Source: Caedimonas sp. (GTDB taxonomy: Bacteria; Pseudomonadota; Alphaproteobacteria; Caedimonadales; Caedimonadaceae). From it: a DNA stretch of 64,000 nt. Within the stretch, counting starts at the first letter, position 1. Each line of letters begins with the position of its first letter. Below, piece after piece: positions 1-64,000 of the stretch. The notes below the pieces were generated by a model that was not told the origin of the DNA, did not search any database, and saw nothing but the letters and a program-made list of their open reading frames with translations. The DNA lies in NCBI GenBank assembly GCA_016794245.1, contig JAEUKR010000039.1:62001-126000 (forward strand). Reading direction: 5' to 3'. Position numbers and translations under genes: made by a program.

Positions 1-365
1 TGTTCAGCCGTTCGTTTCTTTTTATGTTGCCGAGAAGTTATTCCAGAGAATAAACAAAGCCAGATCTCAACCTTAAAAAGACCGAATGCCTGGTGTCATC
101 TTCATGTACAAAGCGGGGATCCAGAGAGATCAATCAATGCTAATGACGGTTTGAAAAAACATTAAGGTGATATGATTTCCAGTATTCTTTGCGTGACTTT
201 TTTGTGCAGAAAGCCCTTTCCGCATGTATATGTTTTTGATAGAGAACCTTAAATATATACCCTTCGTCTTTCAAAATCTGGGGAGCGTTAAGCATCAACA
301 TTTTCATTTACCGCACCGCTTTCTGAAATCATTTGGGCGCGATGACATAAATGTCAAATAAATGT
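1..365. other. Non-coding spacer at window edge
   Basis: I see no convincing coding region here. The stretch lies downstream of the minus-strand epimerase gene. Its only recognisable content is the left end of a family A repeat near 254-300. The rest is AT-rich and unremarkable. Confidence 0.5.
254..300 (+). repeat. Family A repeat, left-end fragment
   Basis: The segment carries the A left end (TATACCCTTCGTCTTTCAAA) followed by the CTGGGG-GCGTT block seen in other copies, and then diverges. It is non-coding and lies 3' of the epimerase gene. Confidence 0.75.
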
Positions 366-1295
366 TTAAGAATGAGAATCCGATTTATACCATTCTGCTG
401 TTTTTTTTAACCCCTCTTCCATGGAGTAAGGAGGGACCCAATTAAATTCTTCTCTCATGTCTGAATTATTAATTTCTAAATTTTCTGTTAAACTTTTAAA
501 TGCATTTTTTTTATGAAACAAAATAGCACACCATTTTAAGAGATAGAGAGGGGCAGGGTATAGAAAAACCTTTTTCCCCATTTGTTTTGATAGCATTCTG
601 ATAAGAGAGGGCGTGGATGGGTATTCACGATCTGCAATTCTGAAAATTTCTTTTTTTATGACATCTTTTTGAATGATTGTAAGGATCGCATTAACAAGGT
701 TTCCTATGTACAAGAGACTTCTTCTATTTTTGATTAAACTTAAGGGCAAGGGTAAAGATTTATTTATCAAGTTTAGTAAAGCCAAAAAGTTTGCCTTTAC
801 ATAAGGGCCATAAATGATTGGCGTTCTTAAAATAATAAATTTCGTTTTTTCTTTTTTATTTAAAGACATTAATATTTGTTCTGCTCTCAACTTGGAGAAT
901 CCGTAATAATCAGGCGCATCAACCGTTTCTGCCGTATCCTTTAATGTTGGGCGTTCGGCAAGTATACTGCTCATAAAAATAAATTTTCTTACCCCGACTT
1001 TGAGAGATTCCTCGGCTAACCAGCTTGTTAATTTTGTGTTTACAAGAAGATAATGTTCCAAGGGATATTTTTCGACATGCACGCAAGCGGCCAGATGAAT
1101 AACGCAGGCTGCTTCTTTCACAAGATCAAGAAAGTTTTTTTTTGATTCTTTATCAAAAAGTTCAAAATTATCTTTTTGTATAGAAAGAGAAAGTTTTTTT
1201 ACTTTATATCCTTCCCTTTCCAGAGTTTCACAAAGATGACGCCCCACAAAACCAGTGGCGCCTGTAACAAGAATCATCCTATCATCTTTAACCAT
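366..1295 (-). CDS. NAD-dependent epimerase/dehydratase (extended SDR)
   Basis: This 309-residue protein looks like a cytoplasmic nucleotide-sugar epimerase or dehydratase. A Rossmann dinucleotide-binding motif GATGFVGRH lies near residues 12-20. The SDR catalytic pair appears as YYGFSK near residues 130-135, preceded by the serine-containing strand FIFMSSILAE. The length fits the extended SDR family that includes UDP-glucose 4-epimerase and related O-antigen or nucleotide-sugar enzymes. The substrate cannot be read from the sequence. Residue 7 (MILVTG) is an alternative start that matches family N-termini better. It is the only gene in its orientation before groEL, from which it is separated by a repeat and a terminator. 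Confidence 0.8.
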   Translation of the reverse strand: MVKDDRMILVTGATGFVGRHLCETLEREGYKVKKLSLSIQKDNFELFDKESKKNFLDLVKEAACVIHLAACVHVEKYPLEHYLLVNTKLTSWLAEESLKVGVRKFIFMSSILAERPTLKDTAETVDAPDYYGFSKLRAEQILMSLNKKEKTKFIILRTPIIYGPYVKANFLALLNLINKSLPLPLSLIKNRRSLLYIGNLVNAILTIIQKDVIKKEIFRIADREYPSTPSLIRMLSKQMGKKVFLYPAPLYLLKWCAILFHKKNAFKSLTENLEINNSDMREEFNWVPPYSMEEGLKKTAEWYKSDSHS

Positions 1296-1469
1296 TTTTT
1301 CGTCTCGATCTTGTAACGTATTTACCTTTACCCGGAATGTTGAAGATATCTGAATGTCTCAAATAAAAAATATTTTTGTGATTATTATGAGGATATATCC
1401 GAGAAGTCAACAACCAAGCTTATTGTTTAGATTTATAGCACGATAGCTTGAACATGGCGGATATTTTTA

Positions 1470-1566
1470 TCCCCGTCCCATCTTTGGTCATACAAGAAGT
1501 CTTACGTATGCTGCGCGGGACTCACCAACTGTCCGCCTACCCGATTTGAAAATCCTTGGGGAATAG
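1470..1566 (+). repeat. Composite repeat: B right arm joined to A right half
   Basis: A family B right arm (CCATCTTTGG...AAGAAGTC) runs directly into TTA and then an A right half (GCTGCGCGGGACTCACC and onward). The same junction occurs in the nested copy at 40384-40655, so this is probably a decayed A-with-B composite that lost its left half. It lies downstream of groEL. Confidence 0.75.
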
Positions 1567-1586
1567 GCTCCACTCGTGAGAAATAA

Positions 1587-1613
1587 AAAAGGCTGTATAT
1601 AATACAGCCTTTT
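1587..1613 (-). terminator. Rho-independent terminator of groESL
   Basis: The stem GGCTGTAT/ATACAGCC is extended by an A4/T4 pair and has a 3-nt loop (ATA). On the minus strand it is followed by a T-rich run. It lies about 28 bp beyond the groEL stop codon, as expected for the end of the groES-groEL transcript. Confidence 0.85.
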
Positions 1614-1640
1614 CCATTTTTGAAGAAAGGATAGACTTAA

Positions 1641-3299
<1,659 letters not shown>

Positions 3300-3321
3300 T
3301 TATAAAATGATGTGTTGATCT

Positions 3322-3615
3322 TTAAGCGGCGAGAATGCCGAAAATATCGGACTCTTTCAGGATGAGCAATTCTTCGCCATCCACTTTGACTTCGGTGCCA
3401 GACCATTTGCCGAACACCACGCGATCGCCTGCCTTGACATCAAGCGGACGGATATTGCCTGATTCTTCCCGCGCACCCGATCCTACGGCCACCACTTCGC
3501 CTTCAATGGGTTTTTCTTTTGCGGTATCGGGAATAATGATACCCCCGCTGGTTTTGGAATCTTGTTCAATGCGCCTGATCAGCACGCGATCATGAAGAGG
3601 TCTAAACTTCATCAT
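3322..3615 (-). CDS. groES: Co-chaperonin GroES (Hsp10)
   Basis: This 97-residue protein forms the heptameric lid of the GroEL cage. The start [15 protein letters not shown] and the mobile-loop region ([17 protein letters not shown]) are typical. It is the first gene of groES-groEL. An alternative start at the second Met is equally plausible. The unusual point is its leader: a 39-bp palindromic repeat lies between the CIRCE operator and the ribosome binding site (ACTCCTT on the plus strand). Confidence 0.98.
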
Positions 3616-3643
3616 TTTTTACTCCTTAATAGTTAAATATTCA

Positions 3644-3682
3644 GACTTCTTTCCTAACCTGTATCTGGTTATGAGGGAAGTC
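3644..3682. repeat. 39-bp short-form family B palindrome in the groESL leader
   Basis: This near-perfect inverted repeat (GACTTC...CTAACC / GGTTAT...GAAGTC) consists only of the two end arms of family B. It is flanked by CA and TA. It lies downstream of CIRCE and about 28 bp before the groES start, so it would be transcribed as a hairpin in the groESL mRNA leader. A second 39-bp copy is at 34367-34405. Confidence 0.8.
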
Positions 3683-3731
3683 TATTCTTCATCAACATCG
3701 ACTAAAGAACCCCTCGTCTTTTCGAGCCATC

Positions 3732-3758
3732 TTAGCACTTGAAAGAGGAGAGTGCTAA
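3732..3758. promoter_or_regulatory. CIRCE operator (HrcA binding site)
   Basis: The inverted repeat is TTAGCACTT, a 9-nt spacer, then GAGTGCTAA. It differs from the classical TTAGCACTC-N9-GAGTGCTAA at one position. It overlaps the start region of the groESL transcript, which implies HrcA repression of the operon. The hrcA gene is not in this window. Confidence 0.95.
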
Positions 3759-3760
3759 TG

Positions 3761-3789
3761 TATTTAGCATTTTCTTTGAGAGAGGTCAA
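3761..3789 (-). promoter_or_regulatory. groESL sigma70-type promoter
   Basis: On the minus strand a -35 TTGACC (3784-3789) and a -10 TAAATA (3761-3766) are separated by 17 bp, directly upstream of CIRCE. The position and spacing are as expected for a HrcA-controlled vegetative promoter. Confidence 0.7.
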
Positions 3790-3852
3790 AGAGTTTTAGC
3801 AGTCTTCTCGCATCGCTCCATGACAAAATCGTTATGCTTGGAATATCCGGGT

Positions 3853-3881
3853 CTTGAAAGTTGTTTTTGAAAAGCTTATAA
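3853..3881 (+). promoter_or_regulatory. Putative sigma32-type promoter of dnaK
   Basis: CTTGAAA at 3853-3859 and CTTATAA at 3875-3881 leave 18 nt between CTTG and CTTAT. This matches the alphaproteobacterial heat-shock consensus CTTG-N17/18-CYTATNT except at the last position. It lies about 100 bp upstream of the dnaK start. Confidence 0.6.
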
Positions 3882-3981
3882 ATAGAAAATTAAAGGAACA
3901 GCGTTTGTTCCTGACAATAAATATAGAATCCTTTAAGATGCTCGATGAGGTTTTGAGGGCTTGCTTAAGAAAGAGGAAAAA

Positions 3982-5937
3982 ATGAGTAAAGTTATAGGTA
4001 TTGACCTTGGAACGACGAACTCATGCGTTGCCGTCATGGAAGGCTTGAGTGCAAAAGTGATTGAAAATGCTGAAGGAATGCGAACGACACCTTCGATTGT
4101 CGCTCTTACGGCGGATGGGGAACGGCTTGTTGGTCAATCGGCCAAGCGCCAGGCAGTGACAAATCCTGAAAATACATTATTCGCCATCAAGCGTTTGATT
4201 GGTCGTCGTTTTGATGATCCGACAACCAAAAAAGATATGGGACTCGTGCCCTATAAAATTATCAGCTCTGATACAGGCGATGCATGGGTTGAAGCCCATA
4301 GCGATAAATATAGCCCCAGTCAGGTGAGCGCCTTCATTCTGCAAAAGATGAAAGAGACGGCCGAGAATTATCTGGGTGAAAAAGTGACCCAGGCTGTAAT
4401 TACGGTTCCTGCTTATTTCAACGATGCCCAGCGTCAGGCGACCAAGGATGCCGGAAAGATCGCGGGTCTTGAGGTGTTGCGGATCATCAACGAACCTACG
4501 GCAGCTGCCCTTGCCTATGGGCTTGAAAAGAAGGGATCGGGAACGATTGCCGTCTATGACTTGGGCGGCGGTACATTCGACGTTTCCATCCTGGAAATTG
4601 GGGATGGCGTTTTCGAGGTCAAATCCACCAATGGCGATACTTTCCTGGGTGGTGAGGATTTTGATCAACAAATTATCGATTATTTGGCGGATGAATTTAA
4701 AAAAGAGCAGGGCATTGATCTGCGTAAAGACAGACTTGCGTTGCAACGCCTGAAGGAAGCCGCTGAAAAAGCCAAAATCGAGCTTTCGAGTACAACACAA
4801 ACCGAAGTCAGTTTGCCGTTCATTACAGCAGATGCTTCAGGCCCGAAACATTTCAATATCAAGCTCACGCGGGCAAAACTGGAATCTCTGGTTGAAAATT
4901 TGATCGAGCGTACGATCCAGCCTTGTAAGTCTGCTCTCAAGGACGCGGGCGTCAGCGCAGGGCAAATCGACGAAGTGATACTGGTAGGCGGGATGACTCG
5001 TATGCCCAAAATCATCGAGACCGTGAAGAACTTTTTTGGGCGCGACCCTCATCGGGGCGTGAATCCTGATGAAGTTGTTGCGATTGGCGCTGCCATTCAG
5101 GGCGGTGTGCTCAAGGGCGATGTGAAAGATGTATTGCTGCTTGACGTCACTCCGCTATCCTTGGGTATTGAAACTCTAGGGGGTGTCTTTACGCGCCTGA
5201 TTGATCGCAACACGACCATTCCGACAAAGAAAAGCCAGGTCTTTTCGACAGCCGATGATAACCAAACTGCCGTCACGATCCGCGTCTTTCAGGGTGAGCG
5301 CGAAATGGCGTCTGCCAATAAGTTGCTTGGCCAGTTTGATTTGATGGGAATTGCTCCAGCTCCTCGCGGAATGCCTCAAATCGAAGTCACCTTTGATATT
5401 GACGCGAATGGTATCGTCAACGTTTCTGCGAAGGATAAGGCAACAGGTAAGGAACAGCAAGTTCGTATCCAGGCTTCGGGTGGTCTTTCCGAGCAGGAAA
5501 TTCAGCAGATGATGAAAGACGCGGAAGCTCATGCGGAAGAGGACAAAAAGTATAAAGAGCTGATGGAAGTGCGCAACCATGGTGAAGGCATGGCGCATGC
5601 GACGGAGAAAAGCCTGAAAGAGCATGGCGATAAAATCTCGGCTGACGATAAAAAATCAATTGAGGACGCCATTTCTGCTTTGCGTGCCAGCTTGGCTGAG
5701 GAAGATGTGGAAGCCATCAAATCTAAAACCCAGGCTTTGATGGAGGTTTCCATGAAGCTGGGCGAGGCAGTTTACAAAGCGACACAACAGGAGGCTCAAG
5801 ATGCTTCTGCGGCAGGCGCCGATGGATCATCGCCTCATACATCGGGATTTTCTGATCGCTCTGATCAGCCTGTTGAAGGTGAAGTCGTCGATGCAGATTT
5901 TGAAGAATTCAAGGATGACAAAAAAAAGAATTCCTGA
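3982..5937 (+). CDS. dnaK: Molecular chaperone DnaK (Hsp70)
   Basis: DnaK is the cytoplasmic ATP-dependent Hsp70, acting with DnaJ and GrpE. The start is placed at the ATG giving [18 protein letters not shown], preceded by AAGAGG. An in-frame TTG seven codons upstream is less likely. The protein has 651 residues. The nucleotide-binding domain includes IDLGTTNSC, the [13 protein letters not shown] phosphate loop and GGMTRMP. It is followed by the linker [18 protein letters not shown], the substrate-binding domain and a C-terminal lid ending in an acidic, Lys-rich tail ([11 protein letters not shown]). dnaJ follows after a repeat-filled gap of about 400 bp, so co-transcription across the repeats is possible. 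Confidence 0.99.
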
Positions 5938-5952
5938 AGGTTCCTTTAGAGT

Positions 5953-6273
5953 CTGTATTCAGAGTTAGATTGTAAGGTGAAAAATAACTGTTTTTCGAGA
6001 ACCGAAACGCAGCGTACATGAATATACGCGAGCGTTGGATCGCAGTAAAACAGCTATCCTCAAAGGATCTCAGGGTGTGGGAAGGCGGACAAATGGCGAA
6101 GCCTTGCCCCATCTACAAAAAGAATAGACCTCTTGCATAACCAGATATGGCGCGGCGCGGAGATTTTAAGCAAACTCACTCGCGATACCACATCTGGTTA
6201 TGCAAGAGGTCTGATGTAAGCAGGGCGAACCCCGATTATTCAGTGTCCCCTATTTTAAAAGACGAAGGGTAGA
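5953..6273 (-). repeat. Composite repeat C + A (reverse) with nested B
   Basis: Reading right to left, the A left end (GACGAAGGGTA at 6263-6273, reversed) is followed by the A core, an inserted B element (6127-6211), the A right half (6055-6118) and module C (5953-6005). Module C reappears in the opposite orientation at 7676-7733, so dnaJ is bracketed by inverted copies. No gene lies in this gap. Confidence 0.7.
6127..6211. repeat. Family B MITE-like element, 85-bp internally deleted form
   Basis: The termini GACCTCTTGCATAACC and GGTTATGCAAGAGGTC are perfect inverted repeats, followed inward by AGATATGG and CCACATCT. The element is flanked by TA on the left and TG on the right. The interior is shorter than in the 141-147 bp copies. 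It is inserted inside an A element. Confidence 0.85.
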
Positions 6274-6343
6274 CCTAAGAATATGATGTTCCCTTGGAGC
6301 TTGTTTTGGATTATCTGATCATTGAAGAAACAGAGATGTAACG

Positions 6344-7513
6344 ATGGCAAAAAGAGATTATTATGAAATGCTCGGCGTCGCCAAGGATGCTTCGGCTGAT
6401 GACATCAAAAAAGCCTATCGCAAGCTGGCGATGAAATATCATCCGGATCGTAATGCCGATAACAAAGACGCGGAAGCCAAATTCAAAGAACTCAATGAGG
6501 CCTATGAAGTTTTGAAAGATGAGCAAAAACGCGCCGCCTATGATCGGTTTGGTCATGCCGCTTTTGATCAGGCAGCGGGATTTGGAGGGAGAGGCAATGC
6601 GGGAACAAGCCATGAATTTAATTTTGGCAGGAGGAGCGGATTCTCTGTTTTTGAGGAAGTTTTAAACGAATTTATGGGAGGACCCCGTCAGACAGAGGAA
6701 AGAGGGGGTGCCGCGGCAGGTCATCGCGGCTCAGATCGGCGCTTTGATTTAAAGATCTCCTTGGAAGAAGCTTTTCAGGGTACGCAAAAGAAGGTTAAGC
6801 TTCATGGGCGCGTGAAATGTGAGACATGTGAGGGAGCGGGGGCTGAAAAAGGATCGAAACCTGTGACTTGTCCAACGTGCAAGGGACGAGGCGCCGTCAG
6901 AATGCAGCAGGGCTTTTTCACCATTGAGCGTACCTGTACGACGTGTCATGGACAAGGGCAAACCATCCAGAATCCCTGTAAGAAATGTTCTGGCTCCGGC
7001 ACAATCGCGGGAGAGAGGATTCTGAATGTCTCTATTCCCGCTGGTATAGAAGACGGCTCAAGGATTCGTATTGCGGAAGAGGGAGAGGCGGGCTATCGTG
7101 GCGCCGCCCCAGGTGATCTTTATGTTTTTGTCGAAGTAGAACCTCATAATTTCTTTGATCGGGATGGCGCCACTCTTTATTGTCGCGCTCCTATTTCCAT
7201 GGTCATTGCGGCCCTTGGCGGTAACCTTGAAGTCCCGACCATTGAAGGCGGAAAAGCCCGTGTCGTCATTCCCGAAGGCACGCAGTCTGGCAAACAATTC
7301 CGTCTAAAAGGTAAGGGCATGTCTATTTTGAGACGGTCAACACGCGGTGATATGATTATTCAAGTTCAGGTGGAGACGCCAGTGAATTTAACAAAAAAAC
7401 AACGGGAATTACTGGAACAGTTCGATCTGAATTCCAAATCCCATGCTCATAGCCCGGAATCTGAAAAGTTCATCGAAAAGGTGAAGCGTTTTCTTGAAGG
7501 TTTGAAACATTAG
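6344..7513 (+). CDS. dnaJ: Co-chaperone DnaJ (Hsp40, type I)
   Basis: DnaJ stimulates DnaK ATPase activity and delivers substrates to it. The 389-residue protein has a J domain (residues 1-70) with the HPD triad in KYHPDRN. A Gly/Phe-rich linker follows. The zinc-binding region holds four CxxCxGxG modules ([32 protein letters not shown]), and the C-terminal substrate-binding domains follow. The length is normal. It lies downstream of dnaK, as in most proteobacteria, but the spacer on both sides is occupied by repeats in inverted orientation. Confidence 0.99.
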
Positions 7514-7548
7514 AACCTCTGTTCATAGAATGGCCTCTTGGTCGCAAA

Positions 7549-7733
7549 ATATCCCCGTTGCTTTTCAGACTGTGGGGGTGTTGGACATTGGGTTTGTCCT
7601 GCTCGCAGCGGCGCAAAGTCCTTTGAGTAGGGTTGTTTTCCTGTGATCCGGTAGCTGCGTATGTTTGTATACGTTGCGCTTCGGTTCTCGAAAAACAGTC
7701 ATTTTTTGTCTCACAATTCAAACCCTGAATACA
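7549..7733 (+). repeat. Family A repeat joined to module C
   Basis: The A left part (CCCCGTTGCTTTTCAGAC, then GTGTTGGACATTGG and TGTCCTGCTC) leads through a core near TATACGTTGCG into module C (CTTCGGTTCTCGAAAAACAG). Module C is the inverse of 5953-6005 and resembles 46908-46960. The repeat fills most of the gap between dnaJ and ccmD. Confidence 0.75.
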
Positions 7734-7835
7734 GGTTCCTGGACTTCTTTGAAACGGTTTACCCAAACTCTTGCCATCAAAATGTAAATCACCTATAACT
7801 TCAAAGTCCCTTTCAATGTTGAGTTTGACATAACA

Positions 7836-7982
7836 ATGAATCTTGGCGTTTTTGGAGCCTACGAATTTTATATTGTGAGTGCTTATGGTATCGCGGGGCT
7901 TATCTTTTTGGGGATCTTTTTTTATTCGTGGATTCAACTCAGGATCGTTCGACAGAAATATAAGCGGCTTGCTTCGAAATGA
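7836..7982 (+). CDS. ccmD: Haem exporter small protein CcmD
   Basis: A 48-residue single-span membrane protein (MNLGVFGAYEFYIVSAYGIA at the N-terminus) with one hydrophobic helix and a basic C-terminus (RQKYKRLASK). This is the CcmD pattern: CcmD assists release of haem-loaded CcmE from the CcmABC complex in cytochrome c maturation. The stop codon overlaps the ccmE start (ATGA), as expected for ccmD-ccmE. ccmA, ccmB and ccmC are not in the window. The call rests on context, size and topology. Confidence 0.85.
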   Translation: MNLGVFGAYEFYIVSAYGIAGLIFLGIFFYSWIQLRIVRQKYKRLASK

Positions 7983-8491
7983 CGCCTCAAAAAAAGCATC
8001 GTCTTGCCTTTTTGATGTATTCTTCGCTGTCTTTGTCACTGGGTGTTGTCATCCTTCTTTTCGTCCTCAAGGATAATTTAATGTATTTTTACGTTCCCTC
8101 AGATCTGGCGCCATTGACTTCCTTTTATGGTCAAAAAATACGGTTGGGAGGAATGGTTAAAGAGGGATCAATCAAGCAAGACTTCTCTACACTGAAAACA
8201 TGTTTTATCATTTGTGACGGACATAGTGAAATAAAGGTCGATTATACCGGCGTCTTGCCAGACCTTTTTCGAGAAGGGCAGGGCGTCGTCGCAGAAGGGA
8301 GGCTCGGTTCCGCGAACGTTTTTTTTGCGCATCAGGTTTTGGCTAAACATGATGAAAATTATATGCCGCCTGAGGTCGCAAAATCGCTCAATAAGTCTCA
8401 TAGGAAATTAGCAGTCCAAAGTCTTGCTTCATCGCCTTTATCCAAAGGATTTCAAGATGTGGGCGAAAGGCGGACATCGACGAGTGAGTGA
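7979..8491 (+). CDS. ccmE: Periplasmic haem chaperone CcmE
   Basis: CcmE binds haem covalently in the periplasm and hands it to CcmF/H for attachment to apocytochrome c. The 170-residue protein starts with a cytoplasmic basic stretch and one membrane anchor (residues 10-30). It then has the OB-fold body and the haem-binding motif in LAKHDENYMPPE, where the His of HxxxY is the haem-attachment residue. The last 16 or so codons (GFQDVGERRTSTSE) lie inside a reversed family A repeat that runs on past the stop, so the C-terminal tail and stop codon appear to be repeat-derived. The catalytic body is intact. Confidence 0.95.
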   Translation: MTPQKKHRLAFLMYSSLSLSLGVVILLFVLKDNLMYFYVPSDLAPLTSFYGQKIRLGGMVKEGSIKQDFSTLKTCFIICDGHSEIKVDYTGVLPDLFREGQGVVAEGRLGSANVFFAHQVLAKHDENYMPPEVAKSLNKSHRKLAVQSLASSPLSKGFQDVGERRTSTSE

Positions 8492-8571
8492 TTAACGCCC
8501 ATGCCGTGTGTGAACAGGATAAAGATAAAGCCTCAAAGCCAACGCTCCCATATCTTGAAAGACGAGGGTAT
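8441..8571 (-). repeat. Family A repeat overlapping the 3' end of ccmE
   Basis: A reversed full-length A copy: it begins with the right end (TCCAAAGGATTTCAAGATGT), contains GGCGGACATCGACGAGTGAG and ends with the left end (CTTGAAAGACGAGGGTAT). It supplies the ccmE C-terminus and most of the ccmE-ccmF spacer. Confidence 0.85.
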
Positions 8572-8591
8572 GAAAGAAAATAAAAATATAA

Positions 8592-10904
8592 ATGACTGAT
8601 TTTGGTGAAAGCGCTCTAGTTTCTCTTGTCATTATTTCGGCTTTACAAGTCTTTGCGTCTCTCTTCCTTTATAAATGGCACGCCGAGATCGCTTTAAAGT
8701 CGGCGCAGGCTTCACAATATTTTCAGTTTTTTCTGATTGTGTTTGCTTTTGCGACACAAGTCCACGCGTATGTCGTGACTGACCTAAGCGTCTTTAATGT
8801 GGCAATGAATACCCATCGTGATGCTTGTTTACTTTATAAAATCACCGGTGTGTGGGGCAATCATGAAGGATCGATGTTGCTGTGGCTTCTTGTTCTGGTT
8901 TTTTATGGGACGGCTGTTGCGGCTTTGTCTTCTTGTGCCCCTTCCCTTAAAGTCAAAGTGTTGAGCATACAAAGTATGCTTACGTGTCTCTTCAGTCTTT
9001 TTGTTTTCTATACCTCCAATCCGTTTCTTGAAACATCGGTTCCTTTCCTTGCGGGGCGGGATCTGAATCCCATTCTGCAAGATCCGGCGCTTGCCTTTCA
9101 TCCCCCGACGCTTTATTTAGGATTCGCCGGATTCTCGATCGTATTGAGCTTCGCGTTAGCTTCTCTTCTGGAAAAAAGCCCCAATGTGCGGTGGGTTGAA
9201 TGGACTCGCCCCTGGGCTTTGGCAGCCTGGAGTTTTTTAACCCTGGGGATCACGATGGGCAGTTGGTGGGCTTACTATGAGTTGGGATGGGGCGGATGGT
9301 GGTTCTGGGATCCTGTTGAGAATACGTCGCTGATGCCCTGGCTTGCTGGAACAGCCCTGATTCACGTCTTTGCGGTCGTTCAGAAGCGTCGCCAGTTGTT
9401 GCGGTGGTCTTATTTTCTTTCCATTTTGTGTTTTCTTTTCAGCCTCTTGGGGACTTTTCTCGTCAGATCTGGCGCTTTGTCTTCCGTTCACGCATTTGCT
9501 AGCGCCCCTGAGCGAGGGATTGTTTTATTCGCTATTTTTGCGGGAGTCTCGTTTTTATCCTTGGCGATCTTTTTGGTTCGTTTTAAAAAGTTTGCTCTAA
9601 ACCGCGACCCCATCCCCCTTTCTTCGCGCACAGGGGCTATTCTGTTCAACAATCACTTTTTATTAACGCTTGCTTTCACAGTTTTTTTAGGAACATCCTA
9701 TCCCCTTTTAATCGAGGCCGTCACAGGTGAGACGATCACGGTCGGGACGCCCTACTTTGCCGCGACATTCGTTCCTCTCTCATTACCGTTACTCGGCTTG
9801 ATGGGCGTCAGCGTGTGGATGAAACGGGGAGAAAAAACCAGGCAAAAAACAAGTCCCTTTCTTCATCTCTGGTTCCCCTTCGTGCTGACTTTATGGGTCG
9901 TTTTGGGATTGCTTCTTTTAGAGTTTCAACATTGGCGGGCTATTCTGATGGCAGGAGCAAGCGTTTGGGTTCTTAGTTCCACTTTAAGCGCGGCGATTCA
10001 AAAGCGACGACAGAACTCATGGCCGATGATCCTGGGGCATGGGGGACTTGCAATCGCCGTCTTGGGAATGGCGATAGATACTCTGGGAATGAAAGAGAAT
10101 CTGGTCGCGCTTAAAAAAGGTGAATCGATCGAATTTCAGGGATATGCGATTAAGCTGCAATCGATTCAGCGTCTTAAATTCCCTACCTATGAGGCTGAAC
10201 GAGCCACGATTTATCTCAAAAAAGGAAAGCGGGAATATACTCTTTTTCCTGAAAAACGGTTTTATCCCCATCATCAAACGTTGACGACTGAAACGGCGCT
10301 GCATCATTTTTGGTTTTCCAACCTTTACTTCGCCCTGGGATCTTTTCTTCCTGGTGAGCGGTGGACGCTGCGCATTTATTATCATCCTTTGGTTGAGCTT
10401 ATCTGGTTGGGTGGGCTTTTATTGGCCGCAGCAGGTTTCTTGTCTATTATATCTCAGGTGTTTCAGAGAATGCGTCGTGGAGGCTTTAGGAAAAGAACGT
10501 GCCAGATGATGATGATGTCTCTTGCGTCACTCTTTTTACAAGGAGTGTATCCCGTAGCGGAAGCTGGAGAGATCGAGGGGGGTGAACGCCTTGTAAATTC
10601 TGCGGTGGAACAACGCGCGCGCGTCCTTTTCACTGAAATCAGATGTCCTGTCTGTGCTGGTCAGTCAATCGAGGATTCAAACGCTCCTCTGGCCAGAGAG
10701 TTGCGACGGTCTATTCGCAAAGCGTTGATGGAAGGTCAAACAGACGTCCAGATTCGACAGCATCTTGTCTCTCTTTATGGAGAAAATGTTCTGTTTCGAC
10801 CCCTGCTTGATTCTAAAAATCTGGCTTTGTGGGTACTGCCTTTTCTTGTCGCCCTGGGAGGCGCAGGCTTCATGATCTGGCATGGCCGGAAAGACATTCA
10901 ATAG
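8592..10904 (+). CDS. ccmF: CcmF-CcmH fusion, cytochrome c haem lyase
   Basis: One continuous 770-codon frame. Residues 1 to about 635 form CcmF, a polytopic inner-membrane haem lyase subunit, with the periplasmic WWD motif (WGGWWFWDPVENTSLMPWL near residue 232) and the conserved TM C-terminus. From about residue 640 a signal-like hydrophobic segment leads into a CcmH/CycL domain with the redox motif RCPVCAGQSI (Cys685 and Cys688) and a final membrane helix. The two are usually separate genes, often with ccmG between them; no ccmG is present here. Internal re-initiation at an ATG run near 10507 cannot be excluded. The TAG stop lies on the junction with an inserted family B element. Confidence 0.93.
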   Translation: MTDFGESALVSLVIISALQVFASLFLYKWHAEIALKSAQASQYFQFFLIVFAFATQVHAYVVTDLSVFNVAMNTHRDACLLYKITGVWGNHEGSMLLWLLVLVFYGTAVAALSSCAPSLKVKVLSIQSMLTCLFSLFVFYTSNPFLETSVPFLAGRDLNPILQDPALAFHPPTLYLGFAGFSIVLSFALASLLEKSPNVRWVEWTRPWALAAWSFLTLGITMGSWWAYYELGWGGWWFWDPVENTSLMPWLAGTALIHVFAVVQKRRQLLRWSYFLSILCFLFSLLGTFLVRSGALSSVHAFASAPERGIVLFAIFAGVSFLSLAIFLVRFKKFALNRDPIPLSSRTGAILFNNHFLLTLAFTVFLGTSYPLLIEAVTGETITVGTPYFAATFVPLSLPLLGLMGVSVWMKRGEKTRQKTSPFLHLWFPFVLTLWVVLGLLLLEFQHWRAILMAGASVWVLSSTLSAAIQKRRQNSWPMILGHGGLAIAVLGMAIDTLGMKENLVALKKGESIEFQGYAIKLQSIQRLKFPTYEAERATIYLKKGKREYTLFPEKRFYPHHQTLTTETALHHFWFSNLYFALGSFLPGERWTLRIYYHPLVELIWLGGLLLAAAGFLSIISQVFQRMRRGGFRKRTCQMMMMSLASLFLQGVYPVAEAGEIEGGERLVNSAVEQRARVLFTEIRCPVCAGQSIEDSNAPLARELRRSIRKALMEGQTDVQIRQHLVSLYGENVLFRPLLDSKNLALWVLPFLVALGGAGFMIWHGRKDIQ

Positions 10905-11050
10905 ACCTCTTGCATAACCTATACTATATCTGGCGGATGCTTTTGGCGTTAAAAGCTCGCTTGAAATCCTCACGTACCTCATGTGCACTGCGGTTTCTCG
11001 TTCGCTTTTGCCTAAAAATCCCCACGCCATATCTGGTTCTGCAAGGGGTC
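10904..11050. repeat. Family B MITE-like element, full length (147 bp)
   Basis: The ends are GACCTCTTGCATAACC and GGTTCTGCAAGGGGTC, with TA on both sides. The TA on the left plus the first G of the element form the TAG stop codon of the ccmF-ccmH fusion. The interior contains the CTCACGTACCTCATG core and CTTTTGCCTAAAAATCCCCA. Confidence 0.9.
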
Positions 11051-11113
11051 TAATGTCAGACAGGAAAAAGAAAAGATTTGCTCTGACCGGTTCTTTTGCC
11101 CAGATAGTCCGGA

Positions 11114-12019
11114 TCATGAATAAGTCCTGCTTTCCTTGGCTTTATGGATGATAAAGTCACGGAAGGCTGAAATGCGTTTTGAGGTTTTCAGTTGCTCAGG
11201 ATAGATAATATAGTTCTGGATGTAGCCCAGATCGTATTCAGGCAAGATCTCGACCAGATCCGGTTCGTCTTTTACGATGTAACGGTTTAAAACCGCCATG
11301 CCCAGACTTGCCTTAACGCTTTGTAAAATCCCGTAAAGATTGTTAATCATCAGATAAGGCTCTCTCATGGTTCCGAACTTCGCGCCCGCATGAAGGATAA
11401 CGTTCGATTTTGTCATTTGATGGGGTGTTTCATGTCCATAAACAATCAGGTCGTGGGTATCAAGGTCTGAAATTTTCAGGGGTACGCCGTTTTTCTCCAG
11501 GTAGGTACGGCTTGCGTAAATCCGCAGTTTAAGAGGCGGCAAAGGCGTGGCGATCAAATCCGATTGCGTCGGTTGTTGGCAAGAAATGTTTATATCGGCT
11601 TCTCGCATGTTTAAATCGACTTCATCTTCATCATCCCGCAGAAGAAGATTGAGACGCATATGAGGATAGAGCGACATGAATTCCTTCAGATGGGGTACGA
11701 TCCACATCGAACCAAAAGCCACTGAGGACGCGACTTTAAGGGCGCCATAAGAGTTGCCGCGGCTTTCGTTCATGAGAGCTTCCGTCAAGGCAAGCTTGGC
11801 GAACACTTCCTTGGCGGACTGGAATAAAAGGTCTCCTTGCGTTGTCAGCATAAGGCCTCTTGTATGGCGATGAAACAGGGGAATCCCCAGGGATTCTTCT
11901 AATGCGTTGATTTGACGACTGATGGCAGATTGACTCACGTTCATTCGTTCAGCCGCTTTCGTGAAGCTTCCTGCTTGAGCAACCGTGTGAAAAATCCTTA
12001 ATTTGTCCCAATCCATCAT
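11114..12019 (-). CDS. LysR-family transcriptional regulator
   Basis: This 301-residue protein has an N-terminal winged helix (KLRIFHTVAQAGSFTKAAER, then MNVSQSAISRQINALEESLG) and a C-terminal periplasmic-binding-like effector domain (from about residue 90). The target genes cannot be deduced. It is transcribed away from dnaE and is not part of a metabolic operon here. It is not closely similar to the two LysR paralogues at 27-30.5 kb beyond the shared family fold. Confidence 0.9.
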   Translation of the reverse strand: MMDWDKLRIFHTVAQAGSFTKAAERMNVSQSAISRQINALEESLGIPLFHRHTRGLMLTTQGDLLFQSAKEVFAKLALTEALMNESRGNSYGALKVASSVAFGSMWIVPHLKEFMSLYPHMRLNLLLRDDEDEVDLNMREADINISCQQPTQSDLIATPLPPLKLRIYASRTYLEKNGVPLKISDLDTHDLIVYGHETPHQMTKSNVILHAGAKFGTMREPYLMINNLYGILQSVKASLGMAVLNRYIVKDEPDLVEILPEYDLGYIQNYIIYPEQLKTSKRISAFRDFIIHKAKESRTYS

Positions 12020-12234
12020 AAGTTTAAAGTATCCCCCAGTTTTGTCTTTATATAATACGTATTGATATTTTTGTACACCCGATGCTGGCGCTGTGACGTT
12101 GATATTAAAAATATTGCCTCGATTTTATAATTATGATTGCCCTGATTTTGTAATTGTGATTACGATCATCAGGATTACTCGCTTGATGCCCGTCGCCTTG
12201 CAGGATCTGAGGGCGAGGAGGTTATAAGGTTACT
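12020..12234. other. Spacer between lysR and dnaE
   Basis: AT-rich upstream region of the divergently placed LysR gene. I see no gene or clear promoter motif. It continues into a family A repeat that reaches to just before the dnaE start. Confidence 0.5.
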
Positions 12235-12336
12235 GGACTTTGGGGTGTGTCCCGCTCACGTTCTTTCTTGGGCGCTGCGCAAGGATCACCGCGCGTCCAT
12301 GTCCCTCCTCACCGTTTGAAAGACGAAAAGGGTATT
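12235..12336 (+). repeat. Family A repeat directly upstream of dnaE
   Basis: A diverged copy: GTCCCGCTCACG, then GGGCGCTGCGCAAGGATCACC, then the right end TTTGAAAGACGAAAAGGGTA. It is open in the dnaE reading frame, which makes the dnaE frame appear 38 codons longer than expected. Confidence 0.75.
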
Positions 12337-12360
12337 GCATTCTTTTTTCTGAGGGTATTT

Positions 12361-15300
12361 GTGAATCACGCTCCTTTCGTTCATTTATGTGTTCATTCGG
12401 CATATTCTCTTGCGGAAGGCGCGATCAAAATTCCTGAGCTGATTGCGCGGTGCAGGCAAGATCGGATGCCCGCGGTGGCGTTGACAGATACGAGCAATCT
12501 CTTCGGTGCGCTGGAATTTTCCAAAGCGGCCGCATCCGAAGGTGTGCAACCGATTATCGGCTGCCAGATTCGTACCAGCCTGAGAATTGAGGATCCGCGC
12601 CATCAGGAACTTCGTCTCCCTGGCGTTCTTCCCCCCTGTGATAAACTTGTGTTGCTGGTTCAGGATGAAGAGGGATACAGGAATTTGATGAAGCTGGTGA
12701 GTCAGGCTCACTTGAAACACGCTCATAATCCTCATATCCTTTTTGATTGGTTGGTGGAATGTAACGCGGGTCTCATTGCTCTTTCAGGAGGGTTGGAAGG
12801 TGGAGGGGCGCAACTTTTGCTGAAAGGGCAAAAACAGGCGGCTTTAGAGTTTTTCCGGGTTCTTGGTAATATTTTTCAGGATCGTTTTTATATCGAGATC
12901 ACCCGCCATGGCTGGTCAGACCAAAGAGAAAGCGCAATCGAAGACGACCTGATTCAGCTTGCCTATGATCTGCATCTTCCCCTTGTCGCGACCAACGAAG
13001 CTTTTTTTATCGATGAATCCATGTATGAAGCCCATGATGCCTTGCTTTGTGTGGCTTCAGGTTCTTATGTCAGTCAGCAAGATCGACGCCGTGTGACACC
13101 CCGTCATCGTCTGCGCTCTCCTCAGGAGATGGTGGATCTCTTTCAGGATCTGCCAGAGGCAATAGAAAATACGCTTGTTATCGCGGGGCGTTGCGGCTTT
13201 ATGGTCGAGCCGCGCAAGCCCATGCTTCCCCCGTTTCTCTGTGAGCGTGCAGAACCGGACGAGTTGGCCTTTCAAGCACGCGAAGGACTTGAGAAGCGTC
13301 TGGATGATCAAGTTTTTACGTCTCAGATGACAGAACAGGAGAAAGAGAAATATAGAAAGGATTATGCGCAAAGACTTGAACAGGAAATCGAAATTATCTC
13401 GCGCATGGGCTATGCCGGATATTACCTGATCGTTGCAGATTTTATCAAATGGGCGAAAAGCCAGCATATTCCCGTAGGTCCCGGACGCGGATCTGGCGCA
13501 GGGTCGTTGGTGGCCTGGGCGCTGACCATAACAGATATCGACCCGATTCGTTTTGGATTGTTGTTTGAACGCTTTTTAAATCCTGAGCGCGTCTCTATGC
13601 CCGATTTTGATATCGATTTCTGTCAAGAGCGTCGCGATGACGTGATGAGGTACGTACGCGATAAATACGGTCAGGATCGGGTGGCTCAAATCAGCACCTT
13701 TGGAAAACTGCAAGCTCGTGCGGTCATTCGCGATGTGGGGCGTGTCCTGGGGATGCCGTATGGTCAGGTTGATCGTCTGTCAAAAATGATTCCCAACAAT
13801 CCGACCAATCCCGTTACACTGAGGCAAGCGTTTGAGCAAGACACTCAATTACAACAAATAGCAAGGGAAGACACAACGGTTCAGCATCTTTTGGACATCG
13901 CCATGAAGTTGGAGGGACTTTATCGTCATGTCTCAACACACGCTGCCGGCATTGTGATCGGCAATCGTCCCCTGGATGAGATTGTTCCGCTTTATTACGA
14001 TGGCAAAAGCCAGATGCCGGCCACACAATTTAATATGAAAGATGTTGAAACTGTGGGTCTGGTGAAATTCGATTTTCTGGGGTTGAAGACGCTTACCATC
14101 ATTCAAAAAACGATAGATTTGATCAAGCATCGCGGTGTCGAGATTAATATCTCTACGATTCCGCTCGACGACAGCAAAACGTTTGACATGTTAAAACGGG
14201 TGGAAACCGTGGGAATTTTTCAGGTTGAAGGAGCGGGGATGCGTGATGTCCTGCGTCGTATGCAACCTTATCGTTTTGAAGAATTGATTGCCCTTGTCGC
14301 TCTTTACAGGCCTGGCCCTATGGACGATATTCCCCGCTATCTCGCGTGCAAGCATGGGCAAGAGCCTGTCAATTATGGTCATCCTCTGATCGAGGGTATT
14401 CTCAGGGAAACCTATGGCGTCATGGTTTATCAAGAGCAGGTCATGCAGATTGCCCAGGTCATGGGAGGATATACGCTTGGCGGTGCGGATCTTTTACGAC
14501 GCGCCATGGGAAAGAAAATTAAAAGCGAGATGGATGCGCAACGTCAGATTTTTGTGGATGGCGCCAGGAAAAACGGAATTGCAAAGGAACTTGCTTCTCA
14601 AATTTTTGATCAAATGGCCAAATTTGCGGGTTATGGTTTCAACAAATGTCATTCAGGCCCGTATGCGCTCATTACGTACCAGACCGCTTATTTAAAAGCG
14701 AATTATCCAGTCGAGTTTATGGCGGCGACGATGACGTATGATATGGGCAACACCGATAAACTGAATATGTACCGTGAGGAGCTTGTCCGGTTGGGAATTC
14801 CGCTCTTGTCGCCTGATATCAATCGCTCTTTTGCGGATTTTCAAGTAGAAAATGCGGACGATGGCGAAGCCTGCATCCGTTACGCGCTTGCGGCCGTCAA
14901 GAACGTCGGAGAAGGCGCTATCAAGGAATGGGTTCAGGAGCGCGCGCGGGGCGGACCCTTCAAAGACCTGATTGATTTTGCCCGTCGTCTTGACAGCAGG
15001 ATCGTGAACAAGCGCATGTTGGAAAATCTGATTTGTGCGGGGGCTTTTGATTCGCTGAATTCCCATCGTGCCCAGTTATTTGAATCGGTGGACATTATCA
15101 TGAAATATCTTGGTGAAGCGGGAATAAAGAAAGCCAACAACCAAAGTACTTTGTTTGATTCAGGCGAAACAGACGATGGGAGTCCCATTATTAAATTTCC
15201 CCAGGTTTTGCCTTGGTCAACGCTCAAGCGTTTACAGAATGAGTTGGAAGCGGTTGGGTTCTATCTTTCATCTCATCCTTTGGATGCTTATGGGACGGCT

Positions 15301-15843
15301 TTGGAAAAACTTAATCTGACGCCCTCTTCTTTTCTACATGGGATGGGACAGCATCAGGCGAGCATTTCCATCAATATGGCGGGCGTGGTCATCAGCAAAA
15401 AAGAGCGTTTGAGCAAAAATGGTTCTCGCTTTGCCTTTGTGACGCTTTCTGATTCTTCAGGGATTTTTGAAGTCGCTGTTTTCTCGGAACAATACGTACC
15501 CTCGCGTGAGCGTCTGGAGGCGGGCGCCATGATATTTATAAAAGTTTCAGGGCGTGTTGAGGGAGAGAACGTGCGGTTGACGGTCAATAGCCTGGAAGAA
15601 CTTGACGCGGTTCTTGATCGGCAATCTTCCTGTCTGGAAATTCATTTGACGGCGCAAGAGGCGTTGAATCCCCTGAAAAAAATATTCGAAGAAGCACAAA
15701 AAGGCAATGCCGCTATTAAAATCGTCATGAAACCCAATGACCGCAAAGTCACCTTAAGATTACCTCTGCGTTTTACGGTAAGTCCAGCTATGCGCGAGTC
15801 AATCGGTTTAATTCCAGGCATTGAACGTCTGAAAGACGTATAA
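12361..15843 (+). CDS. dnaE: DNA polymerase III alpha subunit
   Basis: The replicative DNA polymerase catalytic subunit. I place the start at GTG 12361 (VNHAPFVHLCVHSAYSL), because GAGGG lies 5 nt upstream and family N-termini begin just before the PHP-domain sequence FVHLCVHSAYSL. The frame is open 38 codons further, but those codons are repeat sequence. The resulting length is 1160 residues. Visible are the PHP domain, the palm catalytic motif MPDFDIDFCQERRDDV, the finger motif GPGRGSGAGSLVAWAL, a helix-hairpin-helix region (CAGAFDSL) and the C-terminal OB fold (VVISKKERLSKNGSRFAFVT). No truncation is seen. Confidence 0.97.
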   Translation: MNHAPFVHLCVHSAYSLAEGAIKIPELIARCRQDRMPAVALTDTSNLFGALEFSKAAASEGVQPIIGCQIRTSLRIEDPRHQELRLPGVLPPCDKLVLLVQDEEGYRNLMKLVSQAHLKHAHNPHILFDWLVECNAGLIALSGGLEGGGAQLLLKGQKQAALEFFRVLGNIFQDRFYIEITRHGWSDQRESAIEDDLIQLAYDLHLPLVATNEAFFIDESMYEAHDALLCVASGSYVSQQDRRRVTPRHRLRSPQEMVDLFQDLPEAIENTLVIAGRCGFMVEPRKPMLPPFLCERAEPDELAFQAREGLEKRLDDQVFTSQMTEQEKEKYRKDYAQRLEQEIEIISRMGYAGYYLIVADFIKWAKSQHIPVGPGRGSGAGSLVAWALTITDIDPIRFGLLFERFLNPERVSMPDFDIDFCQERRDDVMRYVRDKYGQDRVAQISTFGKLQARAVIRDVGRVLGMPYGQVDRLSKMIPNNPTNPVTLRQAFEQDTQLQQIAREDTTVQHLLDIAMKLEGLYRHVSTHAAGIVIGNRPLDEIVPLYYDGKSQMPATQFNMKDVETVGLVKFDFLGLKTLTIIQKTIDLIKHRGVEINISTIPLDDSKTFDMLKRVETVGIFQVEGAGMRDVLRRMQPYRFEELIALVALYRPGPMDDIPRYLACKHGQEPVNYGHPLIEGILRETYGVMVYQEQVMQIAQVMGGYTLGGADLLRRAMGKKIKSEMDAQRQIFVDGARKNGIAKELASQIFDQMAKFAGYGFNKCHSGPYALITYQTAYLKANYPVEFMAATMTYDMGNTDKLNMYREELVRLGIPLLSPDINRSFADFQVENADDGEACIRYALAAVKNVGEGAIKEWVQERARGGPFKDLIDFARRLDSRIVNKRMLENLICAGAFDSLNSHRAQLFESVDIIMKYLGEAGIKKANNQSTLFDSGETDDGSPIIKFPQVLPWSTLKRLQNELEAVGFYLSSHPLDAYGTALEKLNLTPSSFLHGMGQHQASISINMAGVVISKKERLSKNGSRFAFVTLSDSSGIFEVAVFSEQYVPSRERLEAGAMIFIKVSGRVEGENVRLTVNSLEELDAVLDRQSSCLEIHLTAQEALNPLKKIFEEAQKGNAAIKIVMKPNDRKVTLRLPLRFTVSPAMRESIGLIPGIERLKDV

Positions 15844-15878
15844 AGTGTAAGTATAAAGTATAAGATGTATGATGCATA

Positions 15879-16823
15879 ATGATGTATAAAGTACATACGC
15901 ATATCAGATCCCCCAATTATGAAGCGCGGTATCCTGATACAACTATTGACTTCCTGATCATGCATTACACAGCTTGCGATCTTGAGGCATCGCTTAAAAT
16001 TCTGACGGATCCCAACGCCAGACATCGCGTCAGCGCTCATTATCTTGTTGACGAGACAGGAGAAGTTTACGCCCTTGTGGATGAAGAATTTCGTTCCTGG
16101 CACGCGGGGAAGAGCGCATGGCGAGATCTTGCGGATATGAATAGTCGCTCTGTCGGCATTGAAATTGTTAATCCAGGTCAAGGCCCAAATTATCGGCCTT
16201 TTCCTCCCCTTCAAATGGAAAGCGTTGCGAGCCTTTCAAAAGAAATCATCACCCGATGGCGTATGGCTCCTCATCATGTTTTGGGGCATTCCGATATCGC
16301 TCCTGGACGGAAAGTGGATCCGGGTCCGCTGTTCGACTGGAAATGGCTTGCCGGGCATGGTGTGGGAGTTTATCCCGACATTCAGAAAAATCAGGAACGA
16401 CAAAGTCGGGAATGGAAAGGTCAGGAACGAAAAAGTGAAAAAGAGCCGCTTCCGCTTGATAAACGTAAAGAAAAACAGCTTGATATAATAAGGATTCAGC
16501 ATTTGCTTGCCCGATATGGGTATACTGTGCCGTTATCAGGAATTCTAGATCCTCAAACCCGGGCGGTTATAGAGGCTTTTCAAATGCACTTTTGGCCAGA
16601 GTCTATCCTTGAGAAGTTCCGTCTTATGGGTTGTCGCTCAGTCAAGGAGACGTTAGAGTCTAAGTCTCTTTATGTGGACGGAGGAAGTCGTGAGAGACAA
16701 CACCCCTTCAGCCTGAGCCTGGAAGACGAAGGGATTCTTGATGGCGAAACAAGCGCCGGGTTAATACGACGCCTGGAGTCTTTAATAGATTCTCTTGATA
16801 ACCAACCCTGCGCGAATCTCTGA
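15879..16823 (+). CDS. N-acetylmuramoyl-L-alanine amidase, AmiD-like
   Basis: A 314-residue peptidoglycan amidase. The N-terminal Amidase_2 domain (about 1-165) shows the zinc ligands of the family: FLIMHYTACD, HRVSAHYLVDETG and HHVLGHSDIAPGRKVDPG. A C-terminal region after residue 205 resembles a peptidoglycan-binding domain (HLLARYGYTVPLSGILDPQT, AVIEAFQMHFWP). There is no signal peptide, so export or a cytosolic recycling role is open. Between the two halves of the binding domain a segment (RQHPFSLSLEDEGI, 16694-16740) resembles the translated family A end and may be an in-frame insertion. It follows dnaE by 35 bp. Confidence 0.85.
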   Translation: MMYKVHTHIRSPNYEARYPDTTIDFLIMHYTACDLEASLKILTDPNARHRVSAHYLVDETGEVYALVDEEFRSWHAGKSAWRDLADMNSRSVGIEIVNPGQGPNYRPFPPLQMESVASLSKEIITRWRMAPHHVLGHSDIAPGRKVDPGPLFDWKWLAGHGVGVYPDIQKNQERQSREWKGQERKSEKEPLPLDKRKEKQLDIIRIQHLLARYGYTVPLSGILDPQTRAVIEAFQMHFWPESILEKFRLMGCRSVKETLESKSLYVDGGSRERQHPFSLSLEDEGILDGETSAGLIRRLESLIDSLDNQPCANL

Positions 16824-16887
16824 ATCGCTTAGGCGTTTTCATTTGGACTTCTTCAATAAAATTCCGTGACGCTCTTTTATGAAATAC

Positions 16888-17490
16888 TCATGAATCATTC
16901 TCAAGGTTTTTCTCTGCAAAACCCCAGTTCACCAAATGATCGAGAAAGACGTCGATATAATCGGCTCGACGGTTTTGATAATCGAGATAATAAGCGTGTT
17001 CCCATACGTCACAGGCTATAAGCGCCTTTTGGCCATGAAACATCGGCAGATCTGCATTAGCGGTCTTGGTGATTTTTAACGTGCCTTTTTCTTCCACAAG
17101 CCAGGCCCACCCGCTTCCGAATTGTGTCGTTCCCGCCTGTTTGAAGGCTTGTCTGAACTTGTCATACCCGCTAAAGTCTTTGTCGAGGCGTTCCAGGAGT
17201 TTGCCTGACGGCGTCCCGCCTCCATCTTTTTTCAGGGAATGCCAATAAAAGGTATGATTCCATACTTGAGCAGCATTGTTAAAAATGCCCGCTTTGGCCG
17301 GGTCTTTAGCGCTTGCGTGAATAATGTTCTCTAGCGTCTGGCCGTTTAGCTCGGTGCCTTCAACCAGCTTGTTTAAATTATCAACATAAGCCTGATGATG
17401 TTTTTCGTGATGAAAGTCAAGAGTATTGGCAGAGATATAAGGCTCTAACGCATTTTTTTCATAAGGCAGCGGGGGTAAGGTAAAAGCCAT
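16888..17490 (-). CDS. sodB: Superoxide dismutase, Fe/Mn type
   Basis: Detoxifies superoxide to hydrogen peroxide. The start is the ATG (MAFTLPPLPYEKNALEP) preceded by AGGAGG, which gives 200 residues; the frame opens seven codons earlier. Metal-ligand regions are FHHEKHHQAYV, NHTFYWHSL and CDVWEHAYYLDY. The AQVWNHTFYW context favours the iron-type enzyme. The frame ends 23 bp from the lptD stop on the same strand. Confidence 0.96.
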   Translation of the reverse strand: MAFTLPPLPYEKNALEPYISANTLDFHHEKHHQAYVDNLNKLVEGTELNGQTLENIIHASAKDPAKAGIFNNAAQVWNHTFYWHSLKKDGGGTPSGKLLERLDKDFSGYDKFRQAFKQAGTTQFGSGWAWLVEEKGTLKITKTANADLPMFHGQKALIACDVWEHAYYLDYQNRRADYIDVFLDHLVNWGFAEKNLENDS

Positions 17491-17513
17491 TTTTCCTCCT
17501 GATGATGTCAAAT

Positions 17514-19751
17514 TTAAAACGCCTGCACATTTGAGCCTGGTTCGTTCAGCACGCCAAAACTCTGTGAAAACTCCCCCAGATTTTTAAAGCTGATACGGAA
17601 CATATAAATAAGGCCAGGCTGCAGATCCCGATCAGCGTAAAATTTCTTGGTAAGCGTATTTGTAAACGTAAAACATTCATTATGATACGTCAATGAAATC
17701 CCTTGCGACAAGGTTTGAGAACGTTTCCCCATGTTTCGCGTTGTTGTAATGCTGGCCGACCAGTTGTCAAGAAAATCGGAGCTTAACGTCAATCGAATCT
17801 GCTTGCGTGAGTCGTCGTCAGGATTTTTCTTCAAGACAGGAAGATGAATATAATCCGTTGAAAAGCGCAAGATTGGCTTGCCTATGCTGGCGTTTGTTTC
17901 GTTACGGTGAAAGTGAAAAGTTGTTCGATCCAAAAGAAAACGCGTTTTGAACTGTAACCAGCCCTTGTAATTATATTTAAGCCTCGCCACAACGTCCGAT
18001 AACCGTTTGTCGAGACCTGTTTTGGCGAGATATTGCCCCGGATCTTGAAAAGCAAGACTTTGTCCCACGAAAAGACCTGTATTTCCAGTCTCGCCTGAGA
18101 ATCCGGCAAGGTTGACCCCGTAGTTAAAACGCGATCCTCCGTCAATTTGATCAAGTCCGGCAAAACGTGACTCGCTCATCACGTCTGTATCATTAAATTC
18201 GATAAAGAGGCTGTCTTCGTTGGGAAGTTTGGTGGGTTGGCTCAGGTTTGGTGCGCCCACAATCCCCATAACAGGCTCAAGCACAACCCGATAAGAGCGC
18301 CACTGCCGAAAAAAGGGATAATTCCACGTGGCGTACGCCTGCGGAAAAACCCGAAAGATATTCGCATTGTATTTTGTAAGGTTGTTAGGGGGATTATAAT
18401 TGTGAACTTCATAAAGATCGGTTCGAAGTTTGGCGCCAATCGTATACATATCTCCCCATGTTGAAACATAAGGTTTTTGCCAGCCGCTCGTCGCGGACAG
18501 ACGACCATACCGTGTTCCTTCCTGACGCGTCAGCACCAGACCGTCTCCGTCAATGCTCCATCGTCCTCCCCACGAATCAGGTTTGCCGAGGTAATTAACG
18601 GTGATCCAGGGCAGCAGGAAAGGAGTCGTCGCATTTTTGTCTCCTTCTCTCAATCCCTGAAAAGCATAGTTCTGAACACTGGCATAGCTTCGCCCCCAGA
18701 AACCTTCGCCATAAACGTTCGACGTCAGAAAGGTGCGCCCGGAGAGTCCCAGATGGGAATAACGTCTCAGGTAAGTTTGATCGCTGACGCGTTCGATACG
18801 AAAGCCGCCACGGATATGCTCCGTAAAGTTATATTTCGCTTCGGGGGCAACGTGCCATCGGACTCGATGGGATTCTTTTAATGTGTTCCCTTTATTGTCG
18901 ACGACTTTCGCGCCAGGATCGATGCTTCCGTCAAAACTGAATTGTCCTTTTTCAAGTCTTTGACGATATTGAACTGCTAAAACGCCATTCCCGTTTCCGC
19001 GAATCATCGGCGTCAGCGTTATATCTTTATCCTGGGAAATGACCCAGAAGTATTCCATGATGCCGAACCACCCCAGAGCTGTGGATTGGTTCATGGTTAA
19101 GCTTAGAAGGCCGCTACGCCTTTTGACGTTCGGGGCGGGATGACGCAGATAGGGCGTGTAGAAAGTCGGGATGCCAAACATTTCGATCAGGGCGTCCGTA
19201 TAATAAATATCCTGGGCTTTTTCATCGAAAACAACATGCTTGGCCTTGACTTGCCAAAAGGGAGGATTTTGAGGGTTTACCTTGCAAAGATTGCAGGGAG
19301 AGTAAACGGCATGGTCGAAGTGCGAGGTGTGAGCGTTTTCTCGTTCTCCGCGGTTTGCGACGAACCTGGCGTTATCGGACAGCGTCATGCGCACGCGGTT
19401 AACGAATCCCGTTTTCAGATCGCCGGTTAATTCGGCATAATCCACGTAAATAATCTCGCCTGATGGTTCATCAAGACGTACGTGTCCCGAGGCTGTCATG
19501 ATATCCGTTTTGTCATTATAGGTAACCACATCCGCCCGCAGTACACGACCTTCACGTTCGATTTCAACATGACCACGTGCCGTAATCGTTCCGGTTTCTT
19601 TTTCATGGATGATTTCATCCGCGTACAGAAGCGTATTCTCATCGTCTTTGGCGAGATGCCGATCAAGCATAGAGGCGTTCAACGTCAAGGCAGTCGCACT
19701 CAAGAGAAAAACAACAAAAGCAAAAAGAATGGTTCGGCTTATATGACGCAC
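17514..19751 (-). CDS. lptD: LPS-assembly protein LptD
   Basis: The outer-membrane beta-barrel that inserts LPS into the outer leaflet with LptE. The 745-residue protein has an N-terminal signal peptide (residues 1-27), then an OstA/LptA-like jellyroll domain (ADEIIHEKETGTITARGHVE, residues 45-150) and a long C-terminal barrel rich in alternating strands. It lies 15 bp downstream of lptG, giving the order lptF-lptG-lptD. Together with hldE, gmhA and gmhB it shows that the organism exports LPS with a heptose-containing core. Confidence 0.93.
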   Translation of the reverse strand: MRHISRTILFAFVVFLLSATALTLNASMLDRHLAKDDENTLLYADEIIHEKETGTITARGHVEIEREGRVLRADVVTYNDKTDIMTASGHVRLDEPSGEIIYVDYAELTGDLKTGFVNRVRMTLSDNARFVANRGERENAHTSHFDHAVYSPCNLCKVNPQNPPFWQVKAKHVVFDEKAQDIYYTDALIEMFGIPTFYTPYLRHPAPNVKRRSGLLSLTMNQSTALGWFGIMEYFWVISQDKDITLTPMIRGNGNGVLAVQYRQRLEKGQFSFDGSIDPGAKVVDNKGNTLKESHRVRWHVAPEAKYNFTEHIRGGFRIERVSDQTYLRRYSHLGLSGRTFLTSNVYGEGFWGRSYASVQNYAFQGLREGDKNATTPFLLPWITVNYLGKPDSWGGRWSIDGDGLVLTRQEGTRYGRLSATSGWQKPYVSTWGDMYTIGAKLRTDLYEVHNYNPPNNLTKYNANIFRVFPQAYATWNYPFFRQWRSYRVVLEPVMGIVGAPNLSQPTKLPNEDSLFIEFNDTDVMSESRFAGLDQIDGGSRFNYGVNLAGFSGETGNTGLFVGQSLAFQDPGQYLAKTGLDKRLSDVVARLKYNYKGWLQFKTRFLLDRTTFHFHRNETNASIGKPILRFSTDYIHLPVLKKNPDDDSRKQIRLTLSSDFLDNWSASITTTRNMGKRSQTLSQGISLTYHNECFTFTNTLTKKFYADRDLQPGLIYMFRISFKNLGEFSQSFGVLNEPGSNVQAF

Positions 19752-19766
19752 TTTTTATCCTTTCTC

Positions 19767-20861
19767 TTACCCTTCCTCAAAATACAAAAGCGCCGTAATG
19801 CCTAAAAGGGCGCTGATCCCGACGGGAGCCCAGGCGGCAAGCATAATCGGCAACGTTCCTGCACTGCCCAAAGCATATGTGATATCACGCAAGAAATATA
19901 GCAGGAAAGCGCTCATCGCGCCGATGCCAATAACAACGACGGTCCCTCGTTGGCGAATAAGGCGTAGTGAGCAACTTGCCGCCAACACAACCATGACGCC
20001 AAGCCATATCCATCTTGCCAGCAATGAATGCCAGTACATCATGTATTTATGTCCAGAAAGCCCGGAATTTTCAAGCATCTCCGAAAAGTGAGGCAAGTTC
20101 AGGAACGAGACGCTGCCAGGGGATATCCCCGTATTCTCAAGTGTAGAGGGGGAAAGCGTCGTGAGCAATTGAAGGACATGCACATGCCGGGGCATGGAAT
20201 CAGAGGTCTGTTGCCACGCATTATTCAGAATAAACAGGTTGCCCTTGAAATATCCTGACGCCGCTTCGATCCGCTTCAGGAATTGATCGTTTAAATTAAA
20301 TTCAAACAAGCTGATTTTTCGCGCCCTGTGTGTTTTTTGATTGATATGAGCAATATGAAATACCCGTTGAACATCCCCCTTTTTTTCTCGAATCCAAAGT
20401 CCGGATTCAGACACAGCTAGACTTCCTGCGCTTTTTTGAAAGTATCGGTTATCCATATGTTCATACTGCGACATCATCTCGGCTGCGATCGAATTAAACA
20501 CAATCAGGTCGGCCGCGCCCAAGATCCATACGATGCTTACGAGGGGAGCCAGTATTTGCCAGATTGAAAGGCCTGAAGCCTTCATAACCGTCATTTCCTG
20601 ATAACGATTGAGCATCCATAATGTCAAAATGGAGGAAAATAACACCATGAAGGGAAGGACTTGCTGAAGTAAATGAGGTATCTTTAAAAATAACATTTGT
20701 AGAAGAATGGGAAATCCGATGTCGGATTTGGAAGACGCCTTGCGTACCAGCTCGGAGAAATCAAAAAGCATCACAATCGCCACAATCGCCAAACCAACGA
20801 TGCCCGTCCATTTCAGGAAGTTGCGAATCAGATACCATGAGAAAACAAAACGAGACATCAC
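19767..20861 (-). CDS. lptG: LPS export ABC transporter permease LptG
   Basis: An inner-membrane permease of the LptB2FG complex that extracts LPS and drives it to the outer membrane. The 364 residues have the family layout: N-terminal membrane helices (residues 15-120), a periplasmic beta-jellyroll domain (about 140-260) and C-terminal helices. The start overlaps the lptF stop by 4 bp. LptB is not in the window. Confidence 0.92.
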   Translation of the reverse strand: MMSRFVFSWYLIRNFLKWTGIVGLAIVAIVMLFDFSELVRKASSKSDIGFPILLQMLFLKIPHLLQQVLPFMVLFSSILTLWMLNRYQEMTVMKASGLSIWQILAPLVSIVWILGAADLIVFNSIAAEMMSQYEHMDNRYFQKSAGSLAVSESGLWIREKKGDVQRVFHIAHINQKTHRARKISLFEFNLNDQFLKRIEAASGYFKGNLFILNNAWQQTSDSMPRHVHVLQLLTTLSPSTLENTGISPGSVSFLNLPHFSEMLENSGLSGHKYMMYWHSLLARWIWLGVMVVLAASCSLRLIRQRGTVVVIGIGAMSAFLLYFLRDITYALGSAGTLPIMLAAWAPVGISALLGITALLYFEEG

Positions 20862-21973
20862 GTCACGCCTCTTTCTCTTTGATGGGCACGCCTTGATGAA
20901 TTTTCAAGGATCATCCAGACAGACGCTGCCATACAAACGGCGATCGCCCCATAGGCAAGGGCGATTGTAAAATCAAATCGTTCCGATAAATTGACAAGGC
21001 TAATGATAAGAATTTCCAGAAGACCGCATGCTCCAATCGCTGACGCTATTTTTTTTCCTTGTCCTCGCCGGTTATAATCGCCCCTCAAAAAGAAAGCCAG
21101 AGCAATCCCCGCAAAACAAAAAACCGTTAAGGGTATCATCAGACGCTGATGCGCCTCGGCATAAAGTTTCTTGATCATTTTCGGCGTTTCTTGGCTCAGA
21201 TCCGGGTTCAGAAGGTCTCCGAGGAAGCGTTCATAAGGTTTTCGCTCACGCCTGGTTTTTTGATCGGGCGGTATGGAAAGATCGAGCGTGTAAGCGTCAA
21301 ACATCAATATGCTGGGTTTTCCTGTTTTAGCGTCAACTTGTTGACGATTGCCATTAAACATGATGATACTCATGCCATCAGGATTTTCAACAATTAACCC
21401 TTGCTCGGCAATTAAAGTGAACGGCGTCTTGTGATTACGGGCATCATGTAACAAAATGCCCTTGAGTTCTCCTGTTTGTCGCCGTTCCCTGACATAGATG
21501 GTTATTCGTTTCAGGGATGTGAACTCGCCTGGTTGAACCAGATAAGAAGTCAAATTGTTGCGAATATGATGCTCCATATCCTTAAAGCGTTGAAAGGAAA
21601 GAGGAAGGAAATATAAGTTAATGACATACAAGAGCGCCACAACGGTAGCGGCAAGAGAAAAGGCGGGAGCCGACAGCGCCAGGTTGCTCATGCCTGACAT
21701 GCGCATGACGATAAGCTCGCTGTCTCCTGAAAGCCGGTTATAGGTAAAAAGAATTGCGATCAGCGTTGCCATGGGTAAGACGATGCTGACCAGATCAGGA
21801 ATCAAAAAAATAACCATCTTTAAAAAAACAGTCATCGAAAATCCACGACAAATAACAATATCAACAAATCGAAGAGATTGAGTTAACCACAGGGCCGCCG
21901 TGAATATAACGGTGATGAAAAAAGTTGCCAACGCAAGTTGACGGAAGATATAGTGGTTTAAGATCTTAATCAT
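20858..21973 (-). CDS. lptF: LPS export ABC transporter permease LptF
   Basis: The partner permease of LptG in LptB2FG. The 371-residue protein has N-terminal helices beginning MIKILNHYIFRQLALATFF, the characteristic periplasmic domain, and C-terminal helices near residues 275-355. It is the first gene of lptF-lptG-lptD and is divergent from surA, with a 156-bp shared upstream region that probably holds both promoters. Confidence 0.93.
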   Translation of the reverse strand: MIKILNHYIFRQLALATFFITVIFTAALWLTQSLRFVDIVICRGFSMTVFLKMVIFLIPDLVSIVLPMATLIAILFTYNRLSGDSELIVMRMSGMSNLALSAPAFSLAATVVALLYVINLYFLPLSFQRFKDMEHHIRNNLTSYLVQPGEFTSLKRITIYVRERRQTGELKGILLHDARNHKTPFTLIAEQGLIVENPDGMSIIMFNGNRQQVDAKTGKPSILMFDAYTLDLSIPPDQKTRRERKPYERFLGDLLNPDLSQETPKMIKKLYAEAHQRLMIPLTVFCFAGIALAFFLRGDYNRRGQGKKIASAIGACGLLEILIISLVNLSERFDFTIALAYGAIAVCMAASVWMILENSSRRAHQRERGVT

Positions 21974-22129
21974 TCAGTTGTACAATAAAAAATCCTTGCC
22001 ATGCCCCTTGAATTGCGTGTATGGCATGGTGAGAGAGAATACCATTGTCGCTTTGTAGAATAATTGTCACGCAAAGCTCAAGAAAAAATTTCACGATCGT
22101 CATTCTGAAAGGAGAGTCCCGGTCAAAAT

Positions 22130-23425
22130 ATGCTGAAACGAGTTTTCCTTTTTCGTCTCTTTCTGATCATTTTTTACGCGTATGGCGGGGGTGGAACTGT
22201 CGCTGCTTATGAGGTGGGAAAAATCGCCGCCGTTGTCAATGATCGCATTATTTCAGGCGCTGATCTAGAGTATCGTTTGAAGCTGGCGCTTCTTTCTTCT
22301 GGCCTTGCGGATGTGCCAGAGGGGCGTAAAAATCTTCAGGATCAAATCCTTAAAACGATGATTGATGAGGCTTTACAACTTTCCGCCGCGGAAAAATATG
22401 ATATCAAGGCGACGGATGCCGAAGTTTTCCAGGCATTTAGAGAATTTGAAAATCGAAACGACATGAAACCGGACCAGCTTAAAGAGGCGCTGAAAACAAA
22501 CGGCATCCCCCTTGAAATCCTTTATGCTCAAATTCGAGCCAATTTATCCTGGCGCGCCTACATCCACGCACGCTTTCATGGATCGGTGCAGGTTGGAGAG
22601 CAGGACATTGATCGTTCCATGAAACAGTTTGAGGTTAAAAAGGATAAGCCTCAAGTCTTGGTATCGGAAATTTTTTTAAGCCTTGATTCGGCGGAAAGTG
22701 AACACACGATCGAGGAAAAGGCGCGTGAATTTGTTCAGGAACTCAGAAGGGGCGCTCCGTTTTCCGCTCTTGCCCAACAGTTTTCCCAGAACGCGAGCGC
22801 AGCTCGGGGAGGCAATATCGGGTGGGTCGCGGAGGATGAATTGGATCGTCCCTTAGCCCAGGCCCTGCAAAGCCTTCAGCCTGGTCAGGTTTCTGATCCT
22901 GTTGAAACGCAGAGTGGATATTATATTCTCTTGTTAAGAGAGCGCAGGGAACCAGGAGAAAGCATTGAAAAAGATACTTTATTGTCTTTTGTGCAAGTTT
23001 TGTTTCCGGTCTCTCAACCTTTTTCGGACGAAAAACTGTATCCGGTCTTCACGAAGGCGAAAAGCATCGCCGCAAATTCAAAAAGTTGCGGCCTTTTACA
23101 TACGTTGATCAAGGGAGACAAAAACATCCAGATCCATGAGGTGCAAAAGGCGCGTGCCAGTCATATGGTGCCGCAATTGAAAGAGTTGCTCTTGAAGTCG
23201 GACGTTGGCGCAGCGAGTGATCCCATCCTGACCGAAATGGGTTTTATGCTCTTTATGGTTTGCGCGAAAGAAGAGATCAACCCTGACAATCCAACACGAG
23301 ATGAAGTGCGCGCCATGCTCTTTGAACAAAAACTTGAGCAACTCGCACAACGGGAAATTCGAGATATTCGGAGAGCGGCACACATCGACATTCGAACAAC
23401 AGAGGGCGCTGCTGCGTGGAGGTAA
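22130..23425 (+). CDS. surA: Periplasmic chaperone/peptidyl-prolyl isomerase SurA-like
   Basis: The protein probably helps deliver outer-membrane barrel proteins, including LptD, through the periplasm. Of 431 residues, the first 25 form a signal peptide ending near VAAYEVGK. A SurA N-terminal domain ([20 protein letters not shown]) is followed by a parvulin (PpiC) domain near residues 175-275 with the family block [20 protein letters not shown]. The C-terminal part resembles a second, weak rotamase repeat. It is divergent from lptF, and the 3' end overlaps rsmA by 10 bp. pdxA, which lies between surA and rsmA in many proteobacteria, is absent here. Confidence 0.9.
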
Positions 23426-24264
23426 AAGACCTTCCGCCTTTACGCGATGTTATAACGTCCTGTGGTCTGGCCGCCAAAAAAAGCCTGGGTCAGCATTTTT
23501 TGCTTGATCTCAATTTGACGCTCAAAATTGCGCGGGCGGCGGGTGATCTTTCCTCTGCAACCGTCCTTGAGGTGGGGCCCGGCCTTGGGGGTCTTACACG
23601 GGCGTTGCTGATGGCGGGCGCCAGACAGGTTATTGCCGTCGAGCGCGATCAACGTTGTCTAGAGGCGCTTCAACCGCTTGTCAAAGCGTCTGGCGGAAGA
23701 CTTGTTCTTAAATATGGCGATGCCTTGGAAACCCCTCTTGACGCATTGGGAAAGGATGCCTTTAAAATTGTGGCGAATCTTCCCTACAACATCGCGACAC
23801 CTTTATTGACAGGCTGGCTTAGACAGACCGGGCGCGTCTCTTCCATGACGTTAATGTTTCAAAAAGAAGTCGCTGAACGGATTGTCGCTTCTCCTCATTC
23901 AAAAGCGTATGGTCGCCTTTCGGTTATTTGTCAAGCGCGCGCGAAATGTCGAAAATTGTTTGATGTTTCTCCTTCCGCCTTTACGCCGCCTCCCAAAGTA
24001 CTCTCAAGCGTTGTGGAACTTATCCCCTGTCTTTCTGATCCTTCTTTAGAGGACTCATGGACGTTTGAAGCCCTGGAAGCCGTCACGCAAGCTGCTTTTG
24101 GGCAGCGGCGAAAGATGCTGCGTTCCGCTCTTAAATCTCTTTTTCCTTCCCCTGAACGGGTATTGCAACAGGTGGGGATTGATCCCCAAAGGCGGGCTGA
24201 GGATTTGACCGTCGCTGATTTTATTCATTTAAGCTCTCTTGTGAATATCGGGGACAGAAGATAA
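23416..24264 (+). CDS. rsmA: 16S rRNA dimethyladenosine transferase RsmA (KsgA)
   Basis: Dimethylates the two adjacent adenosines in the 3'-terminal helix of 16S rRNA during 30S maturation. The 282-residue protein starts at a GTG that overlaps the end of surA. Motifs are [11 protein letters not shown], the SAM-binding [16 protein letters not shown] and the catalytic [14 protein letters not shown]. The length is normal. The overlap suggests translational coupling with surA. Confidence 0.96.
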
Positions 24265-24266
24265 GG

Positions 24267-24330
24267 TGTATCCTTCGCTTTTCGAGATGCGGGAGACCCT
24301 TCATCTTTCAAACTGGGGGGATATCTTCCG
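24267..24330 (+). repeat. Degenerate family A repeat downstream of rsmA
   Basis: GTGTATCCTTCGCTTTTCGAGAT and, inside the same stretch, a second CTTCATCTTTCAAACTGGGGGG left-end-like block. It may be two overlapping partial copies. The remainder of the gap up to rpsF holds the promoter-like and leader structures listed separately. Confidence 0.5.
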
Positions 24331-24409
24331 TGACATATATGTATAAAGGATTAAAGGATTGAATTTTACGTGCGTCACACTCCTTCATGTCACTTTATGT
24401 CAAACCCGG

Positions 24410-24438
24410 TTGCATTTCATTCCTCAAGACAGTATATA
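24410..24438 (+). promoter_or_regulatory. Possible rpsF operon promoter
   Basis: TTGCAT (24410-24415) and TATATA (24433-24438) are separated by 17 bp, about 90 bp upstream of rpsF. The -35 match is weak, so this is tentative. Confidence 0.35.
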
Positions 24439-24457
24439 GAAGAGGTTCGATCTCCTT

Positions 24458-24498
24458 GCCGGACAAGACCGGCTTTGTTGAGGGACAATAGACTCAAC
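24458..24498 (+). promoter_or_regulatory. Two leader hairpins upstream of rpsF, possible S6:S18 autoregulatory site
   Basis: Two adjacent inverted repeats occur in the leader: GCCGG-6 nt-CCGGC (24458-24473) and GTTGAG-10 nt-CTCAAC (24477-24498). They end about 30 nt before the rpsF start codon. Leaders of rpsF-rpsR operons often carry an S6:S18-binding structure. I infer that role from position and have not verified the conserved loop. Confidence 0.4.
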
Positions 24499-24527
24499 CC
24501 CATTAGCCAGAAGGAGTTCTTATTCTT

Positions 24528-24968
24528 ATGGGATTTTATGAGAACATTTTTATTGCGCGACAGGATTTGTCGCCTGCTCAGGTCGAGGCTTTGGCCGCGA
24601 AATTTGCCGATATCATACGTGACAATGGAGGATCCGTTGAGAAGACGGAATATATCGGTCTGCGGACATTGGCTTATTTGATCAGAAAGAATCGCAAGGG
24701 TCACTACGTGTTGACGAATATTACAGCGGAACCCGTTGCGATCAAAGAATTTGAGCGCGTCATGCGCATCAATGAAGATGTCCTGCGTTTCCTGACGATT
24801 AAAGTTGAAAAGCATGAAAAGGGTCCTTCATCGCTTTTGAGGGCTTCACGTTATCAACGTGATGACTATGATGATGGCGCCTCTGACGAATACGTGGACA
24901 ACGAAGGTGAAAAAGCTCAAAGCTCTGGTCGCAGGAATGATGACAAAGACGAGAAAGGAAACGACTGA
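24528..24968 (+). CDS. rpsF: 30S ribosomal protein S6 (bS6)
   Basis: The 146-residue protein binds S18 in the 30S platform. The start [20 protein letters not shown] is typical, with GAAGGAG upstream. The core includes [21 protein letters not shown]. The C-terminus is extended with acidic and charged residues (DDKDEKGND), as in many alphaproteobacterial S6 proteins. It is the first gene of rpsF-rpsR-DUF2232-rplI, and its stop overlaps the rpsR start. Confidence 0.97.
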
Positions 24969-25234
24969 TGTCTGAAAGAGAAACTTCTCACCGCGGCAGA
25001 CCCGCACAACCCCGCCGTCATTTCTTCCGTCGCCGGAAGTCATGTCCTTTTAGCGAACCGGGGGCATACAAGATTGATTATAAGGATGTTCGCACGCTTC
25101 AGAGATACATTTCTGAACGTGGACGGATCATGCCCAGACGCATCACGTCTGTTTCCGCCAAACATCAACGCACGCTCGCCTTAGCGATCAAGCGCGCTCG
25201 TTTCCTGGCTTTGTTGCCTTATGTTGTGAGATAA
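24968..25234 (+). CDS. rpsR: 30S ribosomal protein S18 (bS18)
   Basis: The 88-residue protein pairs with S6 on the 30S platform. The core [20 protein letters not shown] and [20 protein letters not shown] is diagnostic. The start overlaps the rpsF stop codon (TGATG), indicating translational coupling. The N-terminal extension is basic. Confidence 0.97.
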
Positions 25235-25238
25235 GATT

Positions 25239-26159
25239 TTGTTTGAACTTCCAAAATCTCAACAGGATCTTGGATATATCTTGGGAGGAGCTGCACTCAG
25301 CATCCTCCTTTTTTTATTGGGGCCAGCTTTTTCGCCCTTCCTTGCGGCATTGTCGAGTTTTGTTCAGTTGCCCCTCTTGTGCCTTGGGTTGGGACGTGGC
25401 GTTTCAGCCCAGTTTTATGCGTCTCTTCTGACTCTTGTCTCGATTGCTTTTTTAGCAGGACTTCAAAACAGTTTGGCGCTGCTTTTTGTAAATTTGGCAC
25501 CTGCGATGTTGCTTGCTTATTTGGCGCTTCTCTGTCGGCGAGATCCTGAAGGCACGCTTTTCTGGTATCCTCCCGGTCGATTGATTGCGGCTTTGACAGC
25601 GTATGGCCTGGGGGTCTTGGGGCTTTTTTCGGTGTTTCTTTCAAGGGGGGACTATGGAGCTGTTTTTCATACTGAACTCATTCAGACGGCGCCGGATCAT
25701 CTGCGTGCCCAGTATACTCAATGGGTCGATCAGCTCATAAAGTTCCTGCCTTGTATTATAACTGTTGGCGCGATGTTGACGACCCTGTTCAATGCTATGG
25801 CGGCACAAGCGATTCTGGTTAAATATCAAAAGAATCGGCGACCCACTCCCGCGGTTTCCGCCATTGAGCTGCCGTGGTGGCTTTGGGTGGCTCTGGCGGT
25901 TTGCGGTGTTGCGGCGCTTGTTTTCAGAGACGCGCAAAGACAGTTTTTTATGAATGCCGTTCCTGTTTTATTATTTGCTTTCCTGTTTGAAGGATTGGGT
26001 ATTGTTCATGCGTTGCTGGCGCGGTATAGTCCGGGGAAAATGTTCGTTTGGATTTTTTACATGACTATGATACTTTTTGGCTGGCCGATTTTAATTGTGA
26101 TTGTGCTTGGGCTGTTTGATCCCTGGATTAAGTTGCGCGAGCGCCTCACGCCATCATGA
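25239..26159 (+). CDS. DUF2232 (YybS-like) membrane protein
   Basis: A 306-residue inner-membrane protein with about eight hydrophobic helices and no recognised catalytic motif. It belongs by context and topology to the DUF2232 family, found between rpsR and rplI in alphaproteobacteria. The function is not established. I use the TTG start 4 bp after the rpsR stop; the sequence then begins MFELPKSQQDLGYILGGAAL. It ends 10 bp before rplI. Confidence 0.75.
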   Translation: MFELPKSQQDLGYILGGAALSILLFLLGPAFSPFLAALSSFVQLPLLCLGLGRGVSAQFYASLLTLVSIAFLAGLQNSLALLFVNLAPAMLLAYLALLCRRDPEGTLFWYPPGRLIAALTAYGLGVLGLFSVFLSRGDYGAVFHTELIQTAPDHLRAQYTQWVDQLIKFLPCIITVGAMLTTLFNAMAAQAILVKYQKNRRPTPAVSAIELPWWLWVALAVCGVAALVFRDAQRQFFMNAVPVLLFAFLFEGLGIVHALLARYSPGKMFVWIFYMTMILFGWPILIVIVLGLFDPWIKLRERLTPS

Positions 26160-26169
26160 GAGGATAAAC

Positions 26170-26691
26170 ATGGAAGTCATTTTATTGCAACGCGTCGAAA
26201 AACTGGGGCAAATGGGCGATGTTGTGAAAGTAAAGCCTGGATATGGCCGAAACTTTTTGTTGCCCAGAGGTAAAGCAGTGCGCGCGACGCAAGAAAAAAT
26301 CGAGGAATTTAAGACAAAGCGTGCCCAGATCGAAGCGCAAAACTTAAAGCTGAAAGAGGAAGCGGAAGCCATTGCGGAAAAAATGCAGGGGGTGGAGCTT
26401 GTGATCTTGCGTTCAGCCGGCGAAAGTGGCCATTTGTATGGGTCAATCCGCCCTCAGGATATTATGGAGGGGATTATTGCCAAGGGATTCACCGTTGACC
26501 GCTCGCAAGTGATCCTGGATCATCCCCTTAAAATGCTTGGTCTTCATAAGGTTCGCGTGGCCTTGCATCCGGAAGTTTCGGTTTATGTGCACGTCAACGT
26601 CGCCTTGACGGAGGAAGAGGCTCAGGCGCAGTCAAGCGTTCGCACAAGGACGACACGTGACAATAACGATATTGACATCACAGGATCGTGA
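26170..26691 (+). CDS. rplI: 50S ribosomal protein L9 (bL9)
   Basis: The 173-residue protein binds 23S rRNA near the L1 stalk. The start is set at the ATG giving MEVILLQRVEKLGQMGDVVK, although the frame is open 23 codons upstream inside the preceding gene. The signature VKVKPGYGRNFLLPRGKAV is present, followed by the long central helix and the C-terminal domain. It is the last gene of the operon; a B repeat follows 23 bp downstream. Confidence 0.96.
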   Translation: MEVILLQRVEKLGQMGDVVKVKPGYGRNFLLPRGKAVRATQEKIEEFKTKRAQIEAQNLKLKEEAEAIAEKMQGVELVILRSAGESGHLYGSIRPQDIMEGIIAKGFTVDRSQVILDHPLKMLGLHKVRVALHPEVSVYVHVNVALTEEEAQAQSSVRTRTTRDNNDIDITGS

Positions 26692-26714
26692 GGGTTCTCA
26701 CCTTACACCCAATA

Positions 26715-26855
26715 GACCTTTTGCAGAACCTGATATGGCGGGTGCTTTTAGCGTTAAAATCTCGCTTGAAATCCTCACGTACCTCATATACGCTGCGGTT
26801 TCTCGCTCGCTTTTGCCTAAAAATCCCCACGCTATATCCGGTTCTGTAAGAGATC
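26715..26855. repeat. Family B MITE-like element, full length (141 bp)
   Basis: The termini GACCTTTTGCAGAACC and GGTTCTGTAAGAGATC are imperfect inverted repeats, with TA on both sides. The interior matches the copies at 10904 and 40449 (CTCGCTTGAAATCCTCACGT, then CTTTTGCCTAAAAATCCCCA). Confidence 0.9.
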
Positions 26856-26910
26856 TAATCTATGTACAGGTTCTAAAAGCGAACAAGAAAAGCCATAACG
26901 TGCGGGAGAG

Positions 26911-26973
26911 AGGTACCTGAGCAGGACGCCCCGACGTTCAAAGCGATCCCTGATTTTGAAAGGCGAAGGGTAT
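26911..26973 (-). repeat. Family A repeat end abutting a lysR start
   Basis: A reversed A left half (TGAGCAGGACGCC...GATTTTGAAAGGCGAAGGGTA). Its last bases lead straight into the ATG of the LysR gene at 26972, and the AAAGG inside the repeat is the only visible Shine-Dalgarno-like sequence. Confidence 0.75.
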
Positions 26974-27961
26974 GGCAATAGAAAAAAAAGAGAAAATAAT
27001 AGAAGAACGAAAAGAAGATTTCGTAGAAGACTTAAATAAGTCTGCTCGTTTTCGGTATTTTGACTGGGAAAAAGTTAAGATTTTTTATTATGTTGCCAAG
27101 TCGGGAAGCTTTACAAAAGCATCCTTGATCCTGAGGTTGTCACAGCCTTCTTTAAGTCGTCAGATTGCCCAGCTTGAAAGTCATTTGGGCTGTCCTCTGT
27201 TTATTCGCCGAAAAATGGGGGTGGAACTCACCCGAAAAGGTGACGAACTCTTGGAAATTGTCTCAAACATTTTCGTAGAGCTTACAGGTTTCGCGCGTTA
27301 TATGCACGCTGCCACCGCCAAGGACAAAAAAGAGAGACGGAAAATCCGGATTTCTTCGACTGAGGCAATCAACGCCTATATTCTAAGGAAGCCGCTTCTT
27401 GAGTATGCGAAACATCGTCCTGACCTTGCGTTTGAGTTGATTAGCAATGACCATTTGATTGATATCGTTTTGAACGATGTAGATATTGCCATTCGTCCTT
27501 ATGATCCAAAGGCGCGACGTGTCCAGCAGGAGCCTTTGTTTACCTTGAAGAAAAAATTGTACGCCAGTATCAACTATCTGGAAAAATATGGGGAACCGCA
27601 AACAGTCGAGGACCTGCAACATCATCGTCTTCTTGCTTATGCTCATCCTGAAGAATATCCATATACGGATGTAGAGTGGATTTTGAAGCTGGGTATCTCT
27701 GGAGACAAAATGCACCTCCCTTTTTTCACAGCGAACTCAATCGAATCTTTGATTGAAGCGGCTAAAAGTGATCTGGGAATTGTCGCTGCTTATGAAGAAA
27801 TGATAGTTGTCAAAGATTCTTGTCTGAGAAATGTACTTCCCTCTGTCACAGCTCAGAAAATAGGAGAGCATATTATTTATCCTGATTATTTTAAAGAAGA
27901 TAAAGAAATCCTTGCATTCAAGAGATATTTGCAACAGATATTATCCAATGAAAAGAGTTAG
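26972..27961 (+). CDS. LysR-family regulator, paralogue 1 of the duplicated unit
   Basis: A 329-residue regulator with a charged N-terminal extension of about 30 residues (many Glu/Lys). It is followed by the winged helix (WEKVKIFYYVAKSGSFTKAS, then SQPSLSRQIAQLESHLGCPL) and an effector-binding domain. It is strikingly similar to the LysR gene at 29534-30523 throughout, including the non-conserved N-terminus, so the two are recent paralogues. It converges with the iron-enzyme gene at 28194. The likely role is control of the enzyme/transporter unit; the inducer is unknown. The start is set by a family A repeat end. Confidence 0.92.
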   Translation: MAIEKKEKIIEERKEDFVEDLNKSARFRYFDWEKVKIFYYVAKSGSFTKASLILRLSQPSLSRQIAQLESHLGCPLFIRRKMGVELTRKGDELLEIVSNIFVELTGFARYMHAATAKDKKERRKIRISSTEAINAYILRKPLLEYAKHRPDLAFELISNDHLIDIVLNDVDIAIRPYDPKARRVQQEPLFTLKKKLYASINYLEKYGEPQTVEDLQHHRLLAYAHPEEYPYTDVEWILKLGISGDKMHLPFFTANSIESLIEAAKSDLGIVAAYEEMIVVKDSCLRNVLPSVTAQKIGEHIIYPDYFKEDKEILAFKRYLQQILSNEKS

Positions 27962-28193
27962 ACTAAGAAACCAGTTTTATTTTAAGAAGAGTGCTAACGG
28001 AAAACCCACCTAGGGGTAGGGGGCTTGAAAATAGAGAAATTAATTGATTACTGTAGGACTTAGAAATATAAAGCTTTAACCATAACTCCAAGTTCTTGTG
28101 GCCTGAAATTTCACATTTTTAGCGTTCATGATACTCTCCTTTTGCTTTCACTTAATCTCTACCTTCCTATAGTATAAGAAGACGATTATATTC
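27962..28193. repeat. Duplicated spacer downstream of LysR paralogue 1
   Basis: The stretch matches 30524-30748: both contain CCAAGTTCTTGT and CTCTCCTTTTGCTTTCACT in the same order, between the LysR stop and the iron-enzyme 3' end (or its relic). This shows that the duplication covered non-coding DNA. A short GC-rich inverted repeat near 28005-28020 could act as a terminator. Confidence 0.7.
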
Positions 28194-29285
28194 CTAATGT
28201 ATTTCAAAGGTTTGTGCAAGTCGTTTTTCCATTTGATCCAGGAAATGAAGCGTCAATTCAAACAGACAGATGGTTAACGCCGCGTGAGAATGTCTCTGGG
28301 GCGCAAGATGAGAGGAAAGCAGCAAAGGCATATCGCAATGACGATGCTCCTGGTTGATTTTGTAATGAAGATCATATCCCCTTGCAGCATGAGGTTTGGA
28401 AGACAGCTTGATCGTGCGGGAGATGGGATCCTGTCCCTCATAATAGGCGGCTTCAAACAGATTGATCATACCTGAAAAAGCGAGAGGAGAAATAACAGCA
28501 GTACGCGCATGAGACGCCAGCATCCACTTGGTGGCGGCGCCGGTGGCGAACGCGTCTTTATCCAGCCCCAGATCATCAAAGACCTGCTCCATAAACTTGT
28601 AATGACCAGCTTCGTCACAGATGAAATGATTGATCAGATCCTTGGCCGTGGAAAAGAAAGTCAACGCCGGCTCCATCGCCTTGCAAGATTCCGTTGTCAC
28701 ATACCAGGATTGTCTGGAGATCCACCCGATCGCCTCAAAAAACTTCTTTTCATCTTTTTTAAGAAGGCGCTCTAATGACTGTCCAAAGCCGTCCTGACCG
28801 GACCAGGTGACGCTTTCCCAATCCAGGCGATAGCAGATCAAATAGGATACCAGGCTCATGGGATCATAAAGATCGGTGCCTTCAATGCGCGCCTTGTCTA
28901 AAATCCGTTCTCTATCCCACGTCCAGGCGGAAGGAAGATCTTCTTGCAACTCTTTAGCGATCTCGCACCCGAAGGTCGAAACAAGCGCGGCTGGCGTTGA
29001 GCAATCTATGGTCAGCTCTGTACAGGGTTGAAGATCTTTTCCCTTGAAGCTCGCCAAGCTTCTAGGTTGAATATAAAAAACAGGATAATCTTTCAATTCC
29101 TGTATGAATCTCTGGACATTCAGGTTCTGAGAATTCGATTGAAGGTTTCGAATCCCGTCTTCGACCCACTCTTTATCTTCTTCGGTGACATCAACCTCCA
29201 TAGACATCCAAGGAAGAGAGAGCATAAAACTTTGATGGTTTGTATCCCAATTAATTGACAGCTTTTCATAAGGCGCGTAAAACAT
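28194..29285 (-). CDS. Putative haem-oxygenase-like iron enzyme (HDO-type)
   Basis: A 363-residue soluble, mostly helical protein without signal peptide. I assign it tentatively to the haem-oxygenase-like diiron oxidase/oxygenase superfamily. The reason is a possible metal-ligand set in the right order and spacing: Glu225-x2-His228 (CDEAGHYKF), Glu278 (NLFEAAYYEG), then His314-x3-Asp318 (NQEHRHCDMP). The usual last His three residues after the Asp is not present. The N-terminal 120 residues are unassigned. The gene faces a LysR regulator convergently, and its promoter region carries a TTAG-N11-TTAA dyad and a relic of a POT transporter gene. The substrate is unknown; a ferritin-like or other helical fold is an alternative. 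Confidence 0.5.
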   Translation of the reverse strand: MFYAPYEKLSINWDTNHQSFMLSLPWMSMEVDVTEEDKEWVEDGIRNLQSNSQNLNVQRFIQELKDYPVFYIQPRSLASFKGKDLQPCTELTIDCSTPAALVSTFGCEIAKELQEDLPSAWTWDRERILDKARIEGTDLYDPMSLVSYLICYRLDWESVTWSGQDGFGQSLERLLKKDEKKFFEAIGWISRQSWYVTTESCKAMEPALTFFSTAKDLINHFICDEAGHYKFMEQVFDDLGLDKDAFATGAATKWMLASHARTAVISPLAFSGMINLFEAAYYEGQDPISRTIKLSSKPHAARGYDLHYKINQEHRHCDMPLLLSSHLAPQRHSHAALTICLFELTLHFLDQMEKRLAQTFEIH

Positions 29286-29316
29286 TTTTTCCTCTTTCGA
29301 TTATTTGTCAAAAAGA

Positions 29317-29335
29317 TTAGAGTGAATCTGCTTAA
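29317..29335. promoter_or_regulatory. Candidate LysR operator, copy 1
   Basis: The dyad TTAG-N11-TTAA lies 32-50 bp upstream of the iron-enzyme start and is conserved at the equivalent place in the second unit (30840-30858). The T-N11-A type layout fits LysR-type regulators. Binding is inferred only. Confidence 0.45.
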
Positions 29336-29371
29336 TTTTCAATACCCTTTGGAATGAAAAAAACTTTTTTG

Positions 29372-29476
29372 GTGCGAAAAATCTTGAGACTTCATCTTTT
29401 TAAAAATACGCCTCAAGATTTTATAATCTGTTTTCATCCTAATCTGTTTGGGATGCGGTCATTTCTTGACTTTTAA
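29372..29476 (+). pseudogene. Relic of the 5' end of the POT transporter gene
   Basis: From a GTG the frame reads VRKILRLHLFKNTPQ, which matches the intact transporter start MGKILRLRLFKQYPS at 30896. DNA similarity continues to about 29440, then stops, and the frame ends at TAA 29474. Only the first 20 or so codons of the gene remain upstream of LysR paralogue 2. Confidence 0.85.
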
Positions 29477-29533
29477 AGGAGAATAATATTTGCTGCATAG
29501 AGATCCAGAGGTATTTCGTATTGAGAGGGCTGC

Positions 29534-30523
29534 ATGACAGAAGAAAAAGAACAGAAAACAACACAAGAAACAAAAGAAGATGTCGTAGAAGAATTGAGCA
29601 AGGTTTCCCGTTTTCAATATTTTGATTGGGAAAAAGTCAAGAGTTTTTATTATATCGGGAGATTGGGAAGCTTTACGAAGGCGGCTCAAGTTCTGAGGCT
29701 GTCACAGCCTTCTTTAAGCCGTCAAATCGCCCAGCTTGAAAGTCATTTGGGCAGTCCTTTGTTCGCCCGCCGAAAAAAGGGGGTGGAACTCACCCGAAAA
29801 GGAGAAGAACTCTTAGAAATTGTCGCAACCATTTTTGTAGACCTTACAGGTTTCGCGCGTTATATGCGCGCCGACAACGCCAAGGACAAAAAAGAGAGAC
29901 GGAAAATCCGAATTTCCTCAACTCATGCGATCAACGCCTATATTCTGAGCGATCTGATTTTTGAGTATAATGAACATCGTCCTGATCTTGCCTTTGAATT
30001 GATTAGTGATGATCATTTGATTGATATTGTCTTGAACGATGTCGATGTTGCGATTCGTCCCTATGATCCAAAAGCGCGACGTGTCCAGCAAGAACCTTTG
30101 TTTAACCTGGAGAAAAAATTATACGCCAGTCTCAACTATCTGGAAAAATATGGGGAACCGCAAACAGTCGAAGAATTGAAATATCATCGTCTTATTGCTC
30201 ATGCCCACGCTGAAGAATATCCCTATGCTGATGTGAGTTGGATCTTGAGATTAGGTATGCCCGGAAACACAATGCACGTCCCTGTCTTCACGTCAAATTC
30301 CATCGAATGTTTAATTAAAGCAGCAGAAAATGGCATAGGAATTATCGCTAGTTATGAGGAAATGACGATTATCAAAAATTCTTCTCTGAAAAATGCACTT
30401 CCTGATGTCAAAGATAACAAAAAAGAATGGAATTTTATTTATCCTGATTATTTTAAACAAGATCAGGAAATCCTCGCATTGAAAAGCTATTTATCTCAGA
30501 AATTACACTTTAAAGAGAGTTAG
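29534..30523 (+). CDS. LysR-family regulator, paralogue 2 of the duplicated unit
   Basis: A 329-residue LysR regulator, the same length as its neighbour at 26972 and nearly identical in the helix-turn-helix (SFTKAAQVLRLSQPSLSRQI) and most of the effector domain. Differences concentrate in the effector-domain half (for example around residues 130-150 and 240-300), which suggests that ligand specificity may have started to diverge. It lies upstream of the POT transporter, on the same strand, with a relic of the iron-enzyme gene between them. Confidence 0.92.
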   Translation: MTEEKEQKTTQETKEDVVEELSKVSRFQYFDWEKVKSFYYIGRLGSFTKAAQVLRLSQPSLSRQIAQLESHLGSPLFARRKKGVELTRKGEELLEIVATIFVDLTGFARYMRADNAKDKKERRKIRISSTHAINAYILSDLIFEYNEHRPDLAFELISDDHLIDIVLNDVDVAIRPYDPKARRVQQEPLFNLEKKLYASLNYLEKYGEPQTVEELKYHRLIAHAHAEEYPYADVSWILRLGMPGNTMHVPVFTSNSIECLIKAAENGIGIIASYEEMTIIKNSSLKNALPDVKDNKKEWNFIYPDYFKQDQEILALKSYLSQKLHFKES

Positions 30524-30748
30524 AATAGAACATATCAGAATCTAAGATAAGACCCCTCTAAAGAGGGAGAGGCCTTTGGAAATAAGGGACTTAATCGGCT
30601 ACTATAGACTACTTAGAAAACATAAACTTTAGGAATAACCCCAAGTTCTTGTTGCCTGGAACTTTACATTTTTACCTTTCATGACGCTCTCCTTTTGCTT
30701 TCACTCAACCTCTACCTTCTTTTATCTCAGGTAAAGATACTTATATTC
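30524..30748. repeat. Duplicated spacer downstream of LysR paralogue 2
   Basis: Homologous to 27962-28193. A small hairpin CCCTCT-AA-AGAGGG near 30552-30566 follows the LysR stop and may be a weak terminator. No gene is present. Confidence 0.7.
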
Positions 30749-30815
30749 CTAATATGTTTCAAATGCTTGTGCAAGCACTTTTTGCCGTTGATCCAAGGTA
30801 CATACAAATTTTTCC
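30749..30815 (-). pseudogene. Relic of the iron-enzyme gene (3' end fused to its leader)
   Basis: On the minus strand the segment ends LDQRQKVLAQAFETY-stop, matching the intact protein end LDQMEKRLAQTFEIH-stop. It is joined directly to sequence matching the intact gene's leader (AAAGAGGAAAAA). About 1 kb of coding sequence has been deleted between the two. Confidence 0.88.
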
Positions 30816-30839
30816 TCTTTTGATTGTTTGTCAAAAAGG

Positions 30840-30858
30840 TTAGAGTGAATCCACCTAA
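30840..30858. promoter_or_regulatory. Candidate LysR operator, copy 2
   Basis: TTAG-N11-CTAA is a perfect 4-bp dyad about 38-56 bp upstream of the POT transporter start. It matches copy 1 at 29317-29335 in position and flanking sequence. It survived although the divergent enzyme gene was deleted, consistent with a continuing role in transporter control. Confidence 0.5.
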
Positions 30859-30895
30859 TTTTCAATGCTCTTTGGAATAGGAAAACGTTGTTATA

Positions 30896-32416
30896 ATGGG
30901 AAAAATATTGAGACTTCGTCTTTTTAAACAATACCCCTCCGGATTTGATAACCTGTTTTTGACTCAGGCTTTTTTTAACTTCAGCTTTTATGGGATAAAA
31001 TCTCTTTTTCTCCTTTATGTCATGGCGCAATTTTCGTTAAGTCAAAAAGATGCGATTGGATTTTTTGCTCTGTTTATGGCTGTGGCCTATGCCAACTGTA
31101 TTGTGGGGGGAATGATTGCCGATAAAAGTTTGGGCGTCAAGAATACCACGATCATAGGGGGATTCCTGCATGTGACAGGCGCTGCGTGTTTGTTGGTCGG
31201 GTCGGAGGCGTGGTTCTTCCTTGGTTTATCGTTGGTCAGTTTAGGTTCGGGACTGTTTAAACCCAACCTTTCAACAACGGTGGGGCTTCTTTTTGACAAT
31301 CCACAGGATCCGCGAAAAGACAAGATTTTTTCCACCCTTTATATCGCCATGAATCTTGGCGGTTTCGCAGCGCCTCTTGTTTGTGGGCTTATCGCTAAAA
31401 ACTGGGGATGGAAGCAAGCTTTTTTGTTGATCGCACTGATGTTTTTGATCGCAATATGTCTCTTTTATAGAAGAATCAATGCGAACCCTGCTCTTAAACA
31501 CAGGAAAGAGTTGTCTTCCTTTGAGGGGAATATATTGTCCAATCCTGTCCTGATGACGATATTCCTTGTGGCTATAGTTTATCTTCAATATCTTTTATTC
31601 GAACACCGTTCCTCTTTTAACCATTTGATGGGAATAGTGGCTTTGGTGAGTTTGGCCTATCTTGGAAAAATCGTCTGTCAATGTAATCGCCAGGAAAGAC
31701 GAGACGTTTTTAGCATCATCGTTTACATCATTTGTTTTGCTCTTTTTTGTTCCCTGTTTGAACAGGCAGGAAGTTCTTTGATGTTATTTTATGAACACGC
31801 TGTCAATCGACATATCATGAACTTTGTTATTCCCGCTTCTTCCTTCATGTCTTTAGGGCCTGTATTCGTGTTAATCTTGAGTCCTTTGATTGTTCTCTTC
31901 TGGGAAAAGATCCTTGAGCGGAACAAGCGAATGAATGGATTGACAAAAATAGGGATAGGTTTTTTGTGGGTCAGTGCCAGCTTTTGGATCCTGGCGCTAA
32001 GTACTTGCGGAAACAAGACGCTTGTCTCGCCCTTTTGGATCGCGGGAGCTATCTTTCTCCAAACGATCGGAGAACTCTGGATCGTTCCCATAGGATTTTC
32101 CAATGTGTCCAAATTTTCTCCGCCACGTTTCCGCAGCCTGATGATGAGCTTTTGGCTGATGGCGATTGCGTATGGCCATTATTTTGCTGGCTTTATAGCG
32201 TATTTGTCACTAAGCGAGACACCGTCATCGATGATGTCGTCTCTATCGGCATCGTCCGAGTTGACGTCGCCTGTGGACTTGGCGCATTACGGCGCTTTCT
32301 TCTTTAATCTTAGTCTTCTGCCTTTCGCTTTGGCCGTTGGTTTATTGCTTTATGTAGGCATGAAACGGTGTCAAAATAGATTAGGCATTAAGAGGGGCGT
32401 TTCTGCGCTGTCCTGA
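30896..32416 (+). CDS. POT/PTR2-family (proton-dependent oligopeptide type) transporter
   Basis: A 506-residue MFS transporter with about 14 hydrophobic segments. It keeps the POT signatures GGMIADKSLGVKNTTIIGG and FSTLYIAMNLGGFAAP and the block SLGSGLFKPNLSTTVG. The proton-coupling motif ExxER of helix 1 is replaced: the aligned residues are Gln24, Phe27 and Asn28 (TQAFFNFSFYG). Peptide uptake is therefore only a family-level guess; the protein may be uncoupled or use another substrate. The start MGKILRLRLF is supported by the relic copy at 29372. It is probably controlled by the LysR protein encoded just upstream. Confidence 0.88.
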   Translation: MGKILRLRLFKQYPSGFDNLFLTQAFFNFSFYGIKSLFLLYVMAQFSLSQKDAIGFFALFMAVAYANCIVGGMIADKSLGVKNTTIIGGFLHVTGAACLLVGSEAWFFLGLSLVSLGSGLFKPNLSTTVGLLFDNPQDPRKDKIFSTLYIAMNLGGFAAPLVCGLIAKNWGWKQAFLLIALMFLIAICLFYRRINANPALKHRKELSSFEGNILSNPVLMTIFLVAIVYLQYLLFEHRSSFNHLMGIVALVSLAYLGKIVCQCNRQERRDVFSIIVYIICFALFCSLFEQAGSSLMLFYEHAVNRHIMNFVIPASSFMSLGPVFVLILSPLIVLFWEKILERNKRMNGLTKIGIGFLWVSASFWILALSTCGNKTLVSPFWIAGAIFLQTIGELWIVPIGFSNVSKFSPPRFRSLMMSFWLMAIAYGHYFAGFIAYLSLSETPSSMMSSLSASSELTSPVDLAHYGAFFFNLSLLPFALAVGLLLYVGMKRCQNRLGIKRGVSALS

Positions 32417-32461
32417 AACATAGCCTGTAAGCGCCTCTATATTCCATCGATAAAATCGGCA

Positions 32462-32508
32462 ATACCCATCGGTAATATCCAAAGGATTTTGAAAGAGAAG
32501 GGGGTATA
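32462..32508. repeat. Minimal family A palindrome
   Basis: ATACCC at the left and GGGGGTATA at the right enclose only AAAGGATTTTGAAAG-like end sequence, so this is an A copy reduced to its ends. It lies between the convergent transporter and ygfZ genes. Confidence 0.6.
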
Positions 32509-32553
32509 TGAAGGGGTATATGGAAAAAACATAGAAAAACCTGGACTATCGTC

Positions 32554-33675
32554 TTACAGCTTTATCCAGGAAGGAATACAGGGTTTTAGGGGAATGGCGC
32601 CAATGAAAAGCGGCCGTTGAAGATCTTCAAGGCGTAGCCGCGCGATCCCTGATGTGGCTTGAAGGCTATACAGCTCTCCCACCTTGTCGCCGTTCTCTCC
32701 GATGATGGGCGCTTCGCCTCTCAAGCTGTTGTCAGGTCGGGGAGCGGCTTGGCGCGGGCGCGGTTGCCGGGTATCATCGCGACTTGCTTCGCTTGTTTCC
32801 TTTGGAGACAGGGACGAGGCACGCGGCTCACAGCGCATCGACCAGATGATCTCAAGGTCCTCAGGTGAGGATATGACGATCTCAACGGGGAGTAAACGCT
32901 TGCGAATTTCACCGCGATATTTTGTGCGAGCCACCAGTTCCTGACCCAAATAGCACCCCTTTGTCCAGCCGATGGCGTTTAGGTCTTGCAATCCCGCTTC
33001 TAAGGGAATCGAACGGTCAGCAATCATATCCTTGCCGGCTTCTGGGATGCCTAGTTTGACTCTTGAAAGTTCATACGTCTCGTCGTCTTCCTGATAAAGA
33101 AAATCAGAACAAATATTCTTATATCCTTCGTCTTTCAAGCTGTGGGGATGTTGTCCTTCCGGATTCGTTCCGCTCGCCGTGTCCTGATGATACGCTGCGC
33201 AGGACTCGCTGTGCGTCTGCCTGATCACATCCACATCCTGAAATCGTTTGGGGATATGCTTGACCACCCAACGGGCGCCCAACAGGGAAAGACGCGGGTC
33301 GACAAACCGTATGCCGCCTTGCCATTCCTCGGTTTGCCCCGCATTGCCGCCTTGATGATCGGGGAGGGCAAAAACTGCATAATCATCCGAAACATCCTCA
33401 AGAGTCACCTGTGCGCGTAGCTTATATAAACCCAGACGTTTTTTTAAAGCGTCAATCTGATCTTTTTGTGTGTCCAGGAATACGGCGTCCCCTTCTTCAA
33501 TGAGGAAAAAATCATGAAGAAATTTTCCCTGAGGGCTTAGCAAGGCGGAATAAAGCGAATGAAGAGGCGTCAGAAGATTGATATCATTCGTGATTAACCC
33601 TTGCAGGAAATTTTTCCGATCCACTCCCGTCAGGCGCAAAATGCCTCGTTTTAAAAGAATGATCGGCTTTGGCAT
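32554..33675 (-). CDS. ygfZ: YgfZ/GcvT-family folate-binding protein with in-frame repeat insertion
   Basis: YgfZ is a tetrahydrofolate-dependent protein that supports assembly and repair of certain Fe-S enzymes. The 373-residue protein has the family signature GWTKGCYLGQELVARTKYRG and the N-terminal folate-binding fold (LTGVDRKNFLQGLITNDINL). It is longer than most alphaproteobacterial homologues. Residues 140-186 are encoded by a complete family A repeat (33118-33256) read without a stop. A second unusual stretch, residues about 281-325 (rich in Arg, Pro and Ser), may be another insertion. The conserved signature regions are intact, so the protein may still work. Confidence 0.9.
   Translation of the reverse strand: MPKPIILLKRGILRLTGVDRKNFLQGLITNDINLLTPLHSLYSALLSPQGKFLHDFFLIEEGDAVFLDTQKDQIDALKKRLGLYKLRAQVTLEDVSDDYAVFALPDHQGGNAGQTEEWQGGIRFVDPRLSLLGARWVVKHIPKRFQDVDVIRQTHSESCAAYHQDTASGTNPEGQHPHSLKDEGYKNICSDFLYQEDDETYELSRVKLGIPEAGKDMIADRSIPLEAGLQDLNAIGWTKGCYLGQELVARTKYRGEIRKRLLPVEIVISSPEDLEIIWSMRCEPRASSLSPKETSEASRDDTRQPRPRQAAPRPDNSLRGEAPIIGENGDKVGELYSLQATSGIARLRLEDLQRPLFIGAIPLKPCIPSWIKL
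33118..33256 (+). repeat. Full-length family A repeat inside ygfZ
   Basis: On the plus strand it starts ATATCCTTCGTCTTTCAAGC, contains TACGCTGCGCAGGACTCGCT and ends GAAATCGTTTGGGGATAT. Both ends and the core match intergenic copies. It is 139 bp and open in the ygfZ frame, where it encodes about 47 residues. Confidence 0.9.
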
Positions 33676-33678
33676 CGT

Positions 33679-34176
33679 TCAAGCAGCTTGGAGAATCTGT
33701 TCCACTTTTTCCACAGCCTGAGACTCATCTATATTCTCGATAGCCGCAATTTCAGCAGATAGACGCTGCAATGCCGCCTGATAAATCTGGCGCTCGCTGT
33801 AGGATTGATCTGCTTGATCCCGCCCTCGATGAAGGTCGCGAATAACCTCTGCGATTGACGTCAACCGTCCTGATGAAATCTTCAGCTCGTATTCCTGTGC
33901 CCGACGCGCCCAAATCATTTTACGACTCACCACAGGTTTTTTCAGGGTTTTTAAAGCCGTTGCAACCTCATCAGGCGCTGCGAGGCTCCGAAGACCGGCA
34001 TCACGCGCTTTCATCATGGGCAAGCGAAGGGTCATCCGATTTTTTATGAATGAAATCACAAAAACCTTGAGTTGATGACCTGAAACTTCTTGCGTTTCGA
34101 TAGATAAAAGTTTACCTACACCATGAGCGGGATACACCACAAGGTCGCCATCTTTAAAAGAGGAGGTTATTGACAT
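33679..34176 (-). CDS. cdnL: CarD/CdnL-type RNA polymerase-binding regulator
   Basis: A 165-residue protein that stabilises open complexes at promoters by binding RNA polymerase beta. The start is set at the ATG giving MSITSSFKDGDLVVYPAHGV, because the 29 upstream codons are unlike the family and AGAGAG precedes this ATG. The N-terminal Tudor-like RNAP-interaction domain (residues 8-70) is followed by a helical C-terminal DNA-binding domain. It lies immediately upstream of ygfZ on the same strand (3 bp gap), so the two are probably co-transcribed. Confidence 0.92.
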   Translation of the reverse strand: MSITSSFKDGDLVVYPAHGVGKLLSIETQEVSGHQLKVFVISFIKNRMTLRLPMMKARDAGLRSLAAPDEVATALKTLKKPVVSRKMIWARRAQEYELKISSGRLTSIAEVIRDLHRGRDQADQSYSERQIYQAALQRLSAEIAAIENIDESQAVEKVEQILQAA

Positions 34177-34366
34177 ATTTCTCTCTGAATATTGTGTGTT
34201 GTGATTGCTGATCGCAAAGCTAACATAACAAAAGTACTCTGAATTGTCAAACAACAATTCCACTCATGTTCTCATAGATACTATACCTGTTTTATAAGAA
34301 TCTGAAAAGATCCATTTTATTTACTTACGATTTCATTTAACGCCTTAGAGTTTGAGAACGACATTA

Positions 34367-34405
34367 GATTCCTTTCCTGAACTATATCTGGTGATGAAAG
34401 AGGTT
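34367..34405. repeat. 39-bp short-form family B palindrome near lolA
   Basis: GATTCCTTTCCTGAACTATA...CTGGTGATGAAAGAGGTT, flanked by TA on both sides. It is the same length and design as the copy in the groESL leader (3644-3682). It lies 5 bp beyond the lolA stop codon and could fold as a hairpin at the 3' end of the lolA message. The rest of the 230-bp gap to cdnL is AT-rich with no gene. Confidence 0.75.
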
Positions 34406-34409
34406 TATT

Positions 34410-35012
34410 TTATTGCAATAAAAGCTCAGGATGGTTGAAAATAAAAAGTTTGGGATCTATCTTTCCTCCCATTCGAATATTTTTGAGATTCACAACAGTC
34501 TTGAGTTGATTCGCATCAATCGTGAGCCATTGAATGAGTCGCACAGGATTTTGAGTGAATGTTAACGTAAGGCTTCCTGCTTCGGGTTCATCGGTACGTG
34601 TCAGCGTAATTTTAATTCTTTCATCTTGATCGGAAAAATCTGTGACGGTGACGCCTTGCGAAAATTGAATCGAATCTCTCAGGAAGAATTCAGCAGGGGT
34701 ATCTTTAAGAGATAAAGTCGTAAGTTCATCATTGGATTGATCATGTATAATCAGCCAGGTTCCATCCGCGATCAACGTTTGTGTTTTGGGATACGTATAA
34801 ATCAGACGCATTTTTCCGGGACGCTCAAGAAAAAACGTTCCTTCATAAAGACTTCCGTTGGGATTTAACTGTTCAAAAGAGGCCTCCCAGGTCTTGGAAG
34901 CATTCATATATTGCTCTATCTTTGCAAGCCACTCCGATTGACTGAAAGCCGCCCAGGAGGGATTGAGAAGAGCTTTAAATAAAACGAACATCAAAGCGAT
35001 TTTTTTTCTCAT
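34410..35012 (-). CDS. lolA: Outer-membrane lipoprotein carrier protein LolA
   Basis: A periplasmic carrier that moves lipoproteins from LolCDE to the outer membrane. The start is set at MRKKIALMFVLFKALLNPSW, which gives a classical signal peptide (cleavage near WAA-F) and 200 residues. The upstream in-frame extension is a Lys-rich stretch unlike LolA. The body shows the LolA pattern (SFEQLNPNGSLYEGTFFLER, PGKMRLIYTYPKTQTLIADG). It follows ftsK on the same strand by about 100 bp, the common alphaproteobacterial order. Confidence 0.93.
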   Translation of the reverse strand: MRKKIALMFVLFKALLNPSWAAFSQSEWLAKIEQYMNASKTWEASFEQLNPNGSLYEGTFFLERPGKMRLIYTYPKTQTLIADGTWLIIHDQSNDELTTLSLKDTPAEFFLRDSIQFSQGVTVTDFSDQDERIKITLTRTDEPEAGSLTLTFTQNPVRLIQWLTIDANQLKTVVNLKNIRMGGKIDPKLFIFNHPELLLQ

Positions 35013-35115
35013 CTTTATTCCTTTCTTTATTTTTCTTTTGTTTTCCTTTTTTCGTCGTTTCTTCGTCTTTATCTGTTTCGCGGAAAGTGGCATCGTCGAA
35101 AACGAGAGTTGAAGG

Positions 35116-37527
35116 TTACGTTGTCGAAATAAGCACCTCGCGTTTGCCTACATGATTAGCCTGGCTGACAATGCCTTCGGTTTCCATCTGTTCGATAATC
35201 CGCGCCGCGGTGTTATAACCTACGCGCAGGTGCCGTTGAATAAAGCTGGTTGAAGCTTTTCGCTCACGACGCACCAGCTGTAGCGCTTGCTGATATAGCG
35301 CATCCCCTTTATCCTCCTCGTTACCAAAAGACCCTATCGAAACGTCCGTATCTTCTTCGGTAATCGTATCAATATAATCAGGCTCGGCTTGTGCTTTCAG
35401 GAAATGAACAACCCGTTCGACTTCCCCGTCACTGACGAAGGGGCCATGCACACGCTGAATTTTGCCGCCGCCTTCCATGTAGAGCATGTCGCCGCGCCCA
35501 AGAAGTTGCTCGGCGCCCTGTTCTCCCAGAATAGTGCGGCTATCGAAGCGGGAAGTCACCTGAAAGCTGATGCGGGTCGGAAAATTGGCTTTGATGGTTC
35601 CTGTGATGACATCTACGGAAGGACGTTGAGTCGCCATAATCAAATGAATGCCTGCCGCACGCGCCATCTGGGCAAGGCGTTGGACTGTGGCCTCGATGTC
35701 TTTACCCGCCACCAGCATCAGATCAGCCATTTCATCCACAACCACGACGATGTAGGGTAAGGGTGTTATGTCCAGGGGCTGGGTTTCAAAGACAGGGCGG
35801 CCTGTTTCATTATCAAAACCTGTTTGAACCTGGCGCGTCAGTTCTTCGCCATTGGCAAGCGCTTGAGCCAGGCGCGCATTATAGCCTTCAATATTCCTGA
35901 CCCCCAATTTCGACATGGCGCGGTAACGATCTTCCATTTCCTTCACTGTCCATTTAAGGGCGAAAACCGCTTTTTTCGGGTCGGTCACAACAGGGGAGAG
36001 CAAATGAGGTATTCCATTATATACCGAAAGCTCAAGCATCTTGGGATCGATCATGATAAAGCGACAGTGATCGGGAGACAACCTGTAAAGCAGAGAAAGA
36101 ATCATGGTATTAATAGCCACGGACTTCCCCGCGCCCGTGGTTCCGGCCACCAGCAAATGCGGCATACGTGCCAGATCGGCAATAACGGGGTCTCCGCCAA
36201 TGTCTTTACCGAGGGCAAGAGGGAGTTTTGGGCCTGAGGCTTCATAATCGCGACTTGTCAGAAGTTCGCGCAAGTAGACGGTTTGGCGCATTTTATTGGG
36301 AAGCTCGATTCCTATGGCGTTATGTCCTGGAATCACCGCAATGCGTGTGGACAGTGCGCTCATCGATCGCGCGATATCATCCGCCAGTCCAATGACGCGA
36401 GAAGCCTTGATGCCTGGCGCAGGTACAAGCTCGTAAAGAGTGACGACCGGCCCCGGATGGGCTTTTGTGATTTCTCCCCGGATGCCGAAATCTTCAAGCA
36501 CCGTCATTAAACTTTTCGCATTTTCCAAAAGAATGGCTTCACTGATCGAAGGTTCGGCATTTTCTTTGGAAGGAGGCGTCAGCAACCCCAATGCCGGAAG
36601 CTGATAAGTGCATTCCAGGTTAAGTTCAGGTTGAACAGATTCACTTTTCGAGCCGCGTTCCCTGGATTTGGGTGTGATAACTTTCAACGTACTGATGGAG
36701 GATGGGGAAGAAATGTCGTTTGCTTTTTCATCCGGAGTAAAGGAAAAAAGCGAGGGTTCCATTTCTTGCGTCTCGCTGGTTTCTTTTTCTTCGTATGGTT
36801 CTTCTTCAGTTTCAGTGGATTTTTGCTCTTTTTTATTCTTTAAGAGAGTGGAAAATGTCTTGACCATTCGGTAGAAAATTGTCGAAAGATCATAAGAGCC
36901 TTTGAAAATCCGATGCAGGTAATGCCAACTGCCAAAAGTTCCTAAATAAAGGAAACGCAAAAACGTACGCGCGTCTTCACGCGTAAGGTTAAGAGCATTG
37001 ATCGCAAGAAGAACGGTTACGGCAAGAAGAAGTGTAGAAATTCCTGTGGGCGGGAGAGAAAGGCGCCATTTTTCCAACAAGAAAAAGAGATAATGAAGCG
37101 AAATAATTCCCGTGGCGCCGCCTGATAAAGCTTTAGCAGGAAAGAAATAAGTCGCCAGGCAACTTACAGCCCATTGCGCCCAAGGGGTAAACAGAAGCCC
37201 GCGCATGAGAGAACGATGCGCTTTTTGAAAAAAAGCGAACAATCCATTGATAAACAGGGCAAAAATTGCAAATAAGCTTGCTTTTCCGAAAAACTGCACG
37301 ATGATATCGGCGCAAATAGCCCCCCAATGCCCTCCCAGGTTTTGAACAGGCCCGTCAACGATTGTGTTCCATGAGGGGTCCGAACGATCATACGTTAAGA
37401 AACTGATGAAAAGGAAGATTGCAAAAAAAACAAGCAATACCCCATAAGCTTGGCGGACATAATGGATAAGGATTTTTCGTGTCATCCGGATAGAGTGGGA
37501 GTAATGACTTTTCGCCGCAAGTTCCAT
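35116..37527 (-). CDS. ftsK: DNA translocase FtsK
   Basis: A septal DNA pump that clears the chromosome terminus and activates XerCD recombination at dif. The 803-residue protein has four to five N-terminal membrane helices (residues 28-175) and an acidic linker (KSTETEEEPYEEKETSETQE). The motor domain carries Walker A GTTGAGKSVAIN and Walker B VVVDEMADLML. The C-terminal gamma winged helix is ASTSFIQRHLRVGYNTAARI and following. The start could also be at Met15. The length is normal for alphaproteobacteria. Confidence 0.97.
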   Translation of the reverse strand: MELAAKSHYSHSIRMTRKILIHYVRQAYGVLLVFFAIFLFISFLTYDRSDPSWNTIVDGPVQNLGGHWGAICADIIVQFFGKASLFAIFALFINGLFAFFQKAHRSLMRGLLFTPWAQWAVSCLATYFFPAKALSGGATGIISLHYLFFLLEKWRLSLPPTGISTLLLAVTVLLAINALNLTREDARTFLRFLYLGTFGSWHYLHRIFKGSYDLSTIFYRMVKTFSTLLKNKKEQKSTETEEEPYEEKETSETQEMEPSLFSFTPDEKANDISSPSSISTLKVITPKSRERGSKSESVQPELNLECTYQLPALGLLTPPSKENAEPSISEAILLENAKSLMTVLEDFGIRGEITKAHPGPVVTLYELVPAPGIKASRVIGLADDIARSMSALSTRIAVIPGHNAIGIELPNKMRQTVYLRELLTSRDYEASGPKLPLALGKDIGGDPVIADLARMPHLLVAGTTGAGKSVAINTMILSLLYRLSPDHCRFIMIDPKMLELSVYNGIPHLLSPVVTDPKKAVFALKWTVKEMEDRYRAMSKLGVRNIEGYNARLAQALANGEELTRQVQTGFDNETGRPVFETQPLDITPLPYIVVVVDEMADLMLVAGKDIEATVQRLAQMARAAGIHLIMATQRPSVDVITGTIKANFPTRISFQVTSRFDSRTILGEQGAEQLLGRGDMLYMEGGGKIQRVHGPFVSDGEVERVVHFLKAQAEPDYIDTITEEDTDVSIGSFGNEEDKGDALYQQALQLVRRERKASTSFIQRHLRVGYNTAARIIEQMETEGIVSQANHVGKREVLISTT

Positions 37528-37875
37528 AGTCTTGATTTTTTTACCTCTCTTTCGCGAATCCTAACCGAACTTAAAGGCAAACGCCAGGCAAATTTGTTGC
37601 ACCACTGTTTATCTAGGATCATTTATTGACTTGAGAAGGTTTTGGTCAATGATCATTATGAGAGATGATCAGAAGAAAAACCTTGAGGATATCGAGAAAT
37701 ACCGGAAAGATTATATATCCTGCTGCTATTCCGTTTGCAGGATCGAATATCAAGGCGATTTTAACTATGCGCCTGAGAATGTTAACCGTATAAAAAAAGA
37801 AGTTCCTTTGGGTGCCACCGGAGCGCGTATCACGGGCAAGACGGCGGCTCTTCTCAGGCGGGAAGAAAAAAATAT

Positions 37876-37906
37876 GCCCTCACCGCACAATGCATTGGTG
37901 GAGGGC
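37876..37906 (+). promoter_or_regulatory. Leader hairpin upstream of the FadN-like gene
   Basis: GCCCTCACC (37876-37884) pairs with GGTGGAGGGC (37897-37906) with one bulged base, ending 39 nt before the start codon. No T-run follows, so it is not an obvious terminator. A role in mRNA stability or translation is a guess. Apart from this hairpin, the 418-bp gap from ftsK (37528-37945) has an open frame that is not conserved coding sequence in appearance. Confidence 0.3.
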
Positions 37907-37945
37907 AGGGCAGGGCATCGCAACCCTTTTGGAGGCTGTACAATA

Positions 37946-40321
37946 ATGACATTTGATACATTTGAGATTAGGCGCGTTGCCGTCATCGGGGCTGGCGTGA
38001 TGGGGGGCGGTATCGCGGCGCATGTGGCAAATGCTGGCGTTCCTGTCCTTTTGCTTGATATGCCCCAACCAGGATGGGGGAAGAAAAATTCGTTGGCGGA
38101 AGACGCCATTAAGCGGATGCTTAAAACGGATCCCGCACCCTTTATGTCTCTTGCAGCGGCGGAATTGATTACGCCTGGAAATCTTGAGGATGATCTTGAA
38201 AAAGTGAAAGGGTGTGACTGGGTTATTGAAGCTGTTGTCGAGAAGCTGGACATCAAACAGCATCTTTATGCGAGACTTGAAAACGTGATCAGCCCCACAA
38301 CGCTTGTTTCTTCAAATACATCGACTATTCCCCTTCATAAATTGGTTGAAGGAAGATCGAGGGATTTTCAAAAAAATTTCGCCGTTACGCATTTTTTTAA
38401 TCCGCCCCGCTATATGCGTCTTGTGGAATTGGCAAGAGGGTCAGAGACGTCTCAGGAATCCATCGACGCTCTGCAAAACTTTTGTGATGTCAAGCTGGGC
38501 AAAGGGGTTGTTTTATGCCATGACACGCCAGGATTTATCGGAAATCGGATCGGGATGTTCTGGTTACAGACCGCCATGCTCGAAGCTATCGATATGGGGG
38601 TATCCGTCGAAGAAGCGGATGCGCTCTTTGGTCGTCCGATGGGCATTCCCAAAACAGGCGTTTTTGGGCTGATGGATTTGGTGGGATTGGATCTGATCCC
38701 CTTGATTGGCCGCAGTATGACAGCGACATTACCGCCGCAAGATCCTTATTATCGACGCTATCGTGAGCCTGATATTCTTAAAAAGATGATCGCGGCAGGG
38801 TATACGGGACGAAAAGGGAAGGGGGGATTTTATCGCTTCAAGCCAGAAAGCGGGACTAAAATTAAAGAGTCGATTAACCTGCAAACAGGGGAATATCATC
38901 CTTCTTGCCCCCTGAAATTACCCGCATTCCATCCATTGCACGCATTATCCGTATCCGGCACGCAAGACACGTTAAGGGCGCTTTTGACTTTTCCTGATCG
39001 TTCTGGTCAATATGCCTGGAAAGTTTTGTCGGAAGTTCTTGTCTATGCGGCGTCTTTAACGCCTGAAATATCTGACCATATTGTTGGTGTAGATAGGGCG
39101 ATGAAGCTTGGGTACAACTGGCAATATGGTCCTTTCGAGCTGATTGACCAGATGGGCGCGAGGTGGTTTGCGGACAAGTTAAGAGAAGAGGGCAGGCTCG
39201 TCCCTTCTCTTTTGGCAACGGTGGGGGACGGGGGCCAGGGAAGCGGCGCTTTTTACCGCGTGCAAGAGGGTCGCCTGCAATACTTTACGTTCGAGGGAAC
39301 TTATGAGGATGTGCCGCGCCGCCCTGGGCAGTTGTTGCTTTCAGATATTAAGCAGCGATCAAAGCCTGTCGCTAAAAATGATTCGGCGAGCCTGTGGGAT
39401 ATCGGCGATCAGGTTGCCTGTCTTGAATTTCATAGCAAGATGAACACGATCGACGCAGGCATTATGGCCATGATTCGACAGTCTATGGAAATTGTCGGTA
39501 GAGAGTTCAAAGCCCTTGTCATTTATAACGAAGGAACGAACTTTTCAGCAGGCGCAAACATTGAAACCTTCCTCGTCGCTGCAAGGGCGGCTCGGTGGTC
39601 TCTGATTGAAGACATGATTACGGAAGGGCAGAAAACTTATCAAGCCTTGAAATATGCCCCTTTCCCTGTCGTAAGCGCCCCTTCAGGGATGGCTCTTGGC
39701 GGCGGGTGCGAGATCCTTCTGCATAGCTCAGCCATTCAAGCCCATGCCGAAAGCTATATTGGACTTGTTGAGGCGGGAGTGGGGCTTGTCCCCGCCTGGG
39801 GAGGCTGCAAAGAGATGCTGACACGCTGGATGAACGCTTATCAGCATCCGGGGAGCGCGTTGGTCGCCATTGGTAAGGTGTTTGAGATGATTGGCACAGC
39901 CAAAGCGGCAAAATCGGCCGCTGAGGCGAAAGAGCTTCTGTATCTGGGGGCAGGGGACGGGATCACCATGAATCGCGATCGGTTGCTGGCGGATGCGAAA
40001 GCAAAGGCGCTTTCTCTGGCGAAAGATTATAAGCCGCCTGAGCCTCAGGAACTCTCCCTCCCCGGAAAAACGACGCGGGAGGCGCTTTCTCTAGCGGTTA
40101 AGGCGTTGATCAAAGCCGGTAAAGCGTCTCCTTATGATGAAGAAGTGTCAAGAAAACTGGCGTTTATCCTGACAGGAGGCGATACGAACATGACGGATAA
40201 ACAAACCGAGGATCACCTCTATAAGCTTGAACGCGACGCCTTCATGCTGTTGATCAAAAATCCCGAAACGTTGGCACGCATTGAATATATGCTGGAAGCG
40301 GGCAAGCCTCTAAGAAATTAG
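37946..40321 (+). CDS. FadN-like 3-hydroxyacyl-CoA dehydrogenase/enoyl-CoA hydratase
   Basis: A two-domain beta-oxidation enzyme of 791 residues in the order dehydrogenase then hydratase, as in FadN rather than FadB. The N-terminal NAD-binding domain has VAVIGAGVMGGGIAAHVA and the catalytic-His region THFFNPPRYMRLVELA. The C-terminal crotonase domain has NFSAGANIETFL and MALGGGCEILLHSS with a Glu-containing helix (GLVEAGVGLVPAWGG). The start is set at the ATG preceded by GGAGG; the frame is open 105 codons further upstream but without family similarity. No thiolase or acyl-CoA dehydrogenase gene is adjacent. Confidence 0.92.
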   Translation: MTFDTFEIRRVAVIGAGVMGGGIAAHVANAGVPVLLLDMPQPGWGKKNSLAEDAIKRMLKTDPAPFMSLAAAELITPGNLEDDLEKVKGCDWVIEAVVEKLDIKQHLYARLENVISPTTLVSSNTSTIPLHKLVEGRSRDFQKNFAVTHFFNPPRYMRLVELARGSETSQESIDALQNFCDVKLGKGVVLCHDTPGFIGNRIGMFWLQTAMLEAIDMGVSVEEADALFGRPMGIPKTGVFGLMDLVGLDLIPLIGRSMTATLPPQDPYYRRYREPDILKKMIAAGYTGRKGKGGFYRFKPESGTKIKESINLQTGEYHPSCPLKLPAFHPLHALSVSGTQDTLRALLTFPDRSGQYAWKVLSEVLVYAASLTPEISDHIVGVDRAMKLGYNWQYGPFELIDQMGARWFADKLREEGRLVPSLLATVGDGGQGSGAFYRVQEGRLQYFTFEGTYEDVPRRPGQLLLSDIKQRSKPVAKNDSASLWDIGDQVACLEFHSKMNTIDAGIMAMIRQSMEIVGREFKALVIYNEGTNFSAGANIETFLVAARAARWSLIEDMITEGQKTYQALKYAPFPVVSAPSGMALGGGCEILLHSSAIQAHAESYIGLVEAGVGLVPAWGGCKEMLTRWMNAYQHPGSALVAIGKVFEMIGTAKAAKSAAEAKELLYLGAGDGITMNRDRLLADAKAKALSLAKDYKPPEPQELSLPGKTTREALSLAVKALIKAGKASPYDEEVSRKLAFILTGGDTNMTDKQTEDHLYKLERDAFMLLIKNPETLARIEYMLEAGKPLRN

Positions 40322-40383
40322 CGCCTTAGCAGTCTATAAAGTCCCTCTTCGAGATATAAACGGATTTATTTCTGGATCAGTTT

Positions 40384-40655
40384 TATACCCTTCGCCTTTC
40401 AAAAACCGGGGGCGTTGGACGTCGGGCTTCGTCCTGCTCACGTCCTTAGACTTTTTGCCTGGACTAAATCTGGCAGGTGCTTTTGTCGTTAAAAGCTCAC
40501 TCGAAATCCTCACGTACTCTACGTACGCTGCGGTTTCTCGGTCACTTTTGCCTAAAAATCCCCGCGCCATCTTTGGCCATGCAAGAAGTCTTATGTACGC
40601 TGCGCGGGACTCACCGCTCGTCCGCCTACCCGGATTTCGAAATCCTTTGGGTATA
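40384..40655 (+). repeat. Family A repeat interrupted by a family B element
   Basis: The A left half (TATACCCTTCGCCTTTCAAA to CTCACGTCCTTA) and the A right half (TTATGTACGCTGCGCGGGAC to CTTTGGGTATA) are separated by a B element at 40449-40590. TTA is present on both sides, which indicates target duplication. Uninterrupted A copies (for example 46828 and 57031) show the empty site. Confidence 0.9.
40449..40590. repeat. Family B MITE-like element nested in A (142 bp)
   Basis: The ends are GACTTTTTGCCTGGAC and GGCCATGCAAGAAGTC, more diverged than other copies. The interior matches the full-length B elements at 10904 and 26715. Confidence 0.88.
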
Positions 40656-40679
40656 TTAAAAATAGTTACGCAGATTTGG

Positions 40680-40715
40680 GAATATCCTTCGCTTTTCAGG
40701 AAGAGGAGGGGTAAA
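40680..40715 (+). repeat. Small family A fragment
   Basis: GAATATCCTTCGCTTTTCAGG joined to GAGGAGGGGTA, a reduced A copy just after the nested composite. The rest of the 40322-40839 gap holds only these repeats and a short AT-rich stretch. Confidence 0.5.
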
Positions 40716-40839
40716 GATTGTGTTTTTTAACAATTCTTCAACCTTACCATAAATTTAAATAATTCCAACCCCTTGAAAGAACATCCTCTTTTGCTCATAA
40801 TCTCCATAGGATAACTTGAAAAAAGAAAGGGAGTAAGCC

Positions 40840-41421
40840 ATGACAAAATATCCGTCGATAATGAAAATCGTGAGCAGTGTATTTGTGCTCCACGCGATGA
40901 CGGCCTGTTCAGAAAAGGCTTTGGAAACGCCTGGCATCAATTATGCCAAAAGCGGTCCCCTCATGTTAAATGTAGAAACAGTTCAGGTTGTCTCAATCCC
41001 CGACACGCATCCCTCCAAAAACAGGCACGCCCAGGAAGAGGCCAAACTTTTGCGTGCCGAGATCGAGAGGTGGGCACATAGCCGGTTCAGCGCCCAGGGA
41101 GGAGAAGATCGTGCCATGATCACCATTAATAAGGCAACACTTAGAGTGCTTAAAGACTCTAAAGAAAGGGAAGTCTCAAGAGTCAGTCGCGACTTTTACG
41201 AAGGAAAAGTTGACATAAAATTCGATATCCTGGACAGTCGTGGTTTTGTCAAAGGATCCGTTTCTTCTTCGATTGATCAGACAGTGGGAATTCCTGAAAC
41301 ATACACCGTTCATGAAAGAGAAGCCCAAATCAAGCGATTGCGGGAAGAATTGGTCAATGCAACCGATAACAAAATTGTCAAGGAGATTTCTCAAAATTTG
41401 ATCCTGTATATGGTTCAGTAG
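40840..41421 (+). CDS. Putative lipoprotein of unknown function
   Basis: A 193-residue protein with a signal peptide and lipobox (HAMTAC, Cys at about residue 23), so it is probably an outer-membrane or periplasmic lipoprotein. After the lipobox come mixed alpha/beta sequence and a Lys/Arg/Glu-rich C-terminal helix. I do not recognise a family. It is preceded by a good Shine-Dalgarno (AAAGGGAG) and converges with hldE, with 2 bp between stop codons. Confidence 0.7.
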   Translation: MTKYPSIMKIVSSVFVLHAMTACSEKALETPGINYAKSGPLMLNVETVQVVSIPDTHPSKNRHAQEEAKLLRAEIERWAHSRFSAQGGEDRAMITINKATLRVLKDSKEREVSRVSRDFYEGKVDIKFDILDSRGFVKGSVSSSIDQTVGIPETYTVHEREAQIKRLREELVNATDNKIVKEISQNLILYMVQ

Positions 41422-41423
41422 TT

Positions 41424-42875
41424 CTATTTCATGCGTTGAATTGTACGGGTCGTGCTTTGCTCAGGAACAAGCTTTGCCAAAATAACTTGTCCTCCCCAAC
41501 TGGTAACTTCTTGAGCGCCAACAACTTCCTCAAGCGTATAGTCGGCGCCTTTAACAAGAATGTCGGGACGTAACTGTTGAATAAGCGAAAGAGGTGTGTC
41601 TTCCTCAAAAATAACGATCATGTCAACAGACTCAAGAGAGGCTAAAACGATTGAACGCGCTTCCTGATTTTGAACCGGACGCCCCAATCCTTTCAGGCGC
41701 TTGATGGATTGATCGCTGTTGAGTCCTACGACAAGGCGGTCGCATGCCGCTTTTGCCTGAGTCAGCAAGGAAATGTGCCCAGGATGTAAGAGATCAAAAC
41801 AGCCGTTGGTGAACCCCACCTTTGCGCCACGCCTTTTCCAGGTGATGACTTGCTCTACCGCATCAGAAAGAAACTGGATTTTCTCAAAGGTTTCATGGTG
41901 TGAATGTAGCGATAATTTTTCTCGTATTTCTTTGAGAGAGGTCGTTGCGGTTCCTGCCTTGCCGACCACAATGCCCGCCGCCGTATTGGCGAGCCGCGCT
42001 GCCTGCAATGCGGGAATTTTTGCCGCATAAGCGGCTGAAAACAAGGCAATCACGGTATCTCCCGCCCCTGAAACATCGAACACGTCCAAAGCCTGGGTTG
42101 GGATATGTTCAGCCATGCCGTGACGATCAACCAGGGTCATTCCTTGCTCGCTTCGTGTGACGAGCATCATCTCAATTTGGCAATTTTGCAGAAGGTCACG
42201 AGCCGCTTGAACGATGTCGTCATTTGTTTTCAGGTCTTTTCCACAAGCCTGGCTCAGTTCTTTAAGATTGGGCGTTAGAATTGTCGCTCCCTGATAAAGG
42301 GTATAGTCATGCCCTTTAGGATCAATAATAACGGGTTTATGATGAGTTTGTGCTTCCTTGATAAAAGCACGCGTCAAATCGTGATCGAAAATGCCTTTAC
42401 CATAATCTGAAAGAATGATGACATCAATTTCATCGAGGGCTTTTTTAAAAAGTTCGCTCAAATTATCCTTGATCTCAGACGAGAGAGGATGTGTCGTTTC
42501 ATGATCGGTGCGCAATAATTGCTGATGATGGGCGATATAGCGCGTTTTCGTCGTTGTTGTCCGACTGGGGTCTTTGAGGATAAAAGATTTCGTTTCAGGC
42601 AAATCCAGAAGAAGACGTTCTATGATTTCTCCTTCCTGATCATGGCCGACAACAGAAAGAAAAACGGTTTTGGCAGTAAGACGGTCAAGATTGCGTACGA
42701 CATTTCCAGAGCCACCCAATACGCGTATTTGTTGAGCCTTGTGAAAGACGGGGACAGGGGCTTCGGGCGAAATGCGATCAACGTTTCCATAGACAAAGTA
42801 ATCGAGCATAACATCCCCTATACATAAAAGGGAGGCATGAGGAATGCGTTCAAGCAGAGATTCAAGGGATTGCAT
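41424..42875 (-). CDS. hldE: Bifunctional heptose-7-phosphate kinase / heptose-1-phosphate adenylyltransferase HldE
   Basis: Makes ADP-heptose for the LPS inner core: the N-terminal PfkB-like kinase phosphorylates heptose-7-P at C1, and the C-terminal domain adds AMP after GmhB has removed the 7-phosphate. The start is set at MQSLESLLERIPHASLLCIG, giving 483 residues. Kinase motifs include GGSGNVVRNLDRL and DVSGAGDTVIALFSAA. The nucleotidyltransferase motif is GCFDLLHPGHISLL. gmhA lies just upstream on the same strand. Confidence 0.97.
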   Translation of the reverse strand: MQSLESLLERIPHASLLCIGDVMLDYFVYGNVDRISPEAPVPVFHKAQQIRVLGGSGNVVRNLDRLTAKTVFLSVVGHDQEGEIIERLLLDLPETKSFILKDPSRTTTTKTRYIAHHQQLLRTDHETTHPLSSEIKDNLSELFKKALDEIDVIILSDYGKGIFDHDLTRAFIKEAQTHHKPVIIDPKGHDYTLYQGATILTPNLKELSQACGKDLKTNDDIVQAARDLLQNCQIEMMLVTRSEQGMTLVDRHGMAEHIPTQALDVFDVSGAGDTVIALFSAAYAAKIPALQAARLANTAAGIVVGKAGTATTSLKEIREKLSLHSHHETFEKIQFLSDAVEQVITWKRRGAKVGFTNGCFDLLHPGHISLLTQAKAACDRLVVGLNSDQSIKRLKGLGRPVQNQEARSIVLASLESVDMIVIFEEDTPLSLIQQLRPDILVKGADYTLEEVVGAQEVTSWGGQVILAKLVPEQSTTRTIQRMK

Positions 42876-42940
42876 ATTCTCTCTTTTCCTTAAAGTACGG
42901 GACAACAGTCGGAAGGAGGGGCCGGCAGTCTCGGACGTTT

Positions 42941-43555
42941 CTAGACAAGCCCTAATTCAATTTCCAAAGCGCCGCAGAGCATTTGTCCCAGGGTAATGTG
43001 CATTTCTTGAATACGGCTGGTTGTCATGGAGGGAACAACAAGCAAAAGGTCAGCCACTCCCGGAAGATGACCCCCCGTCCCTCCTGTAAAACCAACCGTA
43101 TGAAGCCCCTTCGCCCGTCCCACCTTGAAACCTTCAAGAATATTCGGACTTTTGCCAGAGGTGGTGAGGCCAATCGCAACGTCTCCCGCTTTTCCCAAAG
43201 CCTCAATCTGGCGCGCAAAAAGATGTTCAAAGCCCAGATCATTGCCAATAGCCGTTAAGGCCGAGGTATCCGTGGTGAGGGCAAGAGCGGGGATAGCGGC
43301 TCGGTTTTTGATAAAGCGCACCGTCAATTCAGTCGCCAGATGTTGGGCGTCGGCCGCACTGCCGCCGTTGCCAAAAAACAGGATTTTTCCTCCTTTTTCA
43401 AGACTGTCTCGGCACAAGGCGACCAATTTCAGGAAAGGGTCATGAAGGGCATGTGGTGTCGCCTTTGCCACCTCCTGATGCTCGTGGAACTGTTCACGAA
43501 AATAAGAAGAAAGATCAAAGGTCTTGAAAGAGGAAGAAGATGTAAAAGACGGCAT
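42941..43555 (-). CDS. gmhA: Phosphoheptose isomerase GmhA
   Basis: Converts sedoheptulose-7-phosphate to D-glycero-D-manno-heptose-7-phosphate, the first step of LPS heptose synthesis. The 204-residue SIS-domain protein has FFGNGGSAADAQHLATELTV and the C-terminal ligand region (SMTTSRIQEMHITLGQMLCG). It is followed by hldE at 65 bp. Both appear to be in an operon with the zinc-ribbon gene upstream. Confidence 0.95.
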   Translation of the reverse strand: MPSFTSSSSFKTFDLSSYFREQFHEHQEVAKATPHALHDPFLKLVALCRDSLEKGGKILFFGNGGSAADAQHLATELTVRFIKNRAAIPALALTTDTSALTAIGNDLGFEHLFARQIEALGKAGDVAIGLTTSGKSPNILEGFKVGRAKGLHTVGFTGGTGGHLPGVADLLLVVPSMTTSRIQEMHITLGQMLCGALEIELGLV

Positions 43556-43587
43556 ATTGTACTTCTTATACTTCTTGATATAGAACT

Positions 43588-44298
43588 CTAAAATTCAATG
43601 GAAATATCTGTGGCGCCTGTTATCGCAGGACGAGGGGGCGTTTCAAAGGTTATTTTCTCACCTGGAAAAATGCGTGTTTCCGCAAGGCGATAAGTCCATG
43701 CTTCCAAGACGCAGAGCGAATCCGCCTGCGAGGGATGTCCCAAAAGCTTTCCTTTTACGCGACGCATCAGACTATGCAGGCGTGAAATGGGACCCGCATA
43801 TTTGCAATCGCCTTGCGCAATGATTTCAAACGCGGGAACAGGACGAACTTCTCCTGCTTCATTAGAAATATCACCCTTGAGCGCATAGGCTGCGCCATTA
43901 ATCTGCTCGATCTGAAGAGGAACCACATTTTCCAGTACCAGACCTTTATAAGGGTAATGAATGGGGACTTTAAGGGCGGTAAAAATTTTTTCCGCTTTTG
44001 GCCATTCCGCGACAATCGGGCCGCGCGCAATATAGAGAGCAAGGGCGGCTGTCACCAGTCCTCCTGTCCAAAGACCCCATGAAAATCCTTTCGGGTCTCG
44101 AATTTCAGCCGTATAGCCCGGATCGAAGGTGGCTGGTTTTGGCGGTATGATAGCAATCGTTTCCTCGATTTTATGTTGTCGCCATGAGTATCCGCAGGCA
44201 ACGCATCGTACGCGGCGACCTTCGACACCAAGGTCATCTTTTTCAATCAAATAGCGCTTTTGACAGGCTTTACAAGTTACAATCATCGACCAAATCAT
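43588..44298 (-). CDS. Zinc-ribbon and DUF3426 membrane protein
   Basis: A 236-residue protein with an MJ0042-type zinc ribbon at the N-terminus (CKACQKRYLIEKDDLG and CVACGYSW; Cys pairs near residues 9/12 and 34/37). A cytoplasmic linker and a single membrane helix (about residues 78-95) come next. The C-terminal periplasmic domain is of the DUF3426 kind. Such proteins are common next to cell-division genes in alphaproteobacteria; the function is not established. It is divergent from ftsE. A second ATG four codons downstream is an alternative start. Confidence 0.8.
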   Translation of the reverse strand: MIWSMIVTCKACQKRYLIEKDDLGVEGRRVRCVACGYSWRQHKIEETIAIIPPKPATFDPGYTAEIRDPKGFSWGLWTGGLVTAALALYIARGPIVAEWPKAEKIFTALKVPIHYPYKGLVLENVVPLQIEQINGAAYALKGDISNEAGEVRPVPAFEIIAQGDCKYAGPISRLHSLMRRVKGKLLGHPSQADSLCVLEAWTYRLAETRIFPGEKITFETPPRPAITGATDISIEF

Positions 44299-44309
44299 AC
44301 TTTATTTCC

Positions 44310-44443
44310 ATACCCTTCACTTTTCAAACTGTAAGGGTACCGGAGGTCACGGTTCATTCTGCTTACGCACTGTACCGGATATGTACTGTGTGAGACGCAG
44401 CATTCGATCCGCCACCCTTCACATCTTGACATCTTTTAGGTAC
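44310..44443 (+). repeat. Family A repeat, diverged
   Basis: ATACCCTTCACTTTTCAAAC at the left, GTACCGGAGGTCACGGTTCAT inside, and CTTCACATCTTGACATCTTTTAGGTA at the right. It lies in the divergent promoter region between the zinc-ribbon gene and ftsE (44299-44613), where no gene is seen. Confidence 0.6.
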
Positions 44444-44613
44444 ACCTTTCCTTATAAAATTTCCTTCTCAAAAACGCAAGGTCTAACAAACTGTTGCACG
44501 ATTGATTGCCTTAAATGAAATTAATGACTTGAGATTTTTTTTGGTTTCCTGAACTATGGAATCAACGCTAAAGTCTGAAAAGGCTGAGGGGAGGAGGCAG
44601 AGATAAAAAGAAA

Positions 44614-45318
44614 ATGCAACAGAAGATTGTCCAATTTGAGAGAGTCAGTCTCAGCTATAGTGAAGGAAAAAATGTTTTGCATGATATTTCCTTCAGTCTT
44701 GCAAAAGGCTCGTTTCATTACCTGATGGGGCCGAGTGGTGCTGGAAAATCCACCCTGATCAAGCTTATGTATCTGGGGTTCAGAGGATATCGGGGGGCTA
44801 TTCGTGTTTTTGGTCGTGATCTGGTCAATATCCATGGCGACGATGTTGCAGCGTATCGGCGACAGATAGGCGTCGTTTTTCAGGATTTTCATTTACTGAA
44901 TCATCTCTGCGTTCTTGATAATATCGCTCTTCCTTTAAGACTGAAGGGAGAGAGCTGGCTTGAGGCGCGGGCGAAAGGACTTGAACTTCTCAATTGGATC
45001 GGGCTGAAGGGATTTGCAAATGCCGTGCCGCAGAATCTCTCAGGCGGGCAAAAGCAAAGATTGGCAATCGGTCGCGCGGTGATTAATCGTCCCTCTCTCC
45101 TGATTGCGGACGAGCCTACAGGTAATGTCGACGATGAAAACGCTGTGAAACTTCTTTATCTTTTTACAGAACTCAACAAAAGAGGCACGACGGTTATTTT
45201 TGCGACGCATAATCGGGATTTGGCGCTTGAATTTCCTCAGCCCGCTCTTTATCTCGAACATGGCGAATTACATATGATTTTCCCTTGTCATGAGAGGAAA
45301 ATGTCAAGTTATGCCTAA
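44614..45318 (+). CDS. ftsE: Cell-division ATP-binding protein FtsE
   Basis: The ATPase of the FtsEX complex that couples the divisome to periplasmic peptidoglycan hydrolases. The 234-residue ABC protein has Walker A GPSGAGKSTLIK, the signature LSGGQKQRLAIGRA, Walker B LLIADEPTGNVD and the switch His in VIFATHNRDL. The stop overlaps the ftsX start, implying translational coupling. Confidence 0.97.
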   Translation: MQQKIVQFERVSLSYSEGKNVLHDISFSLAKGSFHYLMGPSGAGKSTLIKLMYLGFRGYRGAIRVFGRDLVNIHGDDVAAYRRQIGVVFQDFHLLNHLCVLDNIALPLRLKGESWLEARAKGLELLNWIGLKGFANAVPQNLSGGQKQRLAIGRAVINRPSLLIADEPTGNVDDENAVKLLYLFTELNKRGTTVIFATHNRDLALEFPQPALYLEHGELHMIFPCHERKMSSYA

Positions 45319-46204
45319 ATTTTCTCAAATTGAAATCCCTTTGGAACAAAACAACTCTCGTCGCCTGATTCCCTGGATTATTGCGCTTATGGTTTATCTG
45401 GGTACGCTTGCTTTAACAGGGGCTGTGCTGCTGCATCGCCTCATTGAAAGCGGTCAAAGGGACTTTAAAAATGGTTTTATCGTTGAACTTCAGGCAAAAG
45501 ATGACCACCTTGGGCAAACGTCCCTGCAAGATATTGAGAAGCAGGGTAAACTTCTGCATACGCTTCGTTCTCTGCCGGGCGTTGCGAGGGCGGAAGTTTT
45601 TGCCTCAGATCCTTCTTCTTCCGCTGTTGACGTCCAGAAGCCTCTTTCTCAAAAAAACGCAAGATCTCATCCTGTCGTCATTGATGTCACGCTTTCAGAC
45701 GATGCAAGGGTTGATATCTCGACGCTTGAGCTTGAACTTCGCTCTCTTTTCTCAGGCGTCTCGCTTAAAGATCATCAGGCGTGGCGGAAAACACTTTTAG
45801 AAATGGGGCATTCTCTTCTGGGGATAAGCCTGATCGTCGCGTGCGCGATCGGTTTTGCTTCGGTGGTCACGATCGCCTTTGTCACACATTCCGGCCTCAT
45901 TATTCATGAAAAAGTCATTCAGATTTTACGTCTTATTGGGGCGGAAGATCGCTTTATCGCCAGGCAATTTCAGGCGCATTCCCTGAAGATGGCTTTAAAA
46001 GGAGGCGTGGCGGGCGCGTTTCTGTCTGGGGTGACCTATTTTGTCATGAAACATAGATTACAAAGGTTAAACCTGGATTTTTTCCCCGCGCGTCAGGATG
46101 AGACGGAATTGTGGTTCGTGATTTTCTTTACGCCGCTGTTTATGATGGCGATCGTTATGTTCTCAGCCCGCATGACGGTGCTGTTCTCGATGCAAGAGGA
46201 ATAA
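45311..46204 (+). CDS. ftsX: Cell-division permease FtsX
   Basis: The membrane partner of FtsE. I use the ATG within the end of ftsE (MPKFSQIEIPLEQNNSRR), giving 297 residues; the frame is open seven codons earlier. There is one N-terminal membrane helix (about 22-45), then a periplasmic loop and three C-terminal helices, including LLGISLIVACAIGFASVVTI. The topology is that of FtsX/FtsX-like permeases. It is followed by gmhB at 5 bp. Confidence 0.93.
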   Translation: MPKFSQIEIPLEQNNSRRLIPWIIALMVYLGTLALTGAVLLHRLIESGQRDFKNGFIVELQAKDDHLGQTSLQDIEKQGKLLHTLRSLPGVARAEVFASDPSSSAVDVQKPLSQKNARSHPVVIDVTLSDDARVDISTLELELRSLFSGVSLKDHQAWRKTLLEMGHSLLGISLIVACAIGFASVVTIAFVTHSGLIIHEKVIQILRLIGAEDRFIARQFQAHSLKMALKGGVAGAFLSGVTYFVMKHRLQRLNLDFFPARQDETELWFVIFFTPLFMMAIVMFSARMTVLFSMQEE

Positions 46205-46209
46205 ATGAG

Positions 46210-46806
46210 ATGCGGGCGCTGGATTTGGTGATGTTGGATCGTGACGGTGTGATAAATCGTGATCATCCACAGTCCATCAGATCTGTGGCTGAATTTGAGT
46301 TGCTCCCTGGCGCCGCGCAAGGCATCGCTCTTCTTAACAAGGCGCATATTCCCGTTGCCGTGGTCACCAATCAGGCAGTTGTGGGACGCGGGGACATCTC
46401 TCTTGAAGAGCTGCACCGCATTCACCAGAGAATGCATGATCTGCTTGCTGAGCATCAAGCGCGTGTGGATCAAGTGTATGTCTGCACTGATGTCGCGATC
46501 GAGCCTCACTATCGCCGAAAGCCCGCTTCGGGAATGCTCAGGGAAGCCTTGGAAAGATTTGACGCCCGACCGGAACATTCTCCTTTCGTCGGGGATGCCT
46601 TGAGAGATCTTCAGGCGGCGGCGAGTCTGGGATGTCCCAGGATTCTGGTACGTACTGGAAAAGGCGTTGCGACGGAAGCCAAAGGGTGGCCTGTTGCCTT
46701 GGAGCCGGTACATATTTTCTCCGATCTGTTGAGCGCCATACAAGCCTTGCTGGAAAACCTGGACACCTTGAGAGAACCTTTTTATACTGAGAATCTGTCT
46801 TCATAG
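46210..46806 (+). CDS. gmhB: D-glycero-D-manno-heptose-1,7-bisphosphate 7-phosphatase GmhB
   Basis: Removes the 7-phosphate from heptose bisphosphate between the two HldE reactions. The start is set at MRALDLVMLDRDGVINRDHP; the longer frame runs into ftsX. The 198-residue HAD-IIIA enzyme has the nucleophile motif LDRDGVI and the zinc-loop region, which normally has four Cys/His ligands. Here VCTDVAIEPHYRRKP gives one Cys and a His, so the zinc site is probably reduced. A conserved C-terminal FVGDALRDLQAA motif supplies acidic residues. It is inserted between ftsX and ydcF. Confidence 0.88.
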   Translation: MRALDLVMLDRDGVINRDHPQSIRSVAEFELLPGAAQGIALLNKAHIPVAVVTNQAVVGRGDISLEELHRIHQRMHDLLAEHQARVDQVYVCTDVAIEPHYRRKPASGMLREALERFDARPEHSPFVGDALRDLQAAASLGCPRILVRTGKGVATEAKGWPVALEPVHIFSDLLSAIQALLENLDTLREPFYTENLSS

Positions 46807-46827
46807 ATTGTCTTGTGGTCGCAAAAC

Positions 46828-46960
46828 ATACCCCTCGCCTTTCAAAATCGGCGGCGTTGGACATCGGGATTCGTCCTGCTCACGTACTTTATGTATGCTG
46901 TGCTTCGGTTCTCAAAAAAACAGTTATTTTTCGCCTCACAATCCAAACTCTGAAGAATAG
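46828..46960 (+). repeat. Family A left half joined to module C
   Basis: ATACCCCTCGCCTTTCAAAA and GGCGTTGGACATCGGGATTC, then the intact core ACTTTATGTATGCTGTG, continue into module C (CTTCGGTTCTCAAAAAAACA). It shows the empty B insertion site. The 9-bp sequence ATAGATTGT occurs directly before (46804) and directly after (46957) the unit. Confidence 0.75.
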
Positions 46961-47018
46961 ATTGTGAAAGAGGTCTGCTTTGCCAACCATTTATAGAGTC
47001 GTTCTGACATAGAGTTAA

Positions 47019-47723
47019 ATGATGTATCGTTTTATCGCTTGCCTTTTGTTGGTTCCTGCGTTTCTTTATATAGGAGGCTTGGTATGGTTTGGAATGACGC
47101 TTCCGACAAAGGTGAGCAATCCTTTTCAAAAAACGGACGCGATCGTTGTATTGACGGGCGGGGTTGACCGCATTGATACAGCTTTGGACTTGATGCGTCA
47201 TCATCGCGCTCAAAAGTTATTAATTTCAGGCGTAAATCCTCAAACAACACTGAAAGATATTTTGGCAACCGTTTCCGTGGCGCATCAAAATTTGAAGCCT
47301 TCCGATATTGATCTTGATTATCGCTCAGATAATACTTTTGAGAATGCCCAACAAGCTGCGAGATGGATTCGGGAGCATCATTTCAGATCTGTTCGGCTTG
47401 TGACAGCTCATTATCACATTCGCCGATCCTTGCTTGAGTTTTTTCAGACACTGCCGGATATTGAAATTATTGCTCATCCTGTTGTTCCTCGAATTTTTCA
47501 GAAAAAAGAGTGGATTCAGGATTTTGGAGCTGTAGCTGTTCTCTGTCGAGAGTATCATAAATATATGGGGGTCTTGCTTCGCCATATCTGGTCAGGAAAC
47601 AACTCTATTCAAAATGTGGGGGCCGTTGTTTTGGCGATCCGCCTTGTTCCCGTTCTACCTGTACGCTGTGCGGATATCGCTGCTCATCCGCCGTCTTCGG
47701 ATTTTGAAAAGCGAAGGGTATAG
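47019..47723 (+). CDS. YdcF/SanA-like DUF218 envelope protein
   Basis: A 234-residue protein with one N-terminal membrane helix (residues 5-28) and a DUF218 domain (DAIVVLTGGVDRIDTALDLM, SDNTFENAQQAARWIREHHF, LVTAHYHIRRSL). The family acts at the envelope but the reaction is not established. It sits between ftsX/gmhB and plsC, the usual alphaproteobacterial position. The C-terminal 38 or so residues (from VGAVVLAIRLVPVLP to SDFEKRRV) are encoded by a family A repeat, which also supplies the stop codon. The DUF218 core is complete before that point. Confidence 0.85.
   Translation: MMYRFIACLLLVPAFLYIGGLVWFGMTLPTKVSNPFQKTDAIVVLTGGVDRIDTALDLMRHHRAQKLLISGVNPQTTLKDILATVSVAHQNLKPSDIDLDYRSDNTFENAQQAARWIREHHFRSVRLVTAHYHIRRSLLEFFQTLPDIEIIAHPVVPRIFQKKEWIQDFGAVAVLCREYHKYMGVLLRHIWSGNNSIQNVGAVVLAIRLVPVLPVRCADIAAHPPSSDFEKRRV
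47605..47722 (+). repeat. Family A repeat forming the 3' end of the ydcF-like gene
   Basis: GTGGGGGCCGTTGTTTTGGCG and CTGTACGCTGTGCGGATATC are followed by the right end TTCGGATTTTGAAAAGCGAA-GGGTAT. The TAG stop uses the last bases. Just upstream, CGCCATATCTGGTCAGGAAA looks like a B right arm, so this may be another A/B composite. Confidence 0.8.
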
Positions 47724-47773
47724 GTAATTTACAGTCGCTATTTGTTTGCTTTTGAGATAAAAAAGACACCATC

Positions 47774-48541
47774 ATGAAACTGTTTTTTAAATCACTGATT
47801 TTCAATATTCTGTTTTTTTTATGGACGGCGATTGCGGTTACCACAGGTCTTCCCGCTTTGTTAGGTCATCGTCGTCACGTCCACGATGCGGCGCGCAGAT
47901 GGGGAAAAGGTACCAATTTCCTTCTTAAACACATTGTTGATATCGACGTTGAATTTCGAGGTCGGGAGTATTTAAGAGGAGGACCTCACCTCATTGCGTC
48001 CAAGCATCAGTCCATATGGGAAACAGCCATGATTGAAACGCTGGTTCCTGATTGTACGATTGTCTTAAAAAGAGAACTGACATGGATTCCTTTTTTTGGC
48101 CAATTGTTGCTGGCGTCAGAGATGATTTGTATTAATCGCAAAAGTGGCATGAAAGTGATTGATCAAATTGTCGAGGGGGCGCGTGAGCAGATGGCGAAAG
48201 GGCGCTCGGTGTGGATTTTCCCCGAAGGGACGCGCCGCAATCCAGGCGCTGCACCCCAATATAAATACGGCATTTATGCTCTTTATCATAACCTGAACCT
48301 TCCTGTCATTCCTGTTGCTCTCAATTCAGGATATTTCTGGGGCCGTCGACATTTTATCAAGAAGCCCGGAAAAATCGTTCTTGAAGTATTGCCGCCTATT
48401 GCTCCTGGCTTAAAGGCGCGTGCGTTTTTGAAACAGTTGGAGCAAGTGATTGAAACAGCATCAGATCATCTTGCTCCTTGCCCTGATGTTTCCCGTCCTG
48501 TCGAGGCTGTCGTCAAAAACGAAAATGATCAAAAGGATTGA
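47774..48541 (+). CDS. plsC: 1-acyl-sn-glycerol-3-phosphate acyltransferase PlsC
   Basis: Adds the second acyl chain in phosphatidic acid synthesis at the inner membrane. The 255-residue protein has an N-terminal hydrophobic anchor (about 8-30) and the acyltransferase catalytic region ASKHQSIWETAMIETL. The usual HX4D is HX4E here, as in other alphaproteobacterial homologues. The substrate-binding motif is FPEGTRRNPGA. It is followed by the DUF2125 gene at 4 bp. Confidence 0.9.
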   Translation: MKLFFKSLIFNILFFLWTAIAVTTGLPALLGHRRHVHDAARRWGKGTNFLLKHIVDIDVEFRGREYLRGGPHLIASKHQSIWETAMIETLVPDCTIVLKRELTWIPFFGQLLLASEMICINRKSGMKVIDQIVEGAREQMAKGRSVWIFPEGTRRNPGAAPQYKYGIYALYHNLNLPVIPVALNSGYFWGRRHFIKKPGKIVLEVLPPIAPGLKARAFLKQLEQVIETASDHLAPCPDVSRPVEAVVKNENDQKD

Positions 48542-48545
48542 GAAG

Positions 48546-49583
48546 ATGAAAAAAACGTTCCTTCGAATAGGGGGAAGTCTTTTGATATTGTGTGCTGGAT
48601 ATTCCGTGATGTGGTGGAAAGCTGCCCATCGACTTGAAGATCAAGTGCAAGCGTTTTTTGCGGATATGACAAAACAGGGATGGAACATAAGTTATGAGAC
48701 GTTTCAAATAAGAGGGTTCCCTTTCAAGCTTGAAGCAATACTTAAAAATCCTTCCTTGAATCGGCAAGATTTTGGCGGTGTCATCGTCAAAACAGAGGGA
48801 AAGATTTATGTTGCGTCTTCCCTTTTCAGGTCAAATATTCTGACATTCTCAAGCGAGGGCAAAACATATCTTGTCTATACTTTCGATACGCCTGAGCACA
48901 AGATCAATCTGACGGGGGATCATATGGAGGGGGAGGTGAGTCTTGTGGGGCAAAGGTTCAATCGTTCCGCACGACTGATCCTTGAAAATGTTGAGATGCG
49001 AACGCCTTTTAACCAGACCAAAGTTGAATACGTCAAACTGGAAAATGTCGAAGTGGATATGCCCGCGCGCCTGAAGATGATTTTTGAAGCGCGTCAGATT
49101 AACCCAGGGTTGAAACTTTCTCCTCCCTTTGATCAAAAAATCAGACTTATCAATCTGACGACACGTCTTGATTTGGAAGGCAAGCGTGGCTTTGGGGATA
49201 TTCCAACCTTTTTGAAAGCTCTTGCTCATGAAGGGGGGACGTTTGAAATTGAGAAAGCGGAAATTGATTGGGGAGATCTTGCGCTGAACGCCAGTGGAAC
49301 GCTGACTCTGGATGAATTAAAACAGCCCATCGCCTCGTTTGGTGCGACAGTTAAAGGACTTGATAAGATATTGGATCAATTGGTAAAGTTGCGTCTGGTC
49401 AAACCTCAAGTAGCGCAAATTGCCAAATTGACGCTTTTTGTTTTTAAAGAACCATCTTCCGTATCGAATGAGCCGTCTTCGCACAAAATTTCACTGAGTT
49501 TTCAAAATGGAGAACTTTCAGTGGGATCTATCCCTCTTCTGCGTTTTTCCCCCAAGTTCCTTGAAGATTTCCTATCTAGATAG
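48546..49583 (+). CDS. DUF2125 periplasmic protein
   Basis: A 345-residue protein starting MKKTFLRIGGSLLILCAGYS (signal or anchor helix), with a long beta-rich body. Context (directly after plsC) and the pattern WNISYETFQIRGFPFKLEAI match the alphaproteobacterial DUF2125 family. The function is not established; an AsmA-like lipid-transfer role is only a speculation. The frame opens 32 codons earlier inside plsC, but the SD (AGAAG) and the hydrophobic N-terminus favour this start. Confidence 0.78.
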   Translation: MKKTFLRIGGSLLILCAGYSVMWWKAAHRLEDQVQAFFADMTKQGWNISYETFQIRGFPFKLEAILKNPSLNRQDFGGVIVKTEGKIYVASSLFRSNILTFSSEGKTYLVYTFDTPEHKINLTGDHMEGEVSLVGQRFNRSARLILENVEMRTPFNQTKVEYVKLENVEVDMPARLKMIFEARQINPGLKLSPPFDQKIRLINLTTRLDLEGKRGFGDIPTFLKALAHEGGTFEIEKAEIDWGDLALNASGTLTLDELKQPIASFGATVKGLDKILDQLVKLRLVKPQVAQIAKLTLFVFKEPSSVSNEPSSHKISLSFQNGELSVGSIPLLRFSPKFLEDFLSR

Positions 49584-49667
49584 TTTCCTTCCCTTATTTT
49601 TTAGCTTTTTTCTGTCATTCTTGTTTCTTCCTGCCATTACTACACAGGCGAGAGTTCAGAAAAATCA

Positions 49668-49808
49668 GACCTCTTGCAGAACCAGATATGGCGTGGAGAT
49701 TTTTAGGCAAAAGCGAACGAGAAACCGCAGCGTACATGAGGTGCGTGAGGTATGGAGCCAGCTTTCAACAGCAAAAGCATTCGCCAGATATAGGTTATGC
49801 AAGAGGTC
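49668..49808. repeat. Family B MITE-like element, full length (141 bp), opposite orientation
   Basis: The termini GACCTCTTGCAGAACC and GGTTATGCAAGAGGTC are flanked by CA and TG. The interior is in reverse relative to the other long copies (TTTTTAGGCAAAAGCGAACG, then GTACATGAGGTGCGTGAGG). Confidence 0.9.
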
Positions 49809-49836
49809 TGTTGATGTCCTGATGATCAGTTGTTTT

Positions 49837-49971
49837 TATACCCAAAAGATTTCAGGATTTGGTTTTAGGCAAACTGACAAACGATAAGGTCCTGCCCAGC
49901 ATCCTTAAAGAGCGTGAGCAGGACGAATCCTGAAGTCTGAAGCCCCCCATCTTGGAAGGCAAAGAGTGTAT
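49837..49971 (-). repeat. Family A repeat, reversed, next to a B element
   Basis: TATACCCAAAAGATTTCAGG at the left, AGCGTGAGCAGGACGAATCC in the middle and CTTGGAAGGCAAAGAGTGTAT at the right. It fills the gap between the DUF2125 gene and the minus-strand small lipoprotein. Confidence 0.8.
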
Positions 49972-49979
49972 CGAAATAT

Positions 49980-50291
49980 TTAATTCGATTTGGGTTCTTT
50001 GTTTTTCTCCTCGTCAGAAGGTGCAGGTGCAGGTGCAGGTGCAGGCGTCTCTTTAGCTTGTGGATTTGCTATTGCGGGCGCTTCTGTCTTTGGTGTGTCG
50101 TTTACGGGAGCTTCTACTTTTGGCGCTTTTTCTGCTGCCGCTTCAGTTTTTGGAGCCTTAGGTTTAGTCTCCTTCGCTTTTACGGGCGCTTCTGCTTTTT
50201 TGGGTTCTTCTTTTTTACCTTGGTCTCCACAGGAAACCAGTGCGAAGCAGCCAATCAGTGCGCTTGCCGCGAATAATTTATTGAATTCCAT
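49980..50291 (-). CDS. Small Ala/Pro/Lys/Glu-rich lipoprotein
   Basis: A 103-residue protein. The start MEFNKLFAASALIGCFALVS leads to a lipobox (LVSC, Cys near residue 21). The mature part is a low-complexity chain of KAEAPVKAKETKP-like repeats with a PAPAPAPAP run near the end. The AAAGGAG before this ATG supports the start. It has no recognised family; it could be a surface or periplasmic spacer protein. The opposite-strand frame is a shadow. Confidence 0.7.
   Translation of the reverse strand: MEFNKLFAASALIGCFALVSCGDQGKKEEPKKAEAPVKAKETKPKAPKTEAAAEKAPKVEAPVNDTPKTEAPAIANPQAKETPAPAPAPAPSDEEKNKEPKSN
50020..50046. repeat. Hexamer microsatellite (GGTGCA)n in the lipoprotein gene
   Basis: About four tandem GGTGCA units encode the Ala-Pro run at the C-terminus of the small lipoprotein. 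A hexamer keeps the frame, so unit-number changes would alter length only. Confidence 0.7.
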
Positions 50292-50573
50292 ATTTTTCTC
50301 CTTTAACATACAATAAAAAACAGAGCTACCTTATCATGGCTTTACTAGAAAAGCAACTAATTACTCTATGCAGCAGATCAAACCATCAATCTAAGCTCAT
50401 CACAGCACAACATCTTCATATCCAATTTTTTCAAAAACTGGCCATGAGTTAAAGTCTGTGACACGTTATGCAGGTCGAAGAAAGGTCTTGATAACTGGTT
50501 TGAAAAAACCTCTCGACTCTCTCTCGTCCTCCAGAATTCAAGTATACTAGAGAAGAAAGAGAGGAAAGTCTAT
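50292..50573. other. Spacer upstream of the small lipoprotein
   Basis: AT-rich spacer holding the small-lipoprotein promoter region on the minus strand. No gene is recognised. A weak inverted structure CTCTCGACTCTCTCTC...GAGAAGAAAGAGAGGAAAG occurs at about 50510-50570. Confidence 0.4.
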
Positions 50574-50610
50574 AAAAATCCCCACGCCATGTCGGGCTAC
50601 GAAAGAAATC
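50574..50610 (+). repeat. Family B right-arm fragment
   Basis: AAAAATCCCCACGCCATGTC followed by GGGCTACGAAAGAAATC corresponds to the right end of B without its left part. It lies 3' of tadA. Confidence 0.6.
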
Positions 50611-50636
50611 CTATGTCCTCAGATTGCTTGTTTATT

Positions 50637-51095
50637 CTATCGTAACTGTCTGAAAAAATCCTTCAGTAATTTTTGACATTCGTCTGCATGTAATCCTCCT
50701 GTGATTTCAGGATGATGATGACACGTTGCCTGAGCGAAAAGGCGAGGGCCATGCTCAATCGCTCCTCCCTTGGGATCATAAGCGCCAAAAAACAGACGCC
50801 GAATGCGGGCGAATGCCATGGCTTGCGCGCACATCGCGCAAGGCTCAAGCGTTACATACAGATCGCAATCCGTAAGATAGGATGTCCTTAAAATTTGACT
50901 GGCTTGACGCAGGACAAGGATTTCAGCGTGCGCTGTGGGATCATGGGTCGTTCCCACTAAATTATGGGCGACCGCTATTATTTTTTGTTCATGTACAATG
51001 ACGGCGCCTACGGGCACTTCCTGGGACTGGCAAGCTTTTCGCGCCTGCTGTAAGGCCTCGGCCATCCAATTTATACGTAGGGAAGGGGTAGACAT
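50637..51095 (-). CDS. tadA: tRNA-specific adenosine deaminase TadA
   Basis: Deaminates the wobble adenosine (A34 to inosine) of tRNA-Arg. The 152-residue zinc enzyme has the catalytic HAE motif (THDPTAHAEILVLRQ) and the zinc ligands PCAMCAQAM. The start MSTPSLRINWMAEALQQARK lies just downstream of a family A repeat. The length and motifs are normal. Confidence 0.95.
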   Translation of the reverse strand: MSTPSLRINWMAEALQQARKACQSQEVPVGAVIVHEQKIIAVAHNLVGTTHDPTAHAEILVLRQASQILRTSYLTDCDLYVTLEPCAMCAQAMAFARIRRLFFGAYDPKGGAIEHGPRLFAQATCHHHPEITGGLHADECQKLLKDFFRQLR

Positions 51096-51125
51096 TTAAC
51101 CGTAAATCTCCCACACTTTTAGGGC

Positions 51126-51264
51126 TATACTCTTCGCCTTTCAAGGTTTGGGATTGTTGGACATCACGATTCGCCCTGTTTTCCTCCTCACGTCCTTTTA
51201 GTGACACTGTGCGAGGTTTGCCGCGCGTCCGTCCTCTCCATATCCTGAAATCCTTTGAGTGTAT
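51126..51264 (+). repeat. Full-length family A repeat between tadA and fumC
   Basis: TATACTCTTCGCCTTTCAAGG, ACATCACGATTCGCCCTGTT, GTGACACTGTGCGAGG and ATCCTGAAATCCTTTGAGTGTAT. It occupies most of the divergent promoter region (51096-51299). Confidence 0.8.
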
Positions 51265-51299
51265 GCGTGACTTTAAACCTTAACCGGACAGAAACATCA

Positions 51300-52688
51300 A
51301 TGAAAAAACGTGCAAAACGAATTGAAACGGACTCTTTTGGTTCCATCGAAGTGGATTCAGACTGCTATTGGGGTGCGCAGACAGAAAGGTCGCGTCACAA
51401 TTTTAAAATTGGAGAAGAGCGAATGCCATCCGCTTTTATCCGGGCCTTTGGTTTGCAAAAATGTGCAGCAGCGAAAGTCAATATGGCTTTAAAACTTTTG
51501 GATGCCAAATCAGGTCACGCCATTGTTCAGGCGGCGACCGAAGTAATGGAAGGAAAATGGAGCGAGCATTTTCCCTTGGTGGTATGGCAAACAGGATCGG
51601 GAACGCAAACCAATATGAATGTGAATGAGGTGATTGCCAACCGCGCCATCGAAATTTTAGGGGGTGAAATGGGATCGAAAATACCCATTCATCCCAACGA
51701 TCATGTCAATAGGGGTCAATCTTCCAATGATTCTTTTCCGACCGTCATGCATATCGCGGTCGTTCAGCAAATCCATCTTCATCTTTTCCCGGCGCTGCGA
51801 AAACTTCATGCTGCTCTTGAAACAAAATCACAAGCCTTTGAATCGATTGTGAAAATTGGGCGAACACATTTGCAGGATGCCACGCCTTTAACCCTTGGGC
51901 AGGAATTCAGCGGTTATGCCATGCAAATTGAGCTTGCGATTGAACGCGTTCAGGCTGTCTTGCCGCGTCTTTATATGTTGGCTCAAGGAGGGAGTGCCGT
52001 GGGAACCGGCCTTAACGTTCATCCGCAATTTGCCGATCTTTTTGTGCAGGAAGTTGCCAGGTTGACCGGCTTTCCTTTTACATCGGCCGCGAATAAGTTT
52101 GAGGCGTTGGCGGCTCATGATACTTTGGTGGAACTCTCGGGAATCTTAAATGTCATTGCGGTATCTTTTATGAAAATCGCCAATGATATCAGATTGTTAG
52201 GGTCAGGACCGCGCTGTGGCATTGGTGAGATTTCGTTGCCTGAAAATGAGCCTGGCTCTTCCATAATGCCAGGGAAGGTCAATCCCACCCAGGCTGAAGC
52301 CATGACAATGATTGCAGCGCAAGTGATGGGAAATCATGTCGCTGTGAGTATTGCGGGTTCCAATGGTCATTTCGAGTTAAATGTTTTCAAACCCGTTATC
52401 ATTTATAATCTTCTTCAATCTCTTAGGCTTTTGGCTGATGCCGCAGAGAGTTTCGCAACTCATTGTGTGGAAGGTATCAAGGCAAATCAGGGTCGGATCG
52501 GTAAGCTTTTGAATGAGTCGCTGATGCTTGTGACAGCGCTCAATCCCCATATAGGTTATGATAATGCGGCAAAGATTGCCAAAAAAGCCCATGCGGAAGG
52601 AACAACTTTAAAAGAAGCGGCCTTGGCTCTTGGTCTTTTGACGGCCGAGCAATTTGAGGAATGGGTCAAACCTGAAAAAATGGTTTAG
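51300..52688 (+). CDS. fumC: Fumarate hydratase class II
   Basis: Interconverts fumarate and malate in the TCA cycle, without an Fe-S cluster. The start is set at [20 protein letters not shown], giving 462 residues; the 15 upstream in-frame codons are repeat-adjacent. The class II signature [17 protein letters not shown] and the substrate regions [13 protein letters not shown] and [20 protein letters not shown] are present. A full TCA step is thus retained. Confidence 0.97.
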
Positions 52689-52693
52689 AGACT

Positions 52694-52828
52694 CTTTCCC
52701 TTTTGTGATGTGGGGGCGTTGGGCATCGGGATTCGTCCTGCTCACGTCTTTTACGCACGCGGCAATTTCTCGTTCGCTTTTGCCTGAAAATCCCTATATC
52801 ATGTTGGGTTATCGAAAAAGTCTGTTAT
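52694..52828 (+). repeat. Hybrid repeat: A left half + B right half
   Basis: TGGGGGCGTTGGGCATCGGG and TCGTCCTGCTCACGTC (A) continue, at the shared core, into GCGGCAATTTCTCGTTCGCT and TTTTGCCTGAAAATCCC (B), ending in GGGTTATCGAAAAAGTC. The same hybrid design occurs at 55597 and 61183. Confidence 0.75.
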
Positions 52829-52875
52829 TTCATTGGAAAATGTGGCGCCTTGTACATAAAAAATTCCTGAATGGA

Positions 52876-52904
52876 TTGACAGGCTCTTTTGAGGGGATTA
52901 TAGG
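52876..52904 (+). promoter_or_regulatory. tRNA-Met promoter
   Basis: TTGACA (52876-52881), a 17-bp spacer and TATAGG (52899-52904) place transcription start a few bases before the tRNA at 52917. Confidence 0.7.
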
Positions 52905-52916
52905 AATAAAAGCCAA

Positions 52917-52993
52917 GGCGGAGTAGCTCAGCTGGTTAGAGCGGCGGAATCATAATCCGTGTGTCGGGGGTTCAAATCCCTCCTCCGCTACCA
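52917..52993 (+). tRNA. tRNA-Met (anticodon CAT, elongator type)
   Basis: The 77-nt gene has acceptor GGCGGAG pairing with CTCCGCT, D arm GCTC...GAGC, anticodon stem GCGGA/TCCGT around the loop ATCATAA (anticodon CAT), a T arm with GGTTCAAATCC, and an encoded CCA. The first pair is G-U. The CAT anticodon could also indicate an Ile2 tRNA, but the body resembles alphaproteobacterial elongator tRNA-Met. Confidence 0.93.
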
Positions 52994-53065
52994 TCAGTCC
53001 TCTTTCCCCATTTCCCCACTTTCTGACTCTGAGGGGGAATAGTTTGAACGTTAAGAGGTGCCGTC

Positions 53066-54805
53066 TTAAACGTTTCTTCGGAATATTCTTTCTAAATCTT
53101 TCTTTCGCAGAGAAAGATAGGTGGGTCTGCCATGATTGCATTGACCGGAATAATTTACATTTTCAATCTGGCGGAGAAGCTGGTTCAATTGCTGGAAATT
53201 CAGTCTTTCTCCTCCTTTGATGCTTAAATGACAGGAAAGGGTAGAACAGATCTGATGAACATGTTCGCTTAATCGCAACGGCTCGCCAAATTCCAGGATT
53301 TCCTCCACCAGGTCGCTTAACAGCGATTTTGCTTTGACCTCTCCCAGGATCTCTGGCATCCCTTCAACGATCAGGAATCGGGGATAGCTGCTGAAATTGA
53401 TATTAAATCCAAAATGTTTCAATTCTTCTTGATATTTGAGCAGGACATCAAACCTTTGATCAGGACCTGTTTTGATTTGCAAGGGAGGATTTAAAGGCGA
53501 ACTTTTTAAGCCTCTTTCTTTTAGACTATTCTTCATTTCTTCGTAGAGAAGACGTTCATGAGCGGCATGCTGATCAACAATAAAGAATTTTTCTTCTCCT
53601 TCTGAAATAATAAAAGTATTGTAAAGCTGTCCGATGGCTTGCCCCAGAGGATGGCTCTTGTCTGACAAGTGTTGTGAGAGCAGATTAGTTAAAGGATGCT
53701 GCTTCTCGTTCTTTCTTGAAAATTCTTCTCGAAGACTTTCCTTGTTATGAGGAATCATCGTAGGGTCACTTTCTGTTTCAATTAAGTTCAGGATTTCTTC
53801 GCCAAAGCTTGTTGAGACGGCAAAATTCACTTTTGCGAGCGCCTTTTTCAGAATCTCTTTTATAGTGTCGTTAACGAACTCTTCTTCCTTGAATCTGACC
53901 TCATGTTTCTTTGGGTGGATGTTGACATCTACCTGATCTCCCGGCAGATCAACGAACAAGACGACAACAGGATAACGATGACGGAACAAAAGACCTTCGT
54001 AAGCGACTCGTATGGCTGAAGAAAGGACCCTGTTATTCACGGGCCGTCTGTTTACAAACAAATATTGAAAATTGGCCGTCGGTTGGGTAAAACTGGGTAA
54101 GCTTACGAGCCCCTTTAGCTTTATATAATCTTTCTCATCCTCGACGGGGATGAAATTATCTTTAAAGGGTTCTCCCAAAATATCGGCAATCCTTTTTTCA
54201 AAAGAAGTTTCCAGGAACTTGATGTTGGTTTTTTTGTCATTTTTAAGGCTGAATGCTATTGAAGGATAGGCCATCGCCAGACGCTTGAACGTCTTTAAAG
54301 TGGCTTGCAATTCCCATTCGGGCGTTTTCAGGAAATTCAGGCGATTAGGCGTCTTGTAAAACAGATTTCTGATTTCCACACATGTCCCTGATTCACACGC
54401 GGTGGGGCTGTAAGCTTGAACGTGTTGGTCGTTGAAACGCATAGTCCATCCGTATTCGTTTTCTTTGGGCTTGCTTGTGATGGACATTTGGCTGACGGCG
54501 GAAATAGAGGGTAAAGCTTCTCCCCTGAATCCCAGGGTCTTGATATCCTCCAGATTATCTGTGGCAAGTTTAGACGTCGCATGATGTTTCGTGGCTAGTC
54601 TTATATCTGTCAAGTTCATGCCTATGCCGTTGTCTCTAACGCTGATAAAGGTTTTACCTGCGTTGCGAAGACTTATCCTGATTGAGGAAGCATCAGCGTC
54701 TATGGCATTTTCCAGCAATTCTTTCACGACCGAACAAGGACGCTCGATAATTTCTCCTGAAGCTATTTGGTAAACAAGGTGAGGGGGCAGAACACGAATA
54801 GGCAT
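53066..54805 (-). CDS. mutL: DNA mismatch repair protein MutL
   Basis: The matchmaker ATPase of mismatch repair. The 579-residue protein has an N-terminal GHKL ATPase (ENAIDADASSIRI, RDNGIGMNLTDI, TLGFRGEALPSI) and the C-terminal dimerisation domain. It carries the endonuclease-type motif DQHAAHERLLYE, matching DQHA(x)2E(x)4E. This predicts an intrinsic nicking activity, as in MutH-less bacteria. The length is on the short side for MutL but all domains are visible. It is not in an operon here. Confidence 0.95.
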   Translation of the reverse strand: MPIRVLPPHLVYQIASGEIIERPCSVVKELLENAIDADASSIRISLRNAGKTFISVRDNGIGMNLTDIRLATKHHATSKLATDNLEDIKTLGFRGEALPSISAVSQMSITSKPKENEYGWTMRFNDQHVQAYSPTACESGTCVEIRNLFYKTPNRLNFLKTPEWELQATLKTFKRLAMAYPSIAFSLKNDKKTNIKFLETSFEKRIADILGEPFKDNFIPVEDEKDYIKLKGLVSLPSFTQPTANFQYLFVNRRPVNNRVLSSAIRVAYEGLLFRHRYPVVVLFVDLPGDQVDVNIHPKKHEVRFKEEEFVNDTIKEILKKALAKVNFAVSTSFGEEILNLIETESDPTMIPHNKESLREEFSRKNEKQHPLTNLLSQHLSDKSHPLGQAIGQLYNTFIISEGEEKFFIVDQHAAHERLLYEEMKNSLKERGLKSSPLNPPLQIKTGPDQRFDVLLKYQEELKHFGFNINFSSYPRFLIVEGMPEILGEVKAKSLLSDLVEEILEFGEPLRLSEHVHQICSTLSCHLSIKGGERLNFQQLNQLLRQIENVNYSGQCNHGRPTYLSLRKKDLERIFRRNV

Positions 54806-55004
54806 TTTTAAATATGTCTAAAAAATTTACCGGTCTATTTAAGAAGATTAAAATGTTTTTTTATTCAGAATCAATACCATATATATTTCAACTACAAATA
54901 AAAATTTATTTTGTTAAAAAAAATGATGTTTTCCTCTTTTGAGTGTCGGACTGGATATGTGGTCTATCGCGCGATCGCTAAAGATCCTCTGTCTTGACGG
55001 TGAA
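54806..55004. other. AT-rich spacer between mutL and the MarR gene
   Basis: A very AT-rich stretch with no gene, probably holding the mutL promoter region. Confidence 0.4.
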
Positions 55005-55463
55005 TTAAAACCTTAATTCTTGTGTAACCGTAAGATTCCAGAAAGATTCAAGTTTTTGCAGGGATGATTTGAGAGTTTTCAAATCCTGGTCGTTAAGTGA
55101 ATGGTGCTTCATATTTCTGGTATGTTGCTCCAGAATGCTGTCAAAATTTTGAAACAGCTCCAAGCCCTTGGGGGAGAGCCTTACATGGCTGGAACGCTTG
55201 TCATGGATGGATTGTTCTTGAACCAGATAGCCATTTTCCAACATTTTCTTCAAATTATACGTGACATTTGAACCAAGGTAATAGCCGCGATTGGTCACTT
55301 CTCCAACCGTTAGTTGATTTTCACCGATATTATAAAGAATAAAACATTGAATGTGGCTAATATCCTGGATCTGCATCCGATCCAGTTCAGCTTTGATCAC
55401 ATCAAGAAACAAGCGATGAAGACGCTCAATTGTCATTATGACATCAAAATAAACCTCTTTCAC
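55005..55463 (-). CDS. MarR-family winged-helix regulator (LdtR-like)
   Basis: A 152-residue dimeric winged-helix regulator. The DNA-reading part is TVGEVTNRGYYLGSNVTYNL and the wing EQSIHDKRSSHVRLSPKGLE. The N-terminal helix and the block LDRMQIQDISHIQCFILYNI resemble the alphaproteobacterial LdtR group, known in Liberibacter and Sinorhizobium for envelope-stress control. The similarity is by eye. It is followed at the 5' side by a hybrid repeat. Confidence 0.85.
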   Translation of the reverse strand: MKEVYFDVIMTIERLHRLFLDVIKAELDRMQIQDISHIQCFILYNIGENQLTVGEVTNRGYYLGSNVTYNLKKMLENGYLVQEQSIHDKRSSHVRLSPKGLELFQNFDSILEQHTRNMKHHSLNDQDLKTLKSSLQKLESFWNLTVTQELRF

Positions 55464-55596
55464 AAGTTTTCTCCTTGGTAAATATTTTTTATTCAGAATA
55501 AATTATGAGCAGTTAAATTTTAATTAAGGTCAATCTATTCCGTCATTATAAAATTTTATAACAATTTTATATACCTCTTGAATAAACAAGCTGTTG

Positions 55597-55731
55597 TACT
55601 TTTCGTCTTTCAAGATTTAAGAGCGTCGGACATCACGATCCGTCTTGTTCACATCCCCCTCCTGTGCGCGGCGTTTCCTCGTGCGATTTTGCCTGAAAAT
55701 TCCCATGCCATGGTTTGTTATGGAAGAAGCT
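55597..55731 (+). repeat. Hybrid repeat: A left half + B right half
   Basis: CTTTTCGTCTTTCAAGATTT, ACATCACGATCCGTCTTGTT, then GCGGCGTTTCCTCGTGCGAT and TTTGCCTGAAAATTCCCATG. It lies in the 55464-55826 gap between the MarR gene and rlpA, which otherwise holds only AT-rich sequence. Confidence 0.7.
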
Positions 55732-55826
55732 TGATGTAGGGGAAGAGAAAAAACTCTTTTCAGAACATGTAAGACGATTTATAACTTTAAACGAGGGTAT
55801 GAAGAAGGCTGTGACTGTTAAGCGTT

Positions 55827-57008
55827 ATGCCCAAAAAGAATCGAGAGGCGAAGATTTTATTGATTGGCAAGAAATCGTTGATTGGCTTTATGATTGCGCG
55901 AGCGTCAGTCTGTCTTTTCATATTGGCTCTGGTCGGCTGTAGCGGTTCTCAGGTCGATCAACTTCCCTATGGCGGGACGTATACGCCATGTGAACCCAAG
56001 TTTGCAAAGAAAGCCTATAACAGGACTTACGAAATCAAGGGGGTTACGTACACCCCGCAACCTCACTATGAACTGAATGAGATCGGGATTGCCTCTTACT
56101 ACGGGGGAACGGATATCTTTCATGGTCGGACGACCTCTAACGGGGAAATCTTCGACATGAATCATATCAGCGCGGCGCATAAGACGCTGCCTATTCCCTG
56201 TATCGTTCGCGTGACGAACCTTGAAAATGGCCGCAGTCTTAAAGTCAAGATAAATGATCGCGGACCTTTTATTGAGGGAAGAATTATTGATGTTTCAAGG
56301 AAAACAGCCCAATTGCTTGGTTTTTATCATAAAGGAACAGCCAAAGTTCATGTTGAAACAGTGATGCCGGACACAATTCTGCTTGCGCGCGGACATTTGA
56401 ATGACGAGACTATCCAGTTGGCTGAAGTTTCAAATGAAGCCCCGCCTTTGACGTCGTTGCCCGTGGTTGCTTCTTCTAAAGTTGTTTCTTCCAGGGCTTC
56501 TTCTTCGGCGGCTGCTCCCCATCAACGTATGAAACATACCAAAAAACGGAACAACGGAGAAATTTACCTTGCCTCCAATGATAATAATAAAGATATAGGT
56601 GTGCGGGAAAAAATGGTAGGCGCGAGCGCTGTCAATGTTTCCGTTCCTTCTCAGGCAAATGCGTCTTCCTCTCTCATTCCTGCCAAAGCCCCGCACCCTG
56701 TAAGACCCTTGGTCAAACCAGCTGTTTATAATCCTTTGGTTCAACTTCCTCCCGTTATTCGCGGAAGTCGCGGCTATTTTGTACAAGCGGGTGTCTTTAG
56801 AAGTTCTGCGTCCGCTCAAAGTGTTCATAAAAAACTTCAAAAACTTTTGGCGCCTCCTTATGTCAAGCTGGAAAGTGCCAGTTTTGGATCGGTAAAAATT
56901 TTTCGGATTCTTGTCGGCCCCTTTCGGAGTAGTCAGGAAGCTAAAACATTGTTAAAAAAAGTATCGTTGGCTGGTCATGAAGAAGCCGTCATTGTTTACA
57001 ATGGATAA
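55827..57008 (+). CDS. rlpA: RlpA-like septal ring lipoprotein with SPOR domain
   Basis: Probably a lytic transglycosylase acting on denuded septal peptidoglycan. The 393-residue lipoprotein has a hydrophobic signal and lipobox (LALVGC, Cys near 38), then the RlpA double-psi beta-barrel (IGIASYYGGTDIFHGRTTSN, KVKINDRGPFIEGRIIDVSR). A long low-complexity Ser/Ala/Pro linker follows, and a C-terminal SPOR domain (YFVQAGVFRSSASAQSVHKK) targets septal glycan. Genes dacC, tmk and holB follow, as in most alphaproteobacteria. Met22 is an alternative start. Confidence 0.92.
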   Translation: MPKKNREAKILLIGKKSLIGFMIARASVCLFILALVGCSGSQVDQLPYGGTYTPCEPKFAKKAYNRTYEIKGVTYTPQPHYELNEIGIASYYGGTDIFHGRTTSNGEIFDMNHISAAHKTLPIPCIVRVTNLENGRSLKVKINDRGPFIEGRIIDVSRKTAQLLGFYHKGTAKVHVETVMPDTILLARGHLNDETIQLAEVSNEAPPLTSLPVVASSKVVSSRASSSAAAPHQRMKHTKKRNNGEIYLASNDNNKDIGVREKMVGASAVNVSVPSQANASSSLIPAKAPHPVRPLVKPAVYNPLVQLPPVIRGSRGYFVQAGVFRSSASAQSVHKKLQKLLAPPYVKLESASFGSVKIFRILVGPFRSSQEAKTLLKKVSLAGHEEAVIVYNG

Positions 57009-57023
57009 AGTGGGTACGCTGAG

Positions 57024-58322
57024 ATGAAAATATACCCTTTGCATTTCGAAATCTGGCAGTGTTGGACATTAGGATTCGTCCTGCTCACATGCTTATTGTA
57101 CGCTTTATATGCTGCGCGGGACGCACTGCGTGTCCGCTACCCCGGATTTCGAAATTCTTTGAATATAGGGCGCATATTCTTCTCGCTGTTTTTAAGCGTC
57201 TTGATGGCCTCATCTCTGAGCGCGGCGCTTGAGACAACACCTTCCTCTGTTCAAAAAGGCCCTTCTTTATATTCCAGGCAAGCCATTTTGATTGATCTGA
57301 CGACAGGAGAGGTTCTGTTTGAGAAGAACGCCGATGAGCGAATGCCGCCTTCATCCATGAGTAAAATCATGACAACTTATCTTGTGTTTGAAGAACTGAA
57401 AGCAGGCCGGCTGAAGATGACGGATACCTTTCCCGTCAGTGAGAAAGCATGGCGTAAAAGGGGATCAAAGATGTTCCTCAAATTGCATTCTCAGGTAAGC
57501 GTGGCGGATCTGTTGCGTGGCGCGATTGTTCAGTCTGGCAACGATGCCTGCATTACTCTGGCGGAAGGACTTGCGGGGAGCGAAGAAACGTTCGCAACAC
57601 AAATGATGCAGGCCGCTAGGGAAATAGGACTCTCAAATTCAAACTTTGTGAACGCCACGGGCTGGCCTGATGATAATCATTATGCGACAGCGCGTGATTT
57701 AGCCCTTATTACCCACAAGTTAATCGAGAAATTTCCTGACTATTATCCTCTTTACGCTGAGCGGGAGTTTACTTATAACGCTATTCGTCAAATGAATCGA
57801 AACCCTCTTCTTGCTTCTTTTCCAGGGGCGGATGGGCTAAAAACAGGCGCTACGGATGCCGGGGGTTTTGGCCTCATCGGGTCGGCTCTTCAGGGAGAGC
57901 GACGCTTGATCATGGTCATTAATGGGGCTGAATCGAAAAAAAAACGAGCGATAGATTCTAAAGCCCTTATGCAATGGGGGTTTAGCAACTTCGTCAGTTC
58001 GCGGCTTTACAACCGTGATCAAGTCATAGACCAGGCAGACGTATGGTTGGGTCATAAACCGCGCGTAGGCTTGAAAGTCGCCCGTAACGTCAACATAACG
58101 CTTCCGCGTCAGGATATTAAAAACTTGAAAGTTGATCTGGTCTATCAGGGACCGGTTGCGGCGCCTGTCCAGGCAGACCAGAAGATAGGGAATTTAATCG
58201 TTTCCATGCCCAACAAGCCTGACATGGTTATTCCCGTTGTGGCGGCGGAATCAGTAGGCAGAGCAGGATTTTTGTCAAAAATAGAGGCGGTCTTTTCTTA
58301 TTTTTTTATAAGATCATCATGA
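57024..58322 (+). CDS. dacC: D-alanyl-D-alanine carboxypeptidase DacC with repeat-encoded N-terminus
   Basis: A PBP5/6-type enzyme that trims peptidoglycan stem peptides. The frame has 432 codons. Motifs: SxxK as PSSMSKIMTTY, SxN as QSGNDACITLAEG and KTG as DGLKTGATDAG, all in family order, followed by the beta-rich C-terminal domain. The first 45 or so codons are a full family A repeat (57031-57167), giving an odd hydrophobic leader. A normal signal peptide (NIGRIFFSLFLSVLMASSLS) begins right after it. The native start may therefore be lost or may be a TTG at 57159 without clear SD. Whether the long form is made is unknown. The stop is in a minimal A element. Confidence 0.9.
   Translation: MKIYPLHFEIWQCWTLGFVLLTCLLYALYAARDALRVRYPGFRNSLNIGRIFFSLFLSVLMASSLSAALETTPSSVQKGPSLYSRQAILIDLTTGEVLFEKNADERMPPSSMSKIMTTYLVFEELKAGRLKMTDTFPVSEKAWRKRGSKMFLKLHSQVSVADLLRGAIVQSGNDACITLAEGLAGSEETFATQMMQAAREIGLSNSNFVNATGWPDDNHYATARDLALITHKLIEKFPDYYPLYAEREFTYNAIRQMNRNPLLASFPGADGLKTGATDAGGFGLIGSALQGERRLIMVINGAESKKKRAIDSKALMQWGFSNFVSSRLYNRDQVIDQADVWLGHKPRVGLKVARNVNITLPRQDIKNLKVDLVYQGPVAAPVQADQKIGNLIVSMPNKPDMVIPVVAAESVGRAGFLSKIEAVFSYFFIRSS
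57031..57167 (+). repeat. Full-length family A repeat forming the dacC 5' coding region
   Basis: TATACCCTTTGCATTTCGAA, GTGTTGGACATTAGGATTCG, CTGCTCACATGCTTATTG, GCTGCGCGGGACGCACTGCG and CGGATTTCGAAATTCTTTG. It is open in the dacC frame. It begins 6 nt after the ATG at 57024. Confidence 0.9.
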
Positions 58323-58351
58323 TACCCAAATCTTGAAACGCGAAGGGTATA
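58321..58351. repeat. Minimal family A palindrome (31 bp) upstream of tmk
   Basis: GATACCCAAATCTTGAAACG-CGAAGGGTAT joins the two A ends directly. It begins in the dacC stop codon and its GAAGGG lies 7 nt before the tmk ATG, where it acts as the only visible Shine-Dalgarno sequence. Confidence 0.65.
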
Positions 58352-58354
58352 AGA

Positions 58355-58984
58355 ATGGAACGCGGTAAATTTATTACTTTGGAAGGTGGAGAAGGCGCGG
58401 GAAAATCAACGCAGATCCCTTATCTTAAATCTTTTTTGGAAGCGCGGGGCTATCAGGTGGTGATCACGCGTGAACCGGGCGGAAGTCCTGGGGCGGAGCT
58501 GATTCGAAAATTGCTTCTGGAGGGAACACCCACAAGATGGGAGCCTTTGACGGAATACCTTTTGTTGAGTGCGGCCCGCCGAGACCATATTGAAAAGGTC
58601 ATTAAACCCGCTCTTGAACAAGGGAAATGGGTGGTCTGTGATCGTTTTTTTGACTCTTCCCTTGCTTATCAAGGTGCGGGCGGCGGTATAAAGGAAGAGA
58701 TCCTTCAACAAATTTATGATGCGATTGCGCCTTATTTTGAGCCTGACATCACATTTATATTTGACCTGCCCATCGAGATCGGTCTTCAGAGAGCAAAAAC
58801 GCGTTCTTTTGGTCTGGAGGATCGTTTTGAGCAAATGCCTTTTGATTTTCATCAACGTGTTCAGGATAAATTCAGGCAGATATCAGCAAAAAATCCCCAC
58901 CGCTGTTATCTGGTTCAGGCGCACCATACTGTGGAAGATATTTCAAAAGAACTTCAAAGTCATATGATAAAATTGTTAAAGTAA
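58355..58984 (+). CDS. tmk: Thymidylate kinase
   Basis: Phosphorylates dTMP to dTDP for DNA synthesis. The 209-residue protein has P-loop GGEGAGKSTQIPYL, the DRX motif VCDRFFDSSLAYQG and TREPGGSP. The length and motifs are normal. It is in the order rlpA-dacC-tmk-holB. Its ribosome binding site is inside a minimal family A palindrome. Confidence 0.96.
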   Translation: MERGKFITLEGGEGAGKSTQIPYLKSFLEARGYQVVITREPGGSPGAELIRKLLLEGTPTRWEPLTEYLLLSAARRDHIEKVIKPALEQGKWVVCDRFFDSSLAYQGAGGGIKEEILQQIYDAIAPYFEPDITFIFDLPIEIGLQRAKTRSFGLEDRFEQMPFDFHQRVQDKFRQISAKNPHRCYLVQAHHTVEDISKELQSHMIKLLK

Positions 58985-58985
58985 A

Positions 58986-60020
58986 GTGATGTCGAATTTG
59001 ACCCCTGCCACCAATCCTTGTATTTTCGGGGCGGATCCCCTGATCTCGCGATTTTTAGGGTATCGTTTGCCACAAAGTATGATTCTTTCAGGCCCCAAAG
59101 GTGTGGGAAAAGCGACTTTTGCGTATCATTTGGCGCGGTACCTTTTTCAGGGAAAAAAGGAAACGTTTTCGGTTGATCCCGAAACGCCTCTTTTCGGGCG
59201 GGTTTCTATGGGTTCTCACGGAGATTTGAGAGTCATTCAACGTGAATTGAATACGGCGGGAAAAATGGCACGAGATATCTCTATCGAGTCCATCCGTAAC
59301 GTTGTTCAGTTTTTGCAGTCTACGCCACTCGAAGGAGGATGGCGCATCATTATGATTGACAGTGTGGATGAACTCAATTCCAAAGCTGCCAACGCGTTGC
59401 TGAAGACGTTAGAAGAGCCTCCGCGGAAGACCTTGATCATCCTGATTTCGCATAGTTTGGGGCGCGTTTTACCCACGCTTAAATCGCGCTGCATCCGATA
59501 TGAAATGCTCCCCTTGAATGATTGTGAGATGGACAAAACCCTGGCTCATTTGTTGCCTCAAGCGTCCAGACAGGAACGGGGTTTTTTGATCAGTTGTGCT
59601 GAGGGATGTCCAGGACGTGCCGTTGCTTTGGCTCGTTTAGGGGGAAAAGGATTTTATGAACACTTCTTAAAGGTTCTGAAAGGGGTTTCTTCAGGTGATC
59701 TTCGTCCAGTCATTGCCTTGATTGATCAGCTGTTGGCACAACCAGAAGCAGAAATATCCTATGACGCATTCGGACAATTTTTTTCCTGGTGGTTGGCACG
59801 TGTCGTTTCTTTTCTCTCTTCCCCCGCAAGGGCGAAAGATGAAGAAGACGCCGTTGTTTTGGCGCTGCTTCACAAACATTCCGTTTCTTTTTGGCTCGAC
59901 TTTTGGCCTCATGCAACGAAAATACTCACGCAAACGCAGGAATATAGCCTTGATCGTCGCCACGTTTTAATGTGTATCTTTTACGAAATGATGGTCGGTA
60001 AAACAGGCTTTGTTTTTTAA
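58986..60020 (+). CDS. holB: DNA polymerase III delta' subunit
   Basis: A clamp-loader subunit. The 344-residue AAA+ protein has a P-loop-like SGPKGVGKATFAYHLA, the Walker B-like region DSVDELNSKAANALLKTLEE and SRC motif (LKSRCIRYEMLPL). The ATG one codon after the GTG is an equally good start. It begins 1 bp after tmk. The stop lies directly at the left inverted repeat of the following AT-rich segment. Confidence 0.92.
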   Translation: MMSNLTPATNPCIFGADPLISRFLGYRLPQSMILSGPKGVGKATFAYHLARYLFQGKKETFSVDPETPLFGRVSMGSHGDLRVIQRELNTAGKMARDISIESIRNVVQFLQSTPLEGGWRIIMIDSVDELNSKAANALLKTLEEPPRKTLIILISHSLGRVLPTLKSRCIRYEMLPLNDCEMDKTLAHLLPQASRQERGFLISCAEGCPGRAVALARLGGKGFYEHFLKVLKGVSSGDLRPVIALIDQLLAQPEAEISYDAFGQFFSWWLARVVSFLSSPARAKDEEDAVVLALLHKHSVSFWLDFWPHATKILTQTQEYSLDRRHVLMCIFYEMMVGKTGFVF

Positions 60021-60717
60021 ATTACGCCATCATCTCTTTAAACACAAAAAATATCGTGATATTAATCATCGTCAGCTTAGATGGATTAGTATCGTGCGTC
60101 AGTTTTTCAAATATTTTTTGTCTTTTTTGTCTATTCTTTTTCTGAGTGTTTCTTTCATGGTAGGAAATCCGCCAGAAATTGTTACTTCAAACATCGGCAA
60201 ATGGCTTGAATTATTTGGATTTATAAATATTCCTAGGTGGATTCACGGTACTACATTCCATATTATTCTATGGATATTTCTCATAGCTGGAATGTCCTCT
60301 CTTTTATTCCCTGTATTGAAAAAGTTTTTATTGAGCTCAAAAATAAGGATAGTTAAACAAAAAGAAGTATATAACTGGCATAGATTTAATTCTTCACTTG
60401 AAGAATTAAATAAATTAATTGAGCAAAAGATACTGATTATTGATAGTCCCATTAACAAAAACATGAATTATAAAAACATATTTGAAAGACTAATTAAGGA
60501 GAGAGAAATAAGGTTTTCGACAAACCATGCTGGATATATTCTCTTAACAAAATATCAATTACCCCATAATTTATTGCTTCAACTATTGAAAACTGATTGC
60601 CTTAATGGTAAGAAAATATATTATATGCGATTTATTGCAAATTCTGATAATAATCCTGAATTTAAAAGACTTTTGCTTAATCCAAAATGTAAATTTTCAC
60701 CATACTCGTCTCTCTAG
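60010..60717 (+). CDS. Hypothetical AT-rich membrane protein between inverted repeats
   Basis: A frame of up to 235 codons; a TTG start overlaps the end of holB, and a GTG at 60091 is an alternative. Two hydrophobic segments (about 35-55 and 85-110) are followed by a Lys/Asn/Ile-rich cytoplasmic-looking domain. I recognise no family. Base composition is clearly more AT-rich than holB or ihfB, suggesting separate origin. The segment is bracketed by inverted copies of ACGCCATCATCNCTTTA at 60023-60040 and 60727-60744. It may be a small acquired unit. Confidence 0.55.
   Translation: MFFKLRHHLFKHKKYRDINHRQLRWISIVRQFFKYFLSFLSILFLSVSFMVGNPPEIVTSNIGKWLELFGFINIPRWIHGTTFHIILWIFLIAGMSSLLFPVLKKFLLSSKIRIVKQKEVYNWHRFNSSLEELNKLIEQKILIIDSPINKNMNYKNIFERLIKEREIRFSTNHAGYILLTKYQLPHNLLLQLLKTDCLNGKKIYYMRFIANSDNNPEFKRLLLNPKCKFSPYSSL
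60023..60040. repeat. Left inverted repeat around the AT-rich ORF
   Basis: TACGCCATCATCTCTTTA, whose reverse complement recurs with one or two differences at 60727-60744. It begins right after the holB stop codon. Confidence 0.7.
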
Positions 60718-60726
60718 AGTTGTCTG

Positions 60727-60744
60727 TAAAGGGATGATGGCGTT
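60727..60744. repeat. Right inverted repeat around the AT-rich ORF
   Basis: TAAAGGGATGATGGCGTT, the inverted match of the left copy. It lies between the AT-rich ORF and ihfB. Confidence 0.7.
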
Positions 60745-60777
60745 AAAATTATATGGCAAAAGGTGGGCTTCAATCCT

Positions 60778-61059
60778 TTAATGCCTATTGAGACGATCAC
60801 GCAATTGCTTGCCGGTCTTAAAAAAAGGAACCCGTTTGGGATCGACTTTTACAGGGTCGCCAGTGCGTGGGTTGCGGCCTAAGCGAGAACGACGACTGCG
60901 TGTGGTAAATACTCCAAATCCGCGAAGTTCGACGCGATTGCCTTTAGCGAGCGCGGACGTGATTTCATCGAGGATTACAGTTATGCTTTTTTCTGCCTGA
61001 GCGACTGTTAAGTGATGATTTGATTGGATTAATTTTTGTACGAGTTCAGATCGCGTCAC
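60778..61059 (-). CDS. ihfB: Integration host factor subunit beta
   Basis: A DNA-bending nucleoid protein that pairs with IhfA. The GTG at 61059 follows GGGAGG by 6 nt and gives [20 protein letters not shown], 93 residues; two codons further upstream are also open. The beta-ribbon arm is [20 protein letters not shown], with the IHF-beta type C-terminus [13 protein letters not shown]. Confidence 0.93.
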
Positions 61060-61182
61060 TAACACCTCCCTTGAATAAATTATTCTATTTTTTTAAAAGA
61101 ACCGCTATCAACATTAAAAGGATGCCAAATCTTCAAAGTATCGTCAAGCTTTATCAAGACTGAAAATTATGCTTTTCAAAGT

Positions 61183-61320
61183 ATATAGCCTTCATTTTTC
61201 AAAATCTGGAGGCATTGAACATCTGGATTCGTCCTGTTTCCATCCTTCACATACGTTGCCGTTTCTCGCGTGCTCTTGCCTAAAAATTTCCTTGTCTTGT
61301 TTGAAGATGAAAGAACTCTT
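61183..61320 (+). repeat. Hybrid repeat: A left half + B right half
   Basis: ATAGCCTTCATTTTTCAAAA, CATTGAACATCTGGATTCG, then CATACGTTGCCGTTTCTCGC and CTTGCCTAAAAATTTCC. It is third of this hybrid type. The remainder of the 61060-61411 gap is AT-rich with no gene. Confidence 0.7.
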
Positions 61321-61411
61321 AAGGGGTCACAGCGGCTAAATGAAAGCCATCACTACGCATCTACCGCAAATATCCGTTGGGGCGTCAAACTCACCTCTTG
61401 TGTGATTATTT

Positions 61412-61927
61412 TTATCGTTTTGAGAACTGGAAGCGTTTGCGTGCTTTGGCGCGACCATATTTTTTACGCTCAACGACTCGGCTGTCACGTGTCAAAAATC
61501 CTGAAGGTTTGAGAACGGGACGCAACTCAGGGTCATAATAAGTCAACGCTTTGCTGATTCCATGACGAATAGCACCAGCTTGCCCTGAAAGTCCACCGCC
61601 TGCGACTGAGCAAATCACATCAAACTGTGATTCACGATTAACCTGCTTAAAAGGTTGGTTAATAATCATCTGTAATACAGAACGAGCAAAATAAGTGTGT
61701 CCTTCACGACCATTAACGGTAACCTTGCCTGATCCTGCCTTGATCCATACGCGCGCAACAGCATTTTTTCTTTTACCGGTAGCGTAGGAACGACCTTGTG
61801 CATCCAACTTTGGCGTCTGAGGGTTGACGTCACTGTTTTTTTTGGAAGGAAAGTCAGATTTGGAAACAGCCTCAGAGGACATAACAGCAGACTTCAAATC
61901 TTCAAGACCAACATGTTCTTGCGCCAT
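61412..61927 (-). CDS. rpsI: 30S ribosomal protein S9 (uS9)
   Basis: The 171-residue protein has its C-terminal tail reaching the P-site. The core starts [20 protein letters not shown] and the basic tail ends [18 protein letters not shown]. It has an alphaproteobacterial-type N-terminal extension of about 45 residues, including an acidic stretch. It lies 6 bp after rplM in one operon. Confidence 0.97.
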
Positions 61928-61933
61928 ATTTGG

Positions 61934-62395
61934 TTAGCTCCTTCTATTTTTCTTGTTCATAACACCGATATCCAGAGGGCTTGGTTGTTGTGCTTCATGG
62001 GGATGATCGACCCCCTTATATACCCGTAAATTACCCATTTGTTGACGCCCAAGGGGAGTGCGCGGAATCATTCGCTCGACGGCTTTTTCGATGACTCGTT
62101 CTGGAAAACGTCCTTCAAGGATTTGGCCGGCGCGACGTTCTTTAATGCCTCCCGGATATCCGGTATGCCAATAATAAACCTTATCTTTGACTTTATTGCC
62201 TGTCAGATGCACTTTGTCGGCGTTGACAACGATAATATGATCGCCACAATCGACATGAGGAGTATAATCAGGGCGATGTTTGCCGCGGAGGCGCAATGCA
62301 ATCATTGATGCCAGGCGTCCCAAAACAACGCGTTCAGCATCAATCACAATCCAATTTTTCTTTACTTCAGCAGGCTTTAGGGACAACGTCTTCAT
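61934..62395 (-). CDS. rplM: 50S ribosomal protein L13 (uL13)
   Basis: An early-assembly large-subunit protein of 153 residues. Family motifs include [39 protein letters not shown] and [20 protein letters not shown]. It is the first gene of rplM-rpsI. The gap upstream (62396-62801) carries the divergent rpmH promoter. Confidence 0.98.
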
Positions 62396-62440
62396 TTTGA
62401 ATATACTCTTAATTTAACTTGACGCGCAATATCGCATAAA

Positions 62441-62458
62441 TCTCATTTAAGTGAGATC
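62441..62458. promoter_or_regulatory. Inverted repeat upstream of rplM
   Basis: ATCTCA-N6-TGAGAT dyad 46-63 bp upstream of the rplM start. It may be an operator or hairpin; no regulator can be named. Confidence 0.35.
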
Positions 62459-62519
62459 ATCTGATACAGCACCTCACGGGCTTCGTCAATCATAAAAATA
62501 TTAGTTTCTTCACGTTTTT

Positions 62520-62738
62520 AGCGCTTGCTGATCTTTCATGGCAAAAGCGCTCCTATGGTTCGAGAGAAATCAGGAACTTTAAAAATGACGCTGAAATTCT
62601 TGCCTCTTGCAAGCGTGGAGGCGGTTTCGATATTAAAGCCTTACTTGCAACTTTCATATTCTTCCCATGTCATATATGCGCTGGTTTACTTTGGTCTGAA
62701 AATCCGCGCATTCTATATCGGGATCTACAAAGAGTCTC
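62520..62738. other. Spacer between rplM and rpmH
   Basis: The stretch carries an inverted repeat AGCGCTT...AAGCGCT near 62520-62552 and no supported gene. An open frame here on the plus strand overlaps rpmH out of frame and lacks protein-like features. The left part (62396-62519) is AT-rich. Confidence 0.4.
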
Positions 62739-62767
62739 TTGACACAATGACTGTAATGCCCTATGTA
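62739..62767 (+). promoter_or_regulatory. rpmH promoter
   Basis: A perfect -35 TTGACA (62739-62744), a 17-bp spacer and -10 TATGTA (62762-62767), about 35 bp before the rpmH start. Confidence 0.75.
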
Positions 62768-62801
62768 AAAAACCAAATCTTTAACTCAAGGAGTCTGTCT
62801 T

Positions 62802-62936
62802 GTGAAAAGAACATATCAACCCAGTCAGCTTGTGCGCAAGCGCCGTCATGGTTTCCGGGCACGTATGCAAACAGTGGGGGGTCGTAAAGTGATTGCGTCT
62901 CGTCGGTCTAAGGGCCGCGTACGTCTTTCGGCTTGA
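62802..62936 (+). CDS. rpmH: 50S ribosomal protein L34 (bL34)
   Basis: A 44-residue, strongly basic protein starting at GTG with AAGGAG upstream. It reads [20 protein letters not shown] and ends [10 protein letters not shown], a complete L34. It is the first gene of rpmH-rnpA-yidD-yidC. Confidence 0.98.
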
Positions 62937-62948
62937 TACATTCTGACT

Positions 62949-63296
62949 TTGCTTTCTCTCAAAAAACGGCATGAGTTTAGTCGTCTTCAAAAAGAAGGCG
63001 TCAGGTGGGTTGCATCTTCCTTTATTTTGCAGATGATATCGTCAGAGACTCAAGACATACGAGTGGGATATATTGTTACACGCAAAATGGGGTCAGCGGT
63101 CACGCGTAACCGAGCGCGGCGAAGACTCAAGGAAGCCGTTCGATTGACATTTCCCACTTATGCTTCTGATGGCCAGGATTATGTTTTGATTGCAAGAACA
63201 AGTGCCTTGACACAGACTTTTAAAGTATTGCAAAAAGATTTGCTTTGGTCTCTGCGGCATGTGCAACGTCTTAAACGTGAAAAAGACGAAGGATAA
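62949..63296 (+). CDS. rnpA: Ribonuclease P protein component
   Basis: The protein subunit of RNase P, which supports 5' processing of tRNAs. I use the TTG start 12 bp after rpmH, giving 115 residues; the frame has no earlier start. The RNR motif appears as AVTRNRARRRLKEAVRL, with a Phe-containing FSRLQKEGVRWVASSFILQM near the N-terminus. Confidence 0.93.
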   Translation: MLSLKKRHEFSRLQKEGVRWVASSFILQMISSETQDIRVGYIVTRKMGSAVTRNRARRRLKEAVRLTFPTYASDGQDYVLIARTSALTQTFKVLQKDLLWSLRHVQRLKREKDEG

Positions 63297-63415
63297 AACA
63301 AAAGACGAATTTGTTATATCCGACGTTGCCAACTCTTGGAAGATGGATGAAAAGCGAAAGAAAAACAGGATACAACCCACCCACAATGTGAGTTGCGCAT
63401 GACGTGCACTCTTGA

Positions 63416-63649
63416 ATGAAAATCATGCATAAAAAGGTTTTAAAATTGTTATTTTGGGTCTATAAGAAGAGCATTTCGCCTTTCTTGCCTTGTGCATGTC
63501 GCTTCTTCCCGACGTGTTCAGAATATGCTTATATAGCGACTCAAAGGCATGGTGTTTGGAAAGGGGGATGGTTGACTTTGAAAAGACTTGCAAAATGCCA
63601 TCCTTGGGGACATGCAGGCATTGATTACCCTCCTGACGTTCTCTCTTAA
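63416..63649 (+). CDS. yidD: YidD, membrane protein insertion efficiency factor
   Basis: A small membrane-associated protein that helps YidC-dependent insertion. The 77-residue sequence has the family motif [19 protein letters not shown] and [20 protein letters not shown]. It lies between rnpA and yidC, the usual position. A later Met (MHKKV) is an alternative start. Confidence 0.94.
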
Positions 63650-63669
63650 TATGAAATTTGGATAAAGTG

Positions 63670-64000
63670 ATGGATCAAGACGAAAAACGAAATTTATGGA
63701 TCGCCGTTATTCTCTCAACGTTGATTTTTTTGGGTTGGAATTACTTTTTTGATCGACCTGAGAAGAGAGTCTCTTCGGCGACGCAATCTTCAAGGGCAAT
63801 CACACCGACTCCCTCTGTGACTTTGACGCCGCCTGCGCCTTTGACGCGCGAAGATGCCCTGAAAGAGACGCAGCGCATCCAGATTGATACTCCTGAACTT
63901 AAAGGTTCTATAAATTTAAAAGGAGCCAGGATTGATCACCTGATCCTCAAGAATTATCATATGTCCGTTGATCCTCAAAGTCCGAATGTCGAGTTGCTTG
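63670..64000 (+). CDS. yidC: Membrane protein insertase YidC (5' part)
   Basis: Only the first 110 codons are in the window. The start MDQDEKRNLWIAVILSTLIF leads into the first membrane helix and the periplasmic P1 region (ILKNYHMSVDPQSPNVELL). This matches the alphaproteobacterial YidC N-terminus. The protein inserts and folds inner-membrane proteins. The frame continues beyond the window edge. Confidence 0.93.
   Translation, partial: MDQDEKRNLWIAVILSTLIFLGWNYFFDRPEKRVSSATQSSRAITPTPSVTLTPPAPLTREDALKETQRIQIDTPELKGSINLKGARIDHLILKNYHMSVDPQSPNVELL

Follow-up and report, generated by a model that had tools for sequence, protein, structure and literature searches.

The ygfZ/CAF17-like gene on the minus strand at positions 32554 to 33675 of the DNA analysed here (a stretch of 64,000 nucleotides, referred to as the window) raises the question of why a piece of repetitive DNA lies inside a conserved coding sequence and what this means for the protein. 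The first-pass annotation had claimed that a complete 139-bp repeat is read through there in frame and without a stop. This was confirmed, as the gene starts with ATG, its 373-aa open reading frame is intact with the KGCYLGQE motif kept, and about 47 residues (140-186) are added. The product was assigned to the YgfZ/CAF17-like proteins by TIGR03317 (72.6 bits, cut-off 49), and Pfam domain analysis revealed GCV_T and the CAF17 C-terminal beta-barrel. The repeat copy occupies positions 33118 to 33256 on the plus strand (CTTATATCCTTCGTC...GTTTGGGGATA) and is read on the minus strand, giving the peptide HIPKRFQDVDVIRQTHSESCAAYHQDTASGTNPEGQHPHSLKDEGYK as residues 140-186 of YgfZ. Whereas the repeat itself proved real, its annotated extent required correction: the consensus of the family, termed family A, is about 129-131 bp long, and the ygfZ copy is near-complete and carries about 8 extra bases. 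Likewise, the 47 codons stood, whereas the interruption of the protein is 141 bp long, slightly wider than the noted 139 bp.

Only one ygfZ was found in the 1.33-Mb host genome, which is represented by one draft assembly of 56 contigs. The reduced genome and the presence of two large insertions in one protein would fit a decaying pseudogene, in which the frame stayed open across the insert by luck. This is very unlikely, as all 373 codons are open and the KGCYLGQELVARTKYRGE motif is kept in the sole ygfZ found, and as the ubiA, folC, rsm22-like and permease genes described below are likewise open with the repeat inside.

Comparison of positions 33118-33256 with the host genome by blastn revealed 36 matches at E<=0.001 (self counted), and the matches to other loci reached E-values of 2e-18 over nearly the full length. 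When the YgfZ protein was compared with its own genome, the remaining matches all fell on the repeat block, the widest covering residues ~134-215. A profile built from 24 copies yielded at least 150 family A matches in the 1.33-Mb genome, and 108 of 162 profile hits in the fetched regions were near full length. The consensus derived from copies of the window and the fetched loci is TATACCCTTCGTCTTTCAAGnTGTGGGGGTGTTGGACnTCGGGATTCGTCCTGCTCACGTnCTTnTACGTACGCTGCGCGGGACTCACCGCTCGTCCGCCAnCCCACATCTTGAAATCCTTTGGGTATA, and the ygfZ copy scored 92 bits with the profile. The resemblance of the block to dispersed copies, as annotated, is thus well founded. Chance likeness of the block to the repeat was refuted by the blastn E-values and the profile score.

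The first-pass annotation had let its claim stand or fall with an alignment of YgfZ homologues and with the likeness of the block to the intergenic copies. The block 140-186 was missing in all homologues aligned (29/29), and it clearly resembles the dispersed copies. The nearest relatives with ygfZ (genomes G001-G003) belong to another genus of the same family as the host, and a YgfZ scan of a genome-contig collection found no relative. In G001-G003 the same linker holds shorter, unrelated expansions (~25-30 aa in G002 and G003). These could suggest that the block is an ordinary lineage-specific YgfZ loop whose likeness to the repeat arose by chance or assembly error, but given the nearly full-length blastn matches and the family profile score we attach next to no credence to this explanation. 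A profile alignment to human IBA57 (6QE3) placed the block in the linker that leads from the DPR..LG.R segment to the Y..R...G.PEG segment. Both insertions of this YgfZ fall where homologues vary in length, and the 140-186 insert is expected to form a flexible surface loop.

The second insertion (positions 32720 to 32867, minus strand; residues ~270-317, LEIIWSMRCEPRASSLSPKETSEASRDDTRQPRPRQAAPRPDNSLRGE) was present in this YgfZ alone among the aligned homologues. It comprises 48 residues and is located in a C-terminal domain loop after the RKRLLPV segment, according to the IBA57 alignment. Its G+C content is 62%, compared to 46% across the window. This insertion is not a family A copy: its DNA has no repeat elsewhere in the host genome and no match in a plasmid collection, and only a weak protein match (E 0.04) was found elsewhere in the genome. 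An NCBIfam scan with the peptides of both insertions gave no match.

Family A carries terminal inverted repeats (TATACCC...GGGTATA) plus TTTCAA...TTGAAA arms, and well-preserved copies fold as one long hairpin with z-values of about -4 to -7. In the ygfZ copy, family alignment and frame analysis located the 5' palindrome arm (plus strand, consensus TATACCCTTCGTCTTTCAAGCTG) at positions 33118 to 33140, where the coding strand gives ..HSLKDEGY(K), and the 3' arm (plus strand, consensus CACATCTTGAAATCCTTTGGGTATA) at positions 33234 to 33256, where it gives (H)IPKRFQDV. The structure of one copy pairs in 78.6% of the family alignment cells, compared to 30-51% when slid by 1-3 columns, and two-sided changes in the hairpin were more numerous (38) than in shuffles (27+-4). 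RNAalifold, applied to the plain sequence alignment of family A, predicted no consensus pair. The hairpin is largely lost in the ygfZ copy (z -1.2) and in the ubiA copy (z +2.1). Strong folding is also missing in L013, L017, L022, L009b and L029, for which no coding role has been shown, and weak pairing is therefore not peculiar to coding copies. A hairpin-forming element within an open reading frame could in principle be bypassed, so that the segment might be missing from the mature product through splicing, translational bypass or proteolysis. Such removal is extremely unlikely: it is needless because the frame is open throughout, the hairpin of the ygfZ copy is weak and no RNA family was matched in an Rfam scan of the ygfZ region.

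The ends of family A are TA-rich. Target duplication of 1-10 bp outside TACCC..GGGTA was not above that of shuffled pairs in 33 clean copies, and a TA duplication is indistinguishable from the element's own TATA ends. Comparison of family A with plasmid and phage records revealed no sequence match.

In several places an interposed piece interrupts a family A copy close to the palindrome apex (window 40384-40655; G000 C17:102383-102655, C13:23547-23818 and C44:35181-35433). The piece at window 40384-40655 is a second repeat family with the ends AGACCTCTTGCATAACC, which also stands alone at window positions 10918-11056, 26723-26861 and 49664-49750. A further family A copy (G000 C17:27558-27684), in the other orientation, immediately precedes the lipoprotein signal in an ORF for a TPR protein and may be a leader rather than coding. 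The window also contains several direct repeats of 62-300 nt at 26972-30892, which are 79-83% identical, spaced by ~2.55 kb (one pair by 1.5 kb) and located upstream of a transporter-like ORF (30896-32416); this region looks like a tandem duplication.

ORFs around the copies found with the DNA profile were inspected. At least five conserved genes carry an interior family A copy with the frame open on both sides. In addition to ygfZ (window 33118-33256), the DNA-profile scan revealed ubiA (C12:14099-14231), folC with a short copy (C33:12617-12672), a gene for an amino-acid (APC) permease (C45:40281-40388) and an Rsm22-like gene with a short copy (C16:733-800), the last two being judged from reading frames and Pfam. 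The gene contexts were read from stretches around family A matches, so the five genes are a minimum; an ORF that only met a copy at one of its ends, or overlapped one by short read-through, was not included. For YgfZ, UbiA and FolC, relatives show the site empty. UbiA relatives lack residues ~210-254, and the flanking matches are separated by no more than a few bases (6 bp between HSPs in G002); the alignment rows L202, L211 and L212 were wrongly picked ORFs and were left out. FolC relatives lack ~26 residues at the insert. The lengths of the family A inserts in proteins range from 27 to 47 aa.

A peptide-profile search revealed further candidates. In MurG, a block of ~55 residues bears the family A signature PVPQDFQ...RRPHSLRDE in the same frame (G000 C45:27525-27617, L277; a weak match, E 0.07), and murG is probably a sixth gene with an interior insert. 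Moreover, a TolR-like and a PstS-like protein end in a C-terminal tail derived from family A (G000 C18:45085-45141, L274, and C27:16948-17016, L276, respectively), and the frame is the one used by the interior inserts. The MurG, TolR, PstS and C46:26690 candidates were kept out of the estimate of frame bias because the peptide-profile search is frame-specific.

The frame-neutral DNA scan, in which six frames were possible, showed that a single one, hmm- frame 1, is used in all five clear cases. In the better-preserved cases it reads (I/L)PKxFQDV...SLKDEGY. Availability does not explain this choice, because the used frame is free of stops in just 24% of the 87 full-length copies, whereas on the opposite strand the three frames are open in 52%, 66% and 37% of them. 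Weighted by openness, the probability of finding all five cases in hmm- frame 1 by chance is 1.9e-5, and that of finding them in any one frame is 0.004, with n=5 being a small sample. With a mean GRAVY of -1.06 (-0.04 to +0.44 for the three opposite-strand frames), the used frame is the most hydrophilic, and its peptide contains little cysteine. Since the two companion frames on this strand come close to it in hydrophilicity, this property accounts better for the strand than for the precise frame. Most simply, insertions in the opposite orientation would place hydrophobic, cysteine-bearing peptides in proteins and would therefore have been purged by selection. The recurrence of one peptide through the consistent use of one frame out of six could also suggest that the insert was domesticated and gives YgfZ a new function, for example as an interaction loop. 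We consider this unlikely, as the host proteins are unrelated enzymes and transporters, the inserts vary in length from 27 to 47 aa, and hydrophilicity alone explains their tolerance.

Taken together, it is very probable that the block arose when a copy of a palindromic mobile repeat, specific to this lineage and non-autonomous, was inserted into ygfZ in frame and tolerated. A family A element of ~130 bp with TATACCC...GGGTATA ends would have inserted in frame into the gene and landed in a linker that naturally varies in length. The copy would then be read in the hydrophilic, cysteine-poor frame (IPKxFQDV...HSLKDEGY), and such a peptide should allow YgfZ to tolerate the insert as a flexible surface loop. 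The constraint on the hairpin would have given way to a coding constraint, with the ygfZ copy drifting from the palindrome. We infer that family A moves by copying of the hairpin-forming element at TA-rich sites. The insert is presumably translated, and it is presumably tolerated rather than beneficial.

The search for family A in other genomes gave no match in G001-G003, the genomes of the same family. A diverged sister repeat of the same layout was present in G007 and G009, which belong to another family of the same order; G007 matches the MAG Alphaproteobacteria bacterium Dive96_bin4.281 (JAJSAD). The sister repeat of this MAG matches family A in its positions (TATACCC.TC.TCTTTCAAACTGTGG ... 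CTCACGTA..TACGCT ... CCCACA.NTCGAAAT ... GGTATA) but differs in being diverged, scoring ~15-24 bits with the profile of family A. Among its sampled loci, none had a copy that spans an ORF. Weak partial family A matches were observed in G014 and G028.

These observations might point further, to an antisense frame of a palindromic mobile element that is kept translatable, so that one hydrophilic peptide was added time and again to genes of one lineage. Protein-coding palindromes would then have arisen a second time, independently of those in Rickettsia and Wolbachia, and the other family of the order would hold a related element; we put this reading forward tentatively and with considerable doubt. 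The significance of family A is based on its being a distinct repeat family in another alphaproteobacterial genome, on the at least five genes, on the empty sites for three of them and on the decayed versus intact hairpins. It would show that small repeats repeatedly yield new protein segments in reduced genomes, and YgfZ, UbiA and FolC offer testable cases of proteins that tolerate inserts of 27-47 residues.

Family A can be compared with two kinds of known elements. The bacterial MITEs ERIC/RU-1, the 107-bp Correia/NEMIS and YPAL/RU-2 are small and non-autonomous, are sometimes fused in frame, and most have terminal inverted repeats and TA at their ends (PMC2229807). Compared by description and not by sequence, family A shares with them the terminal inverted repeats and the TA at the ends. 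It differs in that no target duplication beyond TA was demonstrated and the plasmid and phage records gave no match.

Rickettsia and Wolbachia are the best-known sources of in-frame palindromic elements, and the Rickettsia palindromic elements (RPEs) hold to one reading frame and yield hydrophilic peptides. RPEs are stem-loop repeats of 100-150 bp, reported from all sequenced Rickettsia and from Wolbachia, and lie between as well as within genes, in many of them in frame (PMC3767692, PMC10969869, PMC2229807). One RPE-4 sits in a Rickettsia "putative aminomethyltransferase" (PMC3767692), which could belong to the same protein superfamily as YgfZ. The first-pass annotation had drawn the parallel to these elements, and it was substantiated in every behavioural feature that was compared. 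Family A is likewise a dispersed repeat of ~130 bp with many copies and forms a long palindromic stem-loop, though a weak one in the ygfZ copy and several others. It is found in frame in unrelated conserved genes whose homologues lack the insert (YgfZ, UbiA, FolC), and it shows a single preferred reading frame (5/5). The sequence itself is different, as had also been proposed. Among the RPE families with models, the RPE1 model TIGR01045 reached at best 12.2 bits in the host genome (cut-off 30), at another place than ygfZ, the peptide of the YgfZ insert had no NCBIfam match up to E=10, and the Rfam scan of the ygfZ region gave nothing. Moreover, the TATACCC...GGGTATA ends of family A are unlike those of RPEs. 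Judged from sequence, we rate the family A sequence as apparently new and in-frame palindromic elements as a kind as already known. In the features compared, family A behaves as the RPEs do, yet it constitutes a sequence family separate from RPE1.
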